This document shows positions 1-35,233 of a stretch of 35,233 bases of DNA, piece by piece. The stretch spans positions 1-35,233 of the forward strand of contig JACQCH010000035.1 of assembly GCA_016201735.1 (NCBI GenBank), in the 5' to 3' direction. Below the pieces are notes generated by a model. It had not been told where the DNA came from and did not search any database. It was given only the letters and a program-made list of their open reading frames with translations. This stretch comes from Candidatus Omnitrophota bacterium. Lineage in GTDB: Bacteria; Omnitrophota; Gorgyraeia; 1-14-0-20-64-10. The stretch's first letter is position 1; every line of letters starts with the position of its first letter. The position numbers were made by a program, and so were the translations under genes.

Positions 1-315
1 ATGGGGCAGAAGGGTTTTATCCGCTCCTTCGTCAAGCGCATCGAACTCGATTACCCTAACGCTGAGATCGAGTATGCCTGCCCCATGACCCCGCCCAAAA
101 AGAAAGAACCCCTCCGGAGAGAGGTTCTTTCTATCGTACAAAATGGCTCAGCGGCTAAGCCCCGAACCCACTGGGCATTCTGCCTCCCGCGCTGTTGGTC
201 AGATAAGACCGCGCGTCCCAACACGGTGGGAGACTCTGGAGGAGTCTCCATTCGGTTAAAGAGAACCGATGCAAATTGGTCGAATCCATTGAGCCGTCTC
301 CAAGCGAACCGGTAA
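1..315 (+). CDS. Serine recombinase, C-terminal fragment (gene starts before the window)
   Basis: The frame is open from the first base, so this is the 3' end of a gene that begins upstream; the ATG at base 1 is an internal codon. The first 30 residues (GFIRSFVKRIEL, then EIEYACPM and a PPKKK stretch) resemble the end of large serine recombinases, where a final beta-strand is followed by a basic tail and a REVLxIVQNG-like segment. Beyond about residue 50 the sequence is low in recognisable signal, and the true stop could be the TAA at 313-315 or the tail may simply be read-through composition. The end overlaps the convergent 807-residue gene by 265 bases. No catalytic domain lies in the window, so activity cannot be judged. 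The family assignment rests on a short segment. Confidence 0.55.
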   Translation: MGQKGFIRSFVKRIELDYPNAEIEYACPMTPPKKKEPLRREVLSIVQNGSAAKPRTHWAFCLPRCWSDKTARPNTVGDSGGVSIRLKRTDANWSNPLSRLQANR

Positions 316-2474
316 AGCTGACTCCAAGCAACTGGATCCTCCAGTGAAACCAATGGCCGATAGACAGCCAAACTCCCGTCCACCCGGGCCATCCCCAGCC
401 AGATCTCGGTACCGGAGCCAAGGGATTTGCGCAACAGCGCTCCATCTTTAAGAAACAAATCAACCTGATCCAGATTCGGCTTTCCGCTGAACGTCGGGTA
501 GACCAGAACAGCAACGCGATGCCCCTGGGCCCAATGCCGAACAGCCTGGAGCGGGAAATGTCCCACCAGCAAGCCGCTCTCGGTCTGATTCCCACCTCCT
601 GGAATGAAGCGTTGGGGTTCCATTCGTTCGTCCAAACACAGAAGGCCGACTGCCAGAGAGGAGTTTGTTACCTTCACTCCGCCAACCCCCTGGGCAGTCT
701 CCACCACCAACTCGCTCATCTTCCCTCCGATCTCAATCGCAAGGGTTATCGCCACTGCCGCCGTGATTTCCAAACCTACTTCCCTCAAGGTTTCAAGTGA
801 AGTCGCCTGATCCAATTTCCCCTGGAGGAGGCGAATCTTCTCGCTCAAAACCGTTCGGGACGCATCGTAATAGAGAAGCTGAAGCACCTCAGGGCCGACT
901 TTCTCCAAGAGGAGATACATATTTATCTCCAGCGCCTGATCACGCAGGTCATTAAGAAGGGCGTAGCACTCTTGTGAAGTTACCTCCCCGGCGAGAGGCA
1001 CTGTTTCATCCAGGAAAACCTGAACTTGCTTCTGGAGATGGGGCCAGTTCACCAAATCAGCTAGGACCTGAATCTGGTTCATTGCTTCCCGGACTACTTC
1101 CACTGGAATTTTCCCAGCATGCTCCCCTCGGCGAAGCGTCGCTGTAGCTTTCCATAATTGATAACCGATCCTCTCCAGTCGCTCAACGCCGGCCCGAACC
1201 GCTTGAACCCACCGGTTGACCTCCTCTGAAGACCGAACCCCCTTTCTCTTCTGATACATGGCCAGCCGATCCGGAGCCGTCTTGCCTTGCTTGTCCTTCT
1301 GCTCCAACACACCCAGCGCGAGTTTAAGAGCTTCCCTTCCTTTTTCTTTGGAATGAACGATCTGTCCAGAGAGTGAGGGAAGCGCTGGCTCAAGCAGCTG
1401 CAGATCCTTAAAAGGAGAGTTCTTCGGCTGGGTCAGCCGTTTCCTCGCCTGCCCTGGATCGACGCGAGCAACGTATCGACGGGGCAGATCATACACGCCA
1501 GGGTCGGGCACCAACATCGTTAACCGAAGTTCTCCGCTGTCGATCCGGATAAAGTAAAGACTGGCGCCTGGAAAATCCGTTGTATCTACACCCAATCTCT
1601 TCTCCGTTTGATTGTAGGCCAACGAATTCGGAAGGAGCTGTGTGGCTGTTTGGGATAGAGCCGAAGGGACCAAGTGCCGCAGCGTCTCCCGAAAGGCTCC
1701 CAGATCCAGTTTCGCCGCCGGTTCAGGAACGATCGGTTCGTTTCCTTGTTCCGCAACAGGAGATTCCTTTCTGCCGGCCCAGGTCATCCGTCCCTCTGAA
1801 ATGATCTTCTCGATATTCGGAATCTCCTCGGGGGGCGAAGCGGGCGGCACCGGCCGCAGAGGGGTAAATCGGGTTGGCTCTGGATAAGCAACGGCGATCA
1901 ACTGGCTAAAATCATCTCCCTGGAAAGCCTCGACGACTATCTCGGGATCAATCGTCCGGAATAGGTCTCTCAAGCGCCGCCCAATAAAAAGGGTGCCTGC
2001 CGGACCCCGCCATACTCCAACCTGCCCGGTCGGCTCAAGATCTTCATCGTCCTTCATATAAATATCAACTTTCGGATCCCCTGGTTTGCTGCCCTTGGAA
2101 TTGTACTGTTGGACAGCGGGAAGAATTTTCTGGGTTCTGATGTGACCACCACCCAAAACTGTCAGAAGGTGATCGGAGTTCACAACTCCTTTGGCACGGA
2201 TCCTGTCATCCCATGTCGCTACCCCTTCAATCAACTTAAGCTCCAGATCGAGAAGCTCCTCTTCGGTCAGCTCCTTCTTTTCCTCCAGCCCGGCAGAGAC
2301 AGGAGAAAGAATCCTCTTCGTTATTTGTCGGACACCGGCACTTTCTTCGGCGGATTCGGAACGGAGGGCCCTTCGACTTAGCTCAGGGCAGGCGTGGACA
2401 GGAACAGGCCCGAGAATTTGGCTTAAGGTAATCCATCCAGCAAGGATTTTAAAAAATATCTGATTTTCTCTCAT
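51..2474 (-). CDS. Orphan exported protein, 807 aa, function unknown
   Basis: I do not recognise the family. Residues 1-28 form a signal peptide: a short basic start, the core IFFKILAGWITLSQILG, then PVHA. Cys29 follows at once and could make this a lipoprotein, although the VHAC box is poor. Residues about 28-36 (CPELSRRA) are the translation of a dispersed CTTCGAC..CTCAGG repeat at 2370-2392, so the mature N-terminus has been altered by a repeat. The rest mixes acidic and basic helical stretches (about 60-110 and 390-560) with a proline-rich linker near residues 205-220; no membrane segment or catalytic motif is evident after the signal. A TATAAT box lies about 50 bases upstream, but no Shine-Dalgarno precedes the ATG. 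The last ~25 codons run through the hairpin at 103-130 and over the recombinase frame, so the natural C-terminus may be shorter. Confidence 0.6.
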   Translation of the reverse strand: MRENQIFFKILAGWITLSQILGPVPVHACPELSRRALRSESAEESAGVRQITKRILSPVSAGLEEKKELTEEELLDLELKLIEGVATWDDRIRAKGVVNSDHLLTVLGGGHIRTQKILPAVQQYNSKGSKPGDPKVDIYMKDDEDLEPTGQVGVWRGPAGTLFIGRRLRDLFRTIDPEIVVEAFQGDDFSQLIAVAYPEPTRFTPLRPVPPASPPEEIPNIEKIISEGRMTWAGRKESPVAEQGNEPIVPEPAAKLDLGAFRETLRHLVPSALSQTATQLLPNSLAYNQTEKRLGVDTTDFPGASLYFIRIDSGELRLTMLVPDPGVYDLPRRYVARVDPGQARKRLTQPKNSPFKDLQLLEPALPSLSGQIVHSKEKGREALKLALGVLEQKDKQGKTAPDRLAMYQKRKGVRSSEEVNRWVQAVRAGVERLERIGYQLWKATATLRRGEHAGKIPVEVVREAMNQIQVLADLVNWPHLQKQVQVFLDETVPLAGEVTSQECYALLNDLRDQALEINMYLLLEKVGPEVLQLLYYDASRTVLSEKIRLLQGKLDQATSLETLREVGLEITAAVAITLAIEIGGKMSELVVETAQGVGGVKVTNSSLAVGLLCLDERMEPQRFIPGGGNQTESGLLVGHFPLQAVRHWAQGHRVAVLVYPTFSGKPNLDQVDLFLKDGALLRKSLGSGTEIWLGMARVDGSLAVYRPLVSLEDPVAWSQLYRFAWRRLNGFDQFASVLFNRMETPPESPTVLGRAVLSDQQRGRQNAQWVRGLAAEPFCTIERTSLRRGSFFLGGVMGQAYSISALG
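103..130. terminator. Hairpin with 12-bp stem between convergent genes
   Basis: AAAGAACCCCTC and GAGAGGTTCTTT pair over 12 positions with one G-T wobble around a CGGA loop. Read on the minus strand the stem is followed by a TTTTT run (plus 97-101), as in a factor-independent terminator for the gene ending at 51. It lies inside both overlapping reading frames, which leaves open whether the annotated ends of those frames are right. Confidence 0.5.
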
Positions 2475-2523
2475 TCGGGGAGTATGTAAATATCTACTAA
2501 CATCTTGTTGTGCATGAGTTTAT

Positions 2524-2529
2524 ATTATA
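2524..2529 (-). promoter_or_regulatory. Possible -10 box (TATAAT) for the orphan exported protein
   Basis: A perfect TATAAT on the minus strand lies in an AT-rich gap between pgpA and the 807-aa gene, about 50 bases before its ATG. No good -35 is present at 16-18 bp: the hexamer there is AGATCT, and a TTGAAG lies only 10 bp away. Suggestive only. Confidence 0.35.
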
Positions 2530-2563
2530 AAAGCCGCTTCTTCAACAGATCTTTTTAAATTTT

Positions 2564-2998
2564 TTATAACAGACTATGGGGCAGGAGTCTGAGGATCAAA
2601 TTCGCGGCTAGCCCCGCCGCCAGGTCATCCAGGACAATTCCCCAACTGCCCGGAAGGCGCTGAATTTGTTTGATCGGGGGGGGCTTGAGGATGTCCAAGA
2701 GTCGAAAAAGAAGAAAGCCGATCCCATAAACCGGCCAGGTTGCCGGAAGCGCGACGACAGCCACCATCATACCCGCCACCTCGTCGATGATCACCGATTG
2801 GGGATCGGGATCATTCATCGACCGGGCCGTCGGGCCGGATGACCAGAGAGCAAGTACGATTACCGCGAGGCAGCCGATCGATTGGTAAAGCATGCTCCCG
2901 GATAAAACCCAGGCAATCACCAGACCAACGGCAGAGCCCAGGGTACCGGGCGCGACCGGGCTATTCCCTAAGCCCCCGACGGTCGCGATCGTTTTCAC
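2564..2998 (-). CDS. pgpA: Phosphatidylglycerophosphatase A
   Basis: Removes the phosphate from phosphatidylglycerol-phosphate, the step after PgsA (encoded just upstream), to give phosphatidylglycerol in the inner membrane. The 144-residue product matches the PgpA family: N-terminal GGLGNSPVAPGTLGS, then hydrophobic segments, the acidic signature VIIDEVAGM, and FRLLDILKPPPI followed by GIVLDDLAAGL near the C-terminus. I place the start at the GTG at 2996-2998. It has GGAGG seven bases upstream and gives the expected N-terminus MKTIATVGGLG; the longer frame from 3025 would translate a repeat arm. The ribosome-binding site and start codon therefore both lie in the terminal repeat of the 2997-3285 cassette. 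Last gene of the housekeeping operon. Confidence 0.93.
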   Translation of the reverse strand: MKTIATVGGLGNSPVAPGTLGSAVGLVIAWVLSGSMLYQSIGCLAVIVLALWSSGPTARSMNDPDPQSVIIDEVAGMMVAVVALPATWPVYGIGFLLFRLLDILKPPPIKQIQRLPGSWGIVLDDLAAGLAANLILRLLPHSLL

Positions 2999-3285
2999 CC
3001 CGCCCCTCCGGAGTTCCGGTTCCATCCCGGGATGGAGCCGGAACCATCGCAGGAGACCTTCGGGGTGGCAGGGGGCAGGCCAGATTCCGCCAGCAGGGCC
3101 GACCCTTGAGGCTCAAGCCCTTCTTGAATGGAAACCCAAGCTGAAATGAACGACTTTCCATGGAACGTCCTGTCGGGTTCGGCCATCTCCCGATGCTCTG
3201 ACATCGTCACTGTGAACAATCCATCCGAACAAGGCCCGATGCCGGAACTGGCCTGCCCCCTGACAGGACCCCGGAGGGGCGGGGT
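2997..3285. repeat. Gene-junction inverted-repeat cassette, copy A
   Basis: Terminal arms ACCCCGCCCCTCCGG (2997-3011) and its exact complement (3271-3285) enclose 289 bp. Inside are a hairpin around TCCATCCCGGGATGGA (about 3013-3045) and a second perfect 15-bp inverted repeat, CAGGGGGCAGGCCAG at 3069-3083 with its complement at 3248-3262. On the minus strand the element begins right after the TGA of pgsA and ends GGAGGGGCGGG-GTGA, giving pgpA its Shine-Dalgarno and GTG start. It is the most divergent of three copies: it shares the outer arms and nested-stem plan with 12756-12918 and 14290-14493, but not the inner sequence. No credible ORF is present. Confidence 0.85.
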
Positions 3286-3857
3286 CAAAGGTTAAGGATC
3301 AGTTTTCGGTGGCGCCAAAGGAAGGAGCCCCCGCTGGTTAAGGTCAAGGTAACGGTCAGCATCATCAGCCACCAGATTCCAATTCCGCCGGCTGTGATCC
3401 ACCCAATAGCCCCTTTGGCGGCGACCGACTCCCGCGCCACAAGGAAAAGAAGGATCAGCGAGATCGAGACCATCTGAGAAACGGTCTTGTGTTTGCCGGC
3501 CGCCTCCGCCGGCAGGACCTGTCCCTTGCCTAATGCAAAGATTCTTAAGCCGGTAATTAGGAATTCCCGGGTTGCGATCAGCGCGACCATCCAGGCAGGA
3601 ACGAGATTCAACTGCACGAACGCGAGGAACGCGCTCAAAACCAGAATCTTATCAGCGATCGGGTCCATCAGGACCCCGAAGTCGGTCACCAGCTTCCAGC
3701 GGCGGGCCAATCGCCCATCCCACAGATCCGTCAAGGAGGCCAAGATAAAAACGACCAGGGCGGCCAGTTTCGGCCCGAACCCGGGGAGCAGGAGGAGAAC
3801 CATGAGCAAGAAACTTAACGCGACGCGCAGAAGGGTCAATTGATTCGGGAGGTTCAT
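3285..3857 (-). CDS. pgsA: CDP-diacylglycerol--glycerol-3-phosphate 3-phosphatidyltransferase
   Basis: Makes phosphatidylglycerol-phosphate from CDP-diacylglycerol and glycerol-3-phosphate in the inner membrane; PgpA, the next gene, dephosphorylates the product. The 190-residue protein carries the full CDP-alcohol phosphatidyltransferase signature: D44, D47-G48, A51-R52, G61, D65 and D69 in LTDLWDGRLAR..GVLMDPIADK. Several hydrophobic segments surround it, including residues 11-26, 31-43 and 70-95. Length is normal for the family. The ATG overlaps the rimO stop as ATGA, implying translational coupling. Its own TGA is formed at the edge of repeat cassette A. The family also contains other head-group transferases, but the size, context and N-terminal NLPNQLTLLR favour PgsA. 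Confidence 0.95.
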   Translation of the reverse strand: MNLPNQLTLLRVALSFLLMVLLLLPGFGPKLAALVVFILASLTDLWDGRLARRWKLVTDFGVLMDPIADKILVLSAFLAFVQLNLVPAWMVALIATREFLITGLRIFALGKGQVLPAEAAGKHKTVSQMVSISLILLFLVARESVAAKGAIGWITAGGIGIWWLMMLTVTLTLTSGGSFLWRHRKLILNL

Positions 3858-5323
3858 GAACCGGAAGCGATCGCCTCCGCGACGAGGTCGTACTCGTACG
3901 TGTCGGTGACTTTGGCCCGCACGAACTGTCCCGGCTTAAGCGGCCGGGCGGATTTGACGAAGACCTGGCCGTCCACCTCGGGGGCGTCCGCGTAGGTTCG
4001 GCCCAGGAAAATGTTCGGATCCTGGTCCGGCTCGTCGATCAGGATCTCCATCTCCCGTCCCAGCCAGGTTTGGTTGATTCCCTCGGCGATCCCCTGCTGA
4101 AGCTGCATGAGGCGGTTCAGGCGCTCCTGTTTCACTTCTTCCGGAATTTGATTGGGCATCCGCTCGGAGGGAGTCTTGGGCTCCGGCGAGTATGGAAAGA
4201 TTCCGACCCGCTCAAACCGGGCCTCCCGCACAAAATCAGCCAGCTCATCGACCTGTTCCTCGGTCTCTCCCGGAAATCCGACGATAAAGGTGGTCCGGAG
4301 CGCCACCCCGGGGATCTCCCGGCGGAACCGCTCGATCAGCCGCCGGATGAAAACCCCGTCGGTTTCCCGGCGCATCGCGACAAGAAGGGAATCGTTGATG
4401 TGCTGAAGAGGGATGTCGATGTATTTGACGATCGGCGGGAAATCCCGGATCGCCCGGATGAGCTCCTCCGTCACGTGGGCCGGATGAGCGTAGAGGAGCC
4501 GGATCCAGCGGATCCCTTCGACCGTCGAGAGTTTTTCGAGAAGCTCCGGCAGGCGGGGGCTGCCGTACAGATCGGTCCCGTAATAAGAGGTGTCCTGCCC
4601 GACGAGGTTGAGTTCCACCGCCCCTTCTGCCGCCCGAAGCTCGGCGTCCCGCACCAGGTCCTCGATCGTCCGGGACCGGTGAGCGCCCCGGAACTGGGGG
4701 ATCGAGCAGAAGGTGCAGGCATGGTCGCACCCTTCGGAGATCTTCAAGTAGGCGAAATGGCTTGGAGTCAGCCGATGCCTCGGAATATCGGAATCAAACA
4801 AAAGTGTCGGGACCGGCGAGGTGACAAAGAACCGGGGCCGCGGGTGACGCGGTGCAGCCCCGCGCCGTGGGAGGATCCACACCGGGCGGAGGGGCCCACG
4901 CGCGGGGCGAACCGCGGCAGGACCCGCGGCCGTCTGTCGCTCAATCACAGCGTCACCCGCGGTCTCTAGCTGTTCTCGTATCAGCTCCGGGAGTTTCGGC
5001 AGATCTCCAGGCCCCAAGAATCCATCCACCTCCGGCAGCAACTTTAAGAGATCCGCCCGCTCGCCGCGGCGTTTCTGAGGGAGGCAGCCGGCGACGTAGA
5101 GGCGGCGCAGCTTCCCGGTTTTTTTAAGGTCGGCGACGTCCAGGATCGTCCGGACCGACTCCTCCTCCGCCTCCCGGATGAAGGCGCAGGTATTGATTAC
5201 CACACAGTCGGCTTCGGGAAGAGACTCCGTGATGGAATGACCCGCCTTTTCCAGAATTCCGGAAAGCCCTTCCGAATCGACGAGGGTTCGGGCGCACCCG
5301 AGGATCAAGACGTGCACCCTCAT
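3854..5323 (-). CDS. rimO: Ribosomal protein S12 methylthiotransferase RimO
   Basis: Radical-SAM enzyme that adds a methylthio group to an aspartate of ribosomal protein S12. Cys10, Cys46 and Cys80 form the N-terminal auxiliary iron-sulfur site (the early ILGCARTLVDSE is diagnostic of RimO over MiaB). Cys199, Cys203 and Cys206 in CDHACTFC bind the SAM cluster, and the last ~65 residues form the TRAM domain. At 489 residues it is longer than usual. The extra length is an Arg/Pro/Ala-rich linker at residues ~121-162, just before the radical-SAM domain, whose DNA (4838-4962) is bounded by a perfect 13-bp inverted repeat. The insertion avoids the catalytic motifs. The start overlaps the end of the rodZ-like gene as ATGA. 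Confidence 0.95.
   Translation of the reverse strand: MRVHVLILGCARTLVDSEGLSGILEKAGHSITESLPEADCVVINTCAFIREAEEESVRTILDVADLKKTGKLRRLYVAGCLPQKRRGERADLLKLLPEVDGFLGPGDLPKLPELIREQLETAGDAVIERQTAAGPAAVRPARGPLRPVWILPRRGAAPRHPRPRFFVTSPVPTLLFDSDIPRHRLTPSHFAYLKISEGCDHACTFCSIPQFRGAHRSRTIEDLVRDAELRAAEGAVELNLVGQDTSYYGTDLYGSPRLPELLEKLSTVEGIRWIRLLYAHPAHVTEELIRAIRDFPPIVKYIDIPLQHINDSLLVAMRRETDGVFIRRLIERFRREIPGVALRTTFIVGFPGETEEQVDELADFVREARFERVGIFPYSPEPKTPSERMPNQIPEEVKQERLNRLMQLQQGIAEGINQTWLGREMEILIDEPDQDPNIFLGRTYADAPEVDGQVFVKSARPLKPGQFVRAKVTDTYEYDLVAEAIASGS
4838..4962. repeat. Inverted-repeat insertion within rimO
   Basis: CCGCGGGTGACGC at 4838-4850 is the exact complement of GCGTCACCCGCGG at 4950-4962. A nested near-perfect pair (CCCCGCGCCGTGGG and CCCACGCGCGGGG) lies inside. 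The 125-bp block is read in frame as RimO residues ~121-162, low-complexity Arg/Pro/Ala sequence in the linker between the N-terminal and radical-SAM domains. Confidence 0.65.
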
Positions 5324-6105
5324 TCCGGTTCTTTTAATCCTTCCCGGGTGATCCGGATTCCCTTCTTCACTCCCAAGCCGGGGCTACCCAAGGATCGGCC
5401 GTTCAAATTCAGCTCCATGGCGCCGGCATTCCCGGTCCAAAGCTCCAAATCTTCCTTGGCCGTCCAACTCTCCCTGGATCCTTTGGCCAACACGTTCTGG
5501 AAAATCACCGTCCCGTCCGACTTGACCTGCATCCAGACGTCCGCCTTGGTTTGAACGGTTAGTTTTAACGGGACCGAGTGGGGAACCAACAGTTTGGGAG
5601 CAACCGGCATTTTTTCCACGGTCAGGGCGGGAGTTCGCTTCCCCTTTTCCCTCACCGCTGCTGAGGCGACCGGGCGAGGGGATCCGGAACTTCGACGGCT
5701 CTCCTTAACCGTGTGGTACAGATCCATCGCCAGATATCCGAAGAAGGAAATACCGATGAGCGCCAGCAGCCCCAATCCGGCTGGGACCATGACCTGCGAA
5801 ATCCGGGAGGAGTCCCTGGACTTCGCCTCTGCCGCCTCCTTCCCCGCGGCGGCCGCCGGCGATGGAACAGGCGAATAGGAGGCCTGATACTCCTCGACGA
5901 GAACCGCCCCATCTAACCCTAAGTAAGAGGCGTACTTCTTCATAAAAATCTTGGAATAGGTGGAATCCAACACCTCCTCCACCCGGTCCTCTTCCAACGC
6001 TTGAAGAATCCCGCGCTGAATCTTGGTGGCCCTGGCCACCGTCTCAAGACTGACCCCCTTGCCGTTACGCGCTGACTTCAGTCGTTCGCCGATCGATAAG
6101 CTCAT
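5320..6105 (-). CDS. RodZ-like cytoskeletal/membrane HTH protein
   Basis: Shows the RodZ domain order. A helix-turn-helix domain of the Cro/C1 type occupies residues 1-70 (IGERLKSARNGKGVSLETVA). A low-complexity Ala/Ser/Pro linker follows, then one membrane helix at about 105-128. The periplasmic part ends in a beta-rich DUF4115-like domain at about 180-255 (VWMQVKSDGTVIFQNVLAKG). In characterised bacteria RodZ links MreB to the inner membrane and helps set rod shape; the HTH contacts MreB rather than DNA. The ATG at 6105 lies within the last 41 bases of ftsK, preceded by AAGGAAG, so the two are coupled. At 261 residues it is at the short end for the family. Confidence 0.85.
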   Translation of the reverse strand: MSLSIGERLKSARNGKGVSLETVARATKIQRGILQALEEDRVEEVLDSTYSKIFMKKYASYLGLDGAVLVEEYQASYSPVPSPAAAAGKEAAEAKSRDSSRISQVMVPAGLGLLALIGISFFGYLAMDLYHTVKESRRSSGSPRPVASAAVREKGKRTPALTVEKMPVAPKLLVPHSVPLKLTVQTKADVWMQVKSDGTVIFQNVLAKGSRESWTAKEDLELWTGNAGAMELNLNGRSLGSPGLGVKKGIRITREGLKEPE

Positions 6106-8353
6106 CTGGAACTTCCTTTAAGTAAACCTCCCGTGGTTTCGCCCCCCGGATGGGGCCGACAATTCCCTCCTCCTCCATCCGGTCCAGAATTCGGGCGGCC
6201 CGGCCGTAGCCCAGCCGCATCCGCCGCTGAAGAAGGGAAACCGACGCCTGGCCGGTCTCGACGATCACCCGGACCGCTTCCGGATACAAGGGGTCCTTGA
6301 TCTTCACGGAGGAATGCTCCTGCGGCTTGGCCTCCTCCTCCAGGATCGAGGTGTCGTATTCCACCGGCCCCTGGCTCTTCAAGAAAGAAACGACCCGTTC
6401 GATCTCCGAATCGGTCACCAGCGTCCCCTGCCCCCGGACCAGCTTGGAGGAGCCGGGCTGCAGGAAAAGGAGGTCCCCTTTCCCAAGCAGTTTATCGGCG
6501 CCCATCACATCCAGAACCGTCCGGGAATCCACCTTCGAAGCCACCTGAAAAGAAATCCTCGCCGGGAAATTCGCCTTGATCACCCCGGTCAGGACATCCA
6601 CCGACGGACGCTGGGTCGCCAGCACCATGTGAATTCCCACCGCCCGGGACAGGTGGGCCAGCCGGCCGATCGTCTTCTCCACCTCGGCCTGGGCGACGAG
6701 CATCAGGTCCGCCAACTCATCGATGATCACCACGAGATACGGAAGGGATTTCGGGATTTCCTCCACCGGAAGCTGATTTAAAGATTCTTTCTCATGGTAC
6801 CCCTCGATGTTCCGAACTCCCAGCCTGGCAAAGAGCCGGTACCGGCTCTCCATCTCCTGGACGACCCAATGCAGGGCGAGCGGGACCTGCTTGGGGTTCG
6901 TCAGGACCGGCAGCATCAGATGCGGGATCCCGTTGAAGACGGACAGCTCCACCATCTTGGGGTCGACCATGATGAAGCGGACCTCGTCCGGAGCGGCGTT
7001 AAAGAGCATGGAAGTGATCAGGGCGTTCATGCAGACCGTTTTCCCGGAGCCGGTGGTGCCGGCAATCAACAGGTGCGGCATCTGGGCCAGATCGGCCACG
7101 AGGGGATGGCCTGCCGCGTCCTTTCCGATGGCCAGGGTGATTTTCGAGGGAGATTCCCTGAATTCCTGCGACTCCAGGATCTCGCGCAGGCCGACCATGC
7201 TGGAGGCCGAATTCGGGACCTCGATCCCCACCCGGGCCTTCCCCGGAATCGGGGCGATGACCCGGACCGATGAGACTTTGAAAATCAGCGCGAGGTCATC
7301 GGCCAGCGTGGTGATCTTCTGGACCTTGACGCCCGGGGCCGGCTCCACCTCATACCGGGTGATCACCGGGCCCATCTCCACCTCCGCCACCTTCGCCTCG
7401 ATCCCAAAATCCCGCAGGGCCTCCTCCAACACCTTGGCATTCTGCTGAAGCTCCTGTTTCCCCTGCTCCCGAGGAGCGGCGGCCGGTTTATCGAGAAGAT
7501 CGAGGGAAGGAAGCTCAAAGGCCTGCCCGGAAGGGGCCTCCACTTTCTTCACCTTCACAACAGGCGCTTCGTGTCCTTCGACGCGCCTGCCCTGAGCGGA
7601 GTCCGTCCTTCGACTCGGCCGCTCATCCTGAGCTTGTCGAAGGAGAGCGGCCGGCTCAGGACGAACGGTGGGTTTAGCTGGGCGGGTCCGAATCACCGTC
7701 GTCGTCCCCGGAGCTCTCTTCGCCAGATTTTCCACCCCTTCCCGCGTCCATGAGCTCACTCGAGTGAGCCCGCTCCAGCCGGCCCCGAAGAGAGGCTTCA
7801 ACGACCGGCCCGTCCGCTCCATCAAAGGCCAAACCGTCAGCTCCGTCACCAGGAGAAAACCTAAAAGGCCGACGGTCGTTAAAACCACATAGGCCCCCCC
7901 TCGGCCGAAGTAATGGACCGCCGAATCCCCCACCAGAAGCCCAAGGATCCCCCCCCGGTAGACCCGGACCTCCGGCGCCTGAATCCAGATCAAAGAGAGA
8001 AGACTGCTGACCGCCAGACAAAACAGAAGGGTGCTTAACGCCTTGATGTAAAACCGTTGGGGAGGCCTGCCGTTGAACCGCCCGAAGGCCCAAAGCATGC
8101 CGGCCAGAGCAACGAGGTAACCGGTCAATCCGATCAGAGAGCGGACAAACCCGGCGACGACGGCTCCGACCAACCCGCAGAGATTCTGGATTTTTACCGG
8201 GGCGTGAGAGGTAAAGAACGGCAGGTCATCCGGGTGGTAAGAAACCAGACTCATGAACAGAAAGAGACTGGCGGACAGGAGCAGAATCCCGGACAGTTCG
8301 TTCCGTCGCTCGGGACTCAAGGAAAGAAAAGATTTCTTGCCTCGCGACGCCAT
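6065..8353 (-). CDS. ftsK: DNA translocase FtsK
   Basis: Septum-anchored ATPase that pumps chromosomal DNA and helps resolve dimers at division. Residues 20-180 hold the N-terminal membrane helices (about four). A linker follows, then the alpha/beta motor with Walker A GTTGSGKT (432-439) and Walker B VVIIDE (to 547). A winged-helix gamma domain lies at the C-terminus (about 685-750), with the RRMRLGYGRAARILDRMEEEG signature that reads KOPS-type sites. At 762 residues this is the compact form with a short linker. Linker residues ~238-261 (AQDERPSRR..) are translations of the CTTCGAC/CTCAGG repeat at 7574-7644. ATG is 12 bases after the pnp stop. Confidence 0.96.
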   Translation of the reverse strand: MASRGKKSFLSLSPERRNELSGILLLSASLFLFMSLVSYHPDDLPFFTSHAPVKIQNLCGLVGAVVAGFVRSLIGLTGYLVALAGMLWAFGRFNGRPPQRFYIKALSTLLFCLAVSSLLSLIWIQAPEVRVYRGGILGLLVGDSAVHYFGRGGAYVVLTTVGLLGFLLVTELTVWPLMERTGRSLKPLFGAGWSGLTRVSSWTREGVENLAKRAPGTTTVIRTRPAKPTVRPEPAALLRQAQDERPSRRTDSAQGRRVEGHEAPVVKVKKVEAPSGQAFELPSLDLLDKPAAAPREQGKQELQQNAKVLEEALRDFGIEAKVAEVEMGPVITRYEVEPAPGVKVQKITTLADDLALIFKVSSVRVIAPIPGKARVGIEVPNSASSMVGLREILESQEFRESPSKITLAIGKDAAGHPLVADLAQMPHLLIAGTTGSGKTVCMNALITSMLFNAAPDEVRFIMVDPKMVELSVFNGIPHLMLPVLTNPKQVPLALHWVVQEMESRYRLFARLGVRNIEGYHEKESLNQLPVEEIPKSLPYLVVIIDELADLMLVAQAEVEKTIGRLAHLSRAVGIHMVLATQRPSVDVLTGVIKANFPARISFQVASKVDSRTVLDVMGADKLLGKGDLLFLQPGSSKLVRGQGTLVTDSEIERVVSFLKSQGPVEYDTSILEEEAKPQEHSSVKIKDPLYPEAVRVIVETGQASVSLLQRRMRLGYGRAARILDRMEEEGIVGPIRGAKPREVYLKEVPDELIDRRTTEVSA
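7574..7644. repeat. REP-like CTTCGAC/CTCAGG repeat in the ftsK linker
   Basis: Two adjacent copies of the motif lie here: TCCTTCGACGCGCCTGCC-CTGAGC, then TCCTTCGAC facing GTCGAAGGA about 30 bases later. The same motif recurs at 2370-2392, 12066-12094 and 12917-12942. Translated, it supplies the FtsK linker residues AQDERPSRRTDSAQGRRVEG. Confidence 0.8.
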
Positions 8354-8365
8354 CGGCTGCTTGGC

Positions 8366-10630
8366 TTATGGGTGATGAGCGGCGGGATGCCGGGAAGGCG
8401 GGCCGGACCGGTGGGGTTCCCGGGGACGTTCACCCGAACGTTCCCGGCCTGGACCCCCGCGCCCATAATCTCCACCGGGTCGGCCGCTCCGCTCGGGGCG
8501 CCGGGCCGGAGGAATCGGCGCCGTTCCCGGCGGAAGGAGCGCCTGCTTGTGGCTCAAGTTGACCCGGCCTTGCGAGTCGATCTCCACCACCTTGACAGAG
8601 ATCGTGTCCCCCAATTTCACCACATCTTCCACCTTCGGAACAAACTGGTCGGACAGTTCCGAAACGTGGCAGAGCCCCTCTTTGCCCGGGGAGATCTCGC
8701 AGAAGGCCCCGAAATTCGTGATCCGCTTCACGATCCCCTGATAGACCTTGCCGATCTCCGCCTCTTCGGTCAATCCCCTGATGAAGGCGATCGCCTTCTG
8801 AGCGGCGGCCGCGTCGGCGGAGGCGACCATCACGGTCCCGTCATCCTCCACGTCGATCGAGGCGCCGGATTCCTGCGTGATCCTGCGGATCATCTTTCCG
8901 CCGGGGCCGATCAACTCCCCGATCTTCTCCGGATCGATCTTGAGCAGGGTAATCCGCGGAGCGAAGGGAGAGAGCTCCGGCCGATAGGCCGGGAGGGTCG
9001 CTAAGACCCGCTCCAGGACAAATTCCCGGGCCGGCTTGGACTGCTTGAGGGCTTCCCCTAACAGTTCCACGGGAATACCGGTCAGCTTCAAATCCAGTTG
9101 AAGCGCCGTGATCCCCTTGGCCGTCCCCGTCGCCTTGAAGTCCATGTCTCCGAAGTGGTCCTCGAGTCCGATGATGTCGGTCAAGATCACCGATTGATTC
9201 CCCTCCCGGACCAACCCCATCGCGATCCCCACCACCGGCGCCTTGATCGGCACCCCCGCGTCCATCAGGGCCAGCGTCCCCCCGCAGACCGTGGCCATCG
9301 AGGAGGACCCGTTCGATTCCAGGATCTCAGAGACGACCCGGACGGTGTAGGGGAATTGTTCCTTCAAGGGCATCACCGGCCTGAGGGCTTTCTCGGCCAG
9401 CGCCCCATGCCCGATCTCCCGGCGGCCCGGCCCCCGAACGGGGCGGATCTCTCCGACGGAGAACGGGGGAAAACTGTAATGAAGCATGAACGACTTGAAC
9501 GATTTCCCCTTGAGGGCGTCGATGATCTGCTCATCGGAAGCGGTCCCCAGCGTCGCCGAGGCCAGCGACTGCGTCTGCCCCCGCGTGAAAAGGCCCGATC
9601 CGTGGGTCCGGGGCAGGACCCCCACTTCACAGGAGATGGAACGGACCGTCGTCAGGTCCCGGCCGTCGATGCGCCGGCGTTCTTTTAAGATCATCTGGCG
9701 AACCAGGGTCCGCTCCAGATCGTCGAGATCTTCTTCCACCTGCGATTCGGTCAGAGTTCCTTCCGGGGTCTGGAACTCCTTGACCAGCTGTTCGACAAGG
9801 ATCTTTCTCTCATCGGAGCCCCCTTCCTTCTCGCTCCGAGAACGAAGCTCCTCTTTCACCTGATGCTCGGCCCGCTGCTGGATCCGTTGGGAAAGCTGGG
9901 CATCCGCTTTCTGAAGCGGAAGGGAAACCTTGGTGACTCCGCAGGCGGCGATCAGTTCTTCCTGCAGATCCATGCTTGCCTTCCCTTGTTCCTGCGCGAA
10001 ACGAATCGCTTCCAGGATAGTTTCCTCGGGAACCTCTTTCGCTCCCGACTCCACCATCAGCACCCCATCCTTGGTCGAGGCGACCACCAGATCCAGGTCT
10101 CCCTGTTCGATCTCGGCATAGGTGGGGTTGAGCACAAAGGAACCATCGACCCGTCCGACCCGGCAGGCCCCAACCCGGTGAACCACGGGGCTCGTGGAGC
10201 AAAGCCCTAAGGCGGTGGAGGCCCCGATGATCGCCAGGATGTCGGGATCGTTGGCCCCATCGTGAGAAAGCACCAGGGCAATCACCTGAACCTCGTTAAA
10301 GAATCCCTTGGGGAAAAGGGGGCGGATGGGGCGGTCCACCAAGCGGGAGGTCAAGATCTCCTTCTCAGAGGGACGGCCTTCCCTTTTAAAGAAACCTCCG
10401 GGGATCTTCCCCGCCGCGTAGGTCTTCTCCTGATACTCCACCGTCAGAGGGAGGAAATTCTTCCCCTCCTTCGGCTCCTTGGAGATCACCGCGGAAACCA
10501 GCACCACGGTCCCGCCGTACTGGACCATCACGGAGCCGTCGGCCTGCTTGGCCATCCGGCCCGTTTCCAAAATTAAGTCTTCTTTGCCGTATCGTTTCTG
10601 GACACGGCGCACCATCTTGTTAGCGGTCAC
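8366..10630 (-). CDS. pnp: Polyribonucleotide nucleotidyltransferase (PNPase)
   Basis: Phosphorolytic 3'-5' exoribonuclease and RNA tailing enzyme of the mRNA decay machinery. The 754-residue protein has the standard order: first RNase PH domain, an alpha-helical linker (about 240-310), second catalytic RNase PH domain (FTRGQTQSLASATLG and the GDMDFKATGT segment), then a KH domain with IGPGGKMIRRI (about 567-627) and an S1 domain (about 628-703). A Gly/Arg/Pro-rich tail ends the protein. The start is GTG at 10628-10630, with AGGAGG five bases before it; an ATG five codons in is less well placed. It follows rpsO, the common bacterial order, with a palindromic repeat between them. Confidence 0.97.
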   Translation of the reverse strand: MTANKMVRRVQKRYGKEDLILETGRMAKQADGSVMVQYGGTVVLVSAVISKEPKEGKNFLPLTVEYQEKTYAAGKIPGGFFKREGRPSEKEILTSRLVDRPIRPLFPKGFFNEVQVIALVLSHDGANDPDILAIIGASTALGLCSTSPVVHRVGACRVGRVDGSFVLNPTYAEIEQGDLDLVVASTKDGVLMVESGAKEVPEETILEAIRFAQEQGKASMDLQEELIAACGVTKVSLPLQKADAQLSQRIQQRAEHQVKEELRSRSEKEGGSDERKILVEQLVKEFQTPEGTLTESQVEEDLDDLERTLVRQMILKERRRIDGRDLTTVRSISCEVGVLPRTHGSGLFTRGQTQSLASATLGTASDEQIIDALKGKSFKSFMLHYSFPPFSVGEIRPVRGPGRREIGHGALAEKALRPVMPLKEQFPYTVRVVSEILESNGSSSMATVCGGTLALMDAGVPIKAPVVGIAMGLVREGNQSVILTDIIGLEDHFGDMDFKATGTAKGITALQLDLKLTGIPVELLGEALKQSKPAREFVLERVLATLPAYRPELSPFAPRITLLKIDPEKIGELIGPGGKMIRRITQESGASIDVEDDGTVMVASADAAAAQKAIAFIRGLTEEAEIGKVYQGIVKRITNFGAFCEISPGKEGLCHVSELSDQFVPKVEDVVKLGDTISVKVVEIDSQGRVNLSHKQALLPPGTAPIPPARRPERSGRPGGDYGRGGPGRERSGERPREPHRSGPPSRHPAAHHP

Positions 10631-10657
10631 AAAATCCTCCTATTGATTAATAATTGG

Positions 10658-10734
10658 GTCATTTCGAGGCCTTCAGGCCGAGAAATCCCGTCTTTAAAAG
10701 TGTGATCTCTCGCCACTTCGTGGCTCGAGATGAC
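10658..10734. repeat. Double-hairpin palindromic repeat between rpsO and pnp
   Basis: GTCATTTCGAG at the left faces CTCGAGATGAC at the right. Two imperfect hairpins lie inside: TTTCGAGGCC-TTCA-GGCCGAGAAA, and ATCTCTCGCCAC-TTC-GTGGCTCGAGAT. The layout resembles paired REP elements. Read in the operon mRNA it sits where other bacteria carry a processing hairpin upstream of pnp. Confidence 0.75.
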
Positions 10735-10746
10735 AGTGGGGAGCGT

Positions 10747-11016
10747 TTATTTTCGGAGATTCAGGCGTTCTATGATCTTCTGGTATTCCGGGCGGGCGCT
10801 CGTTTTCAGGTATTCCAACAGCTTTCGACGCTGGCTGACCAGCTTCAGGAGGCCCCGCCGAGAATGGTGGTCCTTCCGATGAGCTTTAAAGTGCTCCGTC
10901 AGAAGATTGATCCGCTCAGTCAATATGGCGATTTGAACCGGCGCCGAGCCGGTATCCATTTGATGCGTCTGAAAGTCGCGGATGAGTTTTTCTTTCTGTT
11001 CTTTTACGAAAGGCAT
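10747..11016 (-). CDS. rpsO: 30S ribosomal protein S15
   Basis: Primary 16S rRNA-binding protein of the small subunit platform. The 89-residue product has the full S15 signature: [22 protein letters not shown], then the loop [19 protein letters not shown] with the rRNA-contacting HH/SRRGL residues, and the final helix [12 protein letters not shown]. The frame is open to 11103, but the ATG at 11014-11016 gives exactly the family length; the upstream part would overlap ribF and has no S15 similarity. It lies 23 bases after ribF and precedes pnp. The Shine-Dalgarno is weak, so it may depend on coupling to ribF. Confidence 0.97.
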
Positions 11017-11039
11017 CTCGGTAATCACGTGTTGGTTCA

Positions 11040-12062
11040 CTATATCACCCTGGCTTTCCCCTGTAAAGCGAAGAATCGTTTCGCGCGGCGGGCGTCGGCG
11101 CAAAGCTGCCGCGTGAGCGCCTCGGCGGAGGCGAAGCGCCGCTCGGGCCGTAACCGCTTGTGGAAAACCACCTCTAGGGCTTGTCCGTAGAGCTGTCGGC
11201 GGACGCCGAACAGGTGTACCTCAAGAATTGCAGTGTCAGACACCTCTGCATCTTTGCAAAAGTTGAATCGGTGTCTGACACTGAAGGTGGGACGATAGCC
11301 GATGTTGGCCATCCCTTGAAGATTGTCATTCCCGCGAAAGCGGGAATCCGATCCTCGCTTTCGCGAGGATGACACCCTGGCCGTAACCGCGTAGACCCCC
11401 ACCGGAGGGAGGACCCCGGCTCCGATCCGCAGATTGGCCGTTGGGAATCCCATCCTCCGGCCCCGGCCGAACCCCGGGATATTCACCCCCACCACCGTCA
11501 CCGGCCTGCCCAACTCCTTGGCCGCCCGGACCAAATCTCCCTTCCGAATCGCCAGGCGAATTTGATGGGAAGCGATCCGCTGGCGGCCGATCCGGACCGG
11601 AGCCACCGCGTGAACCTTGAATCCAAACTGGCGGCCTGCTTCTTTCAACGTCTCGATGGAGCCGGAGCGGCGGACCCCGAACCCGAAATCATGGCCCACC
11701 ACCACCTCCCGAACCCGCAGCGTCCCAACCAACAACCGACGGACGAACTGATCCGGCGTCCACCGGGAGAAGACCCGGGTGAAAGGGATCACCAGCGCGG
11801 CCCGGATGCCGCACTGCTCAAAGGCCCGAATCCTCTGCTCGATGGAAAGGAGCATCGGCGGAACCAGCGAAGGATTCAAGACCGTCAGTGGATGCGGATT
11901 AAAGGTGATCGCCATCGGGGTGCCGCCGAGCGCCCTGGCCCGGACCACCGCTCGGCGCAGAATCGCCTGGTGCCCCCGATGTACCCCATCAAAAATCCCG
12001 ATGGCGGCGACCGGATTTTTCCATCGGACGGGACGGGCGGGGATGCGTCGCAGGATGATCAT
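11040..12062 (-). CDS. ribF: Bifunctional riboflavin kinase / FAD synthetase, with two repeat insertions
   Basis: Converts riboflavin to FMN and then FAD. The N-terminal adenylyltransferase domain shows [10 protein letters not shown] (22-31) and ITFNPHP; the C-terminal kinase domain shows [13 protein letters not shown] and [10 protein letters not shown]. At 340 residues it is longer than most. Two palindromic repeats are read in frame in the kinase domain: residues ~230-247 ([19 protein letters not shown] 11324-11373) and ~260-278 ([17 protein letters not shown] 11231-11283). They lie in surface loops either side of [10 protein letters not shown], so the catalytic core looks intact. I prefer the ATG at 12060-12062, with GAAGGA eight bases upstream, over the one at 12069-12071, which overlaps the truB stop. 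Confidence 0.93.
11231..11283. repeat. 53-bp inverted repeat inserted in ribF
   Basis: CAGTGTCAGACACC (11231-11244) and its perfect complement (11270-11283) bracket a 25-base centre. The element is read in frame as RibF residues ~260-278. The GTGTCAGACACC core is itself a palindrome. Confidence 0.85.
11324..11373. repeat. GTCATTCCCGCGAAAGCGGGAATC-type repeat inserted in ribF
   Basis: Two small hairpins lie side by side: ATTCCCGC-GAAA-GCGGGAAT, and ATCCTCGC-TTTC-GCGAGGAT. GTCAT at the left mirrors ATGAC at the right. Repeats of this kind occur in many unrelated bacterial genomes. It is read in frame as RibF residues ~230-247. Confidence 0.85.
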
Positions 12063-12065
12063 TTC

Positions 12066-12094
12066 GGTCATCCTTCGACAAGCTCAGGATGACC
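12066..12094. repeat. REP-like repeat at the truB/ribF junction
   Basis: GGTCATCCT and AGGATGACC form a 9-bp perfect inverted repeat around TCGACAAGCTC. On the minus strand it encodes the last residues of TruB (GHPELVEG), the stop TGA, and the GAAGGA that serves as Shine-Dalgarno for ribF. Confidence 0.8.
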
Positions 12095-12757
12095 GATCCT
12101 CTTCACCGAGATAAGATGCCCCGGCTGGACTTCTTCCAGTCTTATCGCCTCCTCAATGCTGAACGGGCCCACCCGGGTCCGGCGAAGCTGGGCCAGATGC
12201 CCTCCGCATCCCAACGCCTCTCCCAAATCTTCGCAGAGGGTCCGGATGTAGGTTCCTTTGGAGCAGCGGATCTCCAGATCCAGATCGGGAAGGGAACAAC
12301 CCAAGATCTTAAGTTCATCAATCCTGACCGTCCGGCTCCTGGCCGGAATGGGAATCCCGGCCCGGGCCAGTTCATAGGAGCGCTTCCCCTGAATCCGGAC
12401 CGTGGAGTAGGCCGGGATCTTCTGCTGGATCTCCCCCTGGAAGCGGGCGCAGGCCTGCTGGATCTGATCCAAAGAAAGTTGGCCGACGGGCCGCGTCTGC
12501 AGAATCTTCCCTTCCCCGTCCTGAGTATCTGTGACGATTCCAAGCCGGAGGGTGGCTCGATAGCTTTTGTCGGCCCCAAGGAGAGTGGAGGCCTGGCGGG
12601 TGGCCTCTCCAACGAGAAGAATCAGCAGCCCCGTCGCTGCCGGATCCAGAGTGCCGCCGTGTCCCACCCGCCGGATCTGAAAGCGGCGGCGGATCCAGTC
12701 CACCGCGTCATGGGAGGTGATGCCGGCTGGTTTGTCGATGAGGAGCAGGCCGTTCAC
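12068..12757 (-). CDS. truB: tRNA pseudouridine-55 synthase
   Basis: Forms pseudouridine at position 55 of the tRNA T-loop. The catalytic Asp38 lies in GHGGTLDPAATG. Other family marks are the opening GLLLIDKPAGITSHDAV, SYRATLRLG and the RCSKGTYIRTLCEDLG motif near residue 165. The 229-residue protein is the short form without a PUA domain. The start is GTG at 12755-12757, set in the arm of cassette B with GGAGG upstream. The C-terminus ends in the residues GHPELVEG, which are a translated REP-like repeat, so the natural end has probably been replaced. It sits between nrnA and ribF. Confidence 0.95.
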   Translation of the reverse strand: MNGLLLIDKPAGITSHDAVDWIRRRFQIRRVGHGGTLDPAATGLLILLVGEATRQASTLLGADKSYRATLRLGIVTDTQDGEGKILQTRPVGQLSLDQIQQACARFQGEIQQKIPAYSTVRIQGKRSYELARAGIPIPARSRTVRIDELKILGCSLPDLDLEIRCSKGTYIRTLCEDLGEALGCGGHLAQLRRTRVGPFSIEEAIRLEEVQPGHLISVKRIGHPELVEG

Positions 12758-12918
12758 CCCGCCCCTCCGGAGTCCAGCGTTGTCCTTTCAGGGACAACGC
12801 TGCTGTGCCGAAGGCACAAATGCCCTCGGCCACCTTTCATCCACCAATTCCACTCTGCTTGCAAAAAAACCTGCATCATGCCGCATAAGCCGAGGGCATT
12901 ACTCCGGAGGGGCGGGGT
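12756..12918. repeat. Gene-junction inverted-repeat cassette, copy B
   Basis: An 18-bp perfect terminal inverted repeat, ACCCCGCCCCTCCGGAGT (12756-12773) with its complement at 12901-12918, encloses 163 bp. Three arms lie inside: AGCGTTGTCC/GGACAACGCT (12776-12801), TGTGCC-GAA-GGCACA (12804-12818), and ATGCCCTCGGC at 12820-12830 pairing with GCCGAGGGCAT at 12889-12899. Arms 2 and 3 match copy C closely. Arm 1 differs in sequence yet still pairs. Minus-strand TGA flanks both ends; one forms the GTGA start of truB. A separate CTTCGAC/CTCAGG repeat abuts the other end (12917-12942) and encodes the nrnA stop. Confidence 0.9.
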
Positions 12919-12934
12919 CATCCTTCGACTCAGC

Positions 12935-13930
12935 TCAGGATGAACGGCGCAGGAACTGCCGGACGACCTTCAACATCTTTTCTCTGGCTTGGGAGAGCGT
13001 CCCTGGAATGACGCAGCCGCTGGCGGCCACGTGCCCGCCTCCCCCGAAGGCGCGTGCGATCTGGTCCACATCCACCATCCCTTTGGAGCGCAGACTCACC
13101 CGCACATTCTTGCCGTCTTCCGATGGGCGTAACACAAAAGCGACCTCGGCCGTTTTCACGGAGCGGGGATAGTTGACCAGTTCGTCCACCACCGAAGCGC
13201 CCGCTCCGAACTTCTTGAGCAGCCCCAGCGGCACCTCGAGCCAGGCTACTTTTTTGTCCGGTGTGCTCCGGATCGAGCTCAAAACCCACCCGAGAAACTT
13301 CAAGTCGGCCAGCGAATAGGCCTCGTACAAGCGCTGGGAAACCTTCAAGGGACTCGCTCCGGCGCCGACTAAATCGGCGGCAATTCGATGAACGGCGGGG
13401 GTGGTGTTCATGTACCGGAAGGAACCGGTATCCGTGACCAGCGACACGTAGAGACAGCGGGCCTCCTCCGGAGTGGGTTTGAAGCGGAATGCCCGATAAA
13501 GAAGATAGATCATCTGCCCGACCGCGGCCGCATCTTTGTCCACCCAGTTGACGTCGCCGAACCGCTGGTTGCTGACGTGGTGGTCAATGTTCACAGTCAG
13601 CGGAGTTTTCTTCAGAAGAACCCCCATCTTCCCGATGCGGGCAAAGGTCGGCACATCCACCACCATGGCCACCTCGGCCGAAATGGATCCGTTGGATCCA
13701 CTCCGCATCGGCGCCACGCGGGGCAGGAAGTCAAACACTTCCGGCATCCCTCCCTCATAAGCCAGCACCACCTGCTTACCGAGCCGCTTCAGCAGCGAGG
13801 CCAGCGCTAAACCGGCCCCGATCCCGTCCCAGTCCGGATTGACATGGGAAGTGATCAGGAATTTCCGGTGCCGCCGGATCGTTTCAACGACCGCTTTCAT
13901 TCCTTGAGATCGGGCTTTTTCGGTTTTCAT
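12935..13930 (-). CDS. nrnA: DHH-family oligoribonuclease / pAp-phosphatase NrnA
   Basis: Degrades very short RNAs and, in characterised members, dephosphorylates 3'-phosphoadenosine 5'-phosphate. The DHH domain shows SHVNPDWDGIG (D33, D35), VVDVP (D92) and NIDHH (116-118); the C-terminal DHHA1 domain carries the substrate-binding FGGGGHVAASG motif. Metal ligands look complete. One variation is Trp in NPDWDG, where Gly is usual. I chose the ATG at 13928-13930, seven bases after the rbfA stop; another ATG at 13900 would give a more typical start, and the frame is open to 13966. The stop TGA lies inside a REP-like repeat abutting cassette B. It likely finishes the RNA decay begun by PNPase in the same operon. 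Confidence 0.92.
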   Translation of the reverse strand: MKTEKARSQGMKAVVETIRRHRKFLITSHVNPDWDGIGAGLALASLLKRLGKQVVLAYEGGMPEVFDFLPRVAPMRSGSNGSISAEVAMVVDVPTFARIGKMGVLLKKTPLTVNIDHHVSNQRFGDVNWVDKDAAAVGQMIYLLYRAFRFKPTPEEARCLYVSLVTDTGSFRYMNTTPAVHRIAADLVGAGASPLKVSQRLYEAYSLADLKFLGWVLSSIRSTPDKKVAWLEVPLGLLKKFGAGASVVDELVNYPRSVKTAEVAFVLRPSEDGKNVRVSLRSKGMVDVDQIARAFGGGGHVAASGCVIPGTLSQAREKMLKVVRQFLRRSS

Positions 13931-13937
13931 CGGTTGT

Positions 13938-14291
13938 TCAGGACAACTCCGGTTTCTTGAGATCATCCAGTATTTTCGAGATCCGAATCGAGTCGGCCAC
14001 CGAAGGGTCCTTCCGAAAAACCACCTCCGGAGTGACCCTTAAGCGCAGCCGCTCCCCCAACAGCCGGCGGACGAAGCCCGTGGCGCTCTTTAATCCGGTC
14101 TCCGTCTCGGAAGGGCTTCCATGGCCTTCCAGCAGACTGAAGTAGATGCTGGCATGCTGCAGATCCGCCGTCACCTGGACTCGGGTGATCGTGACAAACC
14201 CGATCCGAGGATCCTTCAATTCCCGCTGAAGGATCTGGGCGACCTCTTCCTTGATTGCCTGTTCCACCCGATGAATCCGCTCCGTCGTCAC
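13938..14291 (-). CDS. rbfA: Ribosome-binding factor A
   Basis: Late 30S maturation and cold-shock factor that binds near the 5' helix of 16S rRNA. The 117-residue product has the single KH-type fold of the family: RIHRVEQAIKEEVAQILQRELKDPRIGFVTITRVQVTxDLxxA, with Ser/Ala at the kink, and FRKDPSVADSIRISKILDDL at the end. The start is GTG at 14289-14291, immediately next to the arm of cassette C, which carries the GGAGG ribosome-binding site. It lies between ylxP and nrnA; infB, usually two genes upstream, is not in this cluster. Confidence 0.96.
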   Translation of the reverse strand: MTTERIHRVEQAIKEEVAQILQRELKDPRIGFVTITRVQVTADLQHASIYFSLLEGHGSPSETETGLKSATGFVRRLLGERLRLRVTPEVVFRKDPSVADSIRISKILDDLKKPELS

Positions 14292-14493
14292 CCCGCCCCT
14301 CCGGAGTGCCCCTGTCCTCTGGGTCCGCTATTCTGTGATATCACCCGAAAACCTCCAGCAGTTTGGCTTAATCCCGGCTCAGAGGACAGGGGCATCTGTG
14401 CCAAAGGCACAGATGCCCTCGGCCAACCCCTCCACCCAGTCATACTGCATCATCCTCTCCTTGCCGAGGGCATGAACTCCGGAGGGGCGGGGT
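14290..14493. repeat. Gene-junction inverted-repeat cassette, copy C
   Basis: The same 18-bp arms as copy B lie at 14290-14307 and 14476-14493, enclosing 204 bp. Inner arms are CCCCTGTCCTCTG (14309-14321) with its complement at 14380-14392, ATCTGTGCC-AAA-GGCACAGAT (14394-14414), and ATGCCCTCGGC (14413-14423) with GCCGAGGGCAT (14463-14473). It fills the whole space between the ylxP stop and the rbfA GTG, and is flanked by minus-strand TGA on both sides. Confidence 0.9.
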
Positions 14494-14498
14494 CATCT

Positions 14499-14780
14499 TT
14501 ACAAGAACTCCAGGTCATAATCAATCAGTTCAACTCCCCGCTCCCGTTCCACCATTTCGACCGTGTAGCTTAAAACCCGATTCAGCCCGGCCCGATCATT
14601 CCCGACACAAGCGACGGCCAGCGCCGCCAACTGCCATTTGTCCTGGTGATCGATTTCCGAGACCGAGACGTTCAGCCGATTCCGGATCCGGGTTTTCAGT
14701 CCCAGGAGGATCTGCCGCTTGCCCTTGAGGGACTGACTCTCCGGAATCCGCAAACTCAACTGGATCAGCCCAATCACCAT
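14499..14780 (-). CDS. ylxP: YlxP-like DUF503 protein
   Basis: A 93-residue DUF503 protein, usually found between infB and rbfA and thought to assist ribosome or RNA maturation; no defined reaction is known. Family marks are the opening VIGLIQLSLRIPESQSLKGKRQIL and the central RIRNRLNVSVSEIDHQDKWQLAALAVACVG. The ATG at 14778-14780 has GAGG four bases before it; a GTG one codon later would be spaced better. It is the first protein gene of the operon here, preceded by a row of hairpins and a tRNA instead of infB. Confidence 0.92.
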   Translation of the reverse strand: MVIGLIQLSLRIPESQSLKGKRQILLGLKTRIRNRLNVSVSEIDHQDKWQLAALAVACVGNDRAGLNRVLSYTVEMVERERGVELIDYDLEFL

Positions 14781-14818
14781 CTCGCCTCACTCGTCACCTT
14801 TCCTCTGGAAGAGGGGGC

Positions 14819-14849
14819 TGTTGGGGGAGATGGGAAATCTCCCCCAACA
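14819..14849. other. Perfect 12-bp hairpin upstream of ylxP
   Basis: TGTTGGGGGAGA and TCTCCCCCAACA pair around TGGGAAA. Neither strand has a T-run directly after the stem, so simple termination is not clear. First of three hairpins packed between tRNA-Arg and ylxP. Confidence 0.6.
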
Positions 14850-14880
14850 AGACATCTTGCTCTTGCTGGAGAGAGGGATA

Positions 14881-14915
14881 CTAGGGAGAGAACCACGCAA
14901 TGGTTCTCTCCCTAG
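14881..14915. other. Perfect 15-bp hairpin upstream of ylxP
   Basis: CTAGGGAGAGAACCA and TGGTTCTCTCCCTAG pair without mismatch around the five-base loop CGCAA. No T-run follows on either strand. Its right edge touches the inverted repeat at 14916. Confidence 0.65.
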
Positions 14916-15010
14916 AAACAATTTGGACAACCCCCTGGTTGCCCACCTCCCCTAAGCCAAGAGGCGCCTGAGGCCTCTTGAATACATCTCGCCATCAGTC
15001 CAAATTGTTT
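14916..15010. repeat. 95-bp inverted-repeat element abutting the tRNA 3' end
   Basis: AAACAATTTGGAC (14916-14928) is the exact complement of GTCCAAATTGTTT (14998-15010). Inside are CAACC-CCCTG-GTTG and CAAGAGGC-GCCTGAG-GCCTCTTG hairpins, a nested multi-arm plan like the junction cassettes but of different sequence. The right arm ends on the last base of the encoded CCA of tRNA-Arg. Confidence 0.65.
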
Positions 15011-15087
15011 GGCGCGCTCGGCGCGATTTGAACGCGCGACACCTAGCTCCGGAGGCTAGTGCTCTATCCGGGCTGAGCTACGAGCGC
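15010..15087 (-). tRNA. tRNA-Arg (anticodon CCG)
   Basis: A complete cloverleaf of 78 bases including encoded CCA. Acceptor stem GCGCTCG/CGAGCGC is fully paired with G73; D-arm GCTC..GAGC; anticodon stem CTAGC/GCTAG with loop CTCCGGA, placing CCG at 34-36; five-base variable region GTGTC; T-arm GCGCG-TTCAAAT-CGCGC. It reads CGG arginine codons. The same strand carries ylxP 230 bases downstream. Confidence 0.97.
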
Positions 15088-15349
15088 GAAGAAAAAGAAC
15101 GATTTCTCGACGAGAAACCACTAAAATCAGTTTCCATTGATGCATAAAAAGATAAATTCCAGAATCCTTGTAGGACACATTCGGGCACATCCATTTTCGC
15201 GGACCGAGCATTAGTCTACTAGGCTAGTGCTCGCCTAAGTAAACTATTTAGTTTAGCAGACGGAGCATGGCAAAACAAGACAGCGTAACCCTTACCCAGT
15301 CTTTATTGATTGATAGAACTGACAGAAAGCTACTTTACTGCGAGGGTAA
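15088..15349. other. Noncoding stretch with small palindromes
   Basis: I see no convincing gene here. It holds a near-perfect palindrome GATTTCTCGACGAGAAACC (15101-15119) just upstream of tRNA-Arg, a hairpin CGAGCATTAG/CTAGTGCTCG (about 15205-15233), and a hairpin TAAACT-ATTT-AGTTTA (about 15240-15256). The 12 bases AGGCTAGTGCTC at 15221-15232 also occur in tRNA-Arg at 15053-15064. Confidence 0.5.
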
Positions 15350-15502
15350 CTACTTGCGCTTTAGCGGTCGGGGTGGATTCAACACCATCTTAGCCCATGG
15401 GACCACGTAGATTTGGCCCTGGCCAACAGGCTGTCTTTTTTCATTCCGCGTGAAAGCTCTACTCTCCGCAGATTGGTGTGCTTCGATTCGCTCAATTTTC
15501 AT
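15350..15502 (-). CDS. Possible small protein, 50 aa, downstream of the DUF6941-like gene
   Basis: An ORF starts at an ATG one base after the TAA of the DUF6941-like gene and runs 50 codons. The product is basic and hydrophilic (MKIERIEAHQSAESRAFTRN.., ending PPRPLKRK) with no signal or membrane segment. GGAGG lies 14 bases before the ATG, farther than ideal, so translation would rely on coupling. No family recognised. A 47-codon ORF on the other strand overlaps it; the case for this one is its position at the end of an apparent operon. Confidence 0.35.
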   Translation of the reverse strand: MKIERIEAHQSAESRAFTRNEKRQPVGQGQIYVVPWAKMVLNPPRPLKRK

Positions 15503-15503
15503 A

Positions 15504-15932
15504 TTAAATTAACTCGCCTCCAGCTTCCTCCCGCTCAACCACATAGAATGTTTTGTCACCAATAAAGTCTTCATTGGCGTAGAACCGGAGAGCGTACTTT
15601 CCCGGTTTCTTAAACTCCGCTCCCTGAAATACAAAAATCGCTTCAAACGCCGCGAGACGATCCTCCACGATTGCAGGATGGTCAGGTCTTGCGTCAGCTA
15701 TGATTTGCTCTTCATCTAAGTATACCATCTCAACGCGCAATCGGTACGGTCCTTCCGCATCGCTGAAATTCACATAGAGAGATATAGCTGGATGCACACA
15801 TGGAAACTGCCGCGACCATATTCGGTCAAATGTTCCAAGGATGAAGAACTTCCCCGTATTGGATTCCCGATACACCTGGTCGCAGATCAGAAGAGCGTTG
15901 AGATGAGGCCGGGGTGGTATTGACTCTGCCAT
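15504..15932 (-). CDS. DUF6941-like protein
   Basis: A 142-residue soluble protein of unknown function. PHLNALLICDQVYRESNTGKFFILGTFDRIWSRQFPCVHPAISLYV at the start and FKKPGKYALRFYANEDFIGDKTFYV near the end are typical of a widespread family of small beta-sandwich proteins (DUF6941 as I recall it) often seen in environmental bacteria. There is no signal peptide and no catalytic motif I can point to. It stands alone on the minus strand, with an AT-rich upstream region and divergent from the nitroreductase-like gene. No Shine-Dalgarno precedes the ATG, and a promoter-like pair would start transcription at about the start codon. Confidence 0.8.
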   Translation of the reverse strand: MAESIPPRPHLNALLICDQVYRESNTGKFFILGTFDRIWSRQFPCVHPAISLYVNFSDAEGPYRLRVEMVYLDEEQIIADARPDHPAIVEDRLAAFEAIFVFQGAEFKKPGKYALRFYANEDFIGDKTFYVVEREEAGGELI

Positions 15933-15938
15933 GGAAAT

Positions 15939-15967
15939 AATTTAACAAAAATTCAAATTCTTTTCAA
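15939..15967 (-). promoter_or_regulatory. Possible promoter for the DUF6941-like gene
   Basis: Minus-strand TTGAAA (15962-15967), a 17-bp spacer and TAAATT (15939-15944) would place the transcript start at about 15932, the A of the ATG. That fits the absence of a ribosome-binding site. The region is AT-rich, so chance matches are likely. Confidence 0.35.
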
Positions 15968-16026
15968 CTGTAATTTTATAGGACGCACTTCGTATCTGTT
16001 TAGCTGTCTGAGACAGCGACGAGGTC

Positions 16027-16108
16027 GTCATTGCGAACAACCAACGGGAGTGAAGCAATCTCTCTTTAAAAACGAGATTGCGTCGTCGCTGTCGCTCCTC
16101 GCAATGAC
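16027..16108. repeat. GTCATTGCGA..TCGCAATGAC palindromic repeat before the nitroreductase gene
   Basis: GTCATTGCGA (16027-16036) and TCGCAATGAC (16099-16108) are exact complements, with GAAGCAATCTC facing GAGATTGC inside. It is the same family as 20114-20193. The nitroreductase-like reading frame opens 26 bases to its right. Confidence 0.85.
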
Positions 16109-16134
16109 GGAAATACCTCTCAAACCGCTAATTC

Positions 16135-17202
16135 TTGGAATCCCTCGTCCAAAAAGGGATCTGGGCACCCTCCGGAGACAACCTCCAACCCTGGAAATTT
16201 CGCATCGAGCAGGACTCGATTCACCTCTACCTCGACCCCTCACGCCTTATGGGGATTCTGGATGCCGGCTGGCGGGCCCCTTACATCTCGGCCGGTGCGG
16301 TGATTGAGAATATCGCCCTGGCCGCTTCCCATGGGGGGCATGCGGCTTCTGTCCGCTGCTTCCCGCAAGGAGAGGATCTTTCCTCACCGGTGGCCACCCT
16401 CACGCTGAAGGACTCCGATCTCCCCGAGGACTCCTTGTACCCTTTCATTGAATCCCGCGTGACGAATCGAAAGCTTTACACTCACCGGCCGGTGCCGGAA
16501 AAAATCGTGCAGGCCCTTTCTCAAATCGGAAACATCCCCGGCCAGACACGTTTTTTTCCCATCAGGCCTGGGCCCATCAAGAGAGAACTCGCCCCTCTTA
16601 TGGGAAGGGCAGACCAGATCCGCTTTGAAGAGGAAACTGCCCATCGCGAGTTCTTCAAGGCCGTCCGGCTCGAGAAAGAAGAGATGGAAAGAACGAGGGA
16701 TGGTTTGGATGTTCGCGCATTGGGGCTAGGCCCGATGGGTTATCCCTTCTTTCGCCTCATCTCAAAATGGAATCGGCTGCGTTTTCTCAACACGCTGGGC
16801 TTGAGCCATTCCATGGGCCTCTTCGCCCAACTGCAGGTGAGGGGCTCCCCTCTCCTGGGGCTTCTTGTGGCGGAGGAAAGTTCTCCTTCGGGCTACGTCG
16901 CGGGGGGGCGAGTGATGCAGCGCCTCTTCCTGAAGATCGCCCAAGAGGGCCTGGCGGTCCAGCCGATGACAGCCCTGTTGGTCTTCATCATAAACCTTCA
17001 GATCAACCAGGCAAAAAATTTTTCCAGCCGACATCGGGCGCAACTGACGGCTCTAAAAAAAGAACTCTTCCAATTATTCGACCTCAACGACCGCCACGGG
17101 TTGGTCATGCTGTTTCGGCTGGGCTACGCCGCACCCCCGACCTGTCGGTCCCTGCGTCGACCCCTTTCCGATTTCCTTATCGCTGCAAAGGATTCTTCGT
17201 AG
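16135..17202 (+). CDS. Nitroreductase-like (Acg/Rv1355c-type) FMN protein
   Basis: The opening IWAPSGDNLQPWKF is the flavin-binding signature of nitroreductase-fold proteins of the Acg/Rv1355c type. It is followed by NRKLYTHRPVP, a central helical region with a TLGLSHSMGLF segment, and near the end a AGGRVMQRLFLKIAQEGLAVQPMTALL helix typical of the fold's core. Such proteins are predicted to bind FMN; substrates are unknown. Some relatives are fused to a ThiF domain, and a separate ThiF-like gene lies 5 kb away. The only start in frame is TTG at 16135, without a Shine-Dalgarno and 26 bases after a palindromic repeat, so the true N-terminus may have been displaced. An ATG inside the repeat would reach this gene only through a frameshift. 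Confidence 0.7.
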   Translation: MESLVQKGIWAPSGDNLQPWKFRIEQDSIHLYLDPSRLMGILDAGWRAPYISAGAVIENIALAASHGGHAASVRCFPQGEDLSSPVATLTLKDSDLPEDSLYPFIESRVTNRKLYTHRPVPEKIVQALSQIGNIPGQTRFFPIRPGPIKRELAPLMGRADQIRFEEETAHREFFKAVRLEKEEMERTRDGLDVRALGLGPMGYPFFRLISKWNRLRFLNTLGLSHSMGLFAQLQVRGSPLLGLLVAEESSPSGYVAGGRVMQRLFLKIAQEGLAVQPMTALLVFIINLQINQAKNFSSRHRAQLTALKKELFQLFDLNDRHGLVMLFRLGYAAPPTCRSLRRPLSDFLIAAKDSS

Positions 17203-17207
17203 AGACT

Positions 17208-17617
<410 letters not shown>

Positions 17618-17630
<13 letters not shown>

Positions 17631-18166
17631 CACAACCGGGAGATTTTCCATCGGGCAGGTGGGATCTCACCAGCTTCACCATGGGAGCCCATCACCTTCC
17701 TGATCTGGAAACGGTATCCCGCGTCGTAAAACAGATGGATCGAATCACTCAGCCAGAAGGCCTCGTCATGGTGATGGATGTGGCTCGTCTGCGCACGGCA
17801 AGGTTTACAGAGCACTACGTGAAGTTCATGGGTCGCGATCATTTGAAACGTGGGCTGAAGAAACTCTTCGAGGATTTTCATCATTCGATGTACGCTGCCT
17901 GGACAACGAGGGAATTTAAAACCGTCGTCCCTCCCGCTTCTACCCGTCGGTGGTGCCGTCTCGTTCCCTTCGGGTTGCCCACCGTGCAGATCCTCCTGGG
18001 GTTGCCAGTGGGCCGCAAGCGTGTTTTCATTCGCCCTGGATTTTCTGCACAAGAAAACCCCCTCATTCGAGAATGGGCGCCTCGTTGGGCGAAAGAGAAC
18101 GGGCTGCAGTGGACGAAGGAATCCCTCGCGGAGTTCTCTTTGCTGCGATGGGGGCTCTTCTTATGA
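17618..18166 (+). CDS. SAM-dependent methyltransferase, C-terminal part
   Basis: This frame continues the methyltransferase after the AG tract; just before the listed TTG it reads EVHFELGDV, which fits motif III of class I methyltransferases. Then come WDLTSFTMGAHHLPD (motif IV region), ITQPEGLVMVMDVARL (motif V/VI) and a basic, helical C-terminal third. No convincing independent start exists, so translation would need a corrected or slipped frame upstream. The stop overlaps the ATG of the ABC ATPase as ATGA, which indicates the intact gene is part of the operon and that the break is recent, reversible or artefactual. Confidence 0.7.
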
Positions 18167-18843
18167 GCATCATCCGAGTTGAGGGAGCAACCAAGGAATA
18201 TTACCTGGGGAAGACCGTTGTCCCCGCCCTCAGAGGAGTTGACCTCCAGGTTGAGAAAGGAGAGTTCTTGGCGATTGCGGGACCTTCCGGGAGCGGGAAA
18301 ACAACTCTCTTGAATCTGATCGGCTGCATTGAGAAACCCTCCGCCGGAAAAGTCTCGATCGACGGGGTCGATACAGCTCACCTGACCAGCGATGAACTGG
18401 CCGATTTAAGGGCAACGAAGATCGGCTTTATCTTTCAGAACTTCAACCTTCTCCCCGTGCTCACTGCTCTGGAGAACGTGGAATATCCACTCTCGATAAG
18501 GAAGATCCCTGCCCGCGAAAAGAGGCGGAAGGCCCGGCAGCTTCTGGAAGCCGTCGGGCTTTCCCGGTTTCTCCATCACAAACCGCTGGAATTAAGCGGC
18601 GGCCAGAGGCAACGGGTGGCCATCGCGCGGGCGATGGTGGCCGACCCTGCGATGATCCTGGCCGATGAGCCCACCGCCAATCTGGACCACACCACAGGGC
18701 AGGAGATCCTCAATCTTATGAAACAGATGAATGCGGAACGAAAAACCACCTTCCTCTTCTCCACCCATGATCCGAAGGTTATGGCCATCGCCCAGCGGGT
18801 CGTTCCATTGTCGGATGGAATTGTGGCGGACCCGCAGCGATGA
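18163..18843 (+). CDS. ABC transporter ATP-binding protein, LolD/MacB type
   Basis: A 226-residue ATPase with all motifs: Walker A GPSGSGKT (40-47), Q-loop Q92, signature LSGGQ (144-148), Walker B ILADEP (165-170) and H-loop His202. It belongs to the LolD/MacB/FtsE group, which powers mechanotransmission by FtsX-fold permeases rather than bulk transport through the membrane. ATGA overlaps join it to the methyltransferase before and the permease after, so the pair forms one transporter. By analogy it extracts a lipid or lipoprotein from the inner membrane. The longer frame from 17950 is not supported. Confidence 0.92.
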   Translation: MSIIRVEGATKEYYLGKTVVPALRGVDLQVEKGEFLAIAGPSGSGKTTLLNLIGCIEKPSAGKVSIDGVDTAHLTSDELADLRATKIGFIFQNFNLLPVLTALENVEYPLSIRKIPAREKRRKARQLLEAVGLSRFLHHKPLELSGGQRQRVAIARAMVADPAMILADEPTANLDHTTGQEILNLMKQMNAERKTTFLFSTHDPKVMAIAQRVVPLSDGIVADPQR

Positions 18844-20111
18844 CCTTCACGCTCGCTCTGCGGAACGTCTTCCGCCACAAGACCCGGTCGATCATCACGC
18901 TTTCCACCGTGGCGTTTGGCTGCGTCGCCCTGATCTTTGTCGGGGGATTCTTCGAGGACACTTTCTACAAAATGCGGGAAGGATACATCCGGTCGTATGC
19001 CGGACACCTCCAGGTCTTCAAACAGGGCTTCCTCGAAAAAGGGGCCGCCAAACCCTTCGACTATCTCATCGACAACCCCGGGGAAATCATCACCCTCATT
19101 CAAGGGATCGAGGCGGTGCAGTACGTCACTCGCCGAATCGAGTTCGCAGGTCTGATCAGCACCGGAGAGAACTCCACTTCCTGCATTGGGCAAGGAATCG
19201 AGCCGAAAAACGAGCGCTCGGTTCGCCAGTCGGACGTTGAGAAACAGTTCCAGTCCAGAGGGGACCTTTCCCTTTTAGTGGGAAACGTCATCGAAACAGG
19301 GGACCCTTTAAAGGAGGACGAGGGGTTTGCTGTCCTTTTGGGAAGGGGGTTGGCCTCGAGCCTTGGCGCACAGGTGGGGGACGGATTGATCCTTGTCTCC
19401 CATACGATCGGGGGCTCGATCAATGCCGTCGATGTCTCGCTGAAAGGGACTTTTTACACCAGCACCAAGGACTTCGATGATCATTTCCTTCGCCTTCCGC
19501 TGGCAGGAGCCCAGAAATTGCTTCATACCGATTCGGTGCAGTCTCTCGTGATTCTGCTAAAAAAGACGGAGGATACCGCCCGGGTTAAGGCGGAGTTAAG
19601 GCATCTGTTCCAAGAGAAAGGCCTGGCCCTTGAACTCAGGGATTGGGAAGAGATCAACGACTTCTACACAAAGACCCGGGCATTATTCGGGCGATTCTTT
19701 CTGATCCTCAAGCTGGTCGTCGCCATCATCGCTATCCTGGGGATCTTCAACACCATGAATATGGCCGTCCTGGAAAGGACGGCGGAGATTGGGACCCTCA
19801 TGGCCCTCGGAACCAAGCAGAAAGGGGTGGCGGCTCTTTTTCTCATGGAAGGAGGCATTCTCGGCGCCCTGGGAGGAGGGATCGGCATCATCGCCGGCAT
19901 TGGAATCACCCGCCTGATCGCCTCCATCGGCATCCCCATGCCGCCTCCTCCGGGAGCGACGATGCGGTGGGTTTCCGAGCCGATGATCGTTCCCTGGACG
20001 ATCCTCTTTGCCTTTGCGCTCTCGATGGCGGCTTCTCTCCTCTCTTCTTTCTATCCCGCCTACAAGGCCTCGCGGCTTGAGATCGCCCAAGCGCTTCGGT
20101 ACGCCGGATGA
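18840..20111 (+). CDS. ABC transporter permease, FtsX/LolC-E type
   Basis: A 423-residue permease with the LolC/LolE/MacB plan: one N-terminal helix (about 17-38), a large periplasmic domain (about 40-285), then three helices (about 285-310, 330-355 and 385-410). The FtsX domain core ILGIFNTMNMAVLERTAEIGTLMALG is typical. A single permease gene is present, so the transporter is probably a homodimer. The neighbours, a LolA-like periplasmic carrier and an outer-membrane barrel, suggest that the cargo crosses the periplasm to the outer membrane. It is translationally coupled at both ends by ATGA. Confidence 0.92.
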   Translation: MTFTLALRNVFRHKTRSIITLSTVAFGCVALIFVGGFFEDTFYKMREGYIRSYAGHLQVFKQGFLEKGAAKPFDYLIDNPGEIITLIQGIEAVQYVTRRIEFAGLISTGENSTSCIGQGIEPKNERSVRQSDVEKQFQSRGDLSLLVGNVIETGDPLKEDEGFAVLLGRGLASSLGAQVGDGLILVSHTIGGSINAVDVSLKGTFYTSTKDFDDHFLRLPLAGAQKLLHTDSVQSLVILLKKTEDTARVKAELRHLFQEKGLALELRDWEEINDFYTKTRALFGRFFLILKLVVAIIAILGIFNTMNMAVLERTAEIGTLMALGTKQKGVAALFLMEGGILGALGGGIGIIAGIGITRLIASIGIPMPPPPGATMRWVSEPMIVPWTILFAFALSMAASLLSSFYPAYKASRLEIAQALRYAG

Positions 20112-20893
20112 TTGTCATTGCGAGCGTAGCGAAGCAATCTCGTATTGGGATTGCTTCGGCCTGCTTCGTTTCACTCGCAGTCCTCGCAATGACGATGGCC
20201 GCTTTCGCCGCGGAACCAACGGCGGAGGAAATCCTCCGGAAGGCAGATGAGGTCCGGAACCCCCCGTTGGACTACACCGTTTCCGTCAAGGTGACCAGCC
20301 TCAAGCCGCAGGGAACTCCGAAGACAGCCGCCTACGACGTTCTCGTTAAGGGAAAGGACCGGACGGTGATCAAGACATTAAGCCCTCCGGTCGAAAGGGG
20401 TCGGGTCCTCTTGATGAGGGGCAAAGACATGTGGGCTTTTCTTCCGGACGTCTCCAAACCTCTACGAATCTCCCTGCGGGAGCGGCTGATGGGAGAAGTT
20501 GCCAACGGAGACCTGGCCCGCGCGAATTTCACGGGTGATTACACCCCGGAAATTCTCCGAGAGGAAGAGGCGGACGGAAAGGAATGCTACGTCCTGCAGC
20601 TCACGGCCAATGCTGAGGATGTAACTTATGCCAGAGTGGTCCTCTGGGTTGAGAAAGAATCTTTCCGTCCTTACCGAGCAGAATTCTACGGATTGTCCGG
20701 GCGGCTCTTGAAGAGCTGCTCCTACCAGGAGTATCGGGAATTGGGCGGCCGGCCCAGACCCACCCGCTTGGTGATGGAAGATCCGATCGTCAAGGGAAAG
20801 AGGTCCATCATCGAGTATGACCAGATGAATGTGGAGCCGCTCCCGGAGAAATATTTCACCAAGGATTACATGAAGAAATTCATGGAGGGATAA
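20108..20893 (+). CDS. LolA-like outer-membrane lipoprotein-sorting protein
   Basis: A 261-residue exported protein of the LolA/LppX-like fold: TAEEILRKADEVRNPPLDYTVSVKVTS, then alternating strands with KGKDRTVIKTLSPPVERGRVLLMRGKDMWAFLP and a C-terminal IVKGKRSIIEYDQMNVEPLPEKYFTKDYM. Family members carry lipids or lipoproteins through the periplasm in a hydrophobic half-barrel. The signal peptide (cleavage near AFA-A, residues 33-36) is unusual: codons 3-28 are the translation of the repeat at 20114-20193, so VIASVAKQS and ACFVSLAVLAMT come from repeat DNA. The ATG overlaps the permease stop, and no other start could give a signal peptide. Predicted partner of the ABC transporter just upstream. 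Confidence 0.87.
   Translation: MIVIASVAKQSRIGIASACFVSLAVLAMTMAAFAAEPTAEEILRKADEVRNPPLDYTVSVKVTSLKPQGTPKTAAYDVLVKGKDRTVIKTLSPPVERGRVLLMRGKDMWAFLPDVSKPLRISLRERLMGEVANGDLARANFTGDYTPEILREEEADGKECYVLQLTANAEDVTYARVVLWVEKESFRPYRAEFYGLSGRLLKSCSYQEYRELGGRPRPTRLVMEDPIVKGKRSIIEYDQMNVEPLPEKYFTKDYMKKFMEG
20114..20193. repeat. GTCATTGCGA..TCGCAATGAC repeat forming a signal peptide
   Basis: GTCATTGCGAGCGTAGCGAA at the left and TCCTCGCAATGAC at the right form the outer stem; GAAGCAATCTCGTATTG faces GGGATTGCTTC inside. It is the same family as 16027-16108. The whole element lies in the first 29 codons of the LolA-like gene and is translated. Confidence 0.9.
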
Positions 20894-20897
20894 CTTC

Positions 20898-22337
20898 CTG
20901 CCTCGGAGAACGGGCTTCTTTCTTCTGCTTTGGCTGGCATTCTCTCTCCTGCCCTCTCGCGCCTTCTCGGAGCCATCCCCTTCGAGTGACGCCGACCGGA
21001 AGCTGCGGGAGCAGATCATCGACATCTGTGTGGAGACGATCCGCAGCCGGCAAACAGAACCCTGGCCTGTCCAAGAGCCAACTCCTCCTCAAAGAACAGC
21101 CGCTGAGAAACCCGAGGGCTTTGAAGTCCGCCTCCATGGGCAGATGAAGAACGAAGCGGCCTTTCGAGTCAATTCTCCAACCGGTTGGACCAAATTGAGA
21201 AACCAACTCCTCCTGGCCCAAATCGGCCGTTTCTCCGACGATCTTCGCTTCAAGGCGACCGAGAGGGCCACTTATGACCCGGTCTATGATCTAACCCATA
21301 CCTTTCCAAACAGCGCCCGCTCCGACCAGCGGGTGGAAGCGGAGTTTCGCGACACCTATCTGGACTATTCCAAAGGCCCCTTTGACCTCCGTCTTGGCAA
21401 GCAGCAGATCGTCTGGGGAGAGGCGGTGGGGCTCTTCTTTGCCGACGTGGTAAACGCAAAGGATCTCAGGGAATATGTGCTGCCTGATTTCGACCTGATC
21501 CGGATTCCGGATTGGGCCGCCGATCTGGAATATTCCCGGGAAAACGCCCATCTGGAGTTTGTCTGGATCCCGGCGCCGGAGTTCAACAGGATCGGGGGGG
21601 ATGGTTCCGAGTTTCAATTTCCGCTGCCTCTGCCGACTCCAACCACTCCCTTTACTCGGCAGGATCCCCTCGAGCCGGGGAATCGCCTTGGGAATTCCGA
21701 GCTGGGGGGACGGGCCTCTTACCTGATGAACGGCTGGGACATGGGACTCTTCTACCTGTACACCTGGGATAAGGCGCCGGTCTATTTCAGAACAATCGAC
21801 CCATCCGGCCGCTATAACTTCACTCCCGGATACAAACGGCTTCACGTCGCCGGGGCCACCATTTCCAAAGAGGTTGAGAAAGCCGTTTTCAAGGGGGAGT
21901 TTGTCTTCAACAAGGATGCCCACTTCTCCATTCTCGACCCCGCCGATTCCGACGGAGTCACGGAGCGGGACTTCCTCGACACTCTGGTCGGCGCCGATTA
22001 CACCTTCTTCGAGAAGTGGGAGACAAACCTCCAATTCATGCATCGGATCATCTTCCATCACTCGGGTCTTTTGGCGGAGAACGAACATGCCGTCCGGAAC
22101 TCCATCTCTTTTTGGCTCAGAACCGACTTCTTCAACGGGAGGATCAAGCCCGAATTCCTGGTGATCTCCAGTTTGATGGAGCCGGATTTTCTTTACCGGC
22201 CCAAGCTCAACTGGAAGTTAAACGACCGCTGGCACCTTCGTTTCGGGGCCGATCTGTTCCGGGGAGTTGCGGACGGGACGTTCGGAAAGTTTAAGGGGAA
22301 GAGCCGAGTCTATTCAGAAGCCGTCTTCGAATTCTGA
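20898..22337 (+). CDS. Outer-membrane beta-barrel protein, DUF1302-like
   Basis: A predicted outer-membrane barrel. LRLGKQQIVWGEAVGLFFADVVNAKDLREYVLPDFDLIRIPDW is the hallmark region of DUF1302-type proteins, and amphipathic strands continue to a C-terminal phenylalanine (EAVFEF), as needed for BAM insertion. An ATG-initiated reading would begin at 21030 and lack a signal peptide. Upstream in the same frame lies MPRRTGFFLLLWLAFSLLPS-RAFS (numbered from a CTG at 20898), a good signal peptide, and GGAGGG sits eight bases before that CTG; no ATG, GTG or TTG is available. I therefore infer a CTG start and 479 residues. Likely outer-membrane end of the Lol-like system. The 3' end overlaps the convergent ThiF-like gene by 28 bases. 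Confidence 0.82.
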   Translation: MPRRTGFFLLLWLAFSLLPSRAFSEPSPSSDADRKLREQIIDICVETIRSRQTEPWPVQEPTPPQRTAAEKPEGFEVRLHGQMKNEAAFRVNSPTGWTKLRNQLLLAQIGRFSDDLRFKATERATYDPVYDLTHTFPNSARSDQRVEAEFRDTYLDYSKGPFDLRLGKQQIVWGEAVGLFFADVVNAKDLREYVLPDFDLIRIPDWAADLEYSRENAHLEFVWIPAPEFNRIGGDGSEFQFPLPLPTPTTPFTRQDPLEPGNRLGNSELGGRASYLMNGWDMGLFYLYTWDKAPVYFRTIDPSGRYNFTPGYKRLHVAGATISKEVEKAVFKGEFVFNKDAHFSILDPADSDGVTERDFLDTLVGADYTFFEKWETNLQFMHRIIFHHSGLLAENEHAVRNSISFWLRTDFFNGRIKPEFLVISSLMEPDFLYRPKLNWKLNDRWHLRFGADLFRGVADGTFGKFKGKSRVYSEAVFEF

Positions 22338-23185
22338 CGAAATTGTCTCACCAGCAGCCATCGCTTGAGGCGCTGAAGCGGATGGCGGTTCCCGCCAAGG
22401 AGCTTGCCCTGGATCCAACGCCCCAGATAGGGATCGAACTGTTGATAGAATGGGGCGGGACGGACCGAACCCCGATGGAGAAGAATCTTCAATGTTTCCG
22501 CGGCCGCCGCTCCGGCAGCCAGTTGGCAGGCTAAACTCGCGGAAGGTCCCGTATGGGCTTTGACGTCCACGGCCGAACGATCGAGGTAGGCCCGATGAGT
22601 TGCTGCCGGGGCCAACCCGATGATGAAAGCGACGAATTGACCCGTCTCATCCATTCCATCGGATAAATCGAAATACCGGTCGAAGCTCATCCCGCCCGGA
22701 TCGAACACGATCCAGGCCGTGCTGAACCCCAAGGGGCCGGCAGTCACTGCGTAGATGCCGCGGGCCGCGGCAGCGCGAAATAAGAGGCGGCGGGCCTCGA
22801 TCTCGAAGGCATCGATTCCGTCGATGAAAAGATCGGCCTCCTTCAGGAACTGCTCGGCATTGTCGGGGCCGATGGGATCGGTAAAAATGCGCAGGTCGAT
22901 TCCCGGGTTGATCTCGCGCGCCATTTCGGCCAGCACCTCAACCTTTAGGCGGCCCAGGGTGGATCGCGTGGCTCCCTGCTGCCGGTTAAAGTTGGCAACC
23001 TCGAACCGATCCGGGTCGGCGATCGAGAAGCGGCCGATGCCCAGCCGCGCCAACGTCACGAGGTGGATTCCGCCTACGCCCCCCATTCCTGCAATCGCCA
23101 CTCTGCAGGAGCGCAGCCTTTGCTGTTCCTCAGGACGGATGAGCCCCCGGTTTCGACGGAAGGCCTCTTCGTAGGACCAATCCAT
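22310..23185 (-). CDS. ThiF/MoeB/HesA-family E1-like adenylyltransferase
   Basis: A 291-residue E1-like enzyme with the nucleotide-binding GMGGVGG (33-39), D57, the arginine-finger segment NFNRQ (65-69), K81 and IDGID (D122, D125). These residues activate a carboxyl group by adenylation. It lacks the CxxC zinc pairs of ThiF and MoeB and shows no cysteine at the usual catalytic position (only Cys27 and Cys220), as in the TcdA-like or Rv1355c-like branches. No ubiquitin-like partner protein is encoded in the window, so the acceptor is more likely a small molecule. It follows the PilZ-FeeM pair by 20 bases in one operon. Product unknown. Confidence 0.85.
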   Translation of the reverse strand: MDWSYEEAFRRNRGLIRPEEQQRLRSCRVAIAGMGGVGGIHLVTLARLGIGRFSIADPDRFEVANFNRQQGATRSTLGRLKVEVLAEMAREINPGIDLRIFTDPIGPDNAEQFLKEADLFIDGIDAFEIEARRLLFRAAAARGIYAVTAGPLGFSTAWIVFDPGGMSFDRYFDLSDGMDETGQFVAFIIGLAPAATHRAYLDRSAVDVKAHTGPSASLACQLAAGAAAAETLKILLHRGSVRPAPFYQQFDPYLGRWIQGKLLGGNRHPLQRLKRWLLVRQFRQNSKTASE

Positions 23186-23205
23186 GGCAGCTCTATTTTA
23201 CAGGA

Positions 23206-24414
23206 TCAGGAATCGGGGTAACAGGATTTAAGATGCACCCGGGCCGTCTCGGGCAGCTTCTCCCAAAGGGGCCGAGTTTCCATCAGGAGCTCATGGACCG
23301 TCTCGGGGGTGAAGCGGTAATAAGTCTCCAAGGTCTCCTTGGGCGTGGTGTGGCGTATGAAATAAGATCCCTTCCCCTCCTCCTGAGAGATAGATGCCAC
23401 TGTCCTTGGGATGTCCATCCGCATAGGAAGCGCCGGCTTCCCGCAAGCCCCCTCATAGGACCGAACGGCGCCGATCCGTTCAAAGGTCAGATACCGGTAA
23501 AGGGTCTCATGTTTGGGATGCATGCCGATCACCAAATCGGTCACACCGGCGACAAACCGGGCGTGGTCGAACATCAGTTTGAATAACCGGAAGAGACAGG
23601 CCTGTTTTTGGAAGCTGGTCAAAGAAAAGAAGGTCTTTCCGATGGCGCTTAGATCCAGAGCCAATAAGCCCACTTCAGCCAGGCGTCTCCCCTGCGCCCT
23701 GAACCTTCCGATCTCTTTCGGGAAAAGAGATTCCATCGGAAGCCCGCAGGGAGAATCCACAATCAGGCTGATGGTTCCGAACAGCTTATCTTCTCCCTTC
23801 AAAATGAACGTGCAGGTGCCGGGCAGGACACTGAAAAAGTTGTACTGCATCTGGGATGGGTTCGGCTGGCAGTATCCCCGGGCCAGGTACTCTTTGTAGA
23901 CCAGACGGTAAGCTGATTTTAGTTCCTCCAAAGTTTCCGCGGGGCGGCAGACCAGCTTTGAGGTGGACTCCAAGGCAAGTTGGCAAATCTTGTCGGCGAT
24001 GAAGGCGATCAGCTTTTCTTTCCGGGAGACCCTCTTTAAGTCTTCGAAGGCGATTCCGCATGAAGTCAGGCCGGTGCTGAAGGAAGGGACCACCCAAACA
24101 ACGACACCCCGGACCCGCACCGGTTTGGCGGAATCCGACACCTTTATCTTGATCTCAATCCAGGAGCCGATCGTAACCACCGCGGGAATCATGAGCCGGG
24201 CGCCGTTTTCAGAAAGGTTCATGGTGCGCCCCCTCTTGAATGGGACATCTTCTTCCAGGATTCGATAATCCACCGGCACGCTCATGGAAACACGGGAGGT
24301 TCCTCTCTTCTCGATGAGGGAATCGCTCGTGACGGCGGTCTCACTGCTGAAGATGCTCTCCTCTAAGACGGCTATTCCTGATTCCCAATGTTCCCGCTTA
24401 AAAAAAAGGTTCAT
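23206..24414 (-). CDS. PilZ domain fused to FeeM-like N-acyl amino acid synthase (copy 1)
   Basis: A 402-residue protein. Residues about 35-130 form a PilZ domain with both c-di-GMP motifs intact: RGTSR (37-41) and NLSENG (66-71). Residues about 140-330 resemble the FeeM/LuxI-like GNAT-fold synthases that join an acyl chain to an amino acid: AYRLVYKEYLARGYC, then LAEVGLLALD and VIGMHPKHETLYRYLTFERIG. The last ~70 residues (FTPETVHELLMETRPLWEKL) are a helical tail also found in the paralogue. The start is the ATG at 24412-24414, overlapping the upstream stop as ATGA; the longer frame reads into the neighbour. The tandem paralogue differs mainly at the N-terminus and linker. Confidence 0.85.
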   Translation of the reverse strand: MNLFFKREHWESGIAVLEESIFSSETAVTSDSLIEKRGTSRVSMSVPVDYRILEEDVPFKRGRTMNLSENGARLMIPAVVTIGSWIEIKIKVSDSAKPVRVRGVVVWVVPSFSTGLTSCGIAFEDLKRVSRKEKLIAFIADKICQLALESTSKLVCRPAETLEELKSAYRLVYKEYLARGYCQPNPSQMQYNFFSVLPGTCTFILKGEDKLFGTISLIVDSPCGLPMESLFPKEIGRFRAQGRRLAEVGLLALDLSAIGKTFFSLTSFQKQACLFRLFKLMFDHARFVAGVTDLVIGMHPKHETLYRYLTFERIGAVRSYEGACGKPALPMRMDIPRTVASISQEEGKGSYFIRHTTPKETLETYYRFTPETVHELLMETRPLWEKLPETARVHLKSCYPDS

Positions 24415-25625
24415 GCGGTCAGCCCCGGGTAGCATGTCTCTAAGTGCGCTCGACAGACAGGGGACAACTGATCCCACAGGGGACGTTTCTCTTTGAGAAA
24501 CTGGCGCACCGTTTCTTCAGTCCAGTGGAAGCGCTTCTCGAGGATTTCCTTCGGCATCGACTCTCGCAAGAAATAAAACCCTTTTCCGTGATCCATCAGA
24601 GTGGTTTCTTCTGTCCTTCGGATATCCATCCGCATCGGGAGCGCCGGTTTCCCGCAGGCGCCCGGATAGGATCGGACAGGCCCAATGGCTTCAAAGGTCA
24701 GATAACGGTAGAGCACTTCATGCTTCGGATGCATGCCGATCACAAGATCCGTTGCTCCTACGATAAATCGAGCGTAATCGAACATCACCTTAAAGAGACG
24801 GAAAAGGGATGCTTGTTTCTGAAAATTCGTCAGAGAAAAGAGCCGGGCACTCTTTCCAATCGCCTCCAGATCCAGCGCCAATAAACCCACTTCCGCCAAG
24901 CGCCTACCGGGATTACGGAGTTCGGCGATTTGTTCCGGGAAAAGGGTCTCCATGGGGAGCCCGCACGCCGAGCCACCCATGAGGGAGATCGTTCCTAAAA
25001 GCTGACCCTTCCTCTCCAGGATGAAGGTGCACGTTTCCGGGAGAAAGCAGTAGAAGTTGTAATGCATCTGGGACGGGTTCGGCTGACAATAGCCCCGAGC
25101 GAGATACTCTTTGTAGACAAGGCGGTAGGCGGCTTTCATCTCTCCCAAAGATTGGGCTGGACGAGCCGTGAGGTCAGAGATGGAGTGGAGAGCAAATTGG
25201 CACAGTTTGTCCGCTATAAAGGCCGTCAGCCGTTCCTTGTTGGAAACCCGTCTTAAATCCTCAAAGACAACTCCACACTGAACGGTTGAACGGTGGCCAA
25301 CGAAAGGAGCCACCCAGACCACGGTTCCTTCCGTCTGGAAAGGCTTGGGTATATTCGGCAGCTTCATCTCTAAATCGATCCGGGCCCCGACTGAAATGGG
25401 CGGAGTCACCGACAGCCGAACCCCGGATTGAGAGAAGTTCGCTTTCTTCGCCTGTTTCCAGTCCCGCCCGTTTCCCTGAACCCGATAAAGAACCGGCACA
25501 CTTAAGGAGACACGGGTTGCCCTTCTCCTTTCTTCAGAAAGCTGATCTCCAAGATCTAACCTCTGCCCAACGCTTGTTTGCCAGCGTCGTTTTAGATTGT
25601 TAAGCCATCCCATATTGTTTTCCAT
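24411..25625 (-). CDS. PilZ domain fused to FeeM-like N-acyl amino acid synthase (copy 2, first in operon)
   Basis: A 404-residue paralogue of the next gene, same architecture: PilZ at about 33-130 with R34-x3-R38 and NFSQSG (63-68), and the FeeM-like catalytic domain at about 140-330 (AYRLVYKEYLARGYCQPNPS at 166-185, LAEVGLLALD at 243-252, VIGMHPKHE at 295-303). In FeeM-type enzymes this fold uses acyl-ACP; the amino acid cannot be read from sequence. Long blocks are identical between the copies, so the duplication is clear, but the N-termini and several loops differ enough to suggest distinct substrates or signals. First gene of a three-gene operon behind a promoter at 25699-25727. The ATG has no strong Shine-Dalgarno; another ATG lies four codons in. 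Confidence 0.86.
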   Translation of the reverse strand: MENNMGWLNNLKRRWQTSVGQRLDLGDQLSEERRRATRVSLSVPVLYRVQGNGRDWKQAKKANFSQSGVRLSVTPPISVGARIDLEMKLPNIPKPFQTEGTVVWVAPFVGHRSTVQCGVVFEDLRRVSNKERLTAFIADKLCQFALHSISDLTARPAQSLGEMKAAYRLVYKEYLARGYCQPNPSQMHYNFYCFLPETCTFILERKGQLLGTISLMGGSACGLPMETLFPEQIAELRNPGRRLAEVGLLALDLEAIGKSARLFSLTNFQKQASLFRLFKVMFDYARFIVGATDLVIGMHPKHEVLYRYLTFEAIGPVRSYPGACGKPALPMRMDIRRTEETTLMDHGKGFYFLRESMPKEILEKRFHWTEETVRQFLKEKRPLWDQLSPVCRAHLETCYPGLTA

Positions 25626-25698
25626 TTTACATTTTACTAATTTTTTAAAATTACATAATATGTTGTGAATAAAAAACTTACGTCATTATTCTGTTTTT

Positions 25699-25727
25699 AG
25701 TATACACGACCCCTTCGTTGAATTCAA
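25699..25727 (-). promoter_or_regulatory. Probable sigma-70-type promoter for the PilZ-FeeM/ThiF operon
   Basis: On the minus strand TTGAAT (25722-25727), a 17-bp spacer, and TATACT (25699-25704) match 4/6 and 5/6 of the consensus. The predicted start is near 25692, giving an AT-rich leader of about 67 bases. Confidence 0.6.
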
Positions 25728-25814
25728 GTAAGCTGCCCCCGCAGAAAACTCCCCATCCACTAGATAGTTTACACGATGTTTCCCATTGCGGGGAGGGTGC
25801 TGAGCGAGAAAAAG

Positions 25815-27275
25815 CTACTGGGTACTCTCTCGTTCGCCGGTGATGATGTGAGGGGTGAGGAAGACGACCAGCTCCGATCTTTTCTTCGTGTCCTTCGTGG
25901 AACGAAAGAGGGCGCCGAGGACCGGGATGTCCCCGAGCAATGGGATCCGCTGCTGATCGATGGAGTCCTCATCCCTGATCAGCCCGCCCAAAATCACGGT
26001 GCTTCCATCCTCCACCAGAATCACCGTCTCCGCCTGGGCGGTCTCGACGATCGGGATCTCGTTCTTCTGGGCGGTGGTGAGAGTTCCTGTTTTGGAGCTG
26101 ACCTCCGGCCGGATCCTCATCGTGATGAAATTGTCCCGAGCGATGGTGGGCGTCACAAAAAGCTTGACCCCCACATCGATGAAGTTCACCTGCTCGGCGG
26201 TGACCGCCGTGCCGGTCCCCGCCTGGGAGATCTGCGTGGTCACATACGGCTCCTTGGAGCCGACCAGGATCTTCGCCTCCTGGTTGTTGATGACGGTCAG
26301 CCTCGGCTCGGAGAGGATCTTGGACTTTCCGTAACTGCGCAGGGCTTCGATCAGGACCTTGTAATCGCCCCCCTGGTTCAGCGCCGCATTGGCGACCTTG
26401 ATCGATCCTCCGCTGGTCAGATTCAGAGCCCCCATTCCCTTGAGGGTGATGTTCTCCCGGGCCAGCGCCGCCCAGTCGATCCCGAGCTGAAACTTGTCGG
26501 AAAGGGTCACCTGGATGATCTTGGCGTCGATCAGAACCTCCGTGGCCCGTTCGTCAAAGGCCTTCACCATGGAGGCCAGTGCTTCCAGCTTGAAGGGGTA
26601 GTCGGTCACAACAATCTGATTGGTCCGCTCATCCACCGAAACCTTTCCCATCCCCTTGGTCATCGCTTCCTGGAGAACCGGCGTGACCGCTTTGACGGTG
26701 CCGTAGCTGAGACTGAAGATCCGGGTCTCAAGCGGCTGGTCCATCTCTTGAGCCAGTTTCAACATCTCCTCGACCACCGGCGGCGTGTCCATCAGGATCA
26801 AGGTGTTTGTCGCCTGATCGGAAATCACACGACCGATGTTGGACTTTACCTGAGTCAAGGCGCGGCTCAAGTCCTCCGCCTTCGCGTAGTGGGGCGTCAG
26901 GGACTTCACCATCCGGCGGTCCTGGTAAGGCCGGCCGTGGAGAAGCTCGTAGTCCCGCTGGGTCATGACGGTGAGAATTTGCCCCTTCCGCTCGTAAGCC
27001 AGATCATTCGAAGCCAGGATCACCTCGAAGGCCTCCCAGGGATCGACATCCTTGACAAAAAGGGTCACCCGTCCATTCACGCTCTGCCCGGCGACGATGT
27101 TGAAACCGGCCTGCTCGGCAAGAAGCTTCAAGACCTCCATGATATCCACGCCCTGAAACTGGAGGGTCAGCTTCCCTTCGGCATGAATCGGGATCCCCTG
27201 GAAGAGAACCAGGGCGATAAGCAGGGCAGCAGCAAGAGGGACTCGGAGGGAGTTTCCCTTACAGGTGAATTTCAT
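25815..27275 (-). CDS. gspD: Secretin of the type II secretion system (GspD/PilQ-like)
   Basis: Forms the outer-membrane gate of the secretion machine. Signal peptide to about residue 32 (IHA-EG). Then come an N0/STN domain (about 35-105), two N1-like repeats (about 118-245) and the secretin barrel domain (about 250-480), ending IPLLGDIPVLGALFRST..SELVVFLTPHII. At 486 residues it is short for GspD, with fewer N-domains and no S-domain tail, nearer to PilQ proportions. The ATG has GGAGGGGGG seven bases upstream, within the end of the preceding gene. It is last in the operon, after the GspC/PilP-like gene, an order like pilMNOPQ. Confidence 0.93.
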   Translation of the reverse strand: MKFTCKGNSLRVPLAAALLIALVLFQGIPIHAEGKLTLQFQGVDIMEVLKLLAEQAGFNIVAGQSVNGRVTLFVKDVDPWEAFEVILASNDLAYERKGQILTVMTQRDYELLHGRPYQDRRMVKSLTPHYAKAEDLSRALTQVKSNIGRVISDQATNTLILMDTPPVVEEMLKLAQEMDQPLETRIFSLSYGTVKAVTPVLQEAMTKGMGKVSVDERTNQIVVTDYPFKLEALASMVKAFDERATEVLIDAKIIQVTLSDKFQLGIDWAALARENITLKGMGALNLTSGGSIKVANAALNQGGDYKVLIEALRSYGKSKILSEPRLTVINNQEAKILVGSKEPYVTTQISQAGTGTAVTAEQVNFIDVGVKLFVTPTIARDNFITMRIRPEVSSKTGTLTTAQKNEIPIVETAQAETVILVEDGSTVILGGLIRDEDSIDQQRIPLLGDIPVLGALFRSTKDTKKRSELVVFLTPHIITGERESTQ

Positions 27276-27753
27276 AGGTCCCCCCTCCGGTCTCCAGCAC
27301 CACAGATCGTTCTCGAATCTCCTTCACCCTGGAGGCGCCAAGCTGTTGTCCTTCGGTGACCCAGACGCTCTGTTTTCCATCGGTATCGGTCAGGAACGCC
27401 CGCTTGGTCGCTCCGATGGAAACTCCCAACAGCTTCCACTGAACCTCCGGAATCTTTGGCTCTCGGGAACCCTGGCCTGGCTTTTGCGATTCCAACGGCC
27501 GGACCGCCTGAAAGAGAGAGGCCGGCAGATCCAACGGCACAACAGCCGCCAAAGGCCGATGGAGGTTTTCCAGATTGGGAGGCAGCGGAGCGAGCAGTTC
27601 GCCGGATTGGACATTCCATCCGGCGCAATCCGCGACGGCCGCAAGAGTGATGAGGGGAAGGATTCCGTAGAGCAGGCGATTGATCAAAACCAGACGGCGC
27701 CGGTTCTGATCCAGGACCTGCAGGGACGTGGCAGCAGGAACCGAACGGCTCAT
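27259..27753 (-). CDS. GspC/PilP-like inner-membrane linker protein
   Basis: A 164-residue bitopic protein. One membrane helix (about 21-42, LVLINRLLYGILPLITLAAVA) is followed by a proline-rich periplasmic linker and a small beta domain (about 105-164): WKLLGVSIGATKRAFLTD, WVTEGQQLGASRVKEIRERSVVLE. That domain matches the homology region of GspC and PilP, which binds the N0 domain of the secretin, encoded next. The frame is open to 28119, but the ATG at 27751-27753 overlaps the previous stop as ATGA and gives the right topology. It could be called PilP-like equally well. Confidence 0.75.
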   Translation of the reverse strand: MSRSVPAATSLQVLDQNRRRLVLINRLLYGILPLITLAAVADCAGWNVQSGELLAPLPPNLENLHRPLAAVVPLDLPASLFQAVRPLESQKPGQGSREPKIPEVQWKLLGVSIGATKRAFLTDTDGKQSVWVTEGQQLGASRVKEIRERSVVLETGGGTYEIHL

Positions 27754-28271
27754 CTGTGATCCTCCAGCAACGGCTCCAGACGAATCCGGAGAAGCGCCTG
27801 GACCCGGTCGCCCCCCTGCGACATGAGCTGAAAATTCTCCAATTGGACAGCCGGCATCTCCTCTGGAAGACGTCTGAGAAGTCCGGTCACTGGACCGATC
27901 AATCCTTCCATCTTCGCGTCGATTCTGAGAACGGCCGGGCGATGTTCCTGCCCTGGATTCCAAGCAGGGCGCAGTTCTGTGAGAGAAATCCCCTCTTCTT
28001 TCGCCGCCCGCTGCAAACCCTGCAGAGCCACCCAACTGAAATCGGTCCCCCCGCTCTTCAGGAACGGCCCCATCATCTCGTTCCGACGGGCTTCCACCTC
28101 GCTTTCCACCGCAACCCATCCTTGGAGACGGCGCAGCTGCTCCTGGGCTTGAGAGAGTGTTTCCAGCTGATTCCTGCGAAACTCAAGGCCTCTCTCTACC
28201 AAACGGACTCCCGCGATGACGGCGACTCCCCAACCGAGGAGGATCAGCCAGGTCGTGAAGGGCCGCTTCAT
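27750..28271 (-). CDS. GspM/PilO-like inner-membrane assembly protein
   Basis: A 173-residue protein with an N-terminal membrane helix (about 7-25), a coiled coil (about 28-65, EFRRNQLETLSQAQEQLRRL) and a small ferredoxin-like periplasmic domain (about 80-170) ending VQLENFQLMSQGGDRVQALLRIRLEPL. That is the layout of GspM and PilO, which dimerise with GspL/PilN. The sequence alone does not separate the two. Position after the GspL-like gene and ATGA overlaps on both sides support the role. Confidence 0.75.
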   Translation of the reverse strand: MKRPFTTWLILLGWGVAVIAGVRLVERGLEFRRNQLETLSQAQEQLRRLQGWVAVESEVEARRNEMMGPFLKSGGTDFSWVALQGLQRAAKEEGISLTELRPAWNPGQEHRPAVLRIDAKMEGLIGPVTGLLRRLPEEMPAVQLENFQLMSQGGDRVQALLRIRLEPLLEDHR

Positions 28272-29689
28272 TGGAGCACCATTTCAAACTCTACGTTCGA
28301 AGGTTCACCCGTCCGTTGGGTTTTCGCGGAACGAAGAAGAACCGATCCCCAGAGCGACTCCTCACGCAGGACGGCGGCATAGGCGGTCACCGCCGCCAAG
28401 TCCGGCGCCGCTCCCCGAAGGGTAAGGATGGGGCCGGCTTCTAATCCAAGGAACTGCAGCGTCATTCCCGGAGATAAATGTTTGGCGGAGCGATCCAGCC
28501 ATTCCAGTTGGCGAACGTATTCCTGGCGGGCCGCTTGAACCGAACGAATCGCCGCCGCCATGGCCTTGACCCGAGCGACCTGAGGATTCAGCAGATCCAC
28601 CTGTCCCTGGACCTGCCGAAGCTGCCAATAAGTCGCCCCCACCTTTGCGCCGCTCCATCCTGAAACCAGAACCACGCCGATAGAAACCAGGAGCCCGGTC
28701 CGACGAAACTCACGAAAGAGGAGCTGCTGCAGCTGATGCTGCCGCGTCTCCAGAGGCAGGAGTTCCAATTCCAGAAAGCGGGGGGCGCAGACCGCTCCCA
28801 GAAGCTCAGAGAAAGAAACTTCGGGCGATAATTCTTGCGCCGTGATGCTCAAGGCCTCCCGGAACGGAGAGGCCTCCAATGGATCCACGCGCCGAACGGG
28901 AAGGCCCAACGCCGTCTCCTGGCGCTCGAGAGGAACGGACCCCAATTCCTCAAGCCAACCGCTCAGCGTCACCTGTTCCACCGGAGGGCCTACCTGTTCC
29001 CTCGTGTAGGCCTGGATCGTCTCTTGAAGCTGAGCCGTCAATTCCTCGACGCTGCCCACCCGATGAGGGACCTCCCGCATATAAACCAGCGATCCCCCCA
29101 CCAGCACCCCCAAGTCCAATCCTTCTCGGGTCAGCTCCGCGACAAGCCAAACCTTCGGTGAAGCGTTGATGTCCGTCGGCCAGCAGGCCCGGTGCCAATG
29201 ACCAATCGCTTCGCTTGAAGCGGCAATCCGGGTCAGATTCAACCCGGCCTGCTGGCAGATCCGGACCATCCGCTCCACGACAGGGCGATGAGCCGCCGCG
29301 ACAAGAACCCGCGTCCCCTCGCCTGCCGGCCCCAATACCTTCACCGAGGTGACGCATTCCTGGAGGGAATACGGGAGCAGCCCTTCCAGCTGATAGCCGG
29401 CCATCGCTTGAAGCTCCTGCGGATTCTGCGAGGGCAGGATCAGGTACCGGGTCAACAGCTCCGCGGTGGAGATCAAACCCATCACCTCTCCCGGCGGCAC
29501 CGGAAGGGCGCGGACCAATTCTTTTAAGGCATCGGCCAGCGCCTTCTCCTCTAAATCCGATACCTGCCGGGCCTTCATACCCAACAGCCTGACCGGACCC
29601 TCTCCCGTCGACTGGACCTGCAGGAGTTTGACCCACCTGCCCTGGAAACTAACCGTTGTAACAACCCGCGTGAGACTCTTAAGTTTCAT
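28268..29689 (-). CDS. GspL-like / PilM-PilN fusion assembly protein
   Basis: A 473-residue protein. Residues 1-300 form an actin-like cytoplasmic domain as in GspL and PilM (SAELLTRYLILPSQNPQELQAMAGYQLEGLLPY). One membrane helix follows (about 332-352), then a coiled coil and a PilN-like periplasmic domain. GspL recruits the ATPase GspE to the membrane and pairs with GspM. The start is the ATG at 29687-29689, overlapping gspK by 11 bases; the frame continues to 30076, but that part is antiphase gspK sequence. The mature layout reads as PilM and PilN fused, which is what GspL is thought to be. Confidence 0.85.
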   Translation of the reverse strand: MKLKSLTRVVTTVSFQGRWVKLLQVQSTGEGPVRLLGMKARQVSDLEEKALADALKELVRALPVPPGEVMGLISTAELLTRYLILPSQNPQELQAMAGYQLEGLLPYSLQECVTSVKVLGPAGEGTRVLVAAAHRPVVERMVRICQQAGLNLTRIAASSEAIGHWHRACWPTDINASPKVWLVAELTREGLDLGVLVGGSLVYMREVPHRVGSVEELTAQLQETIQAYTREQVGPPVEQVTLSGWLEELGSVPLERQETALGLPVRRVDPLEASPFREALSITAQELSPEVSFSELLGAVCAPRFLELELLPLETRQHQLQQLLFREFRRTGLLVSIGVVLVSGWSGAKVGATYWQLRQVQGQVDLLNPQVARVKAMAAAIRSVQAARQEYVRQLEWLDRSAKHLSPGMTLQFLGLEAGPILTLRGAAPDLAAVTAYAAVLREESLWGSVLLRSAKTQRTGEPSNVEFEMVLQ

Positions 29690-30602
29690 TCCATCCTCGC
29701 AGGAGGGGCAAGGCCCCGGGACTTTTCCTTTCCAGGACCGCCGCGATCTTTTTTTGAATTCCATGGCGCCCGGCCCGCCCCTCCGACTCCACCCGAAAGA
29801 AGGCGGAGGAAACTCCCAAGAGAGGCGGGTTGTGCCCGACCAAAGCAGCCAAGAGCGCTTGGTCGGCTGAAGCAAGGGGGCCGAAATTCGCGCTGAGAAC
29901 CGGCCCGATCTGACCCGCATCGGTGAAGATCCCGTCGTCGGAAGTCCCTGCGATTCCGTCGGGCCCCGGACCGGATCGATACAGAGTGACCATCTGATTG
30001 GCCAGCCCTGAGGAGAGCCCGAGCCGGGTGAGAACCTCGACGGACGCGGTGTTGATGTTGACCGGGCCGTTCCCATACACCGTCACCCAAGAAACCATCT
30101 GGCTGAGAAGTTCCGGGGTCATCCCCGAAAGAGCCAGAAGCTCCCCCAAATGCCGGATGGGCTTGGCCGGAACCTGATTCAACCGATCGAGGAGCTGCTG
30201 AGCCGCCGACGGCGGGAATCCCAGTTGACCCAACAGATTCAGCCCCTGGGGAGCAAGCGCCTTGTCCAACTCACCCAAGGCGTTCAGTGGAATCCGGGCA
30301 TTCTCGTCCGTCACCGAGTACCGGAAGGTTCCCGGTCCAAAGGCAACGGGGTCCTTGGGCGCTTGACCCCAAGAATCGCGCAGGGAATCCCAGGCCGGAT
30401 CATCGGTCGAAATGCGGGCGCCGGCGACCTCAACGCCGGTCCGCGCCAAATACCAGGCCTGGCGTTCCTCCTGCAGCCGACCGGCCCACTTTAACTCCAA
30501 AGAAAGCTGGGTCGCCTGGAGAATCCCAATGGCGGCTAAGGCCGCGGTGGCCCACAAACTGACGAGGAGAATGGAACCTTTCGAGAAGGGATGGCTACTC
30601 AT
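29679..30602 (-). CDS. gspK: Type II secretion minor pseudopilin GspK
   Basis: The large minor pseudopilin, 307 residues, that caps the pseudopilus with GspI and GspJ. A short leader ends at Gly9, followed by SILLVSLWATAALAAIGILQATQL. As in other GspK proteins there is no glutamate at +5 of the mature chain. DENARIPLNAL and the helix-hairpin-helix-like NINTASVEVLTRLGLSSGLA are characteristic; an Asp-rich GPGPDGIAGTSDDG loop may bind calcium. The ATG overlaps the gspJ stop by eight bases. Confidence 0.92.
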   Translation of the reverse strand: MSSHPFSKGSILLVSLWATAALAAIGILQATQLSLELKWAGRLQEERQAWYLARTGVEVAGARISTDDPAWDSLRDSWGQAPKDPVAFGPGTFRYSVTDENARIPLNALGELDKALAPQGLNLLGQLGFPPSAAQQLLDRLNQVPAKPIRHLGELLALSGMTPELLSQMVSWVTVYGNGPVNINTASVEVLTRLGLSSGLANQMVTLYRSGPGPDGIAGTSDDGIFTDAGQIGPVLSANFGPLASADQALLAALVGHNPPLLGVSSAFFRVESEGRAGRHGIQKKIAAVLERKSPGALPLLRGWNET

Positions 30603-31224
30603 CGGGAGGCTGGCGCATCGCTCCGTGGGAAACGAGGAATTGGCGGGTCACGGAATAGACTCCTTCCGAGGGAGTGGCCATCTCGATCCGGACCCGAACA
30701 AGCTTTGGAACCTCAAGCGGCTGTTTCGCGGAGTTCCACGTCGGGGCCCACTTCACAACCGCCTGGGCATGGGCGTCACCGGTGGCGGCGGGATAACCGT
30801 ACTCGACAAAAAAATCCTTCACCCCGGAGGCAATCGTCCTGGCCTCAACCGCCCCCTGCTCTTCCAGCGGAAACGGAATCCGCTGACGAACGAGCGCTTG
30901 GGTCTGGCCTTGGAACTGGATCACATAATGGATCTGTGCCAAGCGAGTCGCCCCCTCACCTGTCGCGAAAGTCAGTTCGCTATTTAATCCTTCGAAGGGT
31001 CGGTCCGCCAACGCGACGCCGTTGCGAAGATCCTGACCGATCCGGTTGAAGGCCTTTTCGATTACAAAGAGCCGCTCCAGGCGCCTCTGCGCCTTCTGCC
31101 ACGCCTTGAAACCCCTGCCCAAGACCGTGGTCAGCGCCACACTTAAGATCACGACCAAGGCGGCAGCCACCGTCAATTCTAACAAAGAAAACCCGCGGGA
31201 AAAAGTTTTATTGTCCCTGGGCAT
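30595..31224 (-). CDS. gspJ: Type II secretion minor pseudopilin GspJ
   Basis: A prepilin-like protein: basic leader ending at Gly11, then FSLLELTVAAALVVILSVAL with Glu at +5 (residue 16). It is cleaved and N-methylated by the prepilin peptidase, which is not encoded in this window. The body (RLERLFVIEKAFNRIGQDLRN, VKDFFVEYGYP) fits GspJ, partner of GspI and GspK in the tip complex. I prefer the ATG at 31222-31224, giving a short leader; a GTG at 31237-31239 would add five residues. It overlaps gspI by 17 bases. Confidence 0.87.
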   Translation of the reverse strand: MPRDNKTFSRGFSLLELTVAAALVVILSVALTTVLGRGFKAWQKAQRRLERLFVIEKAFNRIGQDLRNGVALADRPFEGLNSELTFATGEGATRLAQIHYVIQFQGQTQALVRQRIPFPLEEQGAVEARTIASGVKDFFVEYGYPAATGDAHAQAVVKWAPTWNSAKQPLEVPKLVRVRIEMATPSEGVYSVTRQFLVSHGAMRQPPDE

Positions 31225-31645
31225 TTTGTTGAAACCCACCGGTGATTTCCACCGACTGAGTGCGATCGCGAACCTTCGAGGAGATCTTCACCGTCGACTG
31301 ATCGATCACCAATCCTTTGAGGGGGCCCTCACTCCATGAAAAGGGCTGGAGAGACCATTCTGCCGCGGGACCTACCCAGGACTTTTCACTCGGAAACCGG
31401 AGGTTCAGTTCCCGGCGCAGGATCTCTTGGATCATCTGTTCCTCAGCGAGCCGTTGGAGCGTGATGGAACTCTCCAGGAACTGCAGGGCCGACAGGGATC
31501 GGCTCCATTGGGTGGCGATCAGGGTAACGGCTGTGATAAGGACCGCAAAAGCGATCAGAACTTCAACGAGGGTAAAGCCTCCGCCCCTTTCATTTCGCCG
31601 GCTGCTGCCAGTTCCCAATATCGTCACCGGTCCCTTCGGTTCCAT
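31208..31645 (-). CDS. gspI: Type II secretion minor pseudopilin GspI
   Basis: A prepilin-like protein with the cleavage site GGG-FTLVEVLIAFAVLITAVTLIA; Glu28 is at +5 of the mature chain. The rest (LAEEQMIQEILRRELNLRFPSE, VKISSKVRDRTQSVEITGG) is the size and pattern of GspI, the core minor pseudopilin that starts tip assembly. The start is uncertain: the ATG at 31645 overlaps gspG by 56 bases and gives a 23-residue leader, while a TTG at 31618 would give a shorter one. An ATG at the gspG stop is in the wrong frame. There is no separate gspH gene between gspG and gspI. Confidence 0.85.
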   Translation of the reverse strand: MEPKGPVTILGTGSSRRNERGGGFTLVEVLIAFAVLITAVTLIATQWSRSLSALQFLESSITLQRLAEEQMIQEILRRELNLRFPSEKSWVGPAAEWSLQPFSWSEGPLKGLVIDQSTVKISSKVRDRTQSVEITGGFQQNAQGQ

Positions 31646-32033
31646 CCGGGCCTACGGAAGAAAGATCGTAGTCCTGAGCGTTGTGGGCGCCCGGATAGAC
31701 ATATCGATAAGAGCGTCCCCAGGGATCGATCGGATCCTGCTTCAAGTAAGGTCCGTGCCAATTCCGGGCCTCCGCATTCGGCGGAGCGGCGCGGAGGATG
31801 TTCAACCCTTCTTCTGTCTGCGGATACTTGCCGGTGTCCAGCTCGAACAGATCCAGAGCCAGTGGAATGGATCCTTTGACATCCGCTTGGGCTCTGGCCC
31901 GCCGGGCCTGCTCGGTCCGGCCGGCCAGACGGGGCACCACCATCGCCACGAGGATCCCTAAGATGGTGACTACAATCAGCAGTTCCACGAGGGTAAAACC
32001 GGTTCTGTCCCCGCCGGGTGTACCAGCTCTCAT
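31590..32033 (-). CDS. gspG: Type II secretion major pseudopilin GspG
   Basis: The main pseudopilus subunit, 147 residues. The leader ends at Gly12, followed by FTLVELLIVVTILGILVAMVVPRL with Glu17 at +5. YPQTEEGLNILRAAP, then WHGPYLKQDPIDPWGRSYRYVYPG and the acidic calcium-binding loop SSVGPDGTEGTGDDIGNW are diagnostic. The ATG overlaps the gspF stop as ATGA. Confidence 0.96.
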   Translation of the reverse strand: MRAGTPGGDRTGFTLVELLIVVTILGILVAMVVPRLAGRTEQARRARAQADVKGSIPLALDLFELDTGKYPQTEEGLNILRAAPPNAEARNWHGPYLKQDPIDPWGRSYRYVYPGAHNAQDYDLSSVGPDGTEGTGDDIGNWQQPAK

Positions 32034-33238
32034 TGTCCCACCGTGAAGTTGAGTTGGAAGATCGGCAGCAGCATCGAAAAAACAATTCCCCCCACAACGA
32101 GCCCCACCAACAGGATCATCACCGGTTCAATCAGTGTTCCTAAGATCTTGACCTCCCGGTCCACTTCCTGATGGTAGCGTACCCCGGCTTTCTCAAAGGC
32201 AGCGGATAAATCTCCCTGAGCTTCCCCCATCGCGATCATGGTCAAAAGAAACGGCTCCTTTAAACCGACCCGGCGCAGACCGGCGGAGAGACTCAATCCC
32301 TCCACCACCAGATGATGACTCTGCTGCACCTGGGCTTTGAGATAGGGCCGGCTCACCGTCGCGGCCCCCAACTGCAGGGCCTGCGGCAGCGGCAGCCCAT
32401 GTCCTAACAGGAGTCCCAGGTTGGAGGATAAACGGGCAATCTCCGCATGCGCGATCAGCCGGCCAAACCAGGGCAGCCGGCCTAAAATCTTCATCCCCCA
32501 TTGAATCCAAGGGATGTTAAACCACCCCTGCCGGGTTCCGACGAACCCCGCCAGAAGGACCAAGAAGCCGCAACCGGCAGCCCAGAACAATCCTCGCCCT
32601 GAGGCAACCATCAGCCGCGTTAAGCCAGGAAGGGGCTGTCCGGTCTCAGCAAAAAGAAGGGCCAGCTTCGGCACCACCACCCACATCAAGACCGCCACCG
32701 TTCCAACTCCGATGGTCAGAACAAAGAGGGGATAGACCAGCGCTCCCCACACCTTCGCGATCAGCTCCCCTTCCGTCTCCACCTGCTGGGCCAACGCCTG
32801 CAGCACCTGCTCAAGCCCTCCGCTCGCCTCTCCCGACTTGACCAGACTCACTGCCACCGGAGGAAAACAACCCCCAAACCCTTCCATCGCCTCGCCCAAA
32901 CCGACGCCCGCCGTCACCCGCTCCTCAAGGATTCTCGTGATTTGGCCGGTGGGGCGCCCTTGTTCCTGTTCGGCGAGCAGATGAAGGGCCTGGGTGAGAC
33001 TTAAACCGGCTTGAAGCCCCTGCCCAATCGTCCGGGCCCAGAGGGAAAGGGCCGATCGGGAAAGAGGGCGGGGTTGGACGGAAAGCCGCGAGGGGTTTTT
33101 CTCTTCCAACGGAACGACTTCCAGAGGATATAAACGCATCTCCTTCAAGTGGGCGATCGCCCCCTGGAGATCCACGGCTTCGATCACCCCGGAGGCTTCG
33201 CTCCTTGAATCCTGCTTGGCCCGGTAGGTGAACTGCAT
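32030..33238 (-). CDS. gspF: Type II secretion inner-membrane platform protein GspF
   Basis: A polytopic platform protein that, with GspE, drives pseudopilus assembly. It holds two repeated GspF cytoplasmic domains (about 65-165 and 265-370), each with the LxxGLxLxQAL pattern and ESGEASGGL-type turns, and membrane helices near 168-190, 220-240 and 372-395. The 402-residue length is standard. AAGGG lies six bases before the ATG, which is nine bases after gspE. Confidence 0.95.
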   Translation of the reverse strand: MQFTYRAKQDSRSEASGVIEAVDLQGAIAHLKEMRLYPLEVVPLEEKNPSRLSVQPRPLSRSALSLWARTIGQGLQAGLSLTQALHLLAEQEQGRPTGQITRILEERVTAGVGLGEAMEGFGGCFPPVAVSLVKSGEASGGLEQVLQALAQQVETEGELIAKVWGALVYPLFVLTIGVGTVAVLMWVVVPKLALLFAETGQPLPGLTRLMVASGRGLFWAAGCGFLVLLAGFVGTRQGWFNIPWIQWGMKILGRLPWFGRLIAHAEIARLSSNLGLLLGHGLPLPQALQLGAATVSRPYLKAQVQQSHHLVVEGLSLSAGLRRVGLKEPFLLTMIAMGEAQGDLSAAFEKAGVRYHQEVDREVKILGTLIEPVMILLVGLVVGGIVFSMLLPIFQLNFTVGQ

Positions 33239-33247
33239 GGAGAACCC

Positions 33248-34684
33248 TTACGCCGCCTCCATCTGGGTGACGCGCATTACCTCCTCAACGGTCGTCAATC
33301 CCTGCCGGACCTTCTCCATGCCGTCTTCCCGAAGGGTGCGCATTCCCTTGGATCGAGCGAGCTTTTGAATTTGACCGGCGGCGGCTCGCTGGAAAATCAG
33401 GTCGCGGATGTCGTCATCCAAAATAAGAAACTCAAAGATCCCGGTGCGCCCCTTGTACCCGGTCTGGCGGCACCCCTGGCAGCCGTCGCCGCGGCAGTCG
33501 GGACAGATCAACCGGACCAGCCGCTGAGCGATGGCGCACTCCAGAGAAGAAGCCACCAGATACGGCTCTATCCCCATGTTGAGAAGGCGGGTCGTGCATC
33601 CGGCGGCATCGTTCGTGTGCAGGGTGGAAAAAACCAGGTGCCCTGTCAGGGCCGTCCGGATCGCTGTCTCGGCCGTCTCAGAATCCCGGACCTCACCCAC
33701 CATGATCACATCCGGATCGTGCCGGAGGATCGACCGAAGCGCCGTGGCAAAGTTGAAGTTAATCTTTGGGTGCACCTGCATCTGGGTGATCCCTTCCATG
33801 AGGTATTCGATCGGGTCCTCGATGGTGATCATCTTCCGCTTCCGGTCATTGACCTTGGCCAGGCAGGCGTACAGGGTGGTCGTCTTCCCGGAGCCGGTGG
33901 GCCCGCTGACGAAAACGATTCCATGGGGTTTGACGAGCAGCCCTTCCAGGACGCCCTGGTGATCCGGCAAAAGCCCCAACTGCTCCAGCCCCAAGAAGAC
34001 GTTGGTCGAAAGAAGCCGGATCATCACCGACTCCCCAAAGGGGCTCGGCAGGATCGAGATCCTCAAATCCAGGTCCCGCCCTCCCACCTTCACCTTGGCC
34101 CTGCCATCCTGCGGCAAGCGATGCTCCGCCACGTTCAGGTTCGACATCACCTTGATCCGGGAAGCAATCTCCGAATGAAATTGTTTCAAGACCGGGGGAA
34201 CGGGGACGTCGTACAGAATTCCATCGATTCGATACCGGATCATCAGGTGATGCTCGTACGGCTCCAGGTGGATGTCGGTTGCCCGATCACGGACCGCTTC
34301 CAGAAGCAGTTGATTGACAAACTTGATCGTCGAGGCCTGCCCGCCGATCTTGTCCAGATCGGCCACCGCCTCGGTGAATTCCACCGCCGGCGGAAGCTCC
34401 GCGGTGGCCACCATCGCTTCCACCGTCTCCGCCCCCACTCCGTAATACTGGCGGATCGCTTCTTCCAGCTCCTGTGCGCTCACGACCGTGGCCTGGACCG
34501 GACAGCGCAACAGCATCCGCAGCTCATCCAACACCTTGGTGTTGACCGGCTCCGCCATCGCCACGAAGAGTGTCCCCCCTTCCTTGGCGACGGGCAGCAC
34601 CCGGTAATGGATCACCAAGCGGGCGGGGATCAGCTTAAGGAGATCCGGCTCAAGGGTCTGTTTCTTCAGGGAGATTTTCTTCAT
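33248..34684 (-). CDS. gspE: Type II secretion ATPase GspE
   Basis: The hexameric cytoplasmic ATPase powering pseudopilus assembly. The N-terminal GspE_N domain covers about 10-85. The motor shows Walker A GPTGSGKT (261-268), the Asp box ITIEDPIEY (287-295), Walker B DVIMVGEVRD (325-334) and the His box GHLVFSTLHTND (348-359). A zinc-binding CPDC..CQGC (394-405) follows, typical of GspE/PilB. At 478 residues it has a single short N-domain. It is 11 bases after the preceding small gene, with AGGGG before the ATG. Confidence 0.97.
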   Translation of the reverse strand: MKKISLKKQTLEPDLLKLIPARLVIHYRVLPVAKEGGTLFVAMAEPVNTKVLDELRMLLRCPVQATVVSAQELEEAIRQYYGVGAETVEAMVATAELPPAVEFTEAVADLDKIGGQASTIKFVNQLLLEAVRDRATDIHLEPYEHHLMIRYRIDGILYDVPVPPVLKQFHSEIASRIKVMSNLNVAEHRLPQDGRAKVKVGGRDLDLRISILPSPFGESVMIRLLSTNVFLGLEQLGLLPDHQGVLEGLLVKPHGIVFVSGPTGSGKTTTLYACLAKVNDRKRKMITIEDPIEYLMEGITQMQVHPKINFNFATALRSILRHDPDVIMVGEVRDSETAETAIRTALTGHLVFSTLHTNDAAGCTTRLLNMGIEPYLVASSLECAIAQRLVRLICPDCRGDGCQGCRQTGYKGRTGIFEFLILDDDIRDLIFQRAAAGQIQKLARSKGMRTLREDGMEKVRQGLTTVEEVMRVTQMEAA

Positions 34685-34695
34685 CGGCCCCTAGT

Positions 34696-35013
34696 TTATC
34701 GCTTTCTCTCTTGCAGATACCAATACCAACCGGAATGAAGCTCACTGGGTCCTTTTTCCGACGGAGCCCCGAAAGAGGATCCGGAAACTTTCTGCTGAGG
34801 AGTGTAGGTCACCGAGTCCACCCCTGTCCCGGAATACTCGGGAGGCGGGGACGGAGCCTGCTCCGGCTGCTGAGAGATGGCCGGATATTCTCCTTGGGGG
34901 AGATTCGGCTCTTCCTGATCGACGACCGCCAGGGCGTTCATCTGGCCGATAAAGCAAACCGCGCCCAAAAAGACAATTCCTCTCCACATGGCAGCCCAAT
35001 CCATCCTCCTCAT
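34696..35013 (-). CDS. Small exported protein heading the type II secretion operon
   Basis: About 105 residues, no family recognised. Residues 10-30 (MWRGIVFLGAVCFIGQMNALA) form a signal peptide or anchor. The rest is Pro/Gln/Ser/Glu-rich and probably disordered (QQPEQAPSPPPEYSG), ending in an aromatic, basic tail (HSGWYWYLQERKR). I chose the ATG at 35011-35013, just downstream of a good promoter; the frame is open to 35151, but that part overlaps the promoter. An ATG nine bases later is possible. Being first in the operon suggests a secretion accessory role, but nothing in the sequence shows one. Confidence 0.6.
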   Translation of the reverse strand: MRRMDWAAMWRGIVFLGAVCFIGQMNALAVVDQEEPNLPQGEYPAISQQPEQAPSPPPEYSGTGVDSVTYTPQQKVSGSSFGAPSEKGPSELHSGWYWYLQERKR

Positions 35014-35032
35014 TAAAATAACTCTAAACTCA

Positions 35033-35061
35033 AAGATACTCGATCGAATCTGAAATGTCAA
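35033..35061 (-). promoter_or_regulatory. Sigma-70-type promoter for the type II secretion operon
   Basis: Minus-strand TTGACA (35056-35061, 6/6), a 17-bp spacer and TATCTT (35033-35038, 4/6) predict a start near 35026, 13 bases before the first ATG. It is the best promoter match I found in the window. Confidence 0.65.
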
Positions 35062-35174
35062 GGCAGGACTCACTATTAATCTGGATATTGTTAACTCTAA
35101 CAACGGCGACACGCCGTATCTGTTTAGCCGTTTGAAGTTTCCTCTTGTCAATTCTCCACACCTGAGATAAGTTT

Positions 35175-35205
35175 AAAGCGCTCCCCAGCAGAAAGGGAGT
35201 GCTTT
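35175..35205. terminator. Hairpin terminator upstream of the type II secretion promoter
   Basis: AAAGCGCTCCC and GGGAGTGCTTT form an 11-bp stem with one G-T pair around CAGCAGAAA. It is followed by TTTTGAG on the plus strand and AAACTT on the minus strand, so it would work best for plus-strand transcripts. No plus-strand gene end is visible nearby. Confidence 0.45.
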
Positions 35206-35233
35206 TGAGTCTGCGTCAGGAAGTCCGGAAGTT

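Follow-up and report, generated by a model that had tools for sequence, protein, structure and literature searches.

Two unrelated palindromic repeats lie in frame in the riboflavin kinase domain of RibF from an uncultured Omnitrophota bacterium

Introduction

Rickettsia palindromic elements (RPEs), as described in the available part of PMC2229807, are short palindromes that lie in frame in conserved genes, where the peptides they encode are tolerated. The accessible portion of PMC3733652 identifies RPE-6 and RPE-4 with two repeats of R. conorii, CGTC-1 and CGTC-4, respectively, and characterizes the CGTC-1 family, which includes the dRS3 repeat of Neisseria, by a TGTC or CGTC tag, an 8-bp stem starting from AT, a 4-nt loop, and inverted dimers; some of these repeats are located inside open reading frames (ORFs), and no dedicated transposase is known for them according to that text. 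The five phyla in which the same portion records CGTC repeats do not include Omnitrophota; it also reports two repetitive extragenic palindromic (REP) sequences in a single gene (uvrA of O. terrae, uvrB of R. conorii) as well as REPs that differ between related Xanthomonas species and occupy roughly the same position in recB. The literature already contains examples of in-frame REPs, of double insertions, and of REPs that share a site. For the repeats associated with RAYT/TIRYT (TnpA-REP subclass 2.1), the terminal inverted repeat consensus given in the accessible text of PMC6006769 is GGGG[AT][CG]A[CG]. Our literature searches combining Omnitrophota with repetitive extragenic palindromic sequences, and riboflavin kinase with palindromic elements and insertion, found nothing.

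Results

The window, the whole stretch of 35,233 nucleotides analyzed here, is contig C48 of an Omnitrophota genome (G000) of 1.81 Mb that is 95% complete; assemblies of Candidatus Omnitrophota are its closest relatives with a name. It carries ribF, encoding the bifunctional riboflavin kinase/FAD synthetase, on the minus strand (11043-12071; stop codon, 11040-11042) as a complete and uninterrupted frame of 343 codons (343 aa) within a truB-ribF-rpsO-pnp gene run. Two Pfam domains were assigned to the protein, FAD_syn (residues 17-169) and Flavokinase (residues 187-334), and both palindromes are located in the kinase half, one on each side of a 10-residue motif (residues 254-263; 11283-11312, minus strand). 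The type A palindrome (11324-11374, minus strand) covers residues 233-250 in loop 1; its 51 nt correspond to exactly 17 codons and encode a peptide of about 16 residues inside the loop. The type B palindrome (11231-11283, minus strand) covers residues 263-281 in loop 2 with 53 nt, of which the outer arms, CAGTGTCAGACACC ... GGTGTCTGACACTG, pair perfectly over 14 bp. The two are separated by a conserved segment (11284-11323, minus strand) that includes the 10-residue motif, the last base of which is common to the type B arm. An earlier sequence-only reading had proposed two unrelated palindromic repeats in frame in ribF, both in loops, and these claims are borne out: both inverted repeats were found in the one 343-codon frame, and they share no sequence relation. 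That reading gave 11231-11373 as the repeat coordinates, of which the start is right and the end should be 11374; its residue ranges (~230-247 and ~260-278) indicate the right sites with numbers that are 3 too low, as if the protein started at Met4.

Folded as isolated DNA, the two palindromes gave z scores of -6.15 and -6.14 against dinucleotide shuffles, and for either of them 0 of 200 shuffles were equally good. No Rfam family matched positions 10500-12300 of the window up to an E value of 1, and on this ground an FMN riboswitch or other structured RNA family was ruled out. Several other features of the surroundings were recorded. The end of truB and the start of ribF overlap a CATCCTTCGACAAGCTCAGGATGAC stretch (12068-12092) that encodes the C-terminal peptide GHPELVEG of TruB, and its CATCCTTCGAC motif recurs at loci of the same genome. 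More hairpin-like GTCATTTCGAG/CTCGAGATGAC repeats occupy the pnp-rpsO intergenic stretch (10655-10737), and within own-genome loci of about 145 kb in total these motifs recur 7 and 10 times. Three further strong palindromes, one with CAGAGGACAGGGGCA arms, lie near rbfA (14307-14394, 14819-14849 and 14881-14915), outside the minus-strand ORFs listed there. A search of viral contigs for RibF relatives confirmed none.

RibF was detected in 272 of the 285 genomes of the phylum, and 202 distinct genes (130 from Omnitrophota and 72 others) were aligned; this is a non-random set composed of the best search matches and 80 further stretches. Loop 1 was defined as the segment between the GVYAV strand and GMANIG, and loop 2 as that between PTF and LEVH. 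The presence of the same loops in repeat-free homologues had been named beforehand as the finding that would overturn the insertion claim, and the opposite was observed: loop 1 has 12 residues in 117 of the 130 Omnitrophota proteins and 25 in the window, and loop 2 has at most 12 residues in 123 of the 130 and 19 in the window. Because the loops are short in homologues that lack the repeats, both palindromes are insertions. They are not clean ones, since fewer native residues are left in the window than in its relatives (about 8 vs 12 in loop 1; 1-2 vs 6-12 in loop 2); judged from the alignment, each insertion was probably accompanied or followed by partial loss of the native loop. We saw no target-site duplication, nor an allele of the same species that lacks the inserts.

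The residues of the RibF motifs that are invariant in the alignments are retained in the window protein, where loop 2 immediately precedes the strand bearing the invariant Glu284. The AlphaFold model, computed with 34 aligned sequences, has a mean pLDDT of 90.6; the only segments of at least 3 residues below a pLDDT of 50 are 238-243 and 266-277, both within the inserts, and regular strands flank each of them. Its best match among solved structures was the FAD synthetase of C. ammoniagenes (Z, 32.4-32.6; root mean square deviation [rmsd], 3.0-3.2 over 315-320 residues). The model points to a plausible RibF fold that accommodates both inserts with the core kept, and not to activity as such; the enzyme is presumably expressed and functional despite them. 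The strong selection for frame proposed in the sequence-only reading is plausible as a matter of survivorship.

The two units of type A read TGTC-ATTCCCGC-GAAA-GCGGGAAT and TGTC-ATCCTCGC-GAAA-GCGAGGAT and are inverted relative to each other. Both begin with the TGTC tag of CGTC-1, and a TGTC or CGTC start was seen in 22 of 54 type A unit readings, in which each unit was read once per strand. The 8-bp stem (ATTCCCGC/GCGGGAAT) with AT first and the 4-nt GAAA loop agree with the CGTC-1 features in PMC3733652, as do the 51-nt inverted dimer and its copy number of 35 places in G000. The tails vary across the set, the window unit ending in CCG as against the CCA expected for CGTC-1. In tag, stem, loop, dimer arrangement and copy number, type A agrees with CGTC-1 REP dimers as the accessible part of PMC3733652 describes them. 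The search returned 36 matches, one of which, the type B palindrome matching itself, was excluded; matches were obtained in 20 of the 59 genomes searched, G000 included. The best other copy is 100% identical over 51 nt and lies inside an AcrB-type gene, and some copies, like some other palindromes, are intergenic.

A Pfam check of 20 type A ORFs (the window's own and 19 from the 34 places outside the window) placed 6 of the 35 copies in frame inside a domain, namely, in RibF, the AcrB-type transporter, polyprenyl synthase, CinA, HemB, and NadE. In this small number of hydrophilic frames, SSSRKRGS was read in 4 of 6 and DSRFRGND in 4 of 6. Alignments to solved structures showed gaps that coincide with the repeat peptide or lie close to it in HemB, polyprenyl synthase, NadE, and CinA, with no single clean gap in HemB, NadE, or CinA. 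In HemB of the same genome (L282, G000:C53:45383-45413), a partial type A repeat follows directly after the HGHCG motif, close to the metal-binding region. The frequent insertion proposed in the sequence-only reading is borne out for type A, given its 35 places, of which 6 lie in frame within a Pfam domain, and does not extend to type B, which is single copy.

Type B occupies only one place in G000. Of 59 genomes, 5 contained the pattern GTGTCAGACAC-N(3-40)-GTGTCTGACAC, with 15 places in G052, 2 in G045, and 1 each in G000, G001 and G009; the reversed control pattern was found in none of the 59. One place in G052, a distant member of the Omnitrophota, overlaps the 3′ end of that genome's only Y1_Tnp gene, and one in G045 is located 119 nt before a Y1_Tnp match; in Pfam, these two Y1 proteins showed no additional HTH domain. 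Y1_Tnp was present in 47 of the 59 genomes searched, with 0 found in the 95% complete assembly of G000. A palindrome adjoining Y1_Tnp of its own genome, taken as one test of RAYT/TIRYT membership, was therefore seen in G052 and G045 and not in G000, and the other test, several copies in the own genome, separated the single place in G000 from the 15 in G052. Since G000 lacks both features, type B was filed as belonging to the same palindrome class only, and not as a RAYT/TIRYT member. The reading we prefer for it is that of a remnant of a repeat associated with Y1 transposases.

Other palindromes occur in the same loops of further RibF genes: in loop 2 of L013 (G007) and loop 1 of L017 (G005), both from Omnitrophota of the same family as the window genome, and in loop 1 of L061 from Verrucomicrobia. 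The L017 palindrome occurs at 24 places in G005 by our count of the matches, the L061 element has 54 matches in its own genome (KTt_bin-1485), and the L013 element is rare in G007 and repeated in the sibling G001. In L061, loop 1 spans 36 aa and is encoded by a long palindrome. Among the 202 RibF genes, 6 inverted repeats scored at least 13, and 5 of these fell within the two loops, which make up 4,342 of the 60,152 codons examined (7.2%). From 20 sets of synonymous-codon shuffles, the expected number of such repeats was 0.05 for the loops and 0.75 for the remainder. The window itself contributes two of the five loop palindromes and was chosen for them; with the window omitted, 3 of 4 strong palindromes remain in the loops. 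Chance palindromes were ruled out by these shuffles (0.05 expected in the loops vs 5 seen) and by those of the isolated DNA (0/200 as stable). One palindrome of score 13 lies in the core of L082, outside the loops, shorter ones scoring below 13 occur in L037, L012 and L015, and the long loops of L028, L251, L259, and L260 contain no strong palindrome. The five loop inserts (window A, window B, L013, L017, and L061) are five different sequences. A RibF tree of 17 sequences computed without the loops is weakly supported within the family, where most nodes have values of 0.41 to 0.85, and does not yield an exact number of insertion events; for loop 2, G000, G001, G002, and G007 may go back to a single early insertion that was later replaced.

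Discussion

We consider it probable, at about 0.82, that two REP elements of different classes were inserted independently in ribF and kept in tolerant loops, which would make these loops permissive sites. Non-autonomous mobile palindromes would insert widely in the genome, and in essential genes only copies that offer a stop-free frame in a tolerant loop would persist. Types A and B would have entered ribF independently. Each would have persisted because its site, a surface loop in the riboflavin kinase module, tolerates changes in length and because its frame is free of stops, so that the enzyme can still fold. Type A would have spread recently in G000, and the lone copy of type B would be a relic in a genome without a detectable Y1 (RAYT/TIRYT) transposase. 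The mobility of the elements and this order of events are our inference. Receipt of other palindromes by the same two loops in other lineages would mark them as permissive, loop 1 being naturally long in mycobacteria as well, and we infer tolerance rather than targeting behind the recurrence. As a member of a repeat family within a conserved gene and absent from homologues, type A is an in-frame coding palindrome; type B can be called one only if copies in other genomes count.

The same recurrence, together with the position of loop 2 directly before the strand with the invariant Glu284, could also mean that the inserted peptides were selected as useful, for regulation, oligomer formation, or membrane or RNA contacts, and that recurrence reflects adaptation. 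This is very improbable given that the insert sequences are entirely different between lineages, are modeled at very low confidence like disordered loops, and include a type A peptide shared with unrelated proteins, while insert-free relatives are the majority. That the palindromes form strong hairpins at both the DNA and the RNA level, and that type A and other palindromes are also intergenic, would suit an action as DNA or RNA on transcript pausing, processing, or stability in the truB-ribF-rpsO-pnp run, with the peptide as a tolerated by-product; the lack of a matching Rfam family and of such a hairpin at this place in most relatives makes such a role quite unlikely.

Loops that merely vary in length, with inverted repeats arising by chance or codon bias, would be in line with the range of loop 2 (2-27 aa across RibF genes) and the naturally long loop 1 of mycobacterial RibF (23 aa). 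This explanation is scarcely credible against the 35 copies of type A in G000, the multicopy L017 and L061 palindromes, and the excess over the codon shuffles; the multicopy searches contradict chance or codon bias as the source of the inverted repeats. Beyond tolerance, active targeting or benefit is possible: the two loops could be a cross-phylum landing site to which elements are drawn, or the loop near the catalytic strand could tune flavin synthesis. We hold this extension of the permissive-site reading to be unlikely; if true, REP insertion would be a recurrent source of new protein loops. Recurrence in one essential enzyme provides natural replicates, with different inserts at the same site and insert-free relatives as controls, and these make the question of whether such inserts are neutral or useful directly testable.

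Comparison with known systems

Our findings extend protein-coding palindromes, best known from Rickettsia, to Omnitrophota. Like the RPEs in the available text, the RibF elements are in-frame palindromes in a conserved gene with tolerated peptides; here the host is an uncultured member of the Omnitrophota, and two repeat classes share one domain. Type A resembles the CGTC-1 family, as far as the accessible description goes, in its tag, stem, loop, inverted dimers, and partial location in ORFs, and differs from it in the window unit tail (CCG vs CCA) and in a host phylum outside the five listed. In G052 and G045, palindromes of the type B class lie next to a Y1_Tnp gene or overlap it, as RAYT/TIRYT repeats would; unlike these, GGTGTCAG matches the consensus in the available part of PMC6006769 only in part, the Y1 proteins are without an extra HTH domain, and G000 has no Y1_Tnp. 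The double insertion and the different REPs at one site recall the REP-decorated uvrA/uvrB and the recB of Xanthomonas in the text available, in which the repeats are of the GTAG/CGTC kinds, whereas RibF combines one CGTC-type with one Y1-transposase-type repeat, and its recurrent site covers two phyla rather than related species. New here are the Omnitrophota host, the unusual pairing of two REP classes within a single domain, and the repeated occupation of homologous loops across phyla.

Follow-up and report, generated by a model that had tools for sequence, protein, structure and literature searches.

Tandem PilZ–FeeM fusion genes in an Omnitrophota genome encode predicted N-acyl amino acid synthases that may be regulated by c-di-GMP

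The window considered here is a stretch of 35,233 nucleotides from a Candidatus Omnitrophota bacterium (a 1.81 Mb assembly, 95% complete), and it contains a gene cluster spanning approximately 16.1–25.6 kb (Table 1). At one end of the cluster, two adjacent genes each encode an N-terminal PilZ domain (Pfam E-values of 8.4e-11 and 1.5e-11 in the two copies) and, C-terminal to it, a FeeM domain (3.3e-40 and 3.3e-39), with every match exceeding its curated cut-off; as members of the FeeM-type synthases the two proteins score 137.9 and 134.7 bits against 27. The likely start of the downstream gene, an ATG at 24414, overlaps the stop of the upstream gene as ATGA, and translational coupling is thus probable. 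The GTG start listed for this copy (24477) was rejected, as it lies inside the upstream gene with a 67-base overlap and ATG 24414 fits. The ThiF gene starts 20 bp past the second synthase gene in the same run, while ~190 bp upstream of the synthase pair there is a secretin gene that belongs to a type II secretion-like run. A scan for promoters gave a result close to background, and shuffled sequences contained more terminator-like sites.

Table 1. Features of the cluster, in window coordinates.
Feature	Position	Strand	Remarks
Palindromic repeat, copy 1	16027–16108		
Nitroreductase-like flavoprotein	16135–17202	+	APSGDNLQPW motif; start uncertain
SAM methyltransferase	17211–18166	+	frame change across (GA)22 run; start uncertain
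(GA)22 run	17547–17590	+	in methyltransferase gene
ABC ATPase, LolD/MacB type	17950–18843	+	PF00005, 1.2e-34
FtsX/MacB-type permease, LolC/E-like	18840–20111	+	PF02687, 2e-18; PF12704, 7.2e-12
LolA_like periplasmic carrier	20108–20893	+	PF17131, 9.6e-53; only PF17131 match in genome
Palindromic repeat, copy 2	20114–20193		
DUF1302 outer-membrane beta-barrel	21030–22337	+	PF06980, 2.3e-18; convergent with ThiF gene
ThiF/E1-like adenylating enzyme, PRK08223 family	22310–23185	-	PF00899, 4.7e-47; NF006077, 444.6 bits (cut-off 266)
Downstream PilZ–FeeM synthase	23206–24414	-	402 aa from ATG 24414
Upstream PilZ–FeeM synthase	24411–25625	-	404 aa; PilZ ~32–138, helix 129–150, FeeM 165–334, catalytic Glu245

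The original prediction was confined to the synthase pair; the ThiF gene in the synthase run and the adjoining nitroreductase, methyltransferase and Lol-type genes, all recurrent with FeeM elsewhere, extend it. The Lol-type export set (ABC ATPase, FtsX/MacB permease and LolA-like carrier) is complete in the window and repeated in relatives, and the ThiF-like enzyme is predicted to activate a carboxylate. In the listed reading frame of the ATPase gene the ABC domain does not start until about residue 94, so the true start lies later. The (GA)22 run in the methyltransferase gene reflects either phase variation or a slip in the assembly. The second copy of the palindromic repeat encodes most of the signal-peptide-like stretch at the N-terminus of the LolA-like protein; the longer palindrome pattern, allowing up to 2 mismatches, occurred once in the genome, and the repeat at 20114 is not a high-copy element here.

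Both synthases carry the RxxxR and [DN]xSxxG motifs of c-di-GMP-binding PilZ domains (PF07238), as RRATR and NFSQSG in the upstream copy and RGTSR and NLSENG in the downstream copy. The original claim that PilZ is N-terminal in both proteins and keeps RxxxR and NxSxxG intact is thus borne out by the Pfam matches and by the motifs read in both ORFs, and with an intact double motif each PilZ domain is predicted to be competent for c-di-GMP binding, as had been proposed. On the catalytic side, the Glu of an LAEV motif aligns with the catalytic Glu of FeeM in a sequence match to PDB 2g0b (3e-18), and this residue, Glu245, is kept in 31 of the 32 related rows of the alignment. Structures were predicted from two separate alignments; the combined alignment of PilZ-only and FeeM-only sequences misaligned the PilZ C-terminus. 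Two AF2 models of the upstream copy had a mean pLDDT of 83 and pTM values of 0.75 and 0.81, figures that speak for the individual domains rather than for the placement of PilZ on FeeM or a gating interface. In a Foldseek search with the model, FeeM (2g0b) ranked first (4e-13), Rv0998 was a weak fold match, and cellulose synthase BcsA, solved with c-di-GMP (4p00), was matched over ~95–103 columns, the size of its PilZ domain. This match, together with the AF2 strands at residues 39–121, identifies a PilZ beta-barrel fold.

The two window copies share 60% identity over 369 aa, which rules out a recent assembly duplicate. By region, identity falls from 75% in FeeM and 68% in the linker helix to 46% in the C-terminus, 40% in PilZ and 27% in the N-terminus. 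The divergence is therefore not restricted to 'N-termini and loops', since the whole PilZ domain has diverged. The copies are sisters in the tree (support 100/97) and are lineage-specific duplicates. With catalytic domains this similar and sister positions in the tree, the view of them as two specialised enzymes is weak, and the stronger difference is in the sensor. Because the sensor has diverged faster than the enzyme, a difference in the c-di-GMP levels to which the copies respond is more likely than a large difference in their products. FeeM genes stand in tandem at two other loci as well (L098 and L105); in L098 (4492–7661) two pairs, each of a separate PilZ gene and a FeeM gene, follow one another, an independent duplication. 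The clade (100/100) to which the window copies belong also contains the other two fusions (L033 and L034) as well as L035. In the last of these, on a contig labelled Obscuribacterales, a FeeM gene of the fused clade (9899–10819) lies beside DUF1302, LolA, LolD and FtsX genes. L035 lacks PilZ, yet keeps a stretch resembling the joining helix between PilZ and FeeM, which suggests that PilZ was lost from a fused ancestor; the contig may be mis-binned.

The association of the two domains extends well beyond the window. A FeeM match was found in 45 of 384 genomes of the class, but the other eight genomes in the source's own family had no match; the relatives named in the genome scan were all labelled Omnitrophota except one. 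Among the 28 other class genomes with clear FeeM (match E below 1e-15), 25 have a separate PilZ gene directly upstream of the FeeM gene, mostly at a spacing of ~-16 to +65 bp, and fusions occur in the window and in two more distant Omnitrophota (L033 and L034). Of 41 FeeM loci, 30 have PilZ either upstream of FeeM or fused to it, and the pairing recurs in nine families of the class. The 22 genomes with the pairing that were used for the estimate have 8 to 30 PilZ matches each, corresponding to a chance of ~1% per gene of a PilZ neighbour, although these genomes were selected with the linkage already known and are mutually related, so that a binomial figure is not to be taken literally. The domain E-values and the class-wide pairing exclude a chance origin: the PilZ–FeeM association is real and conserved. 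Both arginines of RxxxR are present in all 27 aligned FeeM-linked PilZ rows, and the strict double motif is present in 20, with Gly replacing Ser in five. Control PilZ domains retain the motif about as often (RxxxR in 27 of 28), and its conservation therefore indicates competence rather than special selection. At one locus (L095, 8124–8885) two consecutive PilZ genes precede FeeM and adjoin a response regulator.

FeeM loci repeatedly hold ThiF-like, nitroreductase-like, LolA-like and DUF1302 genes, together with either a MacB/Lol-type ABC transporter or an MMPL/RND pump. Within 9 kb of FeeM in the 41 loci we counted PilZ in 30, AAS-type ligase/acyltransferase genes in 19, LolA-like in 18, DUF1302 in 18, ThiF in 13, response-regulator-type in 12, ABC ATPase in 11, FtsX in 10, and nitroreductase-like and MMPL genes in six each; the counts are lowered by the many contigs that end near FeeM, and some response-regulator and ABC ATPase matches may be unrelated genes, as both profiles are broad. 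The profiles were seeded with window and locus sequences, with a Pfam check on examples. LolA_like has 1–2 copies per genome; of the 20 genomes tested that carry it, 13 have it no more than 9 kb from FeeM. Nitroreductase homologues occur near ThiF or FeeM in L034, L095, L105, L109 and L100, and in L034 the PilZ–FeeM, nitroreductase, ThiF, LolA, FtsX, LolD and DUF1302-like genes are co-directional over 7.2 kb. AAS-type genes adjoin PilZ–FeeM in L086 (7038–9746) and L092 (9791–12787), and similarly in L088, L103 and L107; the L086 and L092 proteins combine AMP-ligase, carrier-protein and PlsC-type domains and are plausible sources of acyl-ACP, a possible built-in acyl donor. No AAS-type gene was found near FeeM in the window cluster, where acyl-ACP would thus come from fatty acid synthesis. 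In a plasmid search no relative reached 80% coverage of the query, and the best matches were proteins annotated as ThiF-family whose N-terminal part resembles FeeM. A long ThiF-annotated protein that starts with a FeeM-like part, on a Nitratidesulfovibrio plasmid (L121, 9992–12916), lies among XrtA/PEP-CTERM genes, with a PilZ gene ~5 kb away.

Proteins with the same two domains have been described. Nas343 and Nas354, metagenomic N-acyltyrosine synthases with FeeM and a C-terminal PilZ, are active in E. coli, Nas354 requiring Glu103, and control by c-di-GMP was put forward by the authors as a proposal only (Thies 2016; PMC4897644). PilZ is N-terminal in the window proteins, in which the Nas354-type order (FeeM, then C-terminal PilZ) was not found. 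FeeM itself (PDB 2g0b) shares the catalytic fold, motifs and catalytic Glu at ~28% identity, but has no regulatory domain. NasP and Rv0998 are instances of a nucleotide second messenger controlling a GNAT-type acyltransferase, as we propose for the window, but the messenger is cAMP rather than c-di-GMP. To our knowledge, neither has a PilZ domain. NasP is activated by cAMP, according to work cited in PMC4897644. HfsK of Caulobacter, a GNAT-family N-acyltransferase, binds the ligand proposed here, but its site has been placed in a GNAT domain and the C-terminus rather than in a PilZ domain, it acts on the holdfast, and the ligand inactivates it (PMC5362036). Matches to the PRK14852 and PRK08223 families show FeeM and ThiF parts united in one 989-aa family, as on the Nitratidesulfovibrio plasmid, whereas in the window they are separate genes and FeeM carries PilZ. 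The Ame monoterpene efflux system resembles the window in pairing a DUF1302 outer-membrane protein with a LolA-superfamily periplasmic protein, and it exports an apolar compound, but it has DUF1329, an RND pump and no synthase where the window has LolA_like and an ABC permease (PMC6394551). Our search covered the open-access literature (subscription papers were outside its scope), where we found no PilZ–FeeM with an export cluster, nothing on PilZ with an N-acyltransferase or on Omnitrophota and c-di-GMP, and no experiment on c-di-GMP control of N-acyl amino acid synthases after the Nas354 proposal of 2016. The combination of PilZ and FeeM is thus already known; the novelty lies in the opposite domain order, the tandem arrangement, the pairing throughout the class and the associated export genes.

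We propose, with moderate confidence and from sequence comparison, that the tandem pair codes for N-acyl amino acid synthases under c-di-GMP control, and that their product is tailored and exported. Judging by its family and intact catalytic residues, the FeeM domain would N-acylate an amino acid, with acyl-ACP as the donor of the long-chain acyl group. The PilZ domain would bind c-di-GMP through RxxxR and NxSxxG and may alter the activity or location of the synthase through the joining helix; by analogy with BcsA and NasP, activation is the slightly preferred direction. The genome encodes eight GGDEF domains, so c-di-GMP is probably made in the source organism. The ThiF, nitroreductase-like and methyltransferase proteins probably tailor the acyl amino acid, and the ABC transporter, LolA-like carrier and DUF1302 barrel (the last two of families expected to handle lipid) probably take it to the outer membrane or outside the cell. 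Counting against this proposal, the synthesis and export genes of the window lie on opposite strands and converge, and in L035, a close relative, FeeM and the export genes are present but PilZ is absent.

That the proteins are real synthases in which PilZ merely docks or scaffolds the enzyme (at the membrane, the ACP donor or the export machinery), with catalysis not gated by c-di-GMP, seems to us unlikely. The occurrence of the domain in some loci as a partner gene and in others as part of a fusion, the change of Ser to Gly in the second motif of five of 27 rows, and the faster divergence of PilZ than of FeeM would all fit such a role, but ligand residues are dispensable for a pure scaffold, and here both arginines persist in every row and both window copies retain the full double motif. 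It is distinctly unlikely that FeeM contributes a single step to the synthesis of a membrane aminolipid, in which PlsC-type O-acylation would follow N-acylation and the transporter would only insert a structural lipid into the outer membrane. Aminolipids are indeed made in two such steps (PMC11631085), and AAS-type genes, which in the two examined encode PlsC-type domains, lie near FeeM in almost half of the loci. Such a gene is, however, absent from the window cluster and from L034. We also know of no aminolipid route that involves ThiF or a nitroreductase, which speaks against this reading.

We regard it as very unlikely that the product serves a PEP-CTERM/exosortase pathway rather than Lol-type export. 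PEP-CTERM-like proteins adjoin PilZ–FeeM in L004 and L005, a FeeM–ThiF fusion lies among XrtA/PEP-CTERM genes on the Nitratidesulfovibrio plasmid, and such a role was reportedly proposed by Craig in 2011 for N-acyl amino acid synthases in general; against this, exosortase (PF09721) was not found in the source genome (95% complete), and LolA, DUF1302 and transporter genes are frequent in loci with enough flanking sequence.

Returning to c-di-GMP-regulated synthesis with export, we tentatively picture, as a possibility somewhat short of an even chance, a conserved system scattered across the Omnitrophota in which synthesis of a tailored N-acyl amino acid lipid is switched by c-di-GMP through PilZ and the lipid is exported to the surface by dedicated Lol-like or RND machinery with a DUF1302 barrel; in this lineage sensor and synthase would have been fused, and the fusion duplicated into copies that differ in their sensors. 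The placement of PilZ at the other end of FeeM, its presence as a neighbouring gene in many families, and the duplicated fusion make c-di-GMP control directly testable, and the window synthases are small and probably soluble. The gene content of the cluster further suggests that N-acyl amino acid lipids have an export route of their own, and that c-di-GMP has an output in a phylum known almost only from metagenomes. If this is true, a signal of surface lifestyle would control a lipid of almost unstudied bacteria.
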